From Mortierella sp. BCC40632 (Eukaryota > Mortierellomycota > Mortierellomycetes > Mortierellales > Mortierellaceae): 64,000 nt of DNA. A program made the position numbers and the translations under genes. Numbering within the stretch: position 1 is the stretch's first letter; the number at the start of each line of letters is the position of its first letter. The stretch spans positions 1,363,501 to 1,427,500 of the forward strand of contig WAEK01000003.1 of the NCBI GenBank assembly GCA_011634665.1, read 5' to 3'. This document shows, piece after piece, positions 1-64,000 of the stretch. Under the pieces are notes generated by a model. That model searched no databases. It worked only from the letters and a program-made list of their open reading frames with translations, and was not told the DNA's origin.

Positions 1-392
1 AGCAACAGAGAAGGACAAAGTCAAGATCTACAACTCTTTCCGGCCGGGCGATATTGTTCGTGCTCAAGTGGTAATACTTCGGTTACATCGAAAATGAACC
101 TTGGGACTAATTGATAAACAGCTATCTATGACATGGATAGGACGAGGACTTGATAAGAGTTATTCGCTAACTGAGTCTGGACCCCCCCCCCATCTCTTAT
201 CATGATCTTTTCACGAAATAGGTATCGCTCGGTGATGCCAGGAGTTATTATTTGTCAACAGCAGCAAATGAGCTTGGAGTTATCTTTGGTACCAGTATCG
301 CAGGAGGATCCTTGGTCCCCATTTCATGGCAGGAGATGCAATGTACCAAAACGAAGGCTATTGAGCTTAGAAAGTGCGCCAAACCTCTGTAA
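1..392 (+). CDS. CSL4: Exosome complex subunit CSL4 (3' end, partial)
   Basis: Only the C-terminal part of the gene is inside the window. Exons are <1..70 and 222..392. The intron 71..221 starts GTAATA, ends TAG and splits the frame in phase 0. The first exon reads EKDKVKIYNSFRPGDIVRA, the diagnostic start of the S1-like RNA-binding domain of CSL4/EXOSC1. The second reads SLGDARSYYLSTAANELGV and ends with a Cys-containing tail, IELRKCAKPL, before TAA. CSL4 is a cap subunit of the RNA exosome and helps feed RNA into the 3'-5' exonuclease core in nucleus and cytoplasm. The N-terminal domain lies upstream of base 1. I am confident in the family because both halves of the conserved motif join exactly at the splice. 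Confidence 0.92.
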
Positions 393-1588
393 AACATTAA
401 AAGTAGCTGATTCAACAGGAGGTACGGACGATTTGGAGGCAACAGTGTTATTAGCAACTCGTATCGTACGGAATGACTCGGACTCGCCAAGGAATCCCTT
501 GTCTATTTTTTTTTCTGGCTCACTTTTATCCGCCGTGACAATATCCTAGTCCAAGATTTCATACAGTGGTTCGCCTGAACTATTACTCAATGGCTATACT
601 CGACTCTTGTCAACTGTATTGCGACAGTAGTAAAAAGCAAATCACGAATGAGCTTGGTCATAACTCCTTGAACCTAGTTTGTGAGAGCACCACCAAGTCC
701 TTCACAGCACATGTATTTTACATTTCCATGCATTGGTGGGGGGAGGGCTATCAACGTAGTGAAACTATGAATTAGCTTCAATTATCCTTGTCCTTTGTCT
801 CTCAAACTCGATCGTGGCATCGATGACGATTCATCGTGCTTACACATGGGTCTTCTCGTTGAAACAAGGTCAAGAATCAAAACAGGCACATTTGATCTAT
901 AGTATATACTTGTTCCAAAGAGATTATGTACCCAACACGCTCTTTGTGGTGTGATCGGCAGGCTCCGTCTCTGGATATTCTGATGGACGTTGTCTCCTGG
1001 CAATTACTATTCGTGGATTTCCAGTAGCTTTTGTGCCCTCTCTTCCTTTCTCAATAAAAGCAGATTTCTTTCTATCAACTCACAAGTCATAAACTCTTGT
1101 AGTTGTCTGGTTTCAACGCCTCTCAAGGTAATAGCCAAGCCAAGGCCGCGATCAAGATTATGAGCTATCGCCCTCCTGCCCTCCTTTGTTAAGAAGCTAC
1201 ACTTTTATTCACCCTGAACAAACTTGAATCGTTGCTTCCCCAATTCCTTCGCTTGAAGGACGGGAGTCAAGAGCTACTGAATAGTAATGATGCTCCCCAG
1301 CTGTGAGTATGGGACTCGGAGATGAGTGAAGAGTTGGTCAAAGAACACCCCTGAATGGTCCCTATCCAATAACCATCCAGTCAAGTTTCCCCTTTGGTTA
1401 ACACGCGACGATTTTGCCTGCCTTTGCCTTCCCAGATTCAAAAAAAAAAAGTTGTGACAGGCAAAAAATAATGGGGCTTTTGTTGATTAATTACCATTTC
1501 CAGCTGAACACTTGTTTTGAAAAAGGGTAAAGGAAAACCTCCGCACCTCTTCCTCACACCCCCTCCTCCTTCTCCTCTTGATTCTTAA
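393..1588. other. Intergenic region between CSL4 and the DEAD-box helicase
   Basis: About 1.2 kb. I see no ORF with recognisable protein features on either strand and no tRNA-like B box. A CT-rich pyrimidine tract at about 1545-1580 just before the helicase ATG looks like its 5' leader. Confidence 0.6.
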
Positions 1589-3917
1589 ATGGCTTTCCGA
1601 CTTCTGACATCTCTTAGACCGGCACTTCGGCCTGCCATTCTTGCTTCCAGTCCTCGCCTGCTTGCGAGGGCGGTGCCAGGTACCATATCATTTTAGGCAA
1701 TTACCATGTTCCTGGATCATGCCGAAGTGGAAACAAAAAGAAGTTGACTGCATGGAACTGCATGGTTGCATGCTGCTCAACATTGATTTGACCCCTGAGA
1801 CCAGTGTCTGCCTACGCATTCTAGTCGCTAACTACTTCTCGTCTTGCATTCCAACTACCATGACTTTTAGTGGCTCGTCCAGTCAGGGCCTTCCCAGCAC
1901 TTGTCTCCCACCTTAGACAGTCTTCCGAGTTCCATACGTACTTGCCCAAGCTTCAAGCAGCCGAGCAGGAGGAACCACAGAATGATGAGGCGGAATCGAA
2001 CCTTCCCACCCGGTTTGATCAGATCAAAGCACTTCACCCCAACACAGCAAAGGCCATCAAGAAGGTCTTCAAGTACGAGACCATGTCCAAGGTTCAATCA
2101 GAGGTCTTGTCGCTTTTGCCTACTGAATCGGACATGTTTGTCAAGGCCAAGACAGGAACAGGAAAGACACTTGCCTTTTTGATTCCAGCACTGGAGACTG
2201 TTGTGGCAAAGACCGACAAGAAGACCCTCTCTCGTGGCGATATGGCAACATGTTTGGTCGTCTCGCCAACCCGTGAGTTGGCTCAACAGATTGCAGAGGA
2301 AGCCAGGAAGCTGGCCTCGACCCACAAATTCAACGTTCACTGCCTTGTCGGAGGCGAGAACAAGAGGATTCAGCTGCGTAACTTGAACAACAAGAGGGTG
2401 GACATTATTGTCGGAACACCTGGACGTCTGAACGATTTGATTGAGTCTGTCGGCGAATTCCGTCGACAGTTGACCGGCGTCAAGACTGTAAGCCCCTCTG
2501 ATGACGACTGTAGCTTTTTTTTTTTTTACTTTTTACTTTTTTTGCCATCATTCTATTTGCTAACATACCCCTACACCTACCCTGGCCTGCTGCTGATAGT
2601 TGATTCTGGATGAGTGTGACCAACTTTTGGATATGGGATTCAAAGACAGCATTGAGAGCATTGTTGAGGCACTTCCTTCCGATCGTCAGACACTCTTTTT
2701 CTCGGCCACTGTGTCTCGAGAGATCAAGTCGATCGCTAGAACTTCCCTCAAGCCTGATTTCACTTTCATTGACACCGTGGATCCCAATGAAGCCAACACC
2801 AACCTTCAGGTCGACCAATCTTACTGTGTAGTACCATATGAGCATCAAGTTGCAGCCCTGTCCCATATCATTGAGGAGCATAAGGCCAAGAACTCTGATG
2901 GAAAGATCATGGTGTTCCTTCCTACAACTCGTGGTACTCAGCTCTATGCATCTCTCTTTGAAGAGTTGACCCGTTACAAGTTGTTCTCGCTCCACTCCAA
3001 GAAGTCACAGGAGCAGCGTACCAAGACATCGGACAGATTCCGAAAGAGTCGAGGAAGCATCATGTTCACATCTGATGTTTCTGCCCGTGGTGTTGACTAC
3101 CCTGATGTGTCCTTGGTTATCCAGGTTGGCATTCCATCTTCAAAGGAGCAATATATTCATCGTGTTGGACGTACAGGACGAGCAGGCAAGACAGGCGAGG
3201 GTGTTATTATTCTCTCACCCATGGAGAAGCCATTCTTGAATGCCCTTTCAGATCTCCCCATGACAGCAAACGATATCACCGATGAGTTGACCGCAGTCAC
3301 AGAGGACGAGGCCTTCCAGAAGCGCTTTGCAGCTGCCAGAGAGGCTCAGGACCCAGAAATGATCCGTGATGCCTTCACTGCCTACCTTGGATACTGTAAG
3401 ACCCTAGTCTCATTTTGTTCATATGAATTATTTGCGTTTTGTTTGACTCTAGTCTGTAGAGAAACTAACCTCTAGACCGATATACCTTTCTTGTTTTTCT
3501 CTATCAGATACCGGTCGTCTGGATCTCCTCCGTTGCCGCAAGCATGAGATTCTTGATGCTGGAAAGGAATACATTCTTGGTCTTGGTGCAGAGGAGCCTC
3601 CACACCTGAGCGAGTCGTTCTTGGCAAAACTTGGTCTTCATGGACGTAGTCCCCCTGCCAGATCTTCCCGTGGAAGAGATTCTGGTTTCCGTCGCGATAG
3701 CTATAGCGGACGTGGACACAGCTCCTCTAGATTCAACAACGACCGGGGAGATAGCTATGGCCGTAGGGATGATTACGGACGAGGTCGCGAGAAGAGCTAC
3801 GGGCGTGATAACGACAGGGGCAGTCGTGACTTCAGCAGAAGCTTTGGGCGTGACCGTAATGACGGCTTTTCCCGCAACGACCGTGGAAGCAGCCGTAGCC
3901 GTAGGGACGACATGTAA
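1589..3917 (+). CDS. MSS116: Mitochondrial DEAD-box ATP-dependent RNA helicase (MSS116-like)
   Basis: Exons 1589..1679, 1871..2487, 2600..3395 and 3508..3917 give 637 aa; all junctions are GT-AG and phase-consistent. The N-terminus is Arg/Leu/Ala-rich without acidic residues, a typical mitochondrial presequence. Motif I is AKTGTGKT (about residue 123), Ia PTRELAQQ, Ib TPGRL. Motif II is DECD (about 240) instead of DEAD, seen in some family members. Motif III is SAT (about 271), motif V ARGVDYP and motif VI HRVGRTGR (about 423). The tail is an Arg/Gly/Ser/Asp-rich, disordered segment rich in RGR, GRD and SRD, as in MSS116-type helicases that chaperone group I/II intron splicing and translation in mitochondria. 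Family assignment is firm; orthology to MSS116 rather than another mitochondrial DEAD-box protein is inferred from the presequence and basic tail. Confidence 0.9.
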
Positions 3918-4024
3918 TTCTGGAACATAGCATAGATACACTTTTTTTTTCTTACTTTATTTCTTTTCCTATATATAAAAAATGGTTTGCATCTCTTCTT
4001 TTTTCAGCCTTCGTTCCTCTAACC

Positions 4025-6700
4025 ATGGCACAAGGCTTCACTGACCCTCTCACATCTGCAGCGTATGCGTCTTCCAAGATCGAATCGCAAGATGACCCTC
4101 TACTGGCACCAAGTCCCTTGTTAGCAACGCGTTCACAGCATCTTGAACATGATTCCAGACCACCCACACCGCTATCCACAGGCGATCAGCCTGCTCTGTC
4201 GGCTAACAATCGTCGCTCACCATTGCCCATGAAAAAGACGATTGTTACAGTAGGAAAGTCTCCAACCCCAAGCAGTGGGTCTCTACCTGTCGCCCGACCA
4301 GCACACCCGTCTCCACAGGCCTCTTCATACTCTTCGCCTTCCTCGCCAAAGACCAATGCGTTTCTGGATCCTCTTCAGAATTCAGGCGACAGCAATAGCA
4401 ACGTGGATGAGTATTTCAATAGTCGGGACAGTGGATACACTACCAGTGGCAATTCTGGACGAGATGGAAGAACAGGTGGTGTCCCCCGTACAGTCATCTC
4501 GACTCACTCAGGTGTGAATGCAGGACCGATGCCATCCAAGATCAGGCATCAGTCAGGTGGGATGAACACGACCCAAGGTCCTTCTTCTCCGTCTTCACCC
4601 CCGCCCAACTCTATCAAGCGTGAGACATCGTATGACCAACAGAGGGCAAAGGCCCCCCAATACCTTGGCATTACCATCCAAGATAGAACTCGAGTGAGCA
4701 AAGATGGGATGTTTGTCCTCTCTGTCCAGGTGCGTTCCCTAGTCCCAAGAGGGAGTAGCCTCTCATTCTCTTTATTGTCAATCTTTGTTCTCTCTCTTTC
4801 TAGTTTACTGCACTGCATGTTAATACCCTTTTTTTTTCTTTCTTTCTCCTTTCTCTCTCTCTCTTTCTTCCATCGCACGGAACTGTTCAATTAGACAAAC
4901 ATGCCACGCTACAAGAAACAGTCGTACCATAATGTTGCTCGTTCATACATGGAGTTTGTTCGGCTACGAGAGCATTTCATAGCAGAGCACCCTGAAGTGA
5001 TTGTGCCACCCTTGCCACCAGAGCGTTCACTTCTCAGTACCTCTGACATGGATTCGATGCAACTCTTTCTGGACCGGATTTGTCGACACCCAGTTTTGTC
5101 GCAGGATTATGAATTACAGATGTTTATCGAGTCTGAGTTTGGGGTATGCCACTTTTTTCTCTTTATTGCTCGTTTCTCGTCTGGAGGAGTGGTTGCATAT
5201 CAATTCACTAATACCGTATCTTTGTTCGTTCTCGTATCCACAAAAAAAAAAAAAAAAAAAAAGTTCCTTCCCGCCAAGCCCAAAAAGATGCTCGAAAAGT
5301 TTTTAAACATTAGTGTCAAGAGGTTTAGCACAGGACCAGCGACCAGCTTCTCTCTCAAGGATACTGACGATGAGTTTGAAGAGGAAAGAGCGGCCGCCTT
5401 TAAAGTCGAAACAAGGCTCCAGGCAGTGATCAAGAGCCTGGATAGAGAAATCAAATCAAGACGAGGTAGCCCACTTGGAGAGAGAGAGAGAGAGAGAATA
5501 AGCTCACTGATTCTGCACTGTTTAGACTCCATAGTGGTCTTACATCCATCTCAACCATATCTGACTAACCCGCCCCCGATCGATGGCTGCCATTCTAGAC
5601 TTGAGCTCTAGAGAATCAGAATTTTCGACGCTGTGCAGCTCACTGGCGGCAGAAGAGAGTTCTGCAGAGTTAATCAGGTAAGAGCTGGCGTTTTTTTTTG
5701 GCGTTTTCTCCTCTTCTTCTTCTTTTTTTTTGTTTGTGATCTGTCAAGTCTCCTCTTGTTCTCATGCTGACCAGAGTGCCGGTATCCTTCCTACCCTCAT
5801 CTCCCTCACAGGACATATAAACAACTTGCCAAATCATTAGAGGGCGTTGTCAAAGCTAGCAAAGCCCAGGTAACAAAGCACCCAAGATTTTTACCTGTAC
5901 TGCTATTGCGTTGGGCTGTAACCAGATACCTGGGATACTCAAAGCTACTGTCCTTTTTCATATTATTCCTCTTTTGTTGTAATCTTGTCGAATGCTATAT
6001 AGATTGGCGGTGACTCGACAGTGTTGGGTGGATTTCTCGATTACAAGCTACAACATGCGCAGGCGCTCAGCGGCGCGCTCAATTCACGACTTTCGGTTCT
6101 GAGCGAGTATGACGTAGCTGCCAAGAGCACAAAGAGTAAACGCAAAACGATGGAACGTCTCCGATCCTCCACGAATATCAGCCCCGACAAAGTGACGGAC
6201 AGTATTGATGACCTTGAGGATGTAAGTTTCGTAGCGTGTGAATATTTTATCTGACCCCGCCTTTTTTTTTTATTATTACTATTGGTCTCCCTCTCTCTCC
6301 CTCTCTCTCTCTCTCTCAAATCCAGTACTCATATGGCTTGAATGGCTGCTTTATTGGATTCTCTCCTATCTAGGCCATGTTGTTTGAAGGAAATATGAAA
6401 AAGCGGATGGAACAGGTCAACGCAGCACTTACCAAGGATCTAGAAGAGTATAGACTACAATCACAGGAGGACATGCTCCGAGCTCTACGGCAGTACAGTC
6501 AACGACAAATCGGATTTGAGAGAGCCAAACTAGAGGAGTTGTTATCGGTCGGTGCCGGACAATTTGAGGAACAGCAGCTTCAAAAAGACAGGGCGCAGTC
6601 CGAAGCAGAAGAGTCACGCAGCTTGGCTGGACGACCTGTTAATTCGATGTCATCTTCCTCCAATCGGCCCTACTGGTCAGCTTCAGGGCCTTTACAATAA
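4025..6700 (+). CDS. VPS17: PX-BAR sorting nexin, probably retromer subunit Vps17
   Basis: Seven exons: 4025..4729, 4895..5143, 5264..5465, 5599..5677, 5812..5869, 6003..6221 and 6374..6700 (612 aa). The first 215 or so residues are Ser/Pro-rich and look disordered. A PX domain follows, running from LGITIQDR through NMPRYKKQSYHNVARSY to LQMFIESEFG, with the proline-rich VPPLPPERS loop that contacts phosphoinositide. The remainder is helical with coiled-coil character (KKMLEKFLNI, FEEERAAAFKVETRLQAV, MKKRMEQVNAALTKDLEEY), as expected for a BAR domain. The PX motif FIESEFG and the overall order fit Vps17, which pairs with Vps5 in the membrane-bending arm of the retromer on endosomes; Vps5 or another SNX-BAR remains possible. 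The third exon begins directly after about 21 consecutive A bases, an unusual 3' splice site. Confidence 0.78.
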
Positions 6701-7811
6701 AGCCTGTTTTCTTTTTTTTCCCTTTAATATCAAATATCAAGACCTCAGGACCGCACTTGTTGTTTTTGTTTGTTTTTCGACCAATACATGTTCTGTGTCA
6801 AAAAACAAGGGTGTTGGAGAAGGGACTTGGTGAGACTGGCCAAGTGTCTTTGTCATACCGACATTGCTTTGTCAAACAAAAAAAGTGAATTAGATAGAGA
6901 CTAACTCCCCTTTCTCTCTCCCCTCACCTCCTCCTTTCATGAAATAGGAACTGATGCTGCTGCTTTGCAAAGCACGTCCCATATGTCATTTTTCTCGGCG
7001 TTTAGTTTTCGCGCTCAGTGGGGAAGAAGGGGGAGTTACCGGGTGGACGAATCGGCTCTTCGGTCCCCCCCCCTCCTCTTTTCCATCTCCCCGCCGCAAC
7101 CCCGTCGGGGGCCTTTGCTCGTGGTCGTGATTCTGGTTCTTCTAGAAAGGGTCTGATATACTCGGGGTGCCGCAGTGAGGAAGGGGATACGGGGTGAGAA
7201 AAAAGAGAGAGAGAGAGAGAAACAGCGAGTCAGAGATGAAAGAGAGAACGGAGAGGTAGGGATCGGACGTGAGAAAGAAAGAAAGAAAGAAAGAGAAAGA
7301 AAGAAAGAAAAAAAAGGCCATGTTGAGGAGAGAAAGATCGAGGAGAGTCGAGCGCGAGAGAGCGAGGCAATAAGGTTCAAGCAGCCCCAAAAAGGCAAAA
7401 CGAGCGGTCGGGCGGTGGAAGGTCATGGAAATGGCTGGGTCAGTCGGAACGGTGATCTACGGTCTCTCGCTCGCTCGCTCCATTTTTCTTGCCTTCCATA
7501 AGGGTGGCTTGCAGACCCGTTGTTGATGTCAAACTCCGTCCGGGACGGGCTTCCCTCCTTTGCCTGTTCCCCCTGTCGTAGATTGTCTGTGGAGCGAAAA
7601 ACGAAAAAAAACGGTCGAGTTGGTCGCAAAGGAAGAGAAGGAGCATTTTTGGCCGTGCCTGAGAGAGAGAGTCGAGTCATAGCGGCCTTGCAGACAAAGC
7701 AGACTCACATCTATATAAGAGGAAGACACCGTCCCCTTACGCCCGATCTTGATCCTCTGATTCGATCTCTTCTCCATCCTTCCCCTTCCGTCCGAATAGT
7801 TCATTCACACC
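6701..7811. other. Intergenic region and promoter of mitochondrial HSP70
   Basis: About 1.1 kb. It holds the 3' end of the sorting nexin transcript, then a G/A-rich block (about 7195-7330: GAGAGA and GAAA repeats) and a CpG-containing promoter. One inverted TTC-nn-GAA pair lies at 7140-7147, but flanking units needed for a full heat-shock element are missing. A TATA box sits close to the gene and is listed separately. Confidence 0.6.
7712..7719 (+). promoter_or_regulatory. TATA box of mitochondrial HSP70
   Basis: TATATAAG, 93 bp upstream of the ATG at 7812. Position and sequence fit a strong core promoter for a highly expressed chaperone; inferred, with no mapped transcript start. Confidence 0.55.
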
Positions 7812-8621
7812 ATGTTGAATCTCGCTCGCTTGTCTCGCTCCGCGGCTACCCGCAATGTCTCCAAGGTACACCCCTACTCCCATTTGTGCTTGACTGATCT
7901 CCCCTCCTACCCATGGACTGATCAACACGTCCGCCTCCCCCAACCCCAAAGGAAAAAAAAGTCGCCACCTATATTCATCACAGGAGCCAAGAACCATGGA
8001 CACCGATACTCGTGGACTCTCAGCACCTCTTGTTTTCTTATTCTACTTCTCCACCCTTGTTGGTGGCGACTGTGGTAGAAAGAAGAAGAAAGAGGAAATC
8101 AAGCAAGCAGAATGTCGGATGCTAACTGTCCCACGCCTTTTTATTTTTTCCTTTGTATTTCGGTTACGACCCACCCCGATAGATTGCCGCTCGTCCTTAC
8201 AGCTCGGGCATCAACGGACCTGTGATCGGTATCGATCTCGGAACCACCAACTCGTGTGTCGGCATCATGGAGGGCAAGGTTCCCCGCGTTATCGAGAACG
8301 CTGAGGGTGCCCGCACCACCCCCTCGGTCGTCGCCTTCACCAAGGAGGGCGAATTGGTCGTCGGTCAGGCTGCCAAGCGTCAGGCTGTCGTCAACCCCGA
8401 GAACACTCTCTATGCCACCAAGCGTCTTATTGGTCGTCTCTTCTCGGACAAGGCTGTCCAGCACGATATTGAGACCGTCTCTTACAAGATCATCAAGCAC
8501 TCGAACGGTGATGCCTGGGTGGAGGCTCGTGGTAAGCAGTACTCTCCTTCCCAGATCGGTGCCTTTGTTCTCGGAAAGATGAGAGAGACTGCCGAGGGTT
8601 ACCTCAGCAAGAAGGTCGGTC

Positions 8622-8655
<34 letters not shown>

Positions 8656-10090
8656 TGCTCAGCGTCAGGCCACCAAGGATGCCGGTAAGATCGCCGGTTT
8701 GGAGGTTCTCCGTGTCATCAACGAGCCCACCGCTGCTGCTCTCGCCTACGGTCTTGACAAGGCCGGTGACCGCGTTGTCGCTGTTTACGATTTGGGTGGT
8801 GGTACGTTCGATATCTCGATCCTTGAGATCCAGAACGGAGTCTTTGAGGTCAAGTCTACCAACGGTGACACTGCCCTTGGTGGTGAAGATTTCGATGCCA
8901 TGCTTGTCAAGCATGTCGTCGAGGAGTTCAAGAAGGAGCAGGGTATCGATCTTTCTTCGGACCGCATGGCCATCCAGCGCATTCGTGAGAGTGTCGAGAA
9001 GGCCAAGATTGAGTTGTCGAGCACTCTCCAGACCGACATCAACCTTCCCTACATCACTGCCGATGCCACCGGCCCCAAGCACATCAACATCAAGATGACC
9101 CGTTCCAAGTTCGAGCTCCTCGCCAAGGATTTGATCAACCGCACCATCGAGCCCTGCCAGAAGGCCATCAAGGATGCTGGCGTCACCACTGGTGAGATCA
9201 ACGAGGTCGTTCTTGTCGGAGGTATGTCCCGTGTTCCCAAGGTCATCGAGACCGTCAAGCAGGTCTTTGGCCGTGAGCCCGGCAAGAGCGTCAACCCCGA
9301 TGAGGCTGTCGCCATCGGTGCTGCTATTCAGGGAGGTGTCCTTGCCGGTTCCGTCACCGACATTCTTCTTCTCGATGTTACTCCTCTCTCTCTCGGAATT
9401 GAGACCCTCGGAGGTGTCTTCACTCGCTTGATCAACCGCAACACCACCATCCCCACCAAGAAGTCTCAGGTCTTCTCCACTGCTGCCGATGGTCAGACTC
9501 AGGTCCAGGTCCGTGTCTTCCAGGGTGAGCGTGAGCTCGTCCGTGACAACAAGCTCTTGGGCGACTTCAACTTGCACGGTATTGCCCCCGCCCCCAAGGG
9601 TGTTCCTCAGATCGAGGTCTCTTTCGACATTGATGCCGATGGTATTGTCAACGTTGGTGCCAAGGATAAGGCTACTGGACGCGATCAGTCCATGTCGATT
9701 GTTGCTTCTTCGGGATTGTCGTCCGATGAGATTGAGAAGATGATCAAGGACTCTGAGCTCTTTGCTGACTCTGACCGCAAGAAGAAGGAGCAGATCGAGG
9801 CCACCAACCAGGCCGAGTCGATCATCTCGGAGACTGAGAAGAACATGAACGACTTCAAGGAGCAGCTCGATGCCACTGAGGCCCAGAAGATCCGTGACCA
9901 CATTGTCAAGTTGCGTGAGGTTCTTGCCAAGGGTGAGGCTGTTGAGGCTGAGGAGATCAAGAAGGAGTACACCGACCTCCAGCAGGGATCGCTCAAGCTC
10001 TTCGAGATGGTCTACAAGAAGAACGCTGCCAACAACGCCAGCTCTTCCACTGACGGTCCTACCGTTGACAACCAGGAGCCCAAGAACTAA
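7812..10090 (+). CDS. SSC1: Mitochondrial HSP70 chaperone (Ssc1 type)
   Basis: Two exons, 7812..7865 and 8183..10090, giving 653 aa. Exon 1 encodes only the start of the mitochondrial presequence ([18 protein letters not shown]), so the 317-bp intron separates targeting signal from mature protein. The ATPase domain begins [14 protein letters not shown] (about residue 32), contains [11 protein letters not shown] and DLGGGTFD, and connects by the conserved linker DVTPLSLG (about 416) to the substrate-binding domain and helical lid. The C-terminus is a short Asn/Ser/Asp-rich tail without the cytosolic EEVD motif, which supports the matrix form. The protein drives import across TIM23 and folds matrix proteins using ATP, with a J-protein and Mge1. 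Codon use is strongly biased to C-ending codons, as in abundant proteins. A 661-codon open frame on the opposite strand is a by-product of this bias. Confidence 0.97.
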
Positions 10091-11309
10091 GTCGCTTTTT
10101 TGGGAACTTGATTGAGACCATTTCATTTTCTTTTTTAGATTCTTTATCCAAGTTTGCTTTATTCGTCATTCTTTTTTAGAGTCATCATCCCCCACCACCA
10201 CATCCCCCCCACCATGTACCACCAGACACTTTTTTTTTCCCCTTTTGCACACCATTTTTTTTCTTTTTCATAGTATTGTTTTCTAGCCTCTTCCTTGTGC
10301 ATCCACCATTTGGGGATCTCTTGTATTTAGTTTAATCCCAAGAAACAACTTGAAATAGATCGTCTTTTTTTTTTTATTATTCATACTCAAATTGTAAAAA
10401 AAAAAAAAAAAATGCTCCTCTTCTGGATGGTTTAGTTGGTTAGTTGGTGGTTAGTTGGGAGATTTCTTTGGATCAAACGCCAGTTCATTCGAGAGGAAGC
10501 TCTCTCTCTTCGGAAATGACTGGCCTTGAGTCATTTTTTTTTTATTCATGAGGAAGAAAAAGCTCCGTGGCAACTGTTGTCAATCTTAACGACTATCCTT
10601 AAACTTTTTTGGTTTTGGTTTTGGTTTTTTTTTTGGTTGGTTGACGCTGGTACTATTTGTTTGATGTCAGTATCGACTCGTTGGTATTGTGGCCAAAGAG
10701 TGCACTATGATTGCTCCGTGCCCTCTTCCCCTCCCCCTTCTTCCTGTCTCTCCTCTTGTCTTTTTTTTTTTTTTTTTTTTTTTTCCTGGGAGATTTCTCA
10801 CGCGTCTCATTCTCGAAGAGATACCAGGTTTTACTTCACTTTTTGGTTATTTGTCCTACACTTGTTTCTACCTACTCTAACCTCAATTGCTTGGGGCTGC
10901 ACCCATACAACTCAAGTGCTTTTTTTTTTTTTTTTTTTTTCTTTCTTTCACATGTCTACCAACAGTTGAGAATTGAGGGAGGAAGGAGGAATCGATAGAG
11001 TCCAGAGCTCCCAAGAAGAGTTGTGTTGAGGCTGTACGAAGAAGCGAAGAGATAATCTAGTTCATATCGACTAGACTCTTTTGTGCAAATGTGTGCGTGC
11101 GTGTGTGTGTGTGTGTGTTGTGTATGTATCGATGTTGTTGTTGTCGTTGGGTGCGTCACTGTTGTTGTTCTCTTCGCGACCTGCGTTGCCCTTGAACCAT
11201 AAATGAAACAAGATGGAGAGTGAAAGAAAAAGAAAAAAAAGAGCACTCGACCGAGTTTGAGGGTGAGTGACTGACGGACTGAGTGACTGACTGAAGGAGT
11301 GAGTGACGC
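10091..11309. other. Intergenic region downstream of HSP70
   Basis: About 1.2 kb of T-rich low-complexity DNA with homopolymers at about 10397-10411, 10760-10784 and 10920-10940 and a short TG repeat near 11097-11118. It must hold the 3' ends of two convergent transcripts (HSP70 and the SOD-fold gene). A possible extra 3' exon of the SOD-fold gene lies here and is discussed under findings. Confidence 0.55.
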
Positions 11310-11813
11310 TTACTTGATGAAGCTGATAACGCCTTGAGCGATACACAATCCTGAGTTGCCGTTCACCATCGAAGTAGGATGTCCACCCTTTCCAAGATCG
11401 TCCTCCCGTTCACAGACAAGCACTGCTCGACCATAGATCGACATGGGTCCAAAGAGAGTCAGCCTCGCATCCGTCGTCTCAAAGAATGCCATCCCATCGG
11501 GTCCAACCTGGACATTGCCCAGGTCGCCATCGTGCCTCAGTTTGGAGCCGGGTCCACCATGAGGGAGTCCATAAGGATTCCAATGTCCACCCACAGAACG
11601 GCATCCATGGGTCAGATCGCCATTCTCACAGATATGAATTCCATGAAGTGAACCTGGTTGAGAAGTGGGTGGGAAGCAAGAAAGGCGAGCCTGGATATGA
11701 ATACGGGCCTTGTCGTGCTCCTGTGCAAAGTAGATCATTCCTCCTACGCGACCGTCGGTGCTTCGTAAAATACAGAGTGCCTTGAGAGGACCAATACTCA
11801 TATCCTCGACCAT
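11310..11813 (-). CDS. Cu/Zn superoxide-dismutase-fold protein with altered copper site
   Basis: A single open frame of 167 codons, close to the 150-160 aa of a lone SOD domain. Landmarks of the fold are clear: GIHICENGDL, GGHWNP, HGGP, RHDGDLGN, GRAVLVCEREDDLGKGG and GNSG. By human SOD1 numbering, copper ligands His46 and His63 are kept, but His48 and His120 are both Cys. The zinc ligands (His63, His71, His80, Asp83) are kept. The active-site Arg143 position is also Cys, and the usual second disulfide Cys is Gln. The sequence also resembles domain II of the copper chaperone CCS (GDLTHGC, REDDLGKGG), but no MxCxxC metal-binding domain is visible in front. A TTTCAG acceptor lies just before the ATG, so a 5' exon is possible; the frame also ends in AA/GTAAGC, a good donor, so a 3' exon is possible too. 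Dismutase activity is doubtful; copper handling or a structural role is inference. Confidence 0.8.
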   Translation of the reverse strand: MVEDMSIGPLKALCILRSTDGRVGGMIYFAQEHDKARIHIQARLSCFPPTSQPGSLHGIHICENGDLTHGCRSVGGHWNPYGLPHGGPGSKLRHDGDLGNVQVGPDGMAFFETTDARLTLFGPMSIYGRAVLVCEREDDLGKGGHPTSMVNGNSGLCIAQGVISFIK

Positions 11814-12192
11814 GGCGATTTTCCTGAAATATGAAATTCAATAAATAAATAATAAAAAAAAAAAGAAAGAAAGAAAGAAAGAAAGAAAGATGTCGACGGA
11901 GGTGGAAGGGGAGAGAGCAAAAGACTTGATAAGTTTTGGGAGAGGGGAAAGGAAGAAAGAGGAGTTTGAGGCAAAGGGAGAGCGGTTACACTTATACTTC
12001 CCAGCCCGCCGCCCCTCCTTTTTGGTTCAGTGCGTCCTTTCCTCCCCAAGGCGGTCACGAGCGAGCGAGCGAGAGAGTGAGTGAGCGTAGAACAGGCGGT
12101 GCGGAATAATAACAAGCCACTTTGGATGCGGCGGGTAGGAATGGAGTGGATGCCTGATCCGCCTCATTTCAACATCCTCGTCTTTACTCCTA

Positions 12193-12232
<40 letters not shown>

Positions 12233-12279
12233 CTTTTTTTCCAAGGACAGCCTTGTAAAGGAAACAAAGCAGGAAGACA
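11814..12279. promoter_or_regulatory. Shared divergent promoter region (SOD-fold gene / bS21m)
   Basis: 466 bp between two divergent start codons. It contains a GAAA microsatellite at about 11863-11890, a GC-rich core with GAGC repeats at about 12058-12075 and a CT run at about 12200-12227 before the bS21m start. I see no clear TATA box. Confidence 0.5.
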
Positions 12280-13015
12280 ATGTTCCGCACAGCACTCTCC
12301 AGGACTAGCCAAAGCGCGGCTTCGGCATTCGCCATTTCTCAGCGCCAGACTGTCTCTACTCAGGTCCGATCTCTTGCTGCATTCAGCACCTCTGCCTGCA
12401 ACAGCAACAGCAGCAACAACAACAGCAACAGAACTACTGGCGGCCCTGAAAGCATCCTCTCGGTCCTTCGTTCGTCTTCTTCAGCCAATGCTGGTAACAG
12501 ACCTGCGGGCAGCAGCCTTTTCCCCAACCGTAACAACGCCGGAGGTCTGAACAACAGGAACAGCGGAGACTTTTCGATCTTTGGCTCGGCTTCGGCGCGT
12601 TCCACCAATGTGACTTCGAACCCGATCCATCTGGACGTGAACCATCCTACACAAGGACGCTCCTTCCGCGTCACCTCGATGGCTTCTGTGGATCATGCCT
12701 ACCGTCGTCTTCGAATTACGCTCAACCAGTCCAACATGAAGCGTGAGTTGAGGTTAAAGCGCACATATGAGACAGGACACCGGAGAATGAGGCGCGAGAA
12801 TCAGGAGCAGAACAAGAGACTCTTCGGCAAGATGGTCCGGAAGAAGATTGAGCTGATCGAGTTGATGAAGCTTCGGTACGTCTCTCTTTTTCTTTCTTTC
12901 TTTCTTTCACCTTGACTTTCTTTTTTGAATCTTGCTGGGTTCTTTGCTAAGGACTTGATGACTAACGGTCGACTCGTTTTTTTCTTTTTCTTTTCTATAC
13001 CATAGTGGAATGTAA
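12280..13015 (+). CDS. MRP21: Mitochondrial ribosomal protein bS21m (MRP21)
   Basis: Exons 12280..12875 and 13006..13015 give 201 aa. The last exon codes only for the end of an Arg codon plus Gly, Met and stop. The N-terminus (MFRTALSRTSQSAASAFAIS) is a mitochondrial presequence, followed by an Asn/Ser-rich disordered region of about 100 residues. The C-terminal 65 residues (HAYRRLRITLNQSNMKRELR onward) form the very basic helical bS21 domain, with the RRLRxxLNQSNMKRE core. bS21m sits on the head and platform of the small mitoribosomal subunit near the mRNA exit. The long extension ahead of the domain is usual for fungal bS21m. Confidence 0.85.
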
Positions 13016-13133
13016 AAGTGGAGCATATTATCCCCTTCTATATATATATATACACTACGCGACGAATCAAGGACAGCAAATGCTAAGCATCTGGGAGCAG
13101 GATCATTAGAAACTCGGAATAAAATGGAGCACC

Positions 13134-13182
<49 letters not shown>

Positions 13183-13561
13183 CCTTTTTTTTTTTTCTTT
13201 TTCAAGGTCCACTGGAATATGAGTGAACTATGCAGGAAAGAACCAAGACGATAAAAAAGAAAAAAAAAAAACAACTGAACTTTTGCTCCTCCATGAAAAT
13301 TTCAAACCATCTGGACTGGATTGCGGACTAAAAGAAAGTAGATAAAATGGAGCGACAAAGGAAAAGAAAAGGAGAAAGAAGGAAAGAAAGAATTCATCTA
13401 GATATCTCGAGACCAACATTCGTCCAGAATTCATAGCGAATTCATGGTCTCGATATTCAACCCAAATTCTCCAAAAATCGGATGTGACAGCGTATTTTTT
13501 TAAAGCAGTTTTTTGTGCTTGATCTCAGTGCTTCTCGATGCACACTGCTTTGTGATTCACC
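13016..13561. other. Intergenic region between bS21m and the DUF2011-like gene
   Basis: 546 bp, dominated by a run of about 46 T at 13137-13182 and shorter A/G-rich stretches. No gene seen. The short inverted GAATTC-flanked segment around 13390-13450 is not long enough to call. Confidence 0.5.
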
Positions 13562-14835
13562 ATGTCAACGGCCAGGTATAAATGCTATGGCGGCATTCAA
13601 TAAGACACACCAAGGTGGATCACTCGGAAAGAAAAAGAAAAAATGAGAGAGAGAAAGATCCAATGGAATTAAAAGAAAAAAAAAATTGGGCATTGATTGA
13701 CTTTTTCTAGGAAACCACAGCATAGGCAGACAGCTTTGCCACCAGAGACGGTCCTCTCTTCACGAGCTGCTATCTATGGAGAAGACCCCTCTTCTGGTGC
13801 GCCCAATGCACATGATACCACCAAGGAGACTACCAGCCCGAATGCTGAAAACGAGTCCTTCAGCCAGCTTTTTGCACTCTTGGCTCCCAATTACCAGTTT
13901 GAATGTAAGGCAAACGCCTCTCAAGCTCAGAAGAAACGATGCTCCTAGTCCCACCAATCAGCCATCTAACTTTTGTTTCTTTCTTCGTTTCTTTGCCAGT
14001 TGAAGAAGAGCCAAGACAAAGCGACAAGTCTGACCAGATGGATTTAGACGATTCAGCAGAACCAGAAGAACTCGAGTTCCGCCTCTTTGCGTCTCAAGAA
14101 CCCGCTACCGTCCGTATTTCATCCAAGGAAGAAGATCAGGAGGTCTACCGGATCAACCATGGACGACCTGAATTGGAGGAAGCAGCAGGATCTTTGCGGA
14201 TGCTTCAGATAGCAGAGGCTTCTATCGATGCTACGACAATCTTGGAACAGGCGAGGATACCCTGGGTAAGTGTCTAGCTATTTCTAAAGTGCAAGGCGTA
14301 CAGTTGAACCATTGAAAGTGGGAGTCTAATAGGCAGCCATCTCGACTTTCTGTTTGTTTGTTTGTTTGCTTATCTGTTTGTCTGCTTTAAAAAAAAAAAA
14401 TAGTCAAGATCGTTTTTCAAGCACAAGGTCATTGTTGTTCCTCACAAACAACCAGCGTCTGACAAACAGAAAGCTGGTAAGAAGAGCAAACAGAAACGAG
14501 ACTTTGAAAAAAAGTTGAAAGCAGGACTGATCGACCGAGCAACCCTCGTGGCCACTGCACGAAAGGTCAAAGTCGCCGATAGCTGGGGCCAGCCCGTGTT
14601 GATTCGGAAAGGATTGGACAGAAACACTATTCATGCAGGCACAGGAGAGAACAAGGCAGGATGGCCCCATTCTTCAAAACGTGGAAGAGGAGGAGCAGGC
14701 ATGGCTGGTCGTGGACGAGGTGGTGGTGGACGTGGACGAGGCGGTGGGCGCGGACGAGGAGGCTCAAGTCAACGTGGGCGAGGAGGAGGAGAGGGAGGAG
14801 GACCAGCAAAGAAACCAGTATCAGATGGACAATGA
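13562..14835 (+). CDS. DUF2011-like protein with RGG-rich tail
   Basis: Exons 13562..13575, 13711..13904, 14000..14265 and 14404..14835 give 301 aa. The first exon has only 14 nt (MSTA plus two bases); I chose it because it has a good start context (CACCATG), a GTATAA donor and the exact phase to enter exon 2. The middle carries a conserved block, LEFRLFASQEPATVRIS, resembling the fungal family of unknown function DUF2011. It continues into a lysine-rich segment (SFFKHKVIVVPHKQP, KKSKQKRDFEKKLKAG) and a C-terminal Gly/Arg region with many GRGRGG units. The RGG tail suggests binding to RNA or ribonucleoprotein, perhaps in the nucleolus; this is inference. Family assignment is from motif memory only. 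Intron 3 has about 12 A bases directly before its TAG acceptor. Confidence 0.7.
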
Positions 14836-15785
14836 CCAAGCCTCGCATAGAATAGTGGAAGATGTGTTCATACAACCAAACGCATGGAAGCACCCGTATC
14901 TTTTTTTTATCGTCAACAGTAATTTTGAAACGTTCAGAGACACACACACAGGGCAATGGAGCAATATGTGAAGTAATATTTGTGGAGAGGAGGCGTGACA
15001 AGTTCATTACCAACCGATCGAAACTTTTTACTGTCAAGCTCGATCTAGTCCATTCCTCTCCCCTTCGCCCTGTAGCTCAATGACAGTAAGCAATCGCCTC
15101 ATTCATTTCTTTTGGTGTGCTATCGATGGCGCCGTTCCCATCAGGGTGCCGATAAACCCGGAATATGACCTTCCGTTCATCATTCATGTACAAAGAGCAA
15201 CATACTTTTTTTTTTATTTTATTTTTTTGGTTGGTGTTGTTTTCACAAGGTTGACGGACAAGCTTGAGACTCAGATTTCAGACTGGTAACAGAGCACCTG
15301 CACCGAGCACCTGAAAGGTGCCATCGTCTTTTCTTTTTCTTTTTCTTTTCCTTCTTTGTGTCTTTCTCAGCAAATGCGGGGAAAGAAGAAGAGTCTTGAG
15401 GACGATCTAACCCTCTTCTGATGGGAAAAGAAATGATTCTGGTGATGATCCCTTCACTTTTTCTATTTTCAGGGGAGAAAGAGAGAGGAATAGAGAGAGA
15501 GGAGAAAGAGAGAGAGGAGAGAAAGAGAGTTGAGAAGAGGCGTGAGAGAGGGAGAGAGTTTGTTGGCGGTACGGGAAATATGGCCGTGTGTGTGAGCCCA
15601 CCAGTGAGAATGCTTGGGTTTTATTCCCTCCTTCACTATTTAGACGAGTTGTTGCCGGGAGACCAGTGTTTACTCTTCTTCTTTCCCCCTCTTCTCCTTT
15701 TGACCATTCTCCCCTTCCCTTATAAAAAAAAGCGACATCAAGAACGACCTCACTCTTTGTAGAAAATCAATCCTTGAGAAGGAAC
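14836..15785. other. Intergenic region upstream of FAD monooxygenase 1
   Basis: 950 bp. No coding signal seen. A GA-rich block (about 15474-15560) precedes a C/T-rich core promoter. Confidence 0.55.
15721..15728 (+). promoter_or_regulatory. TATA box of FAD monooxygenase 1
   Basis: TATAAAAA, 65 bp upstream of the ATG at 15786, following a C/T-rich tract. Inferred from sequence and position. Confidence 0.5.
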
Positions 15786-18006
15786 ATGTCGTGCTACTCG
15801 GATTCGAAAAGTGACGCAGGAACAGGAACAGGAACTGGAGCAGGATCTCAATCAGGAATGGAGTCAAGTTTGCCTTCAGCGGCTAGACCGTCTTCAGGCG
15901 GTGGATGGGACGCACCTCATGTGATGATTGTTGGATCTGGACTGGCAGGTCTGATGCTGGCAATCTTGCTGGAGCGCATCCAAGTGCCCTACACAGTGTT
16001 TGAGCGTGCTGCAAAAGTGAAGCCTCTTGGTAAGTATGTGGGGAGGTACCGGGAAGGAGGCTCTTCAGAGACCGATAGAGTAATCCCGGTTTCTTTCTTC
16101 ATCCTGACCAAGGCGTTTCTTTCTTTTTCTTTCTTTCTTTCTTTTTTTTTTTGCAGGATCGGCTATGGTATTTGGCGCCAACATTCTGCCTGTCTTTGAG
16201 CAACTTCAGCTGTTGGATGAGGTCAAAAAGATTTCACTTCCCTGTAAGCGCATGGACATTTTCAACAATGACATCGAAAGAATGTCATTTATCGACGCGG
16301 AACAATACAAGGAAAGGTAATACAACTCCTTTTCTCATTCCACCCACGCAGATCCAACGTCGTACCAAGATCTTCGGAAAAAATGGGAGAGAGAGAGAGA
16401 GAGAGAGTGAAAGACAGTGAGGAGGTGACTGCTGCTGTCAGGCATACTGACATACTTTGGAAACACTGGGCTGGAACATCGAACAATAGGAGCGGCTATG
16501 ACTTTTTGATGTTTGCAAGACCCGATATGCACAACCTGTTGCTTTCTCAGGTACCCGAAGAAAAAATCATGTACGGCAAAAGGGTTCTTTCCATCCAACA
16601 AAACGAGCACGGTGTCATGATCCGATGCGCAGACGGCACCTCTTATCACGGCGATATCCTTGTCGGAGCTGACGGCGCATACTCAGGAGTGAGACAGAGC
16701 CTGTACAAAAACTTACAGAACGCCGACAAGTTGCCCAAGTCGGATCGAGAAAACTTGTCCATGGGATACATTTCGATGGTCGGAATGTCCTCTCCTTTGG
16801 ATCCTGAAAAATACCCTGTCTTGAAAGAACCCTTTTCCAACTTTTCTCGAGTGATTGGAAGCGGTACCCCCCGCTCGGTAAGGGTCCAGTGTCTCTTTTA
16901 CTTTACTCTCCTCCTTTCTGTTGAATTGACTCTAATCATGAGAGTGTATACCTTCGGCCCGACAAAAAAAAAAAAAAAAAAAAAAAAATAGTACAACACA
17001 GTGAGTGTCCCTGGAAATAGGATATGCTGGGGAATGACTGTCCAGCTAGACACCTCCTCCATGTCCAAGGATTTCCTCTTCAAGAACTCAGAGTGGGGAC
17101 CCGAATCGAACGAGGCCATGATCAAAGAGATTTACAATTTCCCGAGCCACTTCGGAGGTACCATTGGCGAGCTGATCGATGCGACTCCGAGAGAATTGAT
17201 TTCAAGAGTCTTTTTGGAAGAGAAGCTCTTTGAGACTTGGTACCATGGGCGGACCGTGCTAATCGGCGATGGTAAGAACAAAGAAAAAAAGAAAAGCATG
17301 CAGAACCTTTTTTCTGTCCCATGTTTGGGCTTTTCTTCGAACGATGCAGACATCCGGACATGACAACAACAACAACAACACCAGCTGACCATGTCTCGCC
17401 TCAATGCTTACCATCTTCAACCATTCTCTTTCTTTCTTTCTCTTTCAGCATGCCACAAGGCAAGTCAACCTACTTTTCGAGTTGAGAGCATTGCATGATG
17501 AGCAAGTGGATAAACAATGAGTAACTGACTTTCTTCTTACCCCCTCCTCCTCCTCCACTCCCTTCCTCTCCACTTTTGGATCTGCAAACTTGTGTTGATA
17601 GATGTTGCCAAGTGGTGGCCAAGGTAAACGCAACGCCCAATGCCGCAGCTCCAAGAAGTGTGGCATTTCAGCAACGCCAAGATCCGCAAATCACTCACCT
17701 TTTTATTTATTTGTTTTTTTCGTTATTGTTCTCTCTCTCTCTCTTTCTCTCTCCCTTCTTTCGTCGGGGTCAACAATTAGGCGCCGTCAATGCTCTACAG
17801 GATGCTGTCATTCTTGCCAATTGTATCTATGACCTCGCTTCGCTTGCCCCTGATGACATTGCTGCGGCGTTTAAAGACTACCAAGACCAGCGGTATCCAC
17901 AGGCGAAGTACCAAATGGAAAAGAGCAAAACAATGGCCAAGGTTCTTTATGGACAGGTACATTCTTGATCATACCCATGTGTCCCTTTTTTCTTTTTATG
18001 CATGTC

Positions 18007-18044
<38 letters not shown>

Positions 18045-18400
18045 CTCTCGCCTCTTATCCATGACCAATGAGGAGTACCAGGGGTTACTGGTGTCCAGAC
18101 TGAAAAGAGTTCTCCGATCCTAAAAAAAAAAACTCACTTTTTTTTGTCCCACACAAAAACACCCCTGTCTTTTTTAAATATCCCCTTCATTAGACTTGGA
18201 GCGAACGCACCCTGCGATATATCGTCTTCAAGATGGTACCACAGAGTGCCCAGACAGAACAGTTCTTGAAGGACACGAATTATCGACCTCAACTCACGTT
18301 TTTGCCCATGCTTGCTAATCGTGGTACAGGTAGCGTGTTACCTCAGAAACTCTCTCGAAGATACAAGGGCAACACCAGCACCAGCAACGGCAGTGCTTGA
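15786..18400 (+). CDS. FAD-dependent monooxygenase 1 (PHBH/zeaxanthin-epoxidase-like)
   Basis: Eight exons: 15786..16029, 16157..16316, 16490..16877, 16992..17271, 17449..17459, 17602..17623, 17781..17956 and 18194..18400 (495 aa). The FAD-binding Rossmann motif is MIVGSGLAGLMLAILLER, the DG motif GADGAYSGVRQSL and the GD motif IGDACHKMLPSGGQG, the three signatures of group A flavoprotein hydroxylases using NAD(P)H and O2. Substrate is unknown. Exons 5 and 6 have only 11 and 22 nt, and the intron between them begins with GC (AAG/GCAAGT), a GC-AG intron, required to rebuild the GDACHK-MLPSGGQG motif. Intron 3 ends in about 25 A bases before TAG. A paralogue faces it at 19150-21491. No transmembrane segment is obvious; the tail is basic. 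Confidence 0.9.
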
Positions 18401-19041
18401 AGTTCCCCTTCTAGTCACACACACACACACTAGTGCAGACTATTACTTTTTTTTTTAAAGTAAAGAAATAAATTAAAAAAAGAAAGAAAAAAAAATCTCT
18501 CACCCAATCTTTTTTTCATTCTCCCACACGCTCTCTTTTTCGTTTCTCTCTTCCCGTCCTTCGAGCTCTGTGCTGCTGCAAATTCCCTTTTGGTCAAAAG
18601 CACTGCTTAGTGTTTAATCAAAAGGTTTTTTTTCTTTCTTTAATTCTTTGGGAAAAAGAGTTCAGGAACCATTTTTTTTCATGGAACTTTTCCCAGTCCA
18701 AAGCAAAAGGAAAAGGAAAAGGAAAAAAAAACAAGGACGTGAGTTTTTTTTTTTTCCCCCTACCATTTAGTTAAACGGACAAACTTATCCTGGTCTCAGC
18801 AACGGTCGGAATGGCAACTAAGATGTCGATCAGACAAAGAAAAAAAAAAAAAAAAAGAAACGGGAAAGGATGATGCTAGGGGCATTGAGACTAGGACCGG
18901 GACAGAAATAGGGTCCGGATCGAGAAGACGGGGCACGAGGGCGAGGGGGGGAACGATGAGTTTGCAACTTGGCTCCATTTTTTTAATTATATGTACACAA
19001 AATAGCTCTACATTCGCCAGCACGTGTTGCATGCTACCGTT

Positions 19042-19073
<32 letters not shown>

Positions 19074-19078
19074 AATGC

Positions 19079-19116
<38 letters not shown>

Positions 19117-19149
19117 CTTCCTTTCCATTTTCCTTTCCTTAGTTGAACT
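18401..19149. other. Intergenic region between the convergent monooxygenase genes
   Basis: 749 bp holding both 3' ends. Contains A/T homopolymers, a run of about 35 T at 19082-19116 and a short AAAAGG repeat near 18705-18725. No ORF of interest. Confidence 0.55.
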
Positions 19150-21156
19150 TTAGAGAGCCACGGGAATTTCCTTCTTGAATCTCTTGGGTCTAGAGTCTTC
19201 TGCGTCTTCAGGTCCCCGATAACGCTTGGAAGGTTTTTGAGGAGCGACGGGAACGATGCCTCGTTTAGGTGCGCGGGGCAAGAATGTTGCTTGGGGACGA
19301 TATGCTGTGTCACTAAGCACCTGTCTGGTCTGGATAAACTGGGGTACAAAGTTGAAAACAACATACCGCAGGAAACGATTGAACCAACCCTAGAGGTTTT
19401 TTTTTGAGCAAAAAAAAAAAAAAATAGAAATCTGTCAGCACAAAATATCAAAGAATTCAAAAAAAAAAAAAAAAGTCATTCTCATCATTGAGTCGTAATT
19501 CTATTTCTTTCTTTCTTTTTTCCTTACCCCTCCGTAGCTCAGGCGTCCCATTAGAACACTCTTGCCAATCTCATATTGAGCACGACTGAAGCGTTGCTGG
19601 TAGTAATCCTTAAAGGCATCTGTGATATTCTCGGTGGTGTAATCTTCGATATCGAAGAGGGTATTGGCCAAGATCACAGAGTCTTGCATTGCATTCATGG
19701 CTCCCTGCCCGACACTTGGGAGGAATTTGTGGCAAGCTATGGTGCAAAGATAGGGACAAAATAAAAAAGAGAGATGGTAGTGAGCAATTGAGTTTTTTTT
19801 TTTTTTTTTTTTTTTGAGAGAGAGAGAGAGGAGAGGATGAACAAATGAAGCACCGGGAAGGAAGGGAGCCGCGGGTCCGGGCAGGATCTTACCGTCTCCA
19901 ATCAGAACGACGCGCTTGTGGTACCAGGTCTCGAACATCTTTTCCTCGAGGAACACCTTGGAGATAGTCTCAATAGGCGTCTTCTCAATGAATTCGCCTA
20001 ATGTTGCGCCAAAGGTTGTTTTAAAGTCTTTGACGTCTTCGATCATAGACTTGATGCCTTCTTCACCCCATTCGCACGTAGCACGCGCTTCTTGGAGGTC
20101 GGTTGTCTCGAGTTGGAGGACAACGCCCCAACTAACTCTGTTATCTGATAGTGTCACTGTCGTCCACTACAGAAGTACAACAAGACAAAAAAAAAAAACG
20201 GTCAGTTTCAGGTACAAGAGCATTCACTTTTTTCGTTAAGTGATTGACTATGTTTCGGGATACTCCCGGGTTCCCGGTGTTCGGTATTGACTTACAGAGT
20301 ACCCTGTTCCATCTGCAATCACTTGGTCAGTCAAAGAGTTGCGTGCAGTGACGATAGGGAACTTTTCTGGGTCAAGTGGTGAAGACACTCCCACCATAGT
20401 TACGTAGCCAGCCTTCATATCTTTGAGATCTGACTTTGGCAGGATACCCTGAGGTTCCATTTGCTTGTACATACTCTTCCGAACGGCTGAGTAAGCACCA
20501 TCGGCACCAACGAGAATCTCACCCTTGTGCGAGGAGCCATCGGTGAAGAAGACCTCGACACCATCATCATCCTGAGAGAAGGAAGACAACTTTTTGCCAA
20601 GGACAAATCTCTCTTTGGGGATCTTGGACATGAGCAGCTTGTGCATCTCATATCGAGTGAACATGATTGTTGGATATCCAATTCTAATGAGAGCGAGTGA
20701 GAGCGAGTGAGTATTAGGATGATGGGAGGGACGGCGGATGCAGTGATTGTGAACCATCTCTTCTGTCTCCTCTTTCTTCCTTCTGTTAGCCACTCTCCTC
20801 CACACGCACACGCACACAGAGAGATGGCAGTGCAGATTCATCAGACACAACACAAGACTCGCCCTTTTGGGAGAAGAACAATACAAAAAAAAAATACAGA
20901 GCCCCCTCAGTAGGCTCGTGCTGTCAGGGTAAAAAGAAAAAAGGAAGCATTGGAGAATGTCGACTCTCTCTCTCTCTCTCTCTCTCTCATACATACTCTT
21001 CGTTGCAGTGGCCAAACTTGAAACCTCCAATGAACTCTAGGTTAGGGTTATAGGAGTCGAATCGATCGCCAGGGAGAGCGAACTTGAGGGTCTCTTCCAA
21101 AAGCCCAAGCTGGTCGAGTAATGGGAGGATGTTGGCGTTGAAGCCCATACAGGAAC

Positions 21157-21192
<36 letters not shown>

Positions 21193-21491
21193 CACGACAG
21201 GAACGAGTAAGATTATGTGTGCTTTTGTGTATGGCAAGGGTTCGACAGAGAACACCAGGGGGAAGGTGGCATCATTTGTCGATCGAGTGACCATGCGCAC
21301 AAATCTTGACTAGCAAGGATGGCAAGTGGACCTCTCTTCCTCTCATCCTTACCGAGTGGCTTCATGTCGGTAGTCTTTTCAAAGATCTTGTATGAGACGC
21401 CTTGGCGTTCAAACAGGATACCCAACAACATGCCACTCAGTCCCGCACCGATGATCAGGGCTGTTGGGCGCTCTTGGGATTTCTCGGACAT
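19150..21491 (-). CDS. FAD-dependent monooxygenase 2 (paralogue of monooxygenase 1)
   Basis: Six exons on the minus strand, 5' to 3': 21353..21491, 20997..21156, 20296..20683, 19893..20166, 19528..19736 and 19150..19389 (469 aa). The Rossmann motif is LIIGAGLSGMLLGILFER, the DG motif GADGAYSAVRKSM and the GD motif IGDACHKFLPSVGQG. It aligns along its whole length with the gene at 15786-18400, and its second and third exons have exactly the same lengths (160 and 388 nt) and phases, so the two arose by duplication. It lacks the two extra introns found around CHK in its paralogue. The C-terminus is basic (PSKRYRGPEDAEDSRPKRFK), which could act as a nuclear-type or membrane-contact signal, unproven. 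Substrate unknown. A TATAAAT lies about 250 bp upstream (21744-21750). Confidence 0.88.
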
Positions 21492-22707
21492 GGTTGGAGT
21501 ATGAGAGGAGAAGTAGTAGAAAAGTGGGGAATGCGTGGACGCGAGAAAGAGATGGGGGTGAGAAGAGAGGAAGAGATGTGTGAGAAGAGAGAGTGAAAGA
21601 GAGAGTGAGAGTGAGAGACAGAGACAAAGGGAAGGGGGGGAGAGAAGGAGAGAGAAAAAGAGAGAGAGCAAGAGATGAAGGATAAAGGTCGATGGATGAA
21701 AGAAACGGTAGTGGCGAGAAGGTAAAGGGGGTGGAGGCGCTAGATTTATATGAATGAACATGGATGGGCGATGGGGTGGCGCCTGGGGGAGCCTCTTCCT
21801 ACCTCCATGTGGATCAATGTTCCGCCAGTCTCGGGCGGACTACTGAAGAAAAGAAGACTTGGTCGGGTCGTTTCGCCGCATGAGCGAGAGAGAGTGCGTG
21901 AGTGTGTGAGTGTGTGTGTATGTGTGCGTATGTGTGTGTGTGTGTTTGTGTGTGTATGTGTGGATGTGTGGATGTGCTCAGCTTGGCTACTGCTCTCGTC
22001 CTGGCTGTACTGTTCGCTGTTCTCTCTTTTCTTTCTCTCTCTCTCTCTCCCTCTCTCTCACTCAGTCTATCTTCTGCTGGGATAAACGTTCCCAGTGTCG
22101 TCTCATACTTGCCAAAGATACACCCATGGGAGCGACAACAAGCATTGGCCTTCAAAAAAACAAAGAGAAAGAGAAAGAGAGAGGGTCTTGGAGTGAGTGA
22201 GCCGACTGACAATGAGCATTTCAGGAAGCAGTTCCATTCCTGGCAATACTCATCCGTCTCTGTTTAGCCCATTCTTCTCTTTTTCTTTCTTTCCCCCTTG
22301 CGCACGAGTCACGCATCCTCCCTTTGATACTTACGCAGTCGAAAAATGTCCACAGACGAATGGTCTACTGCGAATGAATGAGAATGAGGCCTCATGGTCT
22401 TCTCGGCTATTCGGTGCTCATCCTCTAACTGACTAGTGATGTGGCAGAGTTACGCCAACGAGAAGGGGGCAGCAAGCCGTTTGAACCAAACGGTGACACG
22501 AACTGACCTCTGTGTAAAAATATGCTCGACTCCAGTCGAAAAAAAAAATAACAGAAAATATCTCTATTTGACGGACACCCTATTTGTCCCTCCGCTTGCC
22601 TGCTTCGGTCTCCACTTGGCTTGCGGGAGCTGCAAGCACAATGTAATGAAGTGGTATTATTAAAAGGACCACTAGAATGAAAAAAGCATTTTTTTCCTTC
22701 TCTCTCT

Positions 22708-22746
<39 letters not shown>

Positions 22747-23732
22747 TTCTTTCTCTCTCTCCTTCTCTCTCTCTCTGATGCAAGTCAATGAATGTGATCG
22801 CACGAGCAGTTTGCCGAGGAGTCATTCTTGTACCCTGGTTGGCCGGTGAGCACCATCCCCGTCCGTTGAATATTCTTGAGCAATACTCCGGCTCTTTGTC
22901 CTCCCAAAAAGCAATGCACGCAAGTGCAACTAACCTGTATTGCTCCCGCATGTGGACAATCGAGGGCTCTTTCTTCTTTTCTCTGACTTTGGGAAAAAAC
23001 TTTCGATCGCTATGCAGTAGATGTTACGGGTAGTTTCTTTGTTTCTTTCATTCTCGCTCTATCTTCCCTTCTCTCCTCTCTCTCCTTCTCTCTAATCCGA
23101 TGGTCGATCTTTCAAAGAGTGAAAAAAAAAAGGCTAGGGAGGCTCCAAAGACTTGTAGCAAAAACTAGATTACAAAATCCGAACCAAGATCAAATGACGA
23201 GTAAACCTGGTTCGTAGAGATGGAGGTACATGTGTCGCACTTTTGCTCCCGTGAGCCGGTGACCAGGGACAAAAATCGTTGTGCCTCGGTTGTACCGCAT
23301 TGGCCGACGATTTCCACTTTTTTTCCTTTTTTTTTGTTGTTGTTGTTGTTGTTGTTGAGCACAGGCCCCGTAGTCATTACAATAAAATGCGATTAGGGAG
23401 TAAAGTATCCGAACCTCTATTGAATCGCACTACCAATCCGCGATTTATAGCGTTGTCGTGGTATCCAAGAGCATGTGGAAGTTCAAGAGCCATTCAAGGA
23501 AACTGCTTTTTTTTTTTTTTTTTTTTTTTTTTTTTGTTTTGTTTTCATTGCTTGCTATCCTACGGCCTCAGGGGACACCTTGATCTTCCTCAATAGTAGG
23601 CTACTGATAAAATTACACGTTCATTTTCAACTTGTGCTCCATGACAGTATGAACATCGACCATATCTGTTGACATTGATGGGACTATGTAGTAGAAGAGC
23701 GAAATAAATATATATAAAAAAAATAGAATTGT
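21492..23732. other. Intergenic region upstream of FAD monooxygenase 2
   Basis: 2.2 kb. Contains GA-rich 5' leader sequence (about 21540-21700), a TG-rich microsatellite (21899-21966), CT repeats (22034-22060, 22700-22775) and a run of about 28 T near 23508-23535. No protein signature or RNA gene recognised on either strand. Confidence 0.55.
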
Positions 23733-24674
23733 CTAGTTAGTTCCTTCCAGTCCTATTCGACCATTTCTTATCTGCCTATCAAAGTCTAGCCACAGATTTG
23801 TCCAAAAAAAAAAAAAAAAAAAAAAAGGGTCCAGATAATTCCCGATAGTATCCCGGTGATATTCTGGTAGTATTCTCGAGTGTCTCCTGGTACTAATTTA
23901 CTCCCTTCCTGTTCTGTTCTCTCTCCCCCCTCCCCCTGGTCTCCAGTATCCTGTTCTCTATCTGCCCATTTCTGCTCTTGCCCGATTGTCTTCCTGCCCG
24001 ATCGCCCAATTGCCCAATTGTCCTCCTGCCATGTCTTAGTGTCCTTACCGTTCAAAAAGTCCTCAAAGTCAATGGTCTCATCCTTGCCAGTCAAAATATC
24101 CAATCCGAGGTTGGACTGAGGGAGCATTGAAAGGCCGCGAGCCTGTGTGACGAGTTTTCTCTCCATTGCCATCTTGATGGGGGCATGCATTCCGTACATG
24201 TTACGGGCCAAGTTCATCTTGAGCTCCAACTGTGTATCATCCCACTATTGACGCGTCAAAGAAAGCCAAGTTATCGAAGCAATGGTTATTAATTTGCTAT
24301 GAACAGACACTAGTTTTCTTTTTTTGACTCTGTCATGGGATCTCATTATTTTTTTCTTCTTCTACGAAAGGAAAAAACGGACATTCATTCCTCACCTCAG
24401 CAAGTCTGTTCTCAAGAGGATGCTTAGCAGAGACTTCAGAAGCGATTTGCCTCATGCCAAACCGCATAGTGTCGTGCAATCCATAGGCATTGGAAGTGTT
24501 GTGGACTGAGGCCGACCCTGCAGCCGAGGGTTTGCTTCCAGGAGTGAGAAGGAGCGACTATTGTGGAAATGAGAGAAAGATGGTGCTTGCCAAGGTTAGC
24601 GTCCATATTTCCATAGCAAAGGAGTAAGGGCTGTTGTCTAGGCGCCTAGTATTCCTAGAGAGGATCGTTACCAT
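23733..24674 (-). CDS. UMP1: Proteasome maturation factor UMP1 (POMP)
   Basis: Minus-strand exons 24672..24674 (only the ATG), 24396..24557, 24049..24244 and, less certainly, 23733..23785, giving 137 aa; human POMP is about 141 aa. The middle exons read RFGMRQIASEVSAKHPLENR, then WDDTQLELKMNLARNMYGMH and NLGLDILTGKDETIDFEDFL, the conserved UMP1 core. UMP1 is a chaperone that accompanies beta-subunit assembly of the 20S proteasome and becomes its first substrate. The ATG-only first exon is followed by GTAACG, and the intron ends CAATAG, giving MSLLLTPGSKPSA. The last exon was chosen by phase (G/AC makes Asp) and by the resulting family-like length; its peptide after FLND is not one I recognise, so the exact C-terminus may differ. 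Confidence 0.85.
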
Positions 24675-27600
24675 TGGAGCTATGAATGGAGTCGAGTGAT
24701 GTGCGTGTAGGTTGAAGTGCGTTTAATGCAAAGGCGAAGCGTGGCGATCCTCTTTGCTGGCTTGTACCAGAGGTCTAGCTACAACCCAGAACGCGTGGCT
24801 GGATGGCGACCTGCGTACGTGCGAAAGCTATTACGTCACCGAAGATGAGTTTGTTGCCACCGAAAAAAGAATAGCGGTACAAACGCTGCCACTTTGGTTG
24901 CCTCGTCGTTGTCCATCTCACCACGGCAAGCTATACCAAGAACCAAGACAACTCCTGTAGATACACTCCTGATCCCTCACAGGGTGTTTGCGACCAGAGC
25001 AGGGATAACCTGAATGTTCTTTTTACTCCCCAATACCTTGGCAAGCGAACCGGCCCTTCATCTTGTTGGTTACTACCATTCTTTCAAAGGAAAACAAGAA
25101 CTTGTTAGAGTTTGCTCCGAAGATCCCAGTCTCTGAGCCAACCCAAAAGACCATCCTCAGCCCAATGTGTAACTGAACCTTGAAGGCTTTTCAGCCTTTT
25201 GTACTCCGGAAAGAAGCTCCCCAAGCAATCATCTCCTTGGGGTTCATTCTCGAAACGATATTCTATAACACAACACTCTCGCCAACAAGGAATTAGCTTT
25301 GGGAACCCAGTCAGATGGAGACATTTGCTATCGGATAGATCCCTGGACCTCACGATGCTTGATCAGTGTGTTTACGCCCTGACTCCTTGTGTAATCTTAA
25401 GAACTCGGTCGGGCGCTGAGTCTGACCCGAGTAAGGACCAAGTCCTGCTTCTGGTCTCGACTTGACAGCTTTTTGGTTTACGGTAAAGACACTGGTTATA
25501 TCGTCCAGTCCATTGAGATCGGTCTTTCACTTTTCCTTTTTGCAAAGAGCTATCTTCCCGTGTCCCGTTCAATGAGTCAAAGGAGGATCGAGATCTGAAA
25601 GGTTGAGAGCCCCCATTCCGGATACAGCGCAGCATGGAACAATGCAAGGTAAGCCAACATACCCACAAAAGTCGTCTCAGGAAGCCCTTTCTAGCCCAGG
25701 AACTTGCTGTATGAAGGGTGTCGTCGTCGGAAGAGAAACAATCAAGGGAAAGAAATTTCTCACACGGCTCCAATATGGTATCATTGTAGACAATGAGTAG
25801 GGTTGCCATGGCTTAACCTGGTTGAGAATCTCTCGAGCCCCACTTTTTTTTTTTTTTTTTTTTTCTTTTGCGCAACATAGACCATTGAAGTGTTGAGATA
25901 GCGACAATGGAAATTTGGTCAACGACGGGATCATTCATTGAAGTAGGCACGGGTTCTCAATGGTTAATTCAGCCGGTAACATAATTTAGAAGTTCCTCAA
26001 CTGGTTCCTCGCCTGTTCAAAAATAGCCGGTGTCCTCGTCAATGGACTGTTGGAGGTCCTCACTGAGTGAAAACTATTCTGGTGTGAAGGTTAGGATGCA
26101 GCGATGGTGCAGAAAGGAGCGGTGTCTAGACAAGACTTTTTCTTTTTCTTTTTTCTTGTCAAAGACTAACCATGAAAATACCTGTTTTTTTTTATTCATT
26201 TCTTCTTTGTTTGCCTTGTCATCGTTTATCCTTACTTTCGATTATGTCCGATTTCTTGGAACTGTCTGATAATTAAGCTAGACGTTTACCAATAGAAACC
26301 TCGAAACAGGAGCGTTCATTTTACTTCAGCGAACCAGGAGTTGAAAGCGTCTGGTTGTCGTTCCATTGAGCGCTGACTGCCCTTTTTACTTTTGCCACTT
26401 GCGTAGAAGGAAAAAGTACGACGCCTTTTTTTTTTTTTTTTTTTTTTTTTTTGCTAGAGTCGCTTTTAGACGCCATGGCTTTCATTTGCGTCCATCCTGA
26501 CGACCCCTTTAAAGAGAACTGTATTTCAGCTCGCCTGTCTTGCCATATTGAAACAACAGAGGCCACTTAGGGTTGATGTATCTCATTGTATCTCCATCAT
26601 ACCATTCATGGCTACAAGCTTGACCTAACCAAGAGTCTTGTGCTATTACAAGCCAAGCGAGTAAAAAAAAATATCTCTTATTGTTTGACATACACTTGTC
26701 TGTGAGCTTGATGCTAGCATTGCTGCGTTGCTCATTCCTAGCATGATAGGTATGTCTACTGTAAGCGGGCTTTTGACGCCTCGGGTTTCGACGAACTAGA
26801 CGATGGGCTGAATTTAGTAGCACAGGGGGGCCGTTGATGGCATCCTTGACAGCAACAGTGAGATCAGTCTGAAATGGGGCTGAAATCTAGTAGGCGCAGG
26901 GCGAAGATGAGAAGAAAAAAACGCCCACCCTTAGTGATCCAGTCAACCAACCGAACAGCCCCTTCCTCCTCCACCTTCCACACCTTCCCTTCCCCATATT
27001 GTCCTGGACCCATGGAAGAGAATTCCACCATCCTCTATCGATGCTGAACTTTATTGGTCAATGCTATAGATAGGCTTTGGTCTATCACCACTCGAAGCCA
27101 GCAACAGCACATGGCACGAGGCAGCTTGCGGAAGAAGAAGAGTGTGAGGGAGAGCATTATTCGAGAACGCCAGCTGGTTCAAGGGTTATCATGGTCAACT
27201 ATCTCAGGACCACTCCACTAGAATCCTCTCCTTCACTCTCCAACAACAAAAAATTTTCCTGCCACAGAAGACCAACCACTAGTAATCCCAAATTAGTTGA
27301 CATAAGTCTCATGCAGAGACAGGAATGAGTACCATTCGTGACAAAGAGCAAAAGATCCTCTCTTTTTGAAGTGTCCATATCAGACAGTAGGCTGTTGAAT
27401 CCTAAATAGTCTGATCGTAAATATTTTGGCAGAGTAACAGGACATGACGCCTAGTAGTTGTTTTAACCCATAGAACATGCCGTTTGAGATTGGTACCTTA
27501 CCAAGGCTGGAGCTAGTGTGTTTCTCCATTTTAGTGGAGTATGTCGGTCGAGAAACCAGCCTGGATACAAGAGTATTCTAAGGATGAGATAGGTATATTC

Positions 27601-28077
27601 TTCCCCTCTTCCCTCTCCTCCCCTTCCTGCCTATTTAGATAGTACTTCGCCTTAGAATATTTACACGCAAGTCTCTCTGGGTTCATCTTGTACAAGTGTC
27701 TATTTTCTTATTGCATGAGGATAAGGGGGGGAAAAAAAAAAAAAAAAAAAAAAAAAAAGTGGATGGCAGACAGTTTCCTGTTTCTGCTATTAAAAGGAAA
27801 TATCATGCCTTTTGTGAATGCTGCAATATTTAGAACACTCGGACATGGTGAGTAGCACGACGTACCCCATCTCTGCATCCGTTTCGTCATCAGTGGGTAG
27901 ATTTTCAGGGTATTATTCTGCAAAAAAAAAAAAAAAAAAGTGTACACAAGGCGAAGCAAAAAAGAAATAAGCCGGGCTTGGGAGGAGGGGGTTTACTTGC
28001 CACTTGCTGATCTTTGAAATCCTGCCCATTTCTTCAATGGTGTTTACTTTGTCTCCTTTCATCCAGATACACAACTC

Positions 28078-28080
<3 letters not shown>

Positions 28081-28163
<83 letters not shown>

Positions 28164-28175
28164 TTTTTTTTTTTT
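28081..28175. repeat. (TC)n microsatellite followed by a T run
   Basis: About 75 bp of uninterrupted TC dinucleotide, then about 21 T. Intergenic. Confidence 0.95.
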
Positions 28176-28646
28176 CTGTTTTTTGTGTTGGTTGACAAGC
28201 GTCAATGGTAGGGAGTTTTTTTTTTTATTTTATTTTATTTTATTTTTTGTCCTGGTTTTGTAGAGTAGAAAATGTTCTTTATCTTGTATCTACAGTTGAT
28301 TCATGCAGGTAGTCACGGATGACTCTCTGCCTTTTGTCTGCAGATGGTCGGAACTGTATTAGCACATTGCCCACTGGATGCTCGCCTAGACTCTTCAGTA
28401 CGCATGGCTTGTATGGCAAAGCGTTGTCCATTGAGTCGACCTCGAACCCGTGGCAATGTTGATCTCGTCGGTACTTGCCTTCTGTCGGGATTGGCAGAGG
28501 TGCAGTATTTTTTAAACTAAGCTGGGAAAGAAAATGACTATTCTCTAGATCTCTCTCTCTGCATTGTCCTTGTTTAGTTGTTACGATACTTCCCGAAGCC
28601 AAGTTCACTTAGATATTTCGATGGCAGAACTTGGTATCAGCAAAGA

Positions 28647-28682
<36 letters not shown>

Positions 28683-30875
28683 GAACGGGCCAATACTGTG
28701 GTGGCACAGAAATCTTGGAGGAGGGGCCTCTTCCAACACTAAACATTACTTCCGCTTTGCTGGATCCCACAAAGACCCTGTCAGTCAAATAGAAGCTTGA
28801 ACTATCCATTGGGCGTCATCTCTTTCCAGAAAGCAGTAACAAGACCATGCATGTCCCTATTGGTAGCCCTGTGTCCAATGATATCCTCTGTTTGGTGTTC
28901 CCCTTCTCCAGTGAGACTGACCAGAACGGGTGGCAAAAATGACAATGGATAGCTCCTGTGAAAGCTTGGATCCATGCGCAAAGGGCAAAAAAAAAAAAAA
29001 AAAGCGAAGGTGCTTTTGACAAAATGCACACTTCGCAGTCTGGGAACTAGGGACGTGCATGAGACAAGTCTTCTTCTCCACGCGATGATTAGGGGTGTGT
29101 ACCATTGGCGCAGTTAGGGAAGAGGGGGGCGTTGGAGGAAAACGAACTGCCATGCAACCTTTGCCTCTGCTGCAGGTCATGCAAACAGAGAACGATTGGG
29201 TGGTTCAATCTCTCATGGAAAACTCGGGTAACTGTTGATGTCGCAATGAAGTCAACATCACCCTAGTCATCTCCTCTGAAAGTACGCGTGAACAGTGTAG
29301 GCTTTCTGCAGAGACGGTCACCATTACTACTGGCAATAGATCAAGCTTGGAATGCCATATCGCACAGAGGGTAAACTATAGGGAGGCGGGGGTGCCTATA
29401 GCTTTCCTAGACCAGTATCTTGGTTCTCATCACTGAGGATGCTATTCGAACTAGCCATTGGCACATGCTACAAGCTTTAAAGGGAATGCTTTGCCATGTG
29501 GATGTGGATGATTGCATGGGACGTGGTATTTAGGCTGTTGGTTGATTTCGCCGAGAGAGATACTTTGCCTCTCCTTCTTGTCTCCCCTATCTTGTACTTT
29601 TTTTTTTCTTCTTCTACCCTATCATCTATATCTACTCTCATCGCTCCATTCTGGAAATGGAGAGATTCTCATTCATGATCATTCACCAAGAGCATGACGA
29701 GGTCATTCCTATTCCTGACTGGAGCTTGCAGGGTCCCTTGGTTAGACCAAGCTATTTTTTTTTTTTTTTTTGCGCGACTCGGGACACTATTGTTGCACTA
29801 TCGCTCAGAGCGAGATGTCCGACCGAGGTTCAGGGGCATTGGGTAGTCTTAATCCCTGTTGGGTCTAGGTCGTACCAAGGCAGCCTTTTTTTCCTCCTTT
29901 TTCCCATGCCTAGTTTTTTTTTTTACATCTCAAGCTGCGGTCGGGCCGATCTCTCACGGTCTCCCTCCCCCACCCCCTTTCTAGCCTACTCCAAGAAGCA
30001 GTAAGGCTTTTCCACCTCTTTATCATCTGTCAGGTTGTCAGATGTGGGTCAGCGAGACCGTGCTCGCGCTGAAACCCCTGCTAATGATCGTAGCCAAGCC
30101 CAATTTGACATACTAGGTCTGTTGAATGATGCCCATCATCTCCGCTTCTCCCTCTCCTGTCTTGTAGGTAAGAAAAGATAACCATTGCCATTGTCTCATT
30201 GTGTAAGTGTGCGGCACTTCGGTTCCTCAACTGAACATGATCGAGACTATTTTCCCGCTGTTTGTTTGACAAATTGTGCAAATCGTGCAAATCGTAGTAC
30301 AATGAAAAGGAAAAGAAATATTTGGTATCTGACGAAAGGGCGTCCACTCGTGGTCGATTACCAAACTTTACTGGGAAAAAGGATAGTCAGCAAACAGCTG
30401 AAGTACGCAGAACTTTCTGACGAGTCAAACTGACAGACAATATCTAGGCCCAAACACTCAGAAGAGAGTGGTCCTTGACGCCTTTTAAACAGAGTTGATG
30501 AGAAGATTCATCTCTGAGCCGTTCTCGTGGGCGTCACAAACGGCGCGTACTTTAATCCCTAATCCGTTGCTCTCGGATAGAGTGTTAGGTTTAGGGAGCC
30601 ATGGAGGACAAGAAGAAGAGGAGAAGGGAGCCGGAAAGTTTCCATTGTTTCCTAACATGTTTCTTTCCAGCTGTTGCTGGCTCGTTCACGCTCAGAACGT
30701 TTCTCCGACCAATTCTTGGTTCTTTTGACCTTTAATTGCCAGACCTTTTTTTTATTAGTTGTCGAGAGAGTTTCGATACCCAGGAAGGAGAGCGAGGAGG
30801 TGTTGGAGACCGACAAGACAGAATGAGAGCTGGTGTGGAGAGGGGGGGGGACAACACTTCCAGAAAAAGGATAGG

Positions 30876-30918
<43 letters not shown>
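30876..30918. repeat. Poly(A) homopolymer, about 43 bases
   Basis: Uninterrupted A run in the gene-poor region. No coding sequence upstream suggests a retroposed transcript. Confidence 0.9.
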
Positions 30919-30921
<3 letters not shown>

Positions 30922-33208
30922 AGCTTGATCACTACCGCTCACTGAGAGCGGTTCTCTCTCGATCAACATCGGGTGCGGAGAACATGAGTGATAGGGCTAC
31001 GACAGAATGACTTTCTCGGATCAAACAAAGAGATGCTTTGCTAATAGGTGTCTGTGTTCATGGTGCATGGACACCTTCCCAGATGTTCAACAAAAAAAAA
31101 AAAAAGGTGCCAATGCGCGTCTTTTTTTGAACCCAACATCAACAACAACATACATGCACGACGACGCTACACAGGGGGTCAAAAATAGAATAAGGTGTGT
31201 GTGTGTGTGTTGGCAGAGCTACTCGATGGTGTTGCCTTGGTCAACAGTTGCATCGCAAAATATACACTCACAGAGTTCACTTTTGCCTGCTGCACAATCA
31301 AAGCTTGAATACCGTTCCTGGGTCCCCTTGGGAGTCCCGAGGAGGACTTTTGTATATAATATCAACAGACACCCACAAGTGGACCCCGACATCTCTTACG
31401 AGGTGCAGGGGTAATGGTAGGACAAACTGTCAAGAGTAACAGGACTTGCGGCACCAGACCACAAAGTGCCCAATGCATTGTTCTAATCGCCACAAAAAAA
31501 AAGAAACTCTTTTTTTTTTTTTTTCTTTTGGTCCGCCCAGCTGCAGGAGTTGTGGTTTATGATTCAGCAAGTTTTTTCCTTTGGGTACGCCCTCGTCTAC
31601 CCGAAGCCATGTGCAGGAGGGAGAGCAAAAGAGCTTACAGTGATCGCTACTGCAGGACACCGGCATCAATAGAAGGCACGAGCGTTGAGATGAGCATGGT
31701 GGAGTCATAGCTGAGCATGTTGGAGCATTGCAGAGCATGAGTGGGCACGACTAGAGTCGAGAAAAGAGACGATCGATGTTCGATCAGGGTGCTGAGAATG
31801 AGAAAAGAGAGTAGGGAAGGCTGGTTCGAGCCAGTCATGCCGGGAGCAGCTCTGGGGGACAGATGCCGGAGTAGAGCGAATCGAACCATGGGTAGATAGA
31901 ACGCAATAGGATGGATAATGGGATAGAGTTTCTCTCCTTGCGCGGTAGCGGTAGCCTACCCCATTCCCAGCTGCCGCGCTGTCTCGTGAGAGCTTTTTTT
32001 TTTTCTTGTTTTTTTTTTTCAATATTCGTTTCGCCCACCCAACCACTCTCCATTGGCATTTTTTCCCTTCTCTCTCTCTTGTGTCTTTGCCCATGTCTCT
32101 GTCTGGCACATCACCATCTTTTTTGGTTTGCGCTTTCCCTCCACTGGTGTTCTCTCCGAGCTGGTCAGCATGGCGTGTCCCCCGAGGGGTAGAGGCGGTA
32201 CCGCGCACAGTACCTGAGGTACAATCGTCCCCCGTCCCAGACCATATTGAGATGTTTAAAAAAAGATGAGAGCTCTGACTGAGCGCAAAAACGGCCCGCA
32301 TGGTTGCCCATCTGGGTTGTTGGCTCGAGACTCGGGAAGAGTTGGATTGGAGGGGGGGAGGAGCCCTGCCCTTCCTGTGCGCTGCATGCGAGGAGGGAAA
32401 AGGCGAGGGCAAAAAAGGCCAGGGTACAGGGGGAGAAAGAGAAAGAGACAGAGCGGGAGGACATACTCGACATCATTATCCAACCTCACAGCCTGCGCCC
32501 TCGCGACATGCAGAGGGAGGGGGGAAGCAACGAGGCACTTGAGTTGACTAGAGATGACTTTATAAGCCGGGCTACAAAGAAGACGTTATGGTAGGTCCCA
32601 GATGGGGCCTCTCTCTTAGCGGACAAAATAAACCGGCGAGCGAGGGCAAGCGGACAAATAGCGGGCGCCACATGGGAGCAGAGAGAGAAAGAGAGAGAGA
32701 AGCAGAGTGGCGCGGGTGCACAGGGGTAAAGAGAGCGAGCGAGAGAAAGCAAGATGGATGGTGGAAGGGTCATTCGTTCGATGGCCTCGGGTCTATATTG
32801 AACACACACCCCCCTCTCTCTCTCTCTCTTTTCTTTTTTCCTTTGTTGAACCCCTTCCAACCTCCTTTGCTCCTCACAAGGCCCATTCTTTTTTATTTTC
32901 AGCGCGAAACGACTCTTTCCATCTCTCTTTTCTCTCTCTCTCTCTCTCTTCTCTCTTTTCTCTCTTCTCTCTCTTTCTCCCGCAGACTCCCCTCTCATCT
33001 TCCTCTTCATCATCCTTCCTCTTCATCCTCCCCCTCCTCTCTCTCTCTCTCTCTCTTCATCTCTTCCGCATCACATTCCTAGGGGAGGCGACCTATTGCT
33101 CTCATTGATACCCCTTTCATCCCTTCACTCTCACTCTTCCACTCTCTTTCTGCAACCACACTGTTCCCCATTCCCCCTCGGCTACAAGTAGCAACTTCTT
33201 AATCAACC

Positions 33209-33352
33209 ATGGACGTAAGCAAGAGCAAGGCCGCAATGGCCTCGTTCTTGGCCTCGTTCCTACTTTCCGCCATCCCTGCCTCGGCTCAGCTCGATGTTGA
33301 CGGTAAGGACCCATGACAACCACCGGCCTCGCTATCCATGAAATCCCCCGAC

Positions 33353-33437
<85 letters not shown>

Positions 33438-36400
33438 TTCCCTCTCCTGTCCTCGCGTCTCGTTGGTTGCAACACCGTCTCCCAAATCGCCCAATGCCCG
33501 TTGGTCCCTTTTCGAAATCCCATACGTTAACGCTTCCAGTGAGCCATCTTTCTGTGTCTGGCAATGGATACATAAAAGAAGATAATAAGGCAGGAAGGTT
33601 AGCCCCTTCCACACCCGAAAGACGGAGTGGATGCATTGCTCCAGTGGCCATTGGGTCCCTTGGGATCTTTTTGAGTGCATCTGGAAGGGCTTTTTGTGCC
33701 TTGATAGATAGCACATCGTCAGAAGGGGAAGGCCCGGAGCTGTCCGTGTTTTGCAGCCTTGTATGCAGTCGGTCGTTCGGCAGATTTTCCCGTAACGATT
33801 GTCTTGTACACAGCGCTAGCAGAGCCAACAGCTCTGGTATGTCGGTATCCAACCACAGGCATTCTTTCTGACATGGCAATGGGCATGGGGTCGATGGATG
33901 GGTAACGCATACCCCTTCCCCTTCCCCTTCCCCTTCCCCTTCCCCACACCACACTACACCCAAAAACGCCAACTCTCACTTTCCCAACGTCCTTCTCCTG
34001 TTCACCCTCTCTATCAGCCCGACATTTTCCTTTTTTTTCTTTTTTCAAACGCAAACTCCTGGTACACTTTTTAGTCCATGTACTCGCCAGCCCCTACTCT
34101 CTTTACCTTCAAAGTTTACAAAGTCAATGTTGTTCAAAGAAGGGTCTATGCTTTTTGCTGGGGTCCCTTCCCTGACCGACGTTAGCTGCAGTCTCCACTC
34201 TTTCCCGTTATCCACGCATGCCACACCACTTTTTCACTTTTTTCGTCTTCCCCCTGCATTTTTTTTCTTTGCCTCGCCTGCGGCTATTTTTCAGCAACAG
34301 GGGGGCAATGACGACAGGGATCTACTATGGGGAATAGTTGCACCTCTTCTATCATGTCCTTTGTCCTTCAACAAACACACACACATTCTTTAGTCTCTGT
34401 GATGCAATCCGGAGCGTTTTTGCTCTTGTGGAATGGGGCCTCACTTCAAGGAGACTTTTTTCTTTTGGCTCCCTTTTGGTGTGGCGCTCTTTCTGCTCTG
34501 CTCTTCACCTTTATATTCCCAAGGCTCTCGGCCCTTCTGACTCCCTACCCGCCCAAACGATGTGGCTCACGCAACCCACCATTGAAATACCATTCAAGTG
34601 AGCCGTTTGCAGTGGTGCTCAATTAATATTGCCCATCGTCTCTCTTCTCATCTCTGTCTCTCTTTCTCTCTCGACCAAATGCTCTCATCCAATATTCTCA
34701 CTACTACGAGTCAATCAAAGCCAGCCAGAGATGGACTGGACCACCTGCGCTACAACCATGGCTACATGTCTAAAATATGCACGATGCTTACCATATCCAA
34801 TTTTTCTTCTTTTCTTGCTTATTTCCATTCACAGCGAGCAATCCCGTGAGCAAATGGCATCCGGAGCCACCTCCAGTTCTTCAACGTCCATGTGTAGTCA
34901 TCGACAGTGCTCGGAATATGACTTACATGATCGGTTATGACTCCAAAAACACTTTGGTGTTCATGTTCATTGAACAATCCGAGTGCAAGGCCAACTGGTC
35001 GACCTCGATCTGGGTTTCTTTGCCCTACCCTGGTGGTAAGCGGCCTTACTACACCGACCAGTGTTTCCTCACTGCTGCTGGTCATTTTGCTGTCCAGTAT
35101 GAGGGAGGTATGGCTGTCTGGGACCACTGGGCCCGTACCTGGACCTACAAGAACATCTCGTGCCCATTGAAGTATCCCAACAATGCTGCCTTGGTGTACC
35201 AGAACAACGAGTCTAAGTTGGATGACTTTTTGATTCACTGGGAGGATGGTAGTGGTACTGGACATCTCACTGGAGTTCAACTCCAGAACGACGACGTGTA
35301 CTCGTGCTCCGAGTTGGCAACTCCGTAAGTACCTTTCTCTCTTTTTCTCTCTCTCTCTCTCTTTCCCTCTCTCCCTCTTCTCTCCTCATGAGCTTCTTTC
35401 TCCCCTTTTGTTCTGTTGGCTCCCCCCTTTTTCTTTGTTCTTATCTGTTCTGATAGGCTGTGACGTGCCTGGGATCAGATATGGCTGTGTTTCATCCTAA
35501 TCGCATTAAGATTTTTTTTTCCACCCTTTATGTCTGTTGGTACCTGGTTCCTGAAATTTCGTTTACTCACTCACCTATTCTGTTCTCTCTCTCTCCCCTC
35601 CTTCCTCCTTCACTAAAATAGAAACATCCCAACTCGCATGTCCTTGGCTGCCTCACCCGTTGATGGCAAGACCTACTTCTTGTTCGGTGCCAATGGCTCG
35701 GGTTGGTATGACATCGAGTCTGCCACTCAGCCCTCTCAGACCCCAGTCAAGACCATTGGCGAGTTCCACCCCTTGCCTGCTATGACCATCCGCAACCCTC
35801 GTGCCACTAACTACAAGGGTAGTCTCTGGATTCTTGGCAAGGTAAGAAAAAATTTAATAACAAACAAACAAACAAACAAACAGGAGATTTATTTATTTAT
35901 ACACGCCCACCCACTAAACCATTTCCTCCTTTATCCTCTCTTTTTATCCTTCCCTCCACTAGAACGATGTCGGTGTCGGTGTATGGAGTGTGAATACGAC
36001 TGCTGGAGCACCTTATACGATCGTTCCCCGGTCTCAGGGTACCCCCATTGCAGGAGGTTTCACCATCGCCAACTGCGGTTCTGGTATCATCATCTACGGA
36101 GGATGTGAACAGGCCGGAGACTGCTCCACGAGTCTCAAGCCCAAGGATCCTTTCCCTCCAAACATCATTACCCCACCCACCGTGATCTACATCCCTCCCG
36201 ATGGTAGCAACAACGGTGGTAACAACGGTGGCAACAACGGAGGAAACAACGGAGGAAACAATGGCGGCAATAACGGCGGCAACAATGGCGGCAACAATGG
36301 CGGCAACAATGGCGGCAACAATGGCGGCAACAACGGCGGCAACAACGGCGGCAACAACGGCGGCGATAATGGCGGCAACAACGGTGGCAACAACGGTGGC

Positions 36401-39400
36401 AACAATGGTGGCAACAATGGTGGCAACAATGGTGGCAACAATGGTGAAAAAAACAACGGTGGTAACAATGGCGGCAACAATGGCGGCAACAACGGTGGTA
36501 ACAACGGTGGTAACAACGGTGGTAACAACGGTGGTAACAATGGTGGTAACAATGGTGGTAACAATGGTGGTAACAATGGTGGTAACAATGGTGGTAACAA
36601 TGGTGGTAACAATGGCGGCAACAACGGTGGCAACAACGGTGGCACCGATGGTGGTACCTGGGTTCCTCCACTCCCCACTAACTTCCCCACTGGTCCTCCA
36701 ACTGGCGGTCCCTCGATCACCGTTCCCACTGGTGGTACCCTTACCCCTACTGGACCCGTTATTGTGCCCACTGGCCCCGGTGGTCTCCCCGACGGTGGCT
36801 CAAAGACTTCTGGCGGAAACAAGACTGGTGCCATCATTGGTGGTATCATTGGTGGTCTTGCCCTCATTGCCCTCATTGCTATCCTCTTCCTTGTCGCTCG
36901 CAAGCGTAAAAGACGTCAGGAGGAGGAGGAGGATGCCTATGGCCGTCACCCTGGTGTCGGTGGCATCGGTGGCAATGGCTCTCACTCGTCGATCCACGGC
37001 TCTGGTAGCAACATTCCTCCCTTGGTCCCTGTTGGACCTATCGGTGATTTGAACGAGGTTGTCGTCGATGAAAAGAATGTCTCTCATCCTCATCTCCCCG
37101 GCGGCCCCGATGGTAACAACAACTTCCCTGGCGGTCCTTCTGCCGACGGCTCTTTCCCTGGTGGACCCAATGGCGATGGCTCTTTCCCTGGCGGTCCTGA
37201 TGGTGGTAACCACTACCCTGGTGGTCCTTCCGGTGATGGCTCTTTCCCTGGTGGACCCAATGGCGACGGTTCTTTCCCTGGCGGTCCTGGTGGCGATGGC
37301 AACGTTCCCACTAACAACAGCAACTCTCATCTCGGTGCCATTGGTGCCATCGGTGCCATCGGTGCCATCGGTGCTATCGGTGCTATTGCCCACAAGAAGC
37401 AAAAGAAGGATGACGAGAAGCAAGAATACGAAGAGTACGAAGAGTCCAAGAACGGTCATGTCGTGCCTCCTGTTCCTGTTACTCCTGGTGGACCCAACAA
37501 CGATAAGCCAACCAAGACTCCAAGCAACCATGGTGGTTTTATTCCCGTTCCTGTTCCCGTTCCTGGTGGCCCAAGCTCCGATAACTCGACGAACCAGCCC
37601 TCTGGCAATGGTGGCATTGTTCCCCCTGTTACTCCTGGCTCCCCTGACTCGCCCACGACTGAATCTAGCAACAACCGAGGTATCTTTGCCGGCGTCATTG
37701 CTGGTGTCGCTGCCGCGGGTGCTGGTGCCGCTGCCATCTTGAAGGGTCGCAACACGGACGAGAAGACCGTTAGCTCCCATACCACTGTTACCACGACCAA
37801 GACTGGAGGCAAGATCTATACCACCTCTGGAACTGGCAACCGCACTGTCACCACCGAACGTACTGAGACCGGCGACTGCCGCCATGTCATTACTGGAGTT
37901 GTTCCCGGAACGACGACCATCCGCACCATCACCCAGCGCACGGAATCTGGTGATGAAATCTTGGTTCCTGTTGATGGACCTGAGGGTGAGGAGCGTGAGG
38001 TCGTGACTGAACGTTCTGAGAATGGCACAATCCGCTACCTCATTGGTGGTTTGATTGCTGGTACTGTTGCTGGAGGCGTCGTTCGCCACATCCTTCGCAC
38101 TGACTCTGATATTTCCGAGAAATCGATTACCGTTACCTCTTCGACCCGTATTGTGACTGAGCGTACCTCGACTGGCGAGATCCGTCATTTGATCGTTGGC
38201 GGCTTCAGTGGCAATGCTATCCGTGTCTTGACTGAGCGCACTTCGTCTGGTGAACGCTTGACCCCCACGAACGAGCCCACTGGTGAGCTCCGCCATGTGA
38301 TTACTGAGCGTACCGAGTCTGGTGAGATCCGTTACATCGTTGGTAGCATCATTGCCGGAGGTGTCGTCCGCACCGTCATCCCCGGAGGTGTCTCGACTGT
38401 TACCTCGTCTACCCGTATTGTGACCGAACGTACCACGACTGGTGAGATCCGCTATGTCATCATTGGTGGATTCAGTGGAAATGCTATCCGTGTCTTGACT
38501 GAACGTACCTCTTCCGGAGAGCCTCCTCGTTTGATTCCCACGAACAATGACGATGGTGAGCTTCGTCATGTTATCACTGAGCGTACCGAGACCGGCGATA
38601 TCCGTTACATTGTCGGAACCGTTATTACCAGCAGCAGCACCACCACCCGTGTCATTTTGGGACCCCGTATTGTGACCGAGCGTACCTCGACTGGAGAGAT
38701 CCGCTATGTTATTGTTGACCAGTACAACGGCAATGCTATCCGCACCAAGTTTGAGCGCAGCCCCGAGACCAACGAGTTCACTCACATCCCCGTCAAGGAA
38801 CCTGAGGGTGAGCTTCGCTATGTTACCGAGGAGCGCACTGAGACTGGCGAGATCCGCAAGGTCATTGGCGCTGTTATCACCGGAAATGTTACCACTACCA
38901 CCAAGACTGTCACCTCTCCCGAGAGCTCGTCCTCGCAGATCCGCATTGTCTCTGAGCGTAGCGAGAATGGCGAGACCCGTTTCTTCCAGGTCACGAATGG
39001 CCCTGATGGTCAGGAAATCCGTACTGCTGTTGAGCCCACTGGTGATGGCGGTTACCGCATCCCTGGAGGTGCTGTGATTGTTGCTGCTGGTGCTAACTTG
39101 GTTGGACAGAACCACCACACTACCACGACCACTCGTGTTGTCGGTGGAGGTACCTTGACCCCTGCTGAACAGGCCGCTAACAAGACCCAGATTACCTTGA
39201 AGTTGAGCATCATGCGTTACGAGCGTGCTGACGCTTCTCAGGCTGTCCCTAGTGCTGAGGTCGGAATTGTTGTCTTCTCCAAGTTCAAGAAGATTGCTTC
39301 TGGCGATGTTGATATCGAGAACACCGAGTACACGCATGTTGAGGAGGTCAAGGCCCCCAATGCCCGCCGCACTGTCAAGTGGATGAAGACCGAGGCTCAC

Positions 39401-40093
39401 TGGAAGCGTGAGGCCGGTATGCTCCAGCACTTGAAGTCTGATCGTTACATTGCTGATCTGTTCACCTTGTACTCGCTCCCTGCCTTTGCCGAATTCCGCT
39501 ATGTTTCGATCCTCGGAAGCTTCTCTCGCACTCTTGAGTCGTACATGAAGACCGAGTCCCTCAACGTCAACCAGGTCCGTGTTCTCTCTGCCTCGCTCTC
39601 GGATGCCCTCCGCTGGTGCCACGATCATCATGTTGTCCACTTGAACATCCGTCCTGCCTCGTTCTACCTTGACGGAGTTCTTGGCAAGGATACCATCAAT
39701 GGCAACGGTCAGTTGGTCTGGAAGCTCTGGAACTTTGGCCATGCTCGCTTCGTTGGTGAGAATGTCGACACCGAGTCTACCACTGTGACCTATGCTTCGC
39801 CTGAGATCTTGATTGGACGCAAGAACAAGGAAGCGACTGTCCCTGCTGCTGTTTCGATGGATCGCTGGTCTTTGGGATTGATCTTCTACGAGCTCCATGC
39901 CCGCAAGACCTACTTCTCGTCTGCCAACTTTGCTGAGTTCCAGTTGACGTCGCCCGAGAACAAGTTCGAGCCTAGCTTGGATCTTGTCCGTGATTCGAAC
40001 GCTCGTGCTGCTATCCAGGGTCTGTTGGACACTGATCCCGAGAAGCGGTTCACTCATGATGTCCTGAGCGAGGTCTACTTCAACCGGGCTTAA
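33209..40093 (+). CDS. Receptor-like transmembrane pseudokinase with Gly/Asn and TERT-type repeats
   Basis: Exons 33209..33302, 34835..35324, 35622..35841 and 35963..40093 (1644 aa). Exon 1 is a signal peptide ([18 protein letters not shown]). Residues about 32-345 form an extracellular domain of short beta-rich blocks ([34 protein letters not shown]) resembling a Kelch-like propeller, which I cannot prove. Then come about 36 NNGG units (about 350-497), a Thr/Pro stalk, one transmembrane helix ([20 protein letters not shown], about 557-580) with a stop-transfer RKRKRR, PGGPxGDGSF repeats, six GAI units, a second hydrophobic patch, and about 13 copies of TER-T/S-x-S/T-G-E (about 894-1278). The C-terminus (about 1341-1638) has a protein-kinase fold signature, but the catalytic loop is HLN (1494-1496) instead of HRD and the metal motif is NFG (1525-1527) instead of DFG, so it is a pseudokinase. 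SPE, DRWSLG and the late Arg are kept. It probably senses wall or external ligands. Confidence 0.85.
33357..33435. repeat. (CT)n microsatellite in intron 1 of the pseudokinase gene
   Basis: About 79 bp of uninterrupted CT dinucleotide, starting about 55 bp after the 5' splice site at 33303. Confidence 0.95.
33912..33945. repeat. (CCCCTT)n repeat
   Basis: Five to six copies of CCCCTT in the same intron. The opposite strand has runs of four G spaced by two A, a G-quadruplex-type pattern. Confidence 0.85.
36208..36648 (+). repeat. Coding tandem repeat, 12-bp unit encoding Asn-Asn-Gly-Gly
   Basis: About 36 units inside the pseudokinase gene. Sub-blocks are nearly identical at DNA level: GGC AAC AAT types early, GGT GGT AAC AAT types late. 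One unit has Asp for Asn, and one is interrupted by Glu-Lys. The block pattern indicates expansion by slippage or unequal exchange. Confidence 0.95.
37850..38990 (+). repeat. Coding repeat, [10 protein letters not shown] module, about 13 copies
   Basis: Protein-level repeats inside the pseudokinase gene with core TER-T/S-x-S/T-G-E-I-R-x-V/L-I and about 30-residue spacing. They alternate polar cores with short hydrophobic strands ([15 protein letters not shown]), suggesting a stacked beta structure. DNA copies are diverged. Confidence 0.85.
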
Positions 40094-40525
40094 AGAGAAG
40101 AAATGATGGAGGGAAAGAGGGACATGATCAAGACTGGAGCGTTTTGATAACGTAGCATTGGTCCTGGTTTTTTTTTGTCTTTATTTCTTTCTTTCTTTCT
40201 TTTTTTTCTCTTGCCCTCCAACACCTAATATCCCTCTCATCCTTTCCTCCTCTCCGACTCTTTTTTTTTTTTTCTTTCTTTTTTCTCTTTCTCAAAAACC
40301 CTTCTTTCAAAAGAAGAAGGGGAAAAAAAAAGTAATTATAATTATCTTTATACACAAAAACACGAGGGAGCACTGCTACCAGTGCATGCTCTGCTACGTT
40401 GCTTTACTATTCTCTCACACACACAACACACACACTCTCCATCTTTCAGAATATATCTTGCCATCTATTGACATTTTTAAATATATATTATTAAAAAAAA
40501 AAAAGCCGAACTGTTTTTATTATTA
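40094..40525. other. Intergenic region between convergent pseudokinase and DMAC1-like genes
   Basis: 432 bp of T-rich and A-rich low-complexity DNA holding two 3' ends. Nothing else seen. Confidence 0.5.
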
Positions 40526-41045
40526 TTATTTTGATTCTGGAGGTGGGAACTTGTACAAGGGTTGGGACCAACGGTAGATCGCGGCAGCAATGAAAGCTAT
40601 ATTGATATATATCAAGTTAGTAGGAAGAATGCAGCACTTCCGACTCTTCCCCCCTCCTCCTTCCCCTTTTATCTCATTTAATCAGTTTTTTAAAAAGCTA
40701 ATACTGACCTGTGCCCATTAGGCCGAGACCGGCTCTTCTTGCAACCAGATTGGAGGGGATCTGTTTAGCCTGATAAAAAGAGTAGACTCCAAGACCACCA
40801 AATCCAGCACAGCCAACTAACTTGCATGGCATGCAATCGACTGGAGCCAGTTGCTGTTGCTGGATTGGACTGGAAGTCTCTACAGAGGGGACTGCTGTTT
40901 GATCAGACTGTTGGGATGGGAAGTCAAGAAAGGGAGAGGAATGCTGTCAGTTGAGGGGAATGGGAAGACAAGCTAATGATGGAAACTATAGCATAGATAA
41001 AAAAAAAAAAGAGGCGCTATAAGATGATCTGACCTCTTGAGCCAT
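40526..41045 (-). CDS. DMAC1/Dmo2-like (DUF4536) small mitochondrial membrane protein
   Basis: Minus-strand exons 41034..41045 (MAQE), 40709..40907 and 40526..40596 give 93 aa. The core is DCMPCKLVGCAGFGGLGVYS, then FYQAKQIPSNLVARRAGLGL and FIAAAIYRWSQPLYKFP. A CxxC followed by a glycine-rich hydrophobic helix, a basic loop and a second helix ending in YRW is the pattern of DUF4536 proteins (human DMAC1/TMEM261, yeast Dmo2). Those sit in the inner mitochondrial membrane; DMAC1 assists assembly of the distal membrane arm of complex I. Both introns start GTCAG, a weaker donor than most in the window. The gene is divergent from the XRCC4-like gene, with 455 bp between starts. Family call is from the motif pattern; the role in this fungus is inferred. 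Confidence 0.78.
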
Positions 41046-41500
41046 TTTAGGATTGACCGTTTGTACTGTTGACCGAGATGGGCAAAGTTGAAAGAATGAG
41101 AGAGGGAACGAGAGAGGACCATGGCCGAAACAGTGAAATAGAAGAGAAGAGGAAAAAAAAAAAAGTCAGTCACAAAGTCGGGAGAGAAGAGAGAGAAGTG
41201 GTGGCAAAAAGGTTCTTTGCTCCATCTGCCTGACTTCCATGTCCAAAGCATCCTGAGTCGTTCTCGAGTTTACTCTCCGTTGTGTTTTAATATACCTGGT
41301 AACTCATCTCACCATGCTTAGTCTTTCTCTTTCTCTTCCCATCGCATGTCGTCTGTCAATCCTTTTGCATTAGTAGACTGACATCCTACTCTCATCTTTA
41401 TTTTCTCTCTTTCTCTCTCTCTTTCTCTCTCACTGCCATCTCTTTCGCGCAACTCATATATTTCCCCTCCCAAAGATATAGCTCTCAACACACCAGGAAT
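41046..41500. promoter_or_regulatory. Shared divergent promoter region (DMAC1-like / XRCC4-like)
   Basis: 455 bp between divergent start codons, with a CT-rich tract at about 41400-41430 ahead of the XRCC4-like start. No clear TATA box. Confidence 0.45.
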
Positions 41501-44337
41501 ATGGGCGAAAGCGAGATATCCCTCTTTCACATTCACGGACAAGTCAGCAGGGGCAACAATAGAGGCATCCGTGCTGACTACGCCATTCAGACAGTATGGC
41601 AACCACTTTCTAACTCATCCGCCACGTCGACTGGTATCGCTGGCAAAAGTTCAACTCCCAACAAGGCAATGCAGTGCAAGATCTACTTTATGGATTATTG
41701 CTCATTCTGGACAGGGACGCGTAAGGAACCTATACGGGATGTTGGCTCTTTGAAGTCTATTTTTTTATATCTCGATTTATGATTAACAATGGAAGGGGGG
41801 GTTATCTTTTTTTTCTTTCGTTCTTACATAGTCACTCAACAGATCTGGGAAACTCAGCGGGGTAAAAGATGCGAAGACACTGTCACCAAGGAGCTCTATG
41901 AGAGTCTAACCCGGGATGCATTCAAAGGAATTGCCAAATCAAGCGATGGTCGTTGGGGTCTTTCCTTGAGTGTCCGTCCATCTAGTTTGTCCACAAGCGA
42001 TATCGAGGTAGAGCCATCACCCGACTCTTGATTTGCTCATTTGAGGCCCTGAGATCATTACATTATGTATAGATGACACTGTGTGGTATTGATCTAGGCC
42101 TTTGTCCAGTATCCCACCCCCGAGAATCTTGCTTCCTAACTTTGTCCATAAACTATTTCAACTTTTGATTAGCTGACCTGGGCTGGATCCGTCACTAATG
42201 TCGTTTCTGGACGCAAAACCCAACAAAAGGCAGTGTATTCTTTTGGTTATCGACGATTCGACTTTTTCCAATAGAGTTGCAAAAGTGGCGAAGGATACAG
42301 AAGGATTCTGACATTTATGCTTCATTTTTACTTTTAGACAATTCTCGGAACTATCGATCTCGAAAAGGTGTCACCAGAGGAGTCAGAGGAGATCTTACGG
42401 CAGTGGATTAGCGCAACTATCATGGATCGAAAGAAATATGGCGTATGAGAGACATTCTTTCCTTCCCTCCTTTTCCTCATTCTCTATCTCCCCCCTACAT
42501 ATTATCGACCATCTGTCTTGCCCGAGATGAGGGATACTTATACCACAGTGTACCTATTCATATATCACTCTAGCTATTGAGTGCAGAGCTAAGAGACTAT
42601 ACCTCACAGCTGAGTACGCAGTACGAGGAATGCAGAAAACTACTGGCTGACTTTAACCTGGAAAAAAAGCGATCACAGAATGATCTCCTGGAAAAGGTAA
42701 GAGACGATCTAAAGAAAAAAAAAATCAAGTCTGCGGACAAAATTGATCTTTTCCTTTCCTACAATGATTTGCTGGTATATGTACTGCTGAGTTAATCATC
42801 TAGATTTTTTTTTGTTCTCGACTTTGATTTCAACTTGACAGTTTAGAGCGCTTATCAACACTAAAAAGGCCAAGATAAGTAAACTAGTAAAAAGCAACGA
42901 CACCCTGCAAGCACAGATCAAGGACCTTGAGAAAGGTAATGACCTCCCTCTCCCCCTCCCTTCCAAAAAAAAAAAAAAAAAAAAGAAGAGAGAGAGAGAG
43001 AGAGAGAAAGGGGAAAAGAGAGAAAGGGAAATATTGATCCCTAGTAACCACTCTATTTTATATAAATGCCAGTGACTTACTCTCGTCTTTACTTCATCTG
43101 ATGGCCTTGGTATCATTCCTTGAATCCCATAGCACTTTCTGAAGAGAGACAGCAAACTGCTGCGCTAAAGGGTCAAAAACCCGAATCAGGCAGCTCAGAT
43201 TCCTCGCAGAGTAGAGCCAAGAAGGAAGAGGGTGATGACACGTCCGATTGCGGATCTGGAGGAGCCAGTAATCAGGGCTCTAGTAGAGGACGCGGAAGAG
43301 GCCGTGGTCGAGGACAAGGTTCTAGAAGAGCGGCAGCAGCTGAATCACCTGTCCAAAGAGACACTGTTGTTATCAAAAAAGAAAGTGGGACAGGCTCTGG
43401 ATCCATTAAAAAGCTTGACCGCAAAGCAAAGACCACTCAGAAACAGGGATCCGAAGACGCTGGTGGAGAAGATTTGGTACCGTATGTGCCATTACCACAT
43501 CCACAAGATGCCTATGGGTGGGACGAAGAAGATTCTATGAGAAAGAATATAAGCCATGATTCTCGTAATTCAGATCAAGTCAAGGATCCAATAGCTGACT
43601 CAAAGGAATCTTCAAGAGCCTCCACAAGATTGTTTGTACAAGAGACTGGCAACTTGAAACGACATTTGGATGATTTATCGAATGAAGCTCAAAAGTTGCT
43701 AGATCGTGTTTCCAAGGCTGCCTCCAACCATAGTAAGTTGGGTATGCGAAGGGAAGAAAGGAAACCTGGATTTTTGTTTGTTTGTTTGTTTGTATGTATG
43801 TATGTGTTGTCAAGTCAGTACAATATATGAACATGGCCCTTCTATTCTTGCTTCTAAATCTAGGTGGAGCCACAATCAAGAAAGAGATCCAAATTTCAGA
43901 GACTGTTGTCAAACAAGAGTCTGTAATTTCAAGTCGTTCCTTGCTTCGCCGCAAACGAGATACGAGCAGCGAGAATGCACAGGAACACCTTGTATTGGAA
44001 GAAGAAAAAGAAGAAAATGAGGATCGTTTGATAAAATCTACCAAAAAGAAGAGATGTTTAGAGGGCGAAGGAGGAGGAGGAGGAGGAGGAGGAGGAGGAG
44101 GAGCTGTTGGGGAGAATCGTGCTTCTAAAGCAACACCGGCTATGACGACAGTAGAATCCTCACCAGAATCTACACCAAGGCCAAGATCACGATACCCGGT
44201 TTTTGCAATGTAAGTGCCCCTCTTGTCCTAAATTTGTTTAATAATCACCTATTTCATACTCTCGTTCTTCCTGCTAAGCTTTGCCTTGATGCTTACAACC
44301 CATTTTCTCTCTCTCTCTCTTCTCTCCCTCCCTTTCC

Positions 44338-44376
<39 letters not shown>

Positions 44377-44643
44377 AGGAGAAAAGCTGGGGCTCCGAAA
44401 GCAGAACCACCCAAGCGGGAACATACATCTTCAACTGCCTCACATACGTCTCTTCGGTCAGAGCATTCGGGTGAAGGACCACAGTTGTTGGGCACAGACT
44501 ACCGAAGAGCCCGAATTTCATCTAATCCGGATTCCCCAAAGAAAACCTTTCTCACTCGATCAGACAGTCATCGAAAGCTAAAAGACGGAGGGGTATCTCC
44601 ATCCATCATATCTGTGGAGGAGCTGTACAAAGAATTAGAGTAG
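41501..44643 (+). CDS. XRCC4: XRCC4-like DNA double-strand-break repair protein
   Basis: Nine exons: 41501..41720, 41832..42007, 42173..42232, 42338..42442, 42574..42696, 42842..42935, 43133..43732, 43864..44209 and 44379..44643 (662 aa). The head domain contains IYFMDYCSFWTGTLT, matching the XRCC4 pattern around the Trp-Thr-Gly strand, a Leu/Trp-rich beta segment and LGTIDLEKVSPEESEEILR. A long coiled coil follows (SAELRDYTSQLSTQYEECRK onward), the stalk for dimerisation and ligase IV binding in XRCC4/Lif1. The last 380 or so residues are disordered and include an Arg/Gly block, a run of 11 Gly and many SP/TP sites. XRCC4 dimers scaffold DNA ligase IV in nonhomologous end joining. It is about twice the length of human XRCC4 (334-336 aa) because of the tail. 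Intron 8 ends in about 36 A followed by TTAG. Confidence 0.8.
44339..44374. repeat. Poly(A) tract inside an intron, next to the 3' splice site
   Basis: 36 A bases ending four bases before the exon at 44379, in place of the expected pyrimidine tract. Confidence 0.9.
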
Positions 44644-44800
44644 ATAACAATGCTTGCGCTTATGCCCAGGAGGATAAATCAAAAAGACAGTCAAGTAATA
44701 GGTTCTAGTTTAGAGTCAGCTCTATTGTGAAAGAAGAGTAGAGTGCTTTGAATGTAGGGGGGCATATGTCGAGATAGGGCGGAAGAAATCTACAAAAAAA

Positions 44801-44842
44801 GAAAAGAAAAGAAAAGAAAAGAAAAGAAAAGAAAAGAAAAGA
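44801..44842. repeat. (GAAAA)n repeat
   Basis: Eight copies of GAAAA between the convergent XRCC4-like and VWA8 genes, only 14 bp from the VWA8 stop. Confidence 0.9.
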
Positions 44843-44855
44843 GAAAGTAAGGTCT

Positions 44856-47800
44856 CTACTTGATCATGGAAGACAAGAAGATCGACTTGATAATCTGGGG
44901 CAGGTCCTTTGTATCCATGCACACATGGGCATGAGATCCCAAGGAAGCCTTAAGCTTGTCTGCCTGGTCAGCCAGGGATCCGATGAAGATCATCGAGGCA
45001 GTAACTCGGTCGTCCGAACGAAGAACTAATATGGGCGTTTTTCAGAGCAAGAGTAGAGTAATGATTAGAAATCGATATCCTTTCCTCTAGATAAATCGGT
45101 GACATTCAAAAAGAACAAGAAAATGCACATACTGCGACCAAGGTCCTCGGGCTTGATGTTGTACTGTCCAATGTTGGCATCCGAGAGCACGACCACAATG
45201 TAATCATCCGCATCCTCCTTGACAATCTCACGCATTGCGTTCGCCGTAGCCGACAAAGTGTTGTCTCCACTCAGACAGTATTGAGAGTGAGCACTCATTT
45301 GGGAAATGATTCGGAAGACCTCCTTCTCCGTCTTGGGGTACTTGCCCTCCTTGACAAATTCGAGGTTTGGCGAGTCACCCGAATGGCCAATGATTGTGTA
45401 CGCGAACTTGTGCTCAAAGCTCTTGAACGACTCCATAATCACTATTATTGTTCAAAGGATATGTCCCTTTGTTAGTACTACTACAAACCATCCTAACGTC
45501 GGACAACAAACAATACCAACAACAACAAAACTTACTGAGGGCAACTTCCATCGAACGTTCCAATCTTCGGTCATGGTTATTGAAGCGGAACATACTAGCC
45601 GAGAGATCAAAGACAAAGTACATCTTCTTGGGCTTTTGTTGGAAACCCATCTCAGGGTCATTTTCACCTCGCAACTTGTAAATGTTGTGCTCACCCGTCA
45701 ATCCCTCGATCAACTTGGTGTCATCCAGATCACCCGAGCTTTGGTTCTTGAGCCACACGCGTTCCTTGTTCTTGGCCTCAATACCCTCGAGTACCACACG
45801 AAGCTCTCGGATTTCTCGCTGAACATTCTCAAGATAGTTCATGTAAATCTTGGCATCAGCTGCAGACATATCCATCGACTCGAGGTGCTTTCGCATTGTC
45901 ATGTTGTGCATTTCGACCTGTGCATCCGAAACAAGCTTGGGTGGAGGAGCGCTCGTACGCTAAAAAAAAAAAAAAAAAAGAATGGTTAGTACGCCTGGCC
46001 ATTCTCTGGAGGCAGCAATAGTGTACCACCCAAAAAAAAAAAAAAAAAAAAAAAGAGGGCAGCTTTGACTTACAATATCCAGCTTGGAAACATCATCAAA
46101 GCTTGGCTTTCGACCTTCGGCAGGAGCACCAGTACGTGTACCGGACCCAGAGCCAGATCCATTGCCATCGCCATCACCACTTCCGTCGCCATCACCACTT
46201 CCGCTTCCTGCTCCTCCTCCTCCACCGCCACCACCAAAAGAGCCACTGGCAGCACTAATATCTGCTGGCAATTCATCTCCTTCACCATCCATGCTTTCTC
46301 CTCCGATCAAGGGCAGACCGTCCGGGCCCACCATTTGACCTTCAGCATTGATAAAATGACCCTTCTCATCCTTGTACAGAATAGCCAATGTACGACTGTC
46401 CAAGGTACCGACCAATTTCTTCCAAGTGCTAGCCGACTGGAATAGATCCGCAGCGTTGACTTGCCAGACACGGACCGAGCCCGAGTTGTCCATGGTCAAC
46501 AGTGCACCATCAGGAAGTTCGGTCATCGAGGCAATGGTTCGGTCCTGAGGAAGCCCCTTGAATCCGGTGATGGGTGCATCCGAACGCAAGACACTTGTCA
46601 CAGGAATCGTCGTTGGAATGACCACACGCCAGATACGTTGTTCGGTAGCACTAAAGAGTTCCAAGTATGCTTCACCCTTTCCGCTCTAATCCAAGTCAAC
46701 AAAAGCACAAAATAAATGACCAGCGGTTAAACCAACATCCTATCTCTAGAATCGCGCAACAAGCAAAAAAAAAAAAAAAAAACAGAGAGAGGAAGAAGGA
46801 GAGGCGACTTACAGGAGATGGGATAATCTTGGCCATTTGGTCTGTCTTGCTCAAAAAGAGAGATGCACTCTGGAGGTTCGAATACATGTTCCGGATCTGC
46901 TCATCCGCAATTGGTCGCATATACGAAAACACATCCAACGTGGCCTCGGGGTCATTTGACAGCGCAAACTTTTCAATGTTCTTGGTAATTGCGGTCACCA
47001 CACTGTCGTTGGTCGTATGCATCATCCGGATGACATCGCCATACTCACCTCGACCAGGCTCGATAATCGCTGGTGAGATAAAGGTCAATCTATGCTTGGC
47101 CTTGGCACCCACTCCCGAAATCGAAACTTGCTGGATCTTGTCTGGGACAGGGGAGTTAGTGTCACTGGTAAAGACCAAATGATAATCGCCGGCATTGCAA
47201 TCCTTGACCAACCAAAGATGAGGGTCAATCATGTAAAATGCAGACACCTGAATAGGAAGCTCGACAATATGCTGCAATCCGGTGTTAAAGTCGGCCACAA
47301 CAATGTTAGCTCTGTTCTCTTGGTAAAAGGCAATATAGCCCTTGTGGGCCTGGGACTTGTCCATCAAGGACGGAATTGGCGAGAGTCCATTCAGCATCAC
47401 CGACACAATCGAATTCTTGCCAATATCCAGGGACAAGAACGAGTTATCGGCAGGATTGTGCATGCACAGGAATCGAGTGTCAGCCACGGTCTTGACCAGA
47501 GCGAGTCTTAGTCGTGGAGGAGCCCGTTGGAGTGGGAAATACTCGTACATATCAGCGCTCTTGACGGTTCGGTGGGCGGCATCGATAAAGTGGAGTGTCA
47601 CAGGGTTGGTCGAGATGGCATACAGGTTGCCTTGCTCCGTCGAGACAATATCCAATGCTTCGCCGCGAGTGGGGATCTTGAAATGATACAACTGTTCAGA
47701 AAAGACAACTGATCGACCCTCAGAACGCTCCAGATCGCGTGGCACTCCAGGGGTCACACTCCAACCACCACGGAACACAATCTCTTGCGACTTGACAGTA

Positions 47801-50800
47801 CACGCCTGGACAGGCACATCAGACAACTTTTTCCAAGTTTCAGTCAAAATGGGCTCGCTGACTTGGACCTGTTTACCGAGCTGAATCGTAAATTCGGACT
47901 CGAGTCCCACGGGAATACCATGCTTTTGGAACGTCTCGATCAACATCTCTTTCGAGTCGCTGTCGTACTGGTCGAAATCAAACACGTTCTGAAGGATACG
48001 CGAGATACCTTCTTCAGGATAGATCTGCATATGTCGAACAACGTTCACCAACTCTCGAGTCGAATAAGGGTACGAGAGCAGACCTTCGTCCACCAAACGA
48101 CGCAAGTCCTCAAATGCAGCCGTCAACTTGAGAAGTAATTCCTCAGGTACGTCAGGTCCATACTTGCGCAACAAAAACATTTCTGACTCGGCATCCGGAT
48201 TATCGACTGCATGGCATGAAAAGACATCGCCCACCTCGCGGAAAAAGTCGTTACCCAGGAATGGGAATCCAGGACGGTTGGCTAGGACCATCATTCGGAA
48301 ATCTGGATGAATAACAATCTCTTCCTCATCCGTGCCCTCGGTTGGTTTAGAAACGATGCGTCGGCCATCGCTCAGAACCATTTGACCGTCCTCCAGCAGA
48401 TTACGGATGACAGAGGTCACATAAGTAGGAGCCTTGTCTGCCTCATCGATCACAAGAATGTATCCGTTCTGAACAGACTTGACCAAGGGCGAATCCTCAT
48501 ACTTGAGAACACCATCCACAATCGAGGGTGTGGCCGTCAAGCTCTGAACAGTTGTATCACGATGCAACTGGATATATTCGCGTGGCAAACGCAAAAGCTG
48601 AAGGAAGTAGTCTGCCAACTTGTTCTTGCCGACACCCTGGTTACCGATCAAGAGCAAATGTTCGCCCAATTGGAAGTCCTTCAACATTTCCATCAAGATC
48701 TCGGTTTGCTTGGGATTCTCATGGAAGACAATGTTGGGGATCAAGACTGGGTTCGAGTCCTGGCGGACAGGCTCTTCAATATGCCCAATCCGGAGTGCCT
48801 TGGGAGCCTCTCGACTAGGCAAGACCTGGATCTCGAGCTACTCAAGCCATTTTTTTTTAATGTTTAAATAGAATGGTAAGTACCATTACGTCTCCTTATC
48901 AAGCATAACTACCAAAACAATCAGATTGATCAACAAACGTACCTCATGAGCCTTATAGGGCTTGGGTTTGGGCACAATGCCATTGGCTGACAAGAGCTGG
49001 TTCAAGGCATCCCTGGCAATCGAAGGTAAGAACCGTGACAGCGACACTTTGTGGATGGAGTCATAGAGACTCTCCCCAGGGAAGACTGTAAGCCGGCGAC
49101 AAATACGGATGAGCTGACTATGGAGAATTTAGCATTGAGGATAAAGTCCCATCTATGGTTAATAAGCCTCTTCTAACACCCAACAATAAAAAGAAGAAAA
49201 CTCCTTCAAAATAACCCAAGTAAATCTTACCGTGTCGACATGGCAGACGACAATGTCTTGATTGTTTCATCTCGAGAAATACGGAGTTTGTTAGCAAAGG
49301 CCAGCAACAGATCCAAACTCTCCTTGGCAATTCCGGGCGAAAGTGTCTCCATGAGTTGGGTTTCCTCCTAAAGAAGCCATTTTTTTTAAGTTAGTTCGAC
49401 TATCATACTTTCCTTTCACAATTTCATTCCGCCAAATAAAAGGACTGGGTTGTATCTACCTCCAATGAGAGAGGTCGGACAGTGACAAACTGGAACATGC
49501 TCACAATCTCTGGAGTAAGCCATGATCCAGGTTTGCCACCTTCTGTGCCACTGGAAATAGGTCTTGCCAAGGCAACAATACGGAAGGAAGGAGAGATACG
49601 TAACAGTCCCCTTTGAGCCATCTCCTTGTCTGACCAACCATGCTGGGCCTGCAACCGGTCAAAGTGTTGGTGACGGAGCAACTTGCGACCATCTGGCATG
49701 GCTGTCTCACGTTCCTCAACCAGTCTTTGCAATGACACCATCGTTCCAAAAGAAAGAGTCTCGATACCGTCCATCACCGCCAATGCTCCGCTCAATGCAG
49801 CCTTGACAAGGGCTGAGTTCTCCCAAATGGTATCACCCGTGAATGTAGTGCTTCGGCGTTGAAGCAGGTCGCGAGAGGACATGTCCTTGTAGAGCGGAAT
49901 AAATTCCACTTTGTAACCAAGATTTCGTCCGAAATGACGCATCAACGCTGATTTACCAACACCCTTGGATCCGATCACACAAAAGTCTCCCACAGAATGA
50001 GCGAGCAACATACTGGTCAAGGTTGCCATGTGGTAAGGTGTCTCGACAAAGTAAACTGCAGGCTCAAAGGGATAAGGTCCACAGTGCATCTCGGCCGAAA
50101 CTCGCTTCTTGGAGATGGCGTTTTCAAAGGTGACCTTGGCCTGTCCAGTCTCAGAACGCTGAATATCCTGGATCATGTATGTCGAATCACACTGATGAAC
50201 AATCGATCCCTGCTCCTCATCAAATCCTTCGTCCTCACGGCCAAGTCCCAAGAATCCAAATCGTTGGTACGTCGCCTCGATCAAACTACGTTGTTCTGCC
50301 TCACAGGTCGGGAGCAATGACCATGGATACACCAAATCGAGCAAAAATCGGGGTTGTGCCTCTTCAAAGCGACCCAGCAACTGGATAGCACTCTCGATCG
50401 ATACTGGGAATTCGGGAATCGTAACATTGTTCATCATTGTGTTGGCTGTAGACTCGTTTCCTAGGTTTTGGTAATGCTGCGATCCCAAGACCATGGCCAC
50501 GGAAATCAAACGCTCCAACATATCCTGGGGTACATTTGGAGCCAACGAGCGCAAGTGCTGGACCTGAGATTCAAATCCTGGGGCCTTGACATCGCGCGAC
50601 TGGAAGCGTGAGCGGAGAGGTGGGTCCAATGGATGACCCTGATATTGAGGGACGGGTAGACCCAAAGCAATGACCGTGAACTTGTCGCTGACCTTGACCA
50701 GCTTATGTTTCTCCATAGTCTCTACGGCATCTTGTCCGCCTTCCTTAACGAGGAGGTCAAAACGTTTGGGGTTGACCAAGAATCGTCCATCTTCCAGGGC

Positions 50801-52056
50801 CATTTCTCTGTTTTCGAGCAAGTTGTTGAGGACCGGGAGAACGTTTCGCTCTGCCTTTTCAATACCGTCCAAGATCAGGATACGACCTTCTGTCGCGGCT
50901 CGGACACAGGCTTGGTCAACATAGAACGCTGTACCCCCAACAATCTCTCGGCGTTGCTTCAAGTCACTCTCGGTCACATCCTTGGAAAGGGGGACGTACT
51001 CGACTTCACGGTTGGTTCTAATTGAGCAATCATCTTTTTTAGTTAAGGAAGACATTTTTTTTTTCTCGTGACTCCAATTTGCAGAGACAATGTCCAGGCA
51101 CCTACAGCTCTGCAAACTTGAGGGCGATGGATCGACGAAGGTAGCCTGGAGGACTATTGAGTTGAAGATCAGACAGCAAAAATGATTAGACTCTTTTTGG
51201 TGGCGGTGGCGGTGTGTTTGTCGATGAAGGGTGGATATGTGATTTAAGCTGTCCTTACCCAATCAAGAACATGTCTTGGCCAAGCTTGCCCTTCTGCATC
51301 ATCCTAGTGCACAGGACCCATCATAAAAACGAAAGGTTTGACAATAGAGAAAGGGGCAGTGGTTAGAGGCTATGATCGACAGTGAGGAAGGGTCAAAGGG
51401 AATAGTGCGTAGTTGGAAGAGTACCATCGCAGATGTCGAAGCACTTCCTAGAAAGTAGAGTAGCAGCGCAGCGAGAGGAAAACAGAGTTAGGGTTTGAAA
51501 AGGCAGGCACATGGGAGGAGGAACAGGGAAAATGCACACACGGGACTGCTTCGATCGGAGAAGTCAGCGATTCGACGAATGTATCAAGTGAGGAGAGAGA
51601 AAGGAGACACACCTGGGATCCTTCAAAGAGAGGTTGATCGGTGCTTGGGACAAGCTCGGGATTCAATGCCGGATTGACTGCAACCGTCACATCGCCGATC
51701 CGGACCTCGCCATACTCTGCTAAAAAACGATCATGGGAAGGGAGAAAGAGGGAGAAAGAGAGAGAAAAAGGGTATCGAGCCGAGTCAGTCGCAGTGCTCA
51801 AAGAAAACAACAACGTCAGCATCGGCTCCCCAGTTGTTCACATGTCAATCAAGTACAGTGCTGTGCAGGTCTATTGGATCTTTGGAGTTTGCGACTTACG
51901 AGACCCTTGGTTAGAAGAGCTAGTGGCGGAAATGACCAGACTTCCTGGTCGAGTGGTGCTCTCGGAGATCACATAGTCGGCTGTGTGCGACAATGCTCGA
52001 GAGATTTGTTCTATGCGCAGACGAGCGGTATCCGCGGTCTTTGGATCCATGGCCAT
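44856..52056 (-). CDS. VWA8: von Willebrand factor A domain-containing AAA+ protein (VWA8)
   Basis: Thirteen minus-strand exons from 51900..52056 through 51613..51719, 51425..51447, 51259..51303, 51106..51153, 49460..51017, 49231..49367, 48943..49117, 46813..48837, 46074..46685, 45536..45959, 45133..45441 and 44856..45025 (1929 aa; human VWA8 about 1905). Three AAA+ modules: FLIGPPGYLRRS with LILDGIEKAERN, CVIGSKGVGKSA with AVMDGIE, and LLIGNQGVGKNK with LVIDEADKAP. The first Walker A lacks the usual Lys. EVLRHLRW and LTNREVEYVPLS are VWA8 hallmarks. After a beta-rich segment and a Gly/Ser/Asp linker, the C-terminal VWA domain has the metal-binding motif FDLSASM (DxSxS) and VVVLSDANIG. VWA8 is a mitochondrial-matrix midasin-like ATPase of unclear substrate; the N-terminus here is not a strong presequence. 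All 12 junctions keep phase. Intron 1 has tandem acceptors (TAGCAG), so one residue is ambiguous. Confidence 0.93.
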
Positions 52057-52809
52057 GGCACAGGATTAAATATAAAGGTTTAGGGAAAAAAAAAAAAAAA
52101 AAACGGTCAAGAGGACTGCGCAGGGTTCTATAGGAGTGGATCGAAAGACGAAGGTCGAGTGGAGGGGGGAGGGGGTGAAAGAGGAAACAGAGAACGCGAG
52201 AGAGCAAAGTAAGGAGGATGGGGTCTAGTGAATGAAATGAAGGAAGGGATGAGAGGAAAAGAGAGAAAGAGAGAGACAAGAGAAAAAATAGAAAATGGAA
52301 AAAGAGAAAGAGAGAAAGAGAAATGTTAAGGTCTTCCCCGAAGCTAACCGATGCGGGCGACAATGTTGGACTGGAGAGAAAAAAGAGGAACCGGGTCTTT
52401 ATTCTGCCCAGCTTCAATACACCACCTCGGTACCATCTGCAATGCTCGCTTGGCCCTCAATCGACTGAAGCGAACATTGGAAGCCCAATGTCTTTGTGTC
52501 GGCCCCCCAGCTTACACGTGATCTCAACCTATGACACGAAGAGACTTGTTCCATGACATGGGAAAAAAAGCCCAACGGCGAGTATTTTAGGTTGTGGAAG
52601 CGCGACATTTATCGTCTGCAGCATCCTAGCTTACTATCAGTTTACCTAGAGAGACTACCAATTGTTATCCACTATCCACAAGAGCCGTCGTAATTCGCCC
52701 ATTTCGGATAAAAGCGATGTGTTTATTGAATATGTGCAAAGAAGGAGATATTCATGATGGGAGGCATTCGGGTTCGTTTTCGTGTTGCTAAGCAATCCCT
52801 TCCTTCCTC
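52057..52809. other. Intergenic region between PNS1 and VWA8 (same strand)
   Basis: 753 bp holding the VWA8 promoter (GA-rich on the plus strand, 52140-52320, i.e. CT-rich in the transcript direction) and the PNS1 3' end. No additional gene recognised. Confidence 0.55.
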
Positions 52810-54460
52810 CTAATCATAACGAACATTCTCTCCCCGGACATTGCGACCAACTTCGGGGTAGTGTTGAATAATAGCGTCGTAAAGCTCGGGCTTGGTCCTG
52901 TACAGAGTTTGTGGGTCCTCCGCCAAGGCCACAAATGTCGTCGTCACGCCCGAGTCGAGAACGTTGTTGGGGACTGACATCATCACAATGCCCAAGATAA
53001 ACTCGACAAAGACAACTCCAAAGATGACCAAAGTCTCATCCTCCTTGTCATAGAAACTTGGGTTGACAAGCTTGATAAAGAGGTAGCCATAGAGACCACT
53101 CAACATTCCAACCGCAAGCGTGCCCATACCGAGGACATTGCCAACAAGACTGTCGTTCACAACTGCATCTACACCACGGTCCTTGATCAGCTCCCAAGTA
53201 TCCTTAGCAGCCTGGACGAAGGGCTTACCATAGAGGGCAACCTGCGTGAATGCAAACTTGTTGAAGATCTCGAAGAGTCCCTCGAGACAGGAGAGAATGC
53301 AGGCAGCGCACATGGCCAAAAAGGCCATCAACCCATCGTCTGAGTCTGATCGAAGTGAGTTGAGGATATAGCGAAGAGTCTGGAGCAATGCAATCAACAA
53401 CGAACCAAAGCAAATCGATCCAAAAGATGTTGTCACAGCACGTTTTGCGGCGCCCAGCGTGGGTGAAGAAGGAGCTCCAGCGGCAGAGCCCTCAAAGAAG
53501 TAATAGACACCAAACACTCCTGAGATGGTGACATGAACAATGTTCTTGATGATCTCTGAGTTCCAGAACATGACAAAGTTGAGATAGATCATGACGATGA
53601 AGAGTTGGTTATTTTTGCAGGCCAGCTTGCTCTTTCCGTCAGGCAAGTCCACGATCTCGCATTCAGAAGAGCGCTGGAAGACATTGAAGTTAATGGCCAG
53701 AGAAAAGATCCAGAGAGCAGACCAGGCAATCTGTGTAAAGAGACCTGAAAAGGCGACCTAGAGAGGAAAATAAGGAGTTTGGATTAGTACAAGAAGGATA
53801 GAGGAGAGAGCAAGAAAAGGAGGCAAAAATAGTCATGTGGATTTTTTTTTTAAATGTCAGTTGAGACCATACCGCAAGTGTGCCTGGGTACTTGCGGGTG
53901 ACCGAGGTGACGGTCTGGAGAAGCAGGACGGCCATAGGCATTCGCTGGGCCCAATACTTGTAGAGAAAGAGAATCGCAAAGCCTGCGAGGACGTAAAGAA
54001 CACCCCAGAAGATGCTGCCCGAAAGAATAGAGAGGATTCCCAATCCCAAAGTCAAGCCAACACTGAAAAAGAATGAGCACTTGACCAACAGAGACGTGTG
54101 TCTCTGAATGAGGACAAAATAGCCGAAGGACAGACCGAAGGAGACGGCGATTGAGGATAGGATAAGAATGGACAATGAATGATCAACAGCAAAGGCAGAG
54201 GCTCGAGTGAAGGTTCCGTCCTCGAGCATCACATTAGGATCGACCAGGTTGTTGGCAAAGGCCTTGAATGAGTACACGTTGAGACCGGTGAAGGCAGCCA
54301 TGTTGGCGATGAAGAGAGCGGTGGCCCAGACATCGTTATAGCGAGCTTCAGTGGTGAACTTTCCCGCGGTTAAATCCTTGGGGATGAGAGGAGCATTCTC
54401 CTCCCGGGCGTAATGAGGAGGAGCGGCACTGCTGCTGCCTCCATACTGAGGTGGCTCCAT
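52810..54460 (-). CDS. PNS1: Choline-transporter-like membrane protein PNS1
   Basis: Two minus-strand exons, 53873..54460 and 52810..53757, giving 511 aa. A short Pro/Tyr-rich cytosolic start (MEPPQYGGSSSAAPPHY) is followed by about ten hydrophobic helices. Family landmarks include FNDVW-type RYNDVWATALFIANM, AWSALWIFSLAINFNVFQ, YLNFVMFWNSEIIKNIVHV, GVYYF, GSICFGSLLIALLQTLRY, CLEGLFEIFNKFAFTQVALYG and FVEFILGIVMMS. PNS1 belongs to the CTL/SLC44 family and sits in the plasma membrane; yeast PNS1 has no firmly established substrate. Length matches fungal PNS1 (about 500-550 aa). The single intron (GTATGG to CTAG) keeps phase 0 within a predicted helix. Confidence 0.95.
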
Positions 54461-57177
54461 GATGGTGTGCGTGAATGCAGTTGAGGTGTATGAGTGGGAA
54501 AGAGTGGCACAGTCAACTTCAACCTGCCTCTGTCCTTTTTATGTTCACGCGGCAATGTCGACTTTAAACACGTCACAGAGAGTTTTTTTTTTTCTGCTCG
54601 GACCATGGGATGACCCGTGTCATGCCTCAAAAAAATTTGGGCACAGCAGAACAACGTTCCCTCCCTTGCCCATTTCAACAAACTGTTTGCTGCCAAGACT
54701 ACTCAGGAGAGTCACGTAGGGAGAAACTGCGCCGTGAAATAGAGGTAGGAGGTAGGTGGGGCCAAAGTTCTTGCTCTCCTCCACTCCATCATGACGAAAA
54801 AAGCTTCTTTCTTCTCAACATCGCCTCTTCAATACGGGAGAGTTGGAAGAGGCATAGACAGATAAAACAGGATAGGAAGTCTTTCATGCTTCACTTGCGC
54901 AAAAAGCTGGGGGTGTGGGAGAAGGGGTGGAGGGTGCCTATTTCGAGCTAGACCCAGACGCATGCCCAATCGCACTAATCTCTCCATACCAGTAATCTTG
55001 AGTAATCTCTTGAATGCCAAGACGGACCACACACAGGCAGGAGGAGCTCAGTGAAATGCCGCCACTCGGAGACAGAGGACTGGAGCATCTCCAGTGGTTC
55101 AAGTTTCCCAAAATGGGTCGCCACTCTTCTCAGGTATGCTGCACCGTGCACTTATTCTCGGAACAAGGAGCATCGTTCACAGATCGTCTCTCTTAGAGTG
55201 GACACGGTAGGTGTTGAGGCAGGTCTTTTGGCGAGCTCAGCATTTTATTTTCCACAATCAGCAATAACCTGAACCTTTTCTTGACTCCAGTTCAAAGTCG
55301 TGTCCAGCCAAATGGAAGGAGGGTCGGCCTAAAAAGTCAGAAAGCAACCCCATAGTAAGTCCTGAAATCAGGCTCGAGGTGGATCTCAATGATTAAAAAG
55401 CTATAGCTAAAGGCAGCGGCTCAACCGAGGGTCGGCAATCACATTAGTAGAACATTGACCAAGATTCTGAGCTGTATCAGTTTGCTAATCTAGGTCTCCC
55501 AATCGATGGATCCTGGGAATTATCGGAAGGACGTTCCTAGTGAAAGGCCACACGTTAGAAATCAATACGAATCCCTCGGTAATGAATTTCCACTTCCTTG
55601 GCTCAAGTCAATTCTTTGTTCGGAGTGTCCTTCTCCAAGGCACTGCGCCGTACCTAAGAGAAAAACCATCCAGTTCCCTAGGTCCGGATCGCGCGAGCTT
55701 TCTTTTTGTATACAAACGCTTACTTCTAGATCAAGCTTATATTCTATATTGGTAATTTTCCCTCCAGAAATTATAACTAGGTTCATGCTTTTTTAGATTA
55801 TGGTACAGCTCCCTAATCATGCGTCTTCTGAGCATTCTTCCAAGAAACTAAGCTGTCTCGAGATCTTAGCTGCAGATCGAACCGATAATCGCAAGGTAAA
55901 GTTCCGATGACGTGTTTGGGGGACTGCATTTATCTTTGGACGAGCAAGAGGAAAAAGCAAAAGAGTCACCAGTTCCAGAACCAGTGTAGTGGAAAGAAGT
56001 CGACTGAAAAGGCTCATGCCATGGCCCGTGGGATTAAAAAAAAAAAAAAAAAAAAAAAATACACAAGTTAATTTCGGATTCACAGCAGACGTAGCTGACG
56101 AACCCTGACAACCACCAGTTGGTATTTGGAAGCAAACAATTATTCAGTAATGTTACTGACTTTTTAAGGCTTACCGCTCTCCAACCGAAATATTTGTTTT
56201 TGGTATTACTAACAAAAAGAACGAGGAACAAGCACCGGACCGGAACTAGAAAGACGAAATTCATAACAAAGGGTTCCAAGATTGATAACACGACCCAAAC
56301 CGGTGTTCATGCAAGTAGATATTCTTTTCACATTCTTTCTCTTTGGAGCACTTTTGTGATATCCATCCCTTTCGCTCCTATGAGACGGCTAGAATCACCA
56401 CCTCTGCCTTCTCTGCCTTCTCAGACATTAACAGAAACATCAGGCACCACCCAAGATCATAAAGTAGCTCTATATGGAGAAGGTGTAAAAGACTAAACCC
56501 AGCATCTGTCAATAACTCTTAGAATGGAGGGTGCGCTTGAAGGCTGATGGTCTACCTTTTGTTGATTTTTGTTGCTATATTATGGCCATTCTTCCTGAAG
56601 GAGCTATCGGCTTGCTAAGAAACAGATGCAAATCCATGAGCAGGGCGGAGGGACTGCTGTAAAATATGCAGCTTCAGTCGCCAAAGCAGTGGCCACCCTA
56701 GTCCCAGCGGTTGCCCTGCATCCAAGTATTTTATCGATTCCTTCTCTCGGTCCTCCAAAAAGTACCAAATATCTGGCAAATTGAAGTGTATGGTCAGTGA
56801 GATAGAAAGGGGGAGAAAACCATAGTTTCATCTGAATAGTATTTTTTTTTTTTTTTAAAAAAAAAAAAACTTTCCTAAAACTGTCCTCTAATTAGTCCTT
56901 GTTGAAATTTCACTCTGCTAGAGTTGTCATTGTATAAGTGCTGGAGAGGGTTGCTAAAAAGGAGTGTCCAAATCTTGGTGTTCTATTGAAAGTTATTGCT
57001 ATGAGAAATTTGATATGTCTGTCTTGTTTACGAACTGCAGGAGTTCTCTTGGATACAGTACAGCTGTTTTTAAAATATTGGGAAGAAAAACCCATTTTGT
57101 TAGCACATTTTTGTCAGATATTTTGGCACATTTTTTGTCATTTTTTGAGTCTTGCCGCTCACCTTTGTGTATCCCTC
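54461..57177. other. Intergenic region between PNS1 and the Fanzor-like gene
   Basis: 2.7 kb. The first 200 bp contain the PNS1 promoter. The rest shows only short frames without motifs, an A20 tract at about 56037-56059, a T15/A13 junction at 56842-56869, and two copies of a TTRGCACATTTT-type repeat at 57100-57140 just past the end of the Fanzor-like frame. Part of this may be the 3' flank of that element. Confidence 0.5.
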
Positions 57178-60100
57178 TCAGAGGGAGCCCCCATGGCTCC
57201 GCATTGGGAGTTGAGGGCGGGTTTTGGATCCAGCAATTAGCGACTGGTGTTCATGTTGATATGGCCTGAAAGGTCGAATAGGCTTTCGGCCCCGCTTTGG
57301 CTTGGGACTCTTGGCCTCCTCCACCTCCATACTTTCTTCCTCCTTCTTTTCCTCCTCATCCACTTCCATATTTTTCTCAATCACCTCCTCTTTCCCCATC
57401 ATTTCCTCCTCGCCGTTCTCCTCACCTAACCCCAGAGCAGTGAATCCTGCGATAGCAATGTTCATGCTCGCTTGGCCGTCCCGAGGCCTCACCGTGTACC
57501 CGGCCAGAAAGCCACAGCATACAGGGTTGATACACTCGACCGCACCATGGATCCGAACTATCTTGGACTTGCCATCGATCAGGTCTACGCTGGCGCGCGA
57601 GCCTCGTTTTCTGAAAACACAGGTGGCAAGTTTTCGAAGTCATAAATTCGTCAGTGATGCACACTACACTGTGCTGCCTGTGCTCCGCGCGGATCTTGGC
57701 CCCCCTCTGCGGGCGTGGCCTCCCAAGCGTGATCCAACAGCAGATCCCGCCGCACCAACAAATCCGACATATCGCACGTCAGGCCGGGTCTTCGTGCAGT
57801 AGCCTGGGTGGCAGAACCTTGTCGATGAGTTTTTCTGAAACTCAAACCGGGAACAGCGGCTGCAATAGCCACTGTCTTTGTCGACCGAGGCCAGACCATG
57901 TGCCTGAGGTGGTAGCGATTGGATGGCACGTTCAGCTGCCTGACGCCGTACAGCACTGCAGAGTGCTGCTTGGGCCCTTCTGGAGAAAATGACCTGAGTC
58001 TTCTTGGCCTTGACGAGAGATCGGGTCTGGTTAAATTCACGCAATGTCGCTGACACCGATGCTCTGGCTGCTTGGGCAGTCTCCACAGCGCTTATTGTCG
58101 AGGCGTTTGCAAACGATGCATCTATGGAAGAAATGCTGTCTAGTGCCTGTTGTACAAGCTCATTCTTCTTGTGTTTCAAGAGATCCTGTCGGACTTGGGC
58201 GAGTTTTTTCGGGTCCTTGACACCTCGTTCAGTTGTCGGGCAGTGATGGTGATGGTGTCGGGCAATTTCAACGCCTTTGCCTCCTTCCGGAACTGCTTTT
58301 TCTCCTCCAGAGTTCTTGGCAAAGGTGGTGGAAGATTAATGTCGCTATCCTCCAAACCTAAAAAGAGAAGTAAGCAGAATGAGGATGGGCTTGAAATTGG
58401 CAAAACAACCATTGGTGTATTCTCTTTGCATAAACTTACTTTCCAAAACGTGGAAGCGGTTCACTGCGACCTGGATTTCGGGAATAGTTACTGGTAAGTT
58501 TTTCCGACATCTTGACCAGCCCAGGATCTTCGGCCCATGTGGCCACCACTCGAGTCCTTCCTGCTTGCGACTTTGTCCCGTGTGATGACGCCAAGTCAGA
58601 GATATCAATGCCTTGAGGTGTGTCCTCTGCTCGACTGTGGTCCCAAGTCGAGATGGTAAGGGTCGGTTTGTTGGGGTTCATCGCAGTCTTGCTTTTTAGA
58701 TGAGTTAGAAGCAGTACTCTTTGGCCCCGGTAAGGACCCGGGACCAATAGTTCAAATACTTTTTTCGCTTGTGCATAAGCGTCCTCCAGCTTCATGAGCT
58801 TTTGCTCTTCGATCCGCAGTTGATACTGTTGGTCCTTGAGTTGTCCGAGCTGATGATGGCGCTCTTCCGGTGAACTCTGCCTAAAGGCGCGTGCGGCGAC
58901 AGTGCAACGTCTCCGCAAGGTGCGAACAATCTTTCTTGGATCATCCAGTGTCTTTTTTCAGATCATTGATACTCGATTTTGTTGTGTCGATCTTGGCCTC
59001 GACCTCCTCCTTCGTGAGACCACATTGTACGAATGCTCGCTTCCATCGACCAGTGTCTACAGTGCCTCTGGTAACTTTGATTTTGTGCTCATATGTGCTG
59101 ACGACAGGTTGCCGTGTGCCACCGGCAGGGATCTGCGGACCAGAGAGCTGAATCATGCCTTTGTTGATGTACACCATGCTACAATGAGAGAGAAAGCGTG
59201 TGAGTGTAAAAGTTAATTGGACTGCTCGTAACAAGAGAACGTGCTCAGAGTAATAAAAAAAGATCTCGGTGCATACCGTTTGCCAAACCTGAAACCGTGG
59301 TCCACACAGGCCTTTTCTATCTTGTGCCAGTCAAAGAACGATTTGAATACCTGGGACTTGTTCGACTCTGGGCTTGTGACATTCTGAACATTGGTGAGAG
59401 ACTGTCCCTGGACGTCTAAAATATCAAAATGGCCTGCCTTCTTGTTGCATAGTGTCTCGAATAGCTGTTGTGCGCCTAGAATAAGGCCATGAAGGCTTCC
59501 TGTCGCCATGTGCGGGCAAATCTTGCGTGCGTAATCCTTATGACCCAATAATCCAAGTATTGCATTTGAGATTAAGATCAGAGGCGCGTCGAGTGCAACA
59601 TGTTGAGTGTGTGGACGGTAATTCCCTTCGACTGGACCTTTGTATCGCTTAGGGACGTAAGGTCGGAGGCAATTAACGATTCTCGTTACTACGGAGAGCT
59701 CTTTGTCGGTAAAATCCTTGTCTTCAAAGGCAGATTCACGGACATGCTCAAGGGAGTAGTTAGTCCTGGTCGACGGCGACTCCAATAAGACTTTAGCTAA
59801 TGCCTGTAGCGATGCGAGGCGTTTGCGATCTGGCTCCGTGACTTTTGTGTCAACAGCGGTCGGGTTTGCGAGGATACTAGGTGCTTCGACATCCATGAGC
59901 TGGTCTTGTGCAACTTGCATGTCAAACTCAAGCATCTTGAGCTCATATTCACCATCCAGATCACTCGGTTCTTGCTCGTCCAACTCTTCCAACTCTTGTT
60001 TGTCAAGCATGTCTTCGTCAGTAGTCATTTCGGGCATCGGCGGTAGAGGCTTGATTAGTGATGTGTCGCCCCCGCTCGGTGCAGTCTTAATGTCGTTCAG

Positions 60101-62370
60101 TCGTTGGATGTTGAGAATAAAGCGCCTGATGGCCGTATCCTGACTCTTCTGAAGACTGTCACACAGATGGTCGCACTCCTTCTTCATAGCATGTCGCCAG
60201 TGGGAGGCTGTCAGGCCTGACTGCTTCCTCTGCATCTCCTTCTTCGCCTTCTTTTCTTTCTTCTTCTCTGCGTATTTGGACTTATTCGCTTTGTTGCTGG
60301 CCGCTCGGTTCGGTGCAAGATGATACCTGAATAAGAACCTTAAAAGGTGGTCGAGGCTTTTGTTGAATCCGATTCCTTCCCACATGTTCGAGATCATGGT
60401 AGCGCACTGGCGAAGATGAGCTTCCATAAGCTTTGTTGTACCCTCTCTTGCCGTGAATAGTGGGCGATGGTCAGATTCACGGGACAGTGACATAGAGAGA
60501 TTGCTCCACTGCGGGTGGTCAGTACTGTCCTTGCGTGAGATGAGAGGGCCATTCTCAGCTGCTGTCGGGCCAGATGAGGATGATGAGATATTGGCAACCT
60601 TACGATCAGTGAAATGGGTGACAACTTTGGACAGGTAGTTTTGGGAAAACAGGTCCACAATGTCTTTATGAAAGTTTCCTTTGCCCTCCTCAATCGTGTC
60701 TTGAAGGCCCATGGGGAGAGGAGACACATCAAGGTACCTCTCCTCCTCTGGAACGGAGACCCCTTCCGGAAGCAGCTCAGACAGGTCGAGGCGGCCTGCT
60801 GTGCCATACAGATCCCCCCGGGCCACCTACAAGGAGTTAAGTAAAAATCAGTCACCACCTTACACCATGGCCATGTCGAATGTTAACAGCGATAGACAGA
60901 TGTGGAAGGTGTAACTTACTATCAAAGTCATCTTGTGCACTGTCGAATACATTTGCTCGACCATGTCCGACGTTGAGCGTTGCTGCGCGTCAAGCAGTTC
61001 AACAACGTGTTGCGTCCAGTTCTCCGAGCCATCTACTGCCATTTCATTGTCGCCATCGACATCGAAATCGTCTCGGAGAACTTGCCCCAGCGACACGGAA
61101 CATGGCCTCCAATTTTTGGTGTCGGGCTCGTCATCATCGTCACCGGCGGTACCTGACGGAGCCAGTGGTCCAGTTTTTGCAATTTTCTTTCCAGTGGCCC
61201 TTACCGTCTCTGATTCCCTCATATCAAATGCGGCTGTCCAAATTGCATCGGCGTTGTTCTCCACTGTGGCTCGCCATAAAGTGATCACATCACTGTCAGC
61301 TGCAGCCCTCATGTCATTCTTCAAATTTACCGAAGATCGCGAAATGATATCACCGACGTTGTTCCGGTAGTAATCCTCCGCAAACGTCATCGTCCTTCTG
61401 GGGAGGACAGCCAAAGCGAGCTGTGTTTCCTTGAATGCGCTCTGGCGTTGTGATGAGGCTGCATCTCGGGTATTCTTGTCTTTGGTTGACTGGAAGAACT
61501 TTGTGATGTCTGCTGCTGCGTCCTCTTGAAGGCGCCGTAAGCTATTTTCAAGAGTCGATGAGAGAGTCAGTGGGCGTGGTATGTTTTGTATGAGAGGTGA
61601 GAGTGGATTCTGCCTTACCATCCTTGCTTCAGAGCTTCAATCATGCTCGCTTTAGTGTCATCTGCCAACTTTCTCTTTTGTCGCAGCGGTTCCTTCCTCG
61701 CGTGGTCGCGATATGTCGCGCTCTTCCCGGGTGAGGCGATACTGCGCTGTACCTGCAGGGACGGTGACAACTGTGGTGTATTAAAAACTCGTTGTATGCG
61801 CCTCGTTGTTGCACGGTTGGTGAACTCTAGAACCAGGTACTCGCTTGTTCCAGCGATGCTATCTATGCAGTGGAATAGGGCGCAGACCTTGGTGGGTTGG
61901 GGTGACACTCCAGAGACGGCAGGTCGAAAGACGCGTGGTTTTGCGCGATTCGAGAATAGGAAAATGGTGTACCCGAGATTCTCGGCTACAAACTTGAATA
62001 AGAGGAGTGTCTTTGGCGGCACCAGAATTGGTTCTACCTCAGGGTCGTCCGTTGTGAGTCGCAAGTTGTAGGCTGGTGGCCCTGGCGTCAGGAAGGTGTC
62101 CACTAAGAATCGCCCAAGGGAATTCTGACTGCCAGTGTTCACGAAGACTCCGTGGTCCAGCAGACCTTTCAGGGCGGCATTGGTATTCTCGCGACAATCA
62201 AACAAATCGCTGTCGACCAAGGCATGCTCTAGACGATCCAAAAACTCTTTGGGAGCAGGAGTCGCTGCCCATTTGGCGATTGCTGCTTTCACCAAATTCG
62301 GCCATGGTGGAGGGTCGGCTCCTGGATTAATATTTGTCGTCACAGGAACGATTTCGATGGTGACTGACAT
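57178..62370 (-). pseudogene. Fanzor-like (TnpB-family) RuvC nuclease gene, 3' half frameshifted
   Basis: Three long 5' exons are open and spliced in phase: 61619..62370, 60920..61541 and 59277..60826 (about 974 codons, unknown N-terminal part). Exon 4 (59178..58440) opens with MVYINKGMIQLSG and carries a first RuvC-like motif AEDPGLVKMS. Exon 5 (58344..57178) carries FVGAAGSAVGSRLGG, CITDEFMTSKTCHLCF, ECINPVCCGF and RPRDGQASMNIAIAG. This order, Asp motif, Glu beside a C-x2-C / C-x-C-type zinc ribbon, then RD-x-(Q/N)A-x-x-NI, is that of eukaryotic Fanzor proteins, RNA-guided endonucleases related to IS200/605 TnpB. At least four single-base shifts break the frame after 59000: near 58953-58958 (A6), 58180, 57700-57705 (G6) and 57607-57610 (A4). 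The last frame ends in an acidic then basic, possibly nuclear-localising, tail (KSPKPKRGRKPIRP). Decay or consensus errors in homopolymers could explain the breaks. Confidence 0.68.
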
Positions 62371-62824
62371 GATGGTACGTGGTGGGAGGGTGATGGAAGA
62401 GCGATAGATGGAGAGTGATAGATGAGGATGGAGGAGGAGGAAGAAGTGATGAAATGGAGGAGGAATGATGGAAGAAGAGTGATGGACGAGGAGTTATATA
62501 GACGACTGTGGACACACAAATGATGACCACGCTATTGATTTGAGTACATGGTTTGTGTTTTCCTTTCTTTGTTACGTTGTACGGTTCCACCCAAGCACCT
62601 TTCCACATCCCTTTTTTCACCCGCTCTTCGACTATCCACAGTCTTCCCTTGGAATAGCTAACAATGGAGCGGTTAGAGCCGTACCCTATCAAGGACTGTA
62701 GCCACTGTAATGATTGACTCCTCGGTTTGAGATGTGAGGGACTACTCGCCAAGGAACGATTTTCAAAAAACAGTGCTTGGTAACATATGTTTGAACGCTC
62801 TGGATCAACTTCTAATTATAGTTT
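62371..62824. other. Upstream region of the Fanzor-like gene
   Basis: 454 bp between the Fanzor-like start and the transposase relic. A GA-rich leader (62386-62490) and a TATA box are visible; no terminal inverted repeat could be paired by eye. Confidence 0.5.
62494..62500 (-). promoter_or_regulatory. TATA box of the Fanzor-like gene
   Basis: TATATAA on the minus strand, 124 bp upstream of the ATG at 62370, like the TATA boxes of host genes in this window. Inferred. Confidence 0.45.
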
Positions 62825-63995
62825 CTACAAATGTTGTTCTCTAGCGAGGCACTTCGGGAAAAACGACAGGGAATGCATGATCCAGCCGTGAATATTCTCC
62901 GTGGTGATGGACCTCAAAGATTCTTTGATGCGACTCTCTACCGTCTCCGTCTTGTTGATTACACGACTCCCCAAAACAGGACTTGACCTTGGACCAGCAT
63001 TCCTCAATAGGATTCAAAAATGGCGAGTATCGTGGCAAAGGGAGGTACCGATATCCACGCAGCTGAATGATGTCTGCAACACCATTGTGGATGGGCGCAT
63101 TATCCATCACCAAGGTGCAGCCCTTCATCTCGGTTTTGTCCAATTGGTCCATGAGGCTAAAACAAAGGCCCGAAAGTGCTTGGCTGTGGTTCCCTTTCGT
63201 TCATTTTCCGAACCAGTCCTCAATCTACTCTTCTTGCTCGTCGAAGCCGACTTTGGTAGAACAACAGTCATGTCAACGATACCCTGCACACAAATGGCTC
63301 CGATGACCGTGTAATTCTTGCCCTTGCTGTTTGGGACAAGCTGTGTTGCTCGCTCACCCTCTCTAGCCCATCCCACGCGACGAATGATGTGCATGTTGAA
63401 CCCTGCCTCGTCAATAAAAGATACAGCGATTGACAAAATCGTTGTAATGGCCTGTCCATGCCTCGACCCAGTTGTATCGCTCGTTGATGACACTCGGATC
63501 GTTCCTGATCTGAGGAATCTTGATAACACGTTTCAAGGATAAGCGACATTCATTCCTCATATGCGTGTAAATCGTTGATTTTGACACTTTCAATGCTTGG
63601 AACTTCTCATTCAGGGTTTTATGAATGCTCTCAACTGTCAGGGTCGCCTGGTTTGCGACCAGTGACAGGATGAACTCTGTGTGCTCTTGTGTCAACTGCC
63701 TTTCGGGCTTCTTCGTCCTGGGGTTTCTCTTCAGCATCATTGAAAGCTCGACATCTGGGTTGTCCAGATAGCATCTAATGAATCGATATGCGGTGCTCCT
63801 AGGCAGGTTTGCGTGCTTTTGCTGCCTTGTCCACCGACAAATCTTTGATCATGAATGCCTCGATCAGCGACTCAAGTTGCTTCTCTGAGGCTTTAGTGTA
63901 CGTAGATCGAGGGCCACACTTTATCTTTGGAGCTTGATCGGACGCCTTCTCCCTCCGACTACCAGGGTCAGAGGCAGAGGTGTTTTTGTGCTGGG
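62825..63995 (-). pseudogene. Tc1/mariner (IS630 superfamily) transposase relic
   Basis: The minus strand encodes, in several frames, an N-terminal helix-turn-helix region (LEHTEFIL-like QEHTEFILSLVANQATL and LKVSKSTIYTHM), the first catalytic Asp in SFIDEAGFNMHI, the second in LVMDNAPIHNG, and the Glu in YSPFLNPIEECWSKVK, about 32-33 residues after the second Asp. This is the DDE pattern of cut-and-paste Tc1/mariner transposases. Frame changes near 63815, 63430, 63130 and 62990 and a stop near 63812 show that it is dead. The extreme N-terminus may continue past the window edge. It lies upstream of, and on the same strand as, the Fanzor-like gene. Confidence 0.85.
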
Positions 63996-64000
63996 CAGCC

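What the first reader, a model, noticed from the sequence alone, without database searches (positions are those of the whole stretch)
33209..40093. Single-pass receptor-like pseudokinase in a fungus
The sequence shows a signal peptide, a putative propeller ectodomain, one transmembrane helix with a basic stop-transfer signal, and a C-terminal kinase-fold domain. Receptor kinases of this layout are typical of plants and animals and rare in fungi. The domain keeps the SPE, DRWSLG and late Arg structural motifs but has HLN for HRD and NFG for DFG, so phosphotransfer is unlikely and scaffolding or allosteric signalling is more plausible. The combination with NNGG and TERT-type repeats is not one I recognise.
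Basis: partly seen in the sequence, partly recalled or inferred. Interest (0 to 1): 0.86.

Follow-up and report, generated by a model that had tools for sequence, protein, structure and literature searches.

The report
Conserved fungal receptor-like pseudokinase family
This soil-fungus gene appears to encode a membrane protein with a propeller-shaped outer part and a dead kinase-like inner part; it belongs to a family conserved among related fungi, and it may be an unusual kind of fungal surface receptor.

The parts
33209..33302 (+). Exon 1; residues 1-26 are the predicted signal peptide
   Evidence: Hydrophobic N-terminus ending in ASA-Q; similar N-termini in six annotated relatives
34835..35324 (+). 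Exon 2: first part of the propeller ectodomain
   Evidence: Splice model; relatives of the spliced ectodomain
35622..35841 (+). Exon 3: middle of the ectodomain
   Evidence: Splice model; sub-threshold Kelch_2 match at residues 200-223
35963..36193 (+). Start of exon 4: end of the ectodomain (to about residue 345)
   Evidence: Propeller model of the ortholog P0042; 8 of the protein's 10 Cys and 6 of its 15 N-glycosylation sequons lie in residues 27-349
36206..36649 (+). NNGG repeat: Gly/Asn-rich stalk (residues 350-497)
   Evidence: 12-bp repeat, 37.6 copies at 36201-36654; stalks of other composition at the same place in relatives
36827..36898 (+). Transmembrane helix, residues 557-580, beginning GxxxGxxxG
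   Evidence: Kyte-Doolittle 2.87, Hessa-type sum -3.72
36899..36916 (+). Basic stop-transfer RKRKRR (residues 581-586)
   Evidence: Sequence; basic run after a TM helix in relatives
37325..37387 (+). (GAI)n Gly-rich hydrophobic segment, residues 723-743; marginal for membrane insertion
   Evidence: 9-bp tandem repeat at 37332-37383
37679..37741 (+). Second Gly-rich hydrophobic segment, residues 841-861; marginal
37820..39028 (+). Region of eleven TER(T/S)xxGExR-type repeats (about residues 888-1290)
   Evidence: no Pfam family above cut-off there, no significant PDB sequence match
39176..40090 (+). Kinase-like (pseudokinase) domain, residues 1340-1644; stop codon 40091-40093
   Evidence: Pfam, AlphaFold2, Foldseek and VIA-align
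39377..39379 (+). Beta-3 Lys (K1407), kept
   Evidence: Alignment with an active kinase
39638..39646 (+). HLN in place of HRD (residues 1494-1496)
39731..39739 (+). NFG in place of DFG (residues 1525-1527)

Best explanation
A cell-surface, type I transmembrane receptor-like pseudokinase. Supported by sequence and prediction: a secreted-type N-terminus, a kelch-like propeller, a flexible Gly-rich stalk, one strong TM helix, and a kinase fold without the residues for phosphotransfer, conserved over many species. Inferred: the propeller lies outside and binds a ligand, a cell-wall glycan or another surface protein; the stalk carries it through the cell wall; binding changes the spacing or dimer state of the TM helices (GxxxG motif); and the pseudokinase passes this on by binding and allosterically controlling a cytoplasmic partner (an active kinase or another signalling protein), not by phosphorylating it.
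Against: No ligand, partner, localisation or expression data. Only 7 of 20 group A rows scored for TM plus basic run (many are truncated, and three of the seven were scored on a Gly-rich segment). Two marginal Gly-rich segments could add membrane passes. All TM calls rest on hydropathy scans, not on a trained topology predictor. GxxxG at the start of a TM helix is common in single-pass proteins (recalled), so it is weak evidence for dimerisation. Some relatives have the module without a TM helix in their gene models (P0014, P0015, P0016, P0017, P0030), so a membrane is not essential to every form, or those models are wrong or cut.
Confidence: 0.55

Rival explanations
1. Cell-wall tether or stress sensor of the Wsc/Mid2 type: the propeller grips wall glucan or chitin, the stalk is a spring, and wall stretch is reported by cytoplasmic clustering. 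The kinase-like domain is the docking part.
Against: No WSC domain among the Pfam matches listed; stalk Gly-rich and not mainly Ser/Thr in the rows measured; fold matches to lectins are no better than to kelch domains, and a shared fold shows no function.
Confidence: 0.2
2. ER-lumen sensor with the layout of IRE1 or PERK (signal peptide, beta-rich lumenal domain, TM, kinase fold).
For: Same order of parts as IRE1 (recalled).
Against: No RNase (KEN, PF06479) match in the TM-to-end part of the protein; the genome has a separate KEN locus at C11:217784-218315; no catalytic residues; no IRE1 or PERK lumenal domain among the 50 rows shown in each.
Confidence: 0.1
3. The kinase-like domain still has a chemical activity (unusual kinase or another nucleotidyl transfer).
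For: Beta-3 Lys and alpha-C Glu are kept in group A (Lys 20 of 21, Glu 19 of 21 rows); group C keeps the Asp of DFG as DFT in 43 of 43, and 6 of 20 group B rows keep it as DFS.
Against: The catalytic Asp is gone in 82 of 82 readable rows; Ser stands at the catalytic-loop Asn position in all 39 rows; in the window the DFG Asp is gone too, and no Gly-rich loop motif is seen.
Confidence: 0.06
4. Adhesin-like or structural surface protein whose kinase-like domain is a relic used only for anchoring or trafficking.
For: Gly-rich and low-complexity make-up of much of the protein.
Against: The kinase-like domain is as well conserved in group A (61-78%, 18 rows) as the ectodomain (61-72%, the 12 best rows), and is kept in three separate groups.
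Confidence: 0.09

Closest known systems
Plant receptor-like pseudokinases (BIR2, CRN, GHR1, ZmDRIK1; passages of PMC7158045)
   Same: Receptor-like protein whose kinase domain lacks catalytic residues; GHR1 is described there as a scaffold
   Different: Kelch-like propeller instead of plant-type ectodomains (recalled); very long Gly-rich stalk and cytoplasmic repeats; fungal; kinship to plant RLKs not tested
Animal receptor pseudokinases (HER3, ROR, RYK, PTK7; recalled)
   Same: Type I receptor with a dead or impaired kinase domain
   Different: Tyrosine-kinase lineage (recalled); here PF00069 fits far better than PF07714 (72.2 against 20.0 bits); no partner receptor known
Kelch-repeat propellers (KLHL12, NS1-BP, KEAP1)
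   Different: Here predicted to be extracellular, with cysteines and sequons; Pfam kelch models stay under cut-off
IRE1/PERK (layout recalled)
   Same: Order signal peptide, beta-rich domain, TM, kinase fold
   Different: No KEN RNase found; separate KEN locus in the genome
Fungal wall sensors Wsc1/Mid2 (recalled)
   Same: Signal peptide, ectodomain, long low-complexity stalk, one TM helix
   Different: Cytoplasmic kinase fold; propeller instead of WSC domain

Membership tests
Eukaryotic protein-kinase fold | Bilobal kinase fold | tested here: met
Active protein kinase | Catalytic Asp of HRD | tested here: not met
   HLN in the window; Asp absent in 82 of 82 readable rows of 84
Active protein kinase | Metal-binding Asp of DFG | tested here: not met
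   NFG in the window and in 17 of 19 readable group A rows (window included), the other two NFS and NFD. Kept in group C (43 of 43) and 6 of 20 group B rows
Pseudokinase | Kinase fold without catalytic residues, conserved as such | tested here: met
Pseudokinase | No phosphotransfer in vitro | not testable with these tools
   Needs protein
Receptor-like kinase layout | Signal peptide, ectodomain, TM helix, kinase fold in one protein | tested here: met
   from a gene model and hydropathy, topology not measured
Receptor-like kinase layout | Exactly one TM helix | tested here: inconclusive
   One strong helix, two marginal Gly-rich segments
Receptor-like kinase layout | Ligand-dependent signalling | not testable with these tools
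   No data
Plant RLK/Pelle or animal RTK clade | Phylogenetic placement among these kinases | not tested
   The tree held family members and own-genome kinases only
Kelch family | Kelch repeats over Pfam cut-off | tested here: not met
   Kelch_2 13.2 bits against 21.3
Kelch family | Propeller fold like kelch | tested here: met
IRE1 | C-terminal KEN RNase domain | tested here: not met
   No PF06479 in the Pfam scan of the TM-to-end part; the own-genome match is elsewhere

The most novel reading that the evidence does not exclude
A fungus-specific cell-surface receptor system: three old groups of transmembrane pseudokinases in Mortierellaceae form a receptor set that signals wholly by allostery. 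Cytoplasmic proteins that share the PRLF-type domain (my label) are possible partners, because that domain appears in the same chain as this module in P0016 and P0030 and as the cousin pseudokinase domain in L028.
Probability: 0.3. Interest if true: 0.85.

Novelty: new variant of a known kind. Interest (0 to 1): 0.62.

Why it matters
Fungi are generally thought to lack receptor kinases of the plant and animal type (recalled); one comparison of 101 species reports a lack of LRR receptor kinases in fungi (PMC2939053, passages). A conserved family of receptor-like proteins with dead kinase domains in one fungal family would look like an independent origin of this layout, and gives a place to look for how early-diverging soil fungi sense their surroundings. 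Some Mortierella species can be grown and transformed (recalled), so the idea can be tested.

Tried and rejected
Gene-model fusion artefact: rejected as far as predictions allow, since relatives carry the same order of parts in one protein (P0003, P0004; P0027, P0037) and the N-terminal exon has counterparts in relatives. No single public group A protein that I saw runs from signal peptide to kinase-like domain: those with the signal peptide are short or partial, those with the kinase-like domain start later. One-off decay of a kinase: rejected by conservation. IRE1: see rivals. Kelch by sequence: under cut-off.

Led nowhere: the PDB sequence search with the TERT region gave only E 0.16 and above. 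The PDB profile search with A5 was spoiled because several rows of A5 are full-length proteins: the rows shown are mostly kinases, the rest other matches that I did not follow, so it says nothing about the ectodomain. NCBIfam gave only matches far below cut-off, the best E 1e-11 with 44 bits against 460. No IRE1 or PERK lumenal domain appeared among the rows shown, which does not exclude kinship.

Results against the reading or limiting it: hits were chosen by similarity with a word filter, and only the 7,991 best candidates were scored, so absence outside Mortierellaceae is not proven. could return only short proteins, which favours partial ones. Six of 20 group B rows keep DFS and 43 of 43 group C rows keep DFT, so loss of the DFG Asp is not general. 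In one search many group A rows are truncated before or inside TM1, and P0006, P0011 and P0034 were scored on a Gly-rich segment. P0018 is more degenerate (alpha-C Lys, NFD, no TER repeat) and P0017 lacks the beta-3 signature. Stalks could be measured in 7 of 14 rows. The tree used 33 rows of those held; branches of L026, L028 and four active rows are flagged as long; 5 of 13 offered loci gave an active-kinase row, two of them (L017, L029) the same gene. The placement of L026 is not supported (92/49).

Library searches for prior reports: (four of them found no paper at all). No listed title or abstract start is about this family. Seen as found passages only: PMC8778642, PMC2838846, PMC2939053, PMC7158045, PMC12548735, PMC10234402, PMC4859500; in the last three the word pseudokinase refers to other proteins or stands in a reference. 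The other listed papers were seen as listings only.

Full report
What is there. The window lies in a 49.9-Mb genome, eukaryotic and fungal by its introns and best hits. A four-exon gene on the + strand (33209-33302, 34835-35324, 35622-35841, 35963-40093) is the only combination tried that stays open from the ATG to the stop; it encodes 1,644 aa. In order: signal peptide; ectodomain to about residue 345; NNGG stalk (350-497) and a Pro/Thr/Gly-rich stretch; a strong TM helix (557-580) followed by RKRKRR; a Pro/Gly-rich part with two marginal hydrophobic Gly-rich segments; eleven TER(T/S)xxGExR-type repeats; and a C-terminal kinase-like domain from 1340 on. Eight of the ten Cys and six of the 15 sequons lie in residues 27-349; six there compare with 2.5 in shuffles, P 0.02.

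The gene model has outside support, piecewise. Six relatives have annotated N-termini that run from a similar signal peptide into the same ectodomain start. P0003 and P0004 carry ectodomain, stalk, TM, repeats and kinase-like domain in one protein, without the signal peptide. In group B, 10 of 20 rows show ectodomain signatures and the catalytic-loop region in one protein, and two of these (P0027, P0037) also have a hydrophobic N-terminus. Fourteen of the 18 ectodomain hits are marked partial, some ending in the Gly-rich stalk, though that search could return only short proteins. Some members bear unrelated kinase names.

It is a dead kinase by its motifs. In alignment with the active kinase of locus L029, the beta-3 Lys (1407) and alpha-C Glu (1418) are kept, while HRD is HLN, DFG is NFG, the catalytic-loop Asn is Ser, and no Gly-rich loop motif is present. 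Of 84 rows (window, 20 group A, 20 group B and 43 group C database proteins), 82 have a readable catalytic loop, and none has the Asp (no loop was found in P0034 and P0040). HLN: 19 of 19 readable in A with the window, 6 of 20 in B (12 HLS, 1 HLC, 1 HLG), 43 of 43 in C. DFG position: A 17 NFG, 1 NFS, 1 NFD, 2 unread; B 6 NFS, 6 DFS, 5 NFN, 3 NFG; C 43 of 43 DFT. So the catalytic Asp is lost throughout; the metal Asp is lost in A, mostly lost in B and kept in C.

It is a family. In this genome the kinase-like domain has relatives at L025 (C11), L026 (C16) and L027 (C3), each with a strong TM helix ahead of the domain, and L028 (C5), in whose open frame none was found. Their loops read HLN, HLS, HLN and HLN. 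In public data, 40 relatives were found with the window's domain, 18 with its ectodomain and 43 with the L027 domain. Groups A, B and C are each one side of a branch with starred support, A and B together 100/96, and all 28 family rows are apart from the five active rows (four different genes) at 100/99. Ectodomains of A and B are related (probability 100%); A and C could not be linked (4.9%).

Which parts vary. The stalk is Gly-rich in the 7 of 14 rows that could be measured, of different composition and 131 to 281 residues long, as expected for a spacer. By a simple pattern the TER repeats number 0 to 14 in the 20 group A database rows (one row with none) and 0 to 2 in the 20 group B rows. 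A TM helix with a basic run after it is found in 4 of 5 own-genome members, 16 of 20 B, 39 of 43 C and 7 of 20 A rows; many A rows are cut before or inside it, and three of the seven were scored on another segment.

How it most likely works. Supported: layout, folds (predicted), loss of catalytic residues, conservation. Inferred: the propeller binds something outside; the stalk spans the wall; TM helices pair through GxxxG; the pseudokinase docks and controls a partner. A lead to the partner: the C-terminal part of the cousin L028 resembles stretches of P0016 and P0030, which carry the group A and group B module without a TM helix (26% over 150 and 28% over 81 residues, E 2e-6 and 1e-5 in a set of fewer than 110 proteins). 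Domains found in one chain with the same module in different proteins often work together; those gene models are unverified.

Novelty. Receptor-like pseudokinases are known in plants (passages of PMC7158045) and animals (recalled). One comparison reports a lack of LRR receptor kinases in fungi (passages of PMC2939053). Ten searches of the library listed no paper on this family; the library lacks most subscription journals and the preprints. The layout is thus a new variant of a known kind: new ectodomain and stalk, new lineage, kinship to the known receptor clades not tested.

Noticed in passing
window 36800-40180, minus strand: An open frame of 1,126 codons runs antisense to exon 4; most likely a by-product of codon usage, not tested.
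   Followed up: no
window 8144-10165, minus strand: A frame antisense to the HSP70 gene at 8183-10087 (+) matches Pfam PF10712 (NAD-GH) at E 5.9e-146; this suggests that the Pfam family reflects antisense HSP70 frames.
   Followed up: partly
P0014 and P0015: Two relatives from different fungi share the N-terminus MCFGISEQEIEDALSNAKAAF ahead of repeats and kinase-like domain, without a TM helix.
   Followed up: partly
P0017: Kinase-like domain behind HEAT repeats; a real fusion or a gene-model error.
   Followed up: no
L028, and P0016 and P0030: The pseudokinase L028 has a C-terminal part resembling stretches of P0016 and P0030; a possible partner domain.
   Followed up: partly
window 46699-51262, minus strand: Two neighbouring frames with AAA_5 (dynein-related) domains, perhaps one large gene.
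   Followed up: no
P0059 against L027: The best hit of the L027 domain is from Lunasporangiospora selenospora, 84% identical, a hint to the window's genus or a near one.
   Followed up: no
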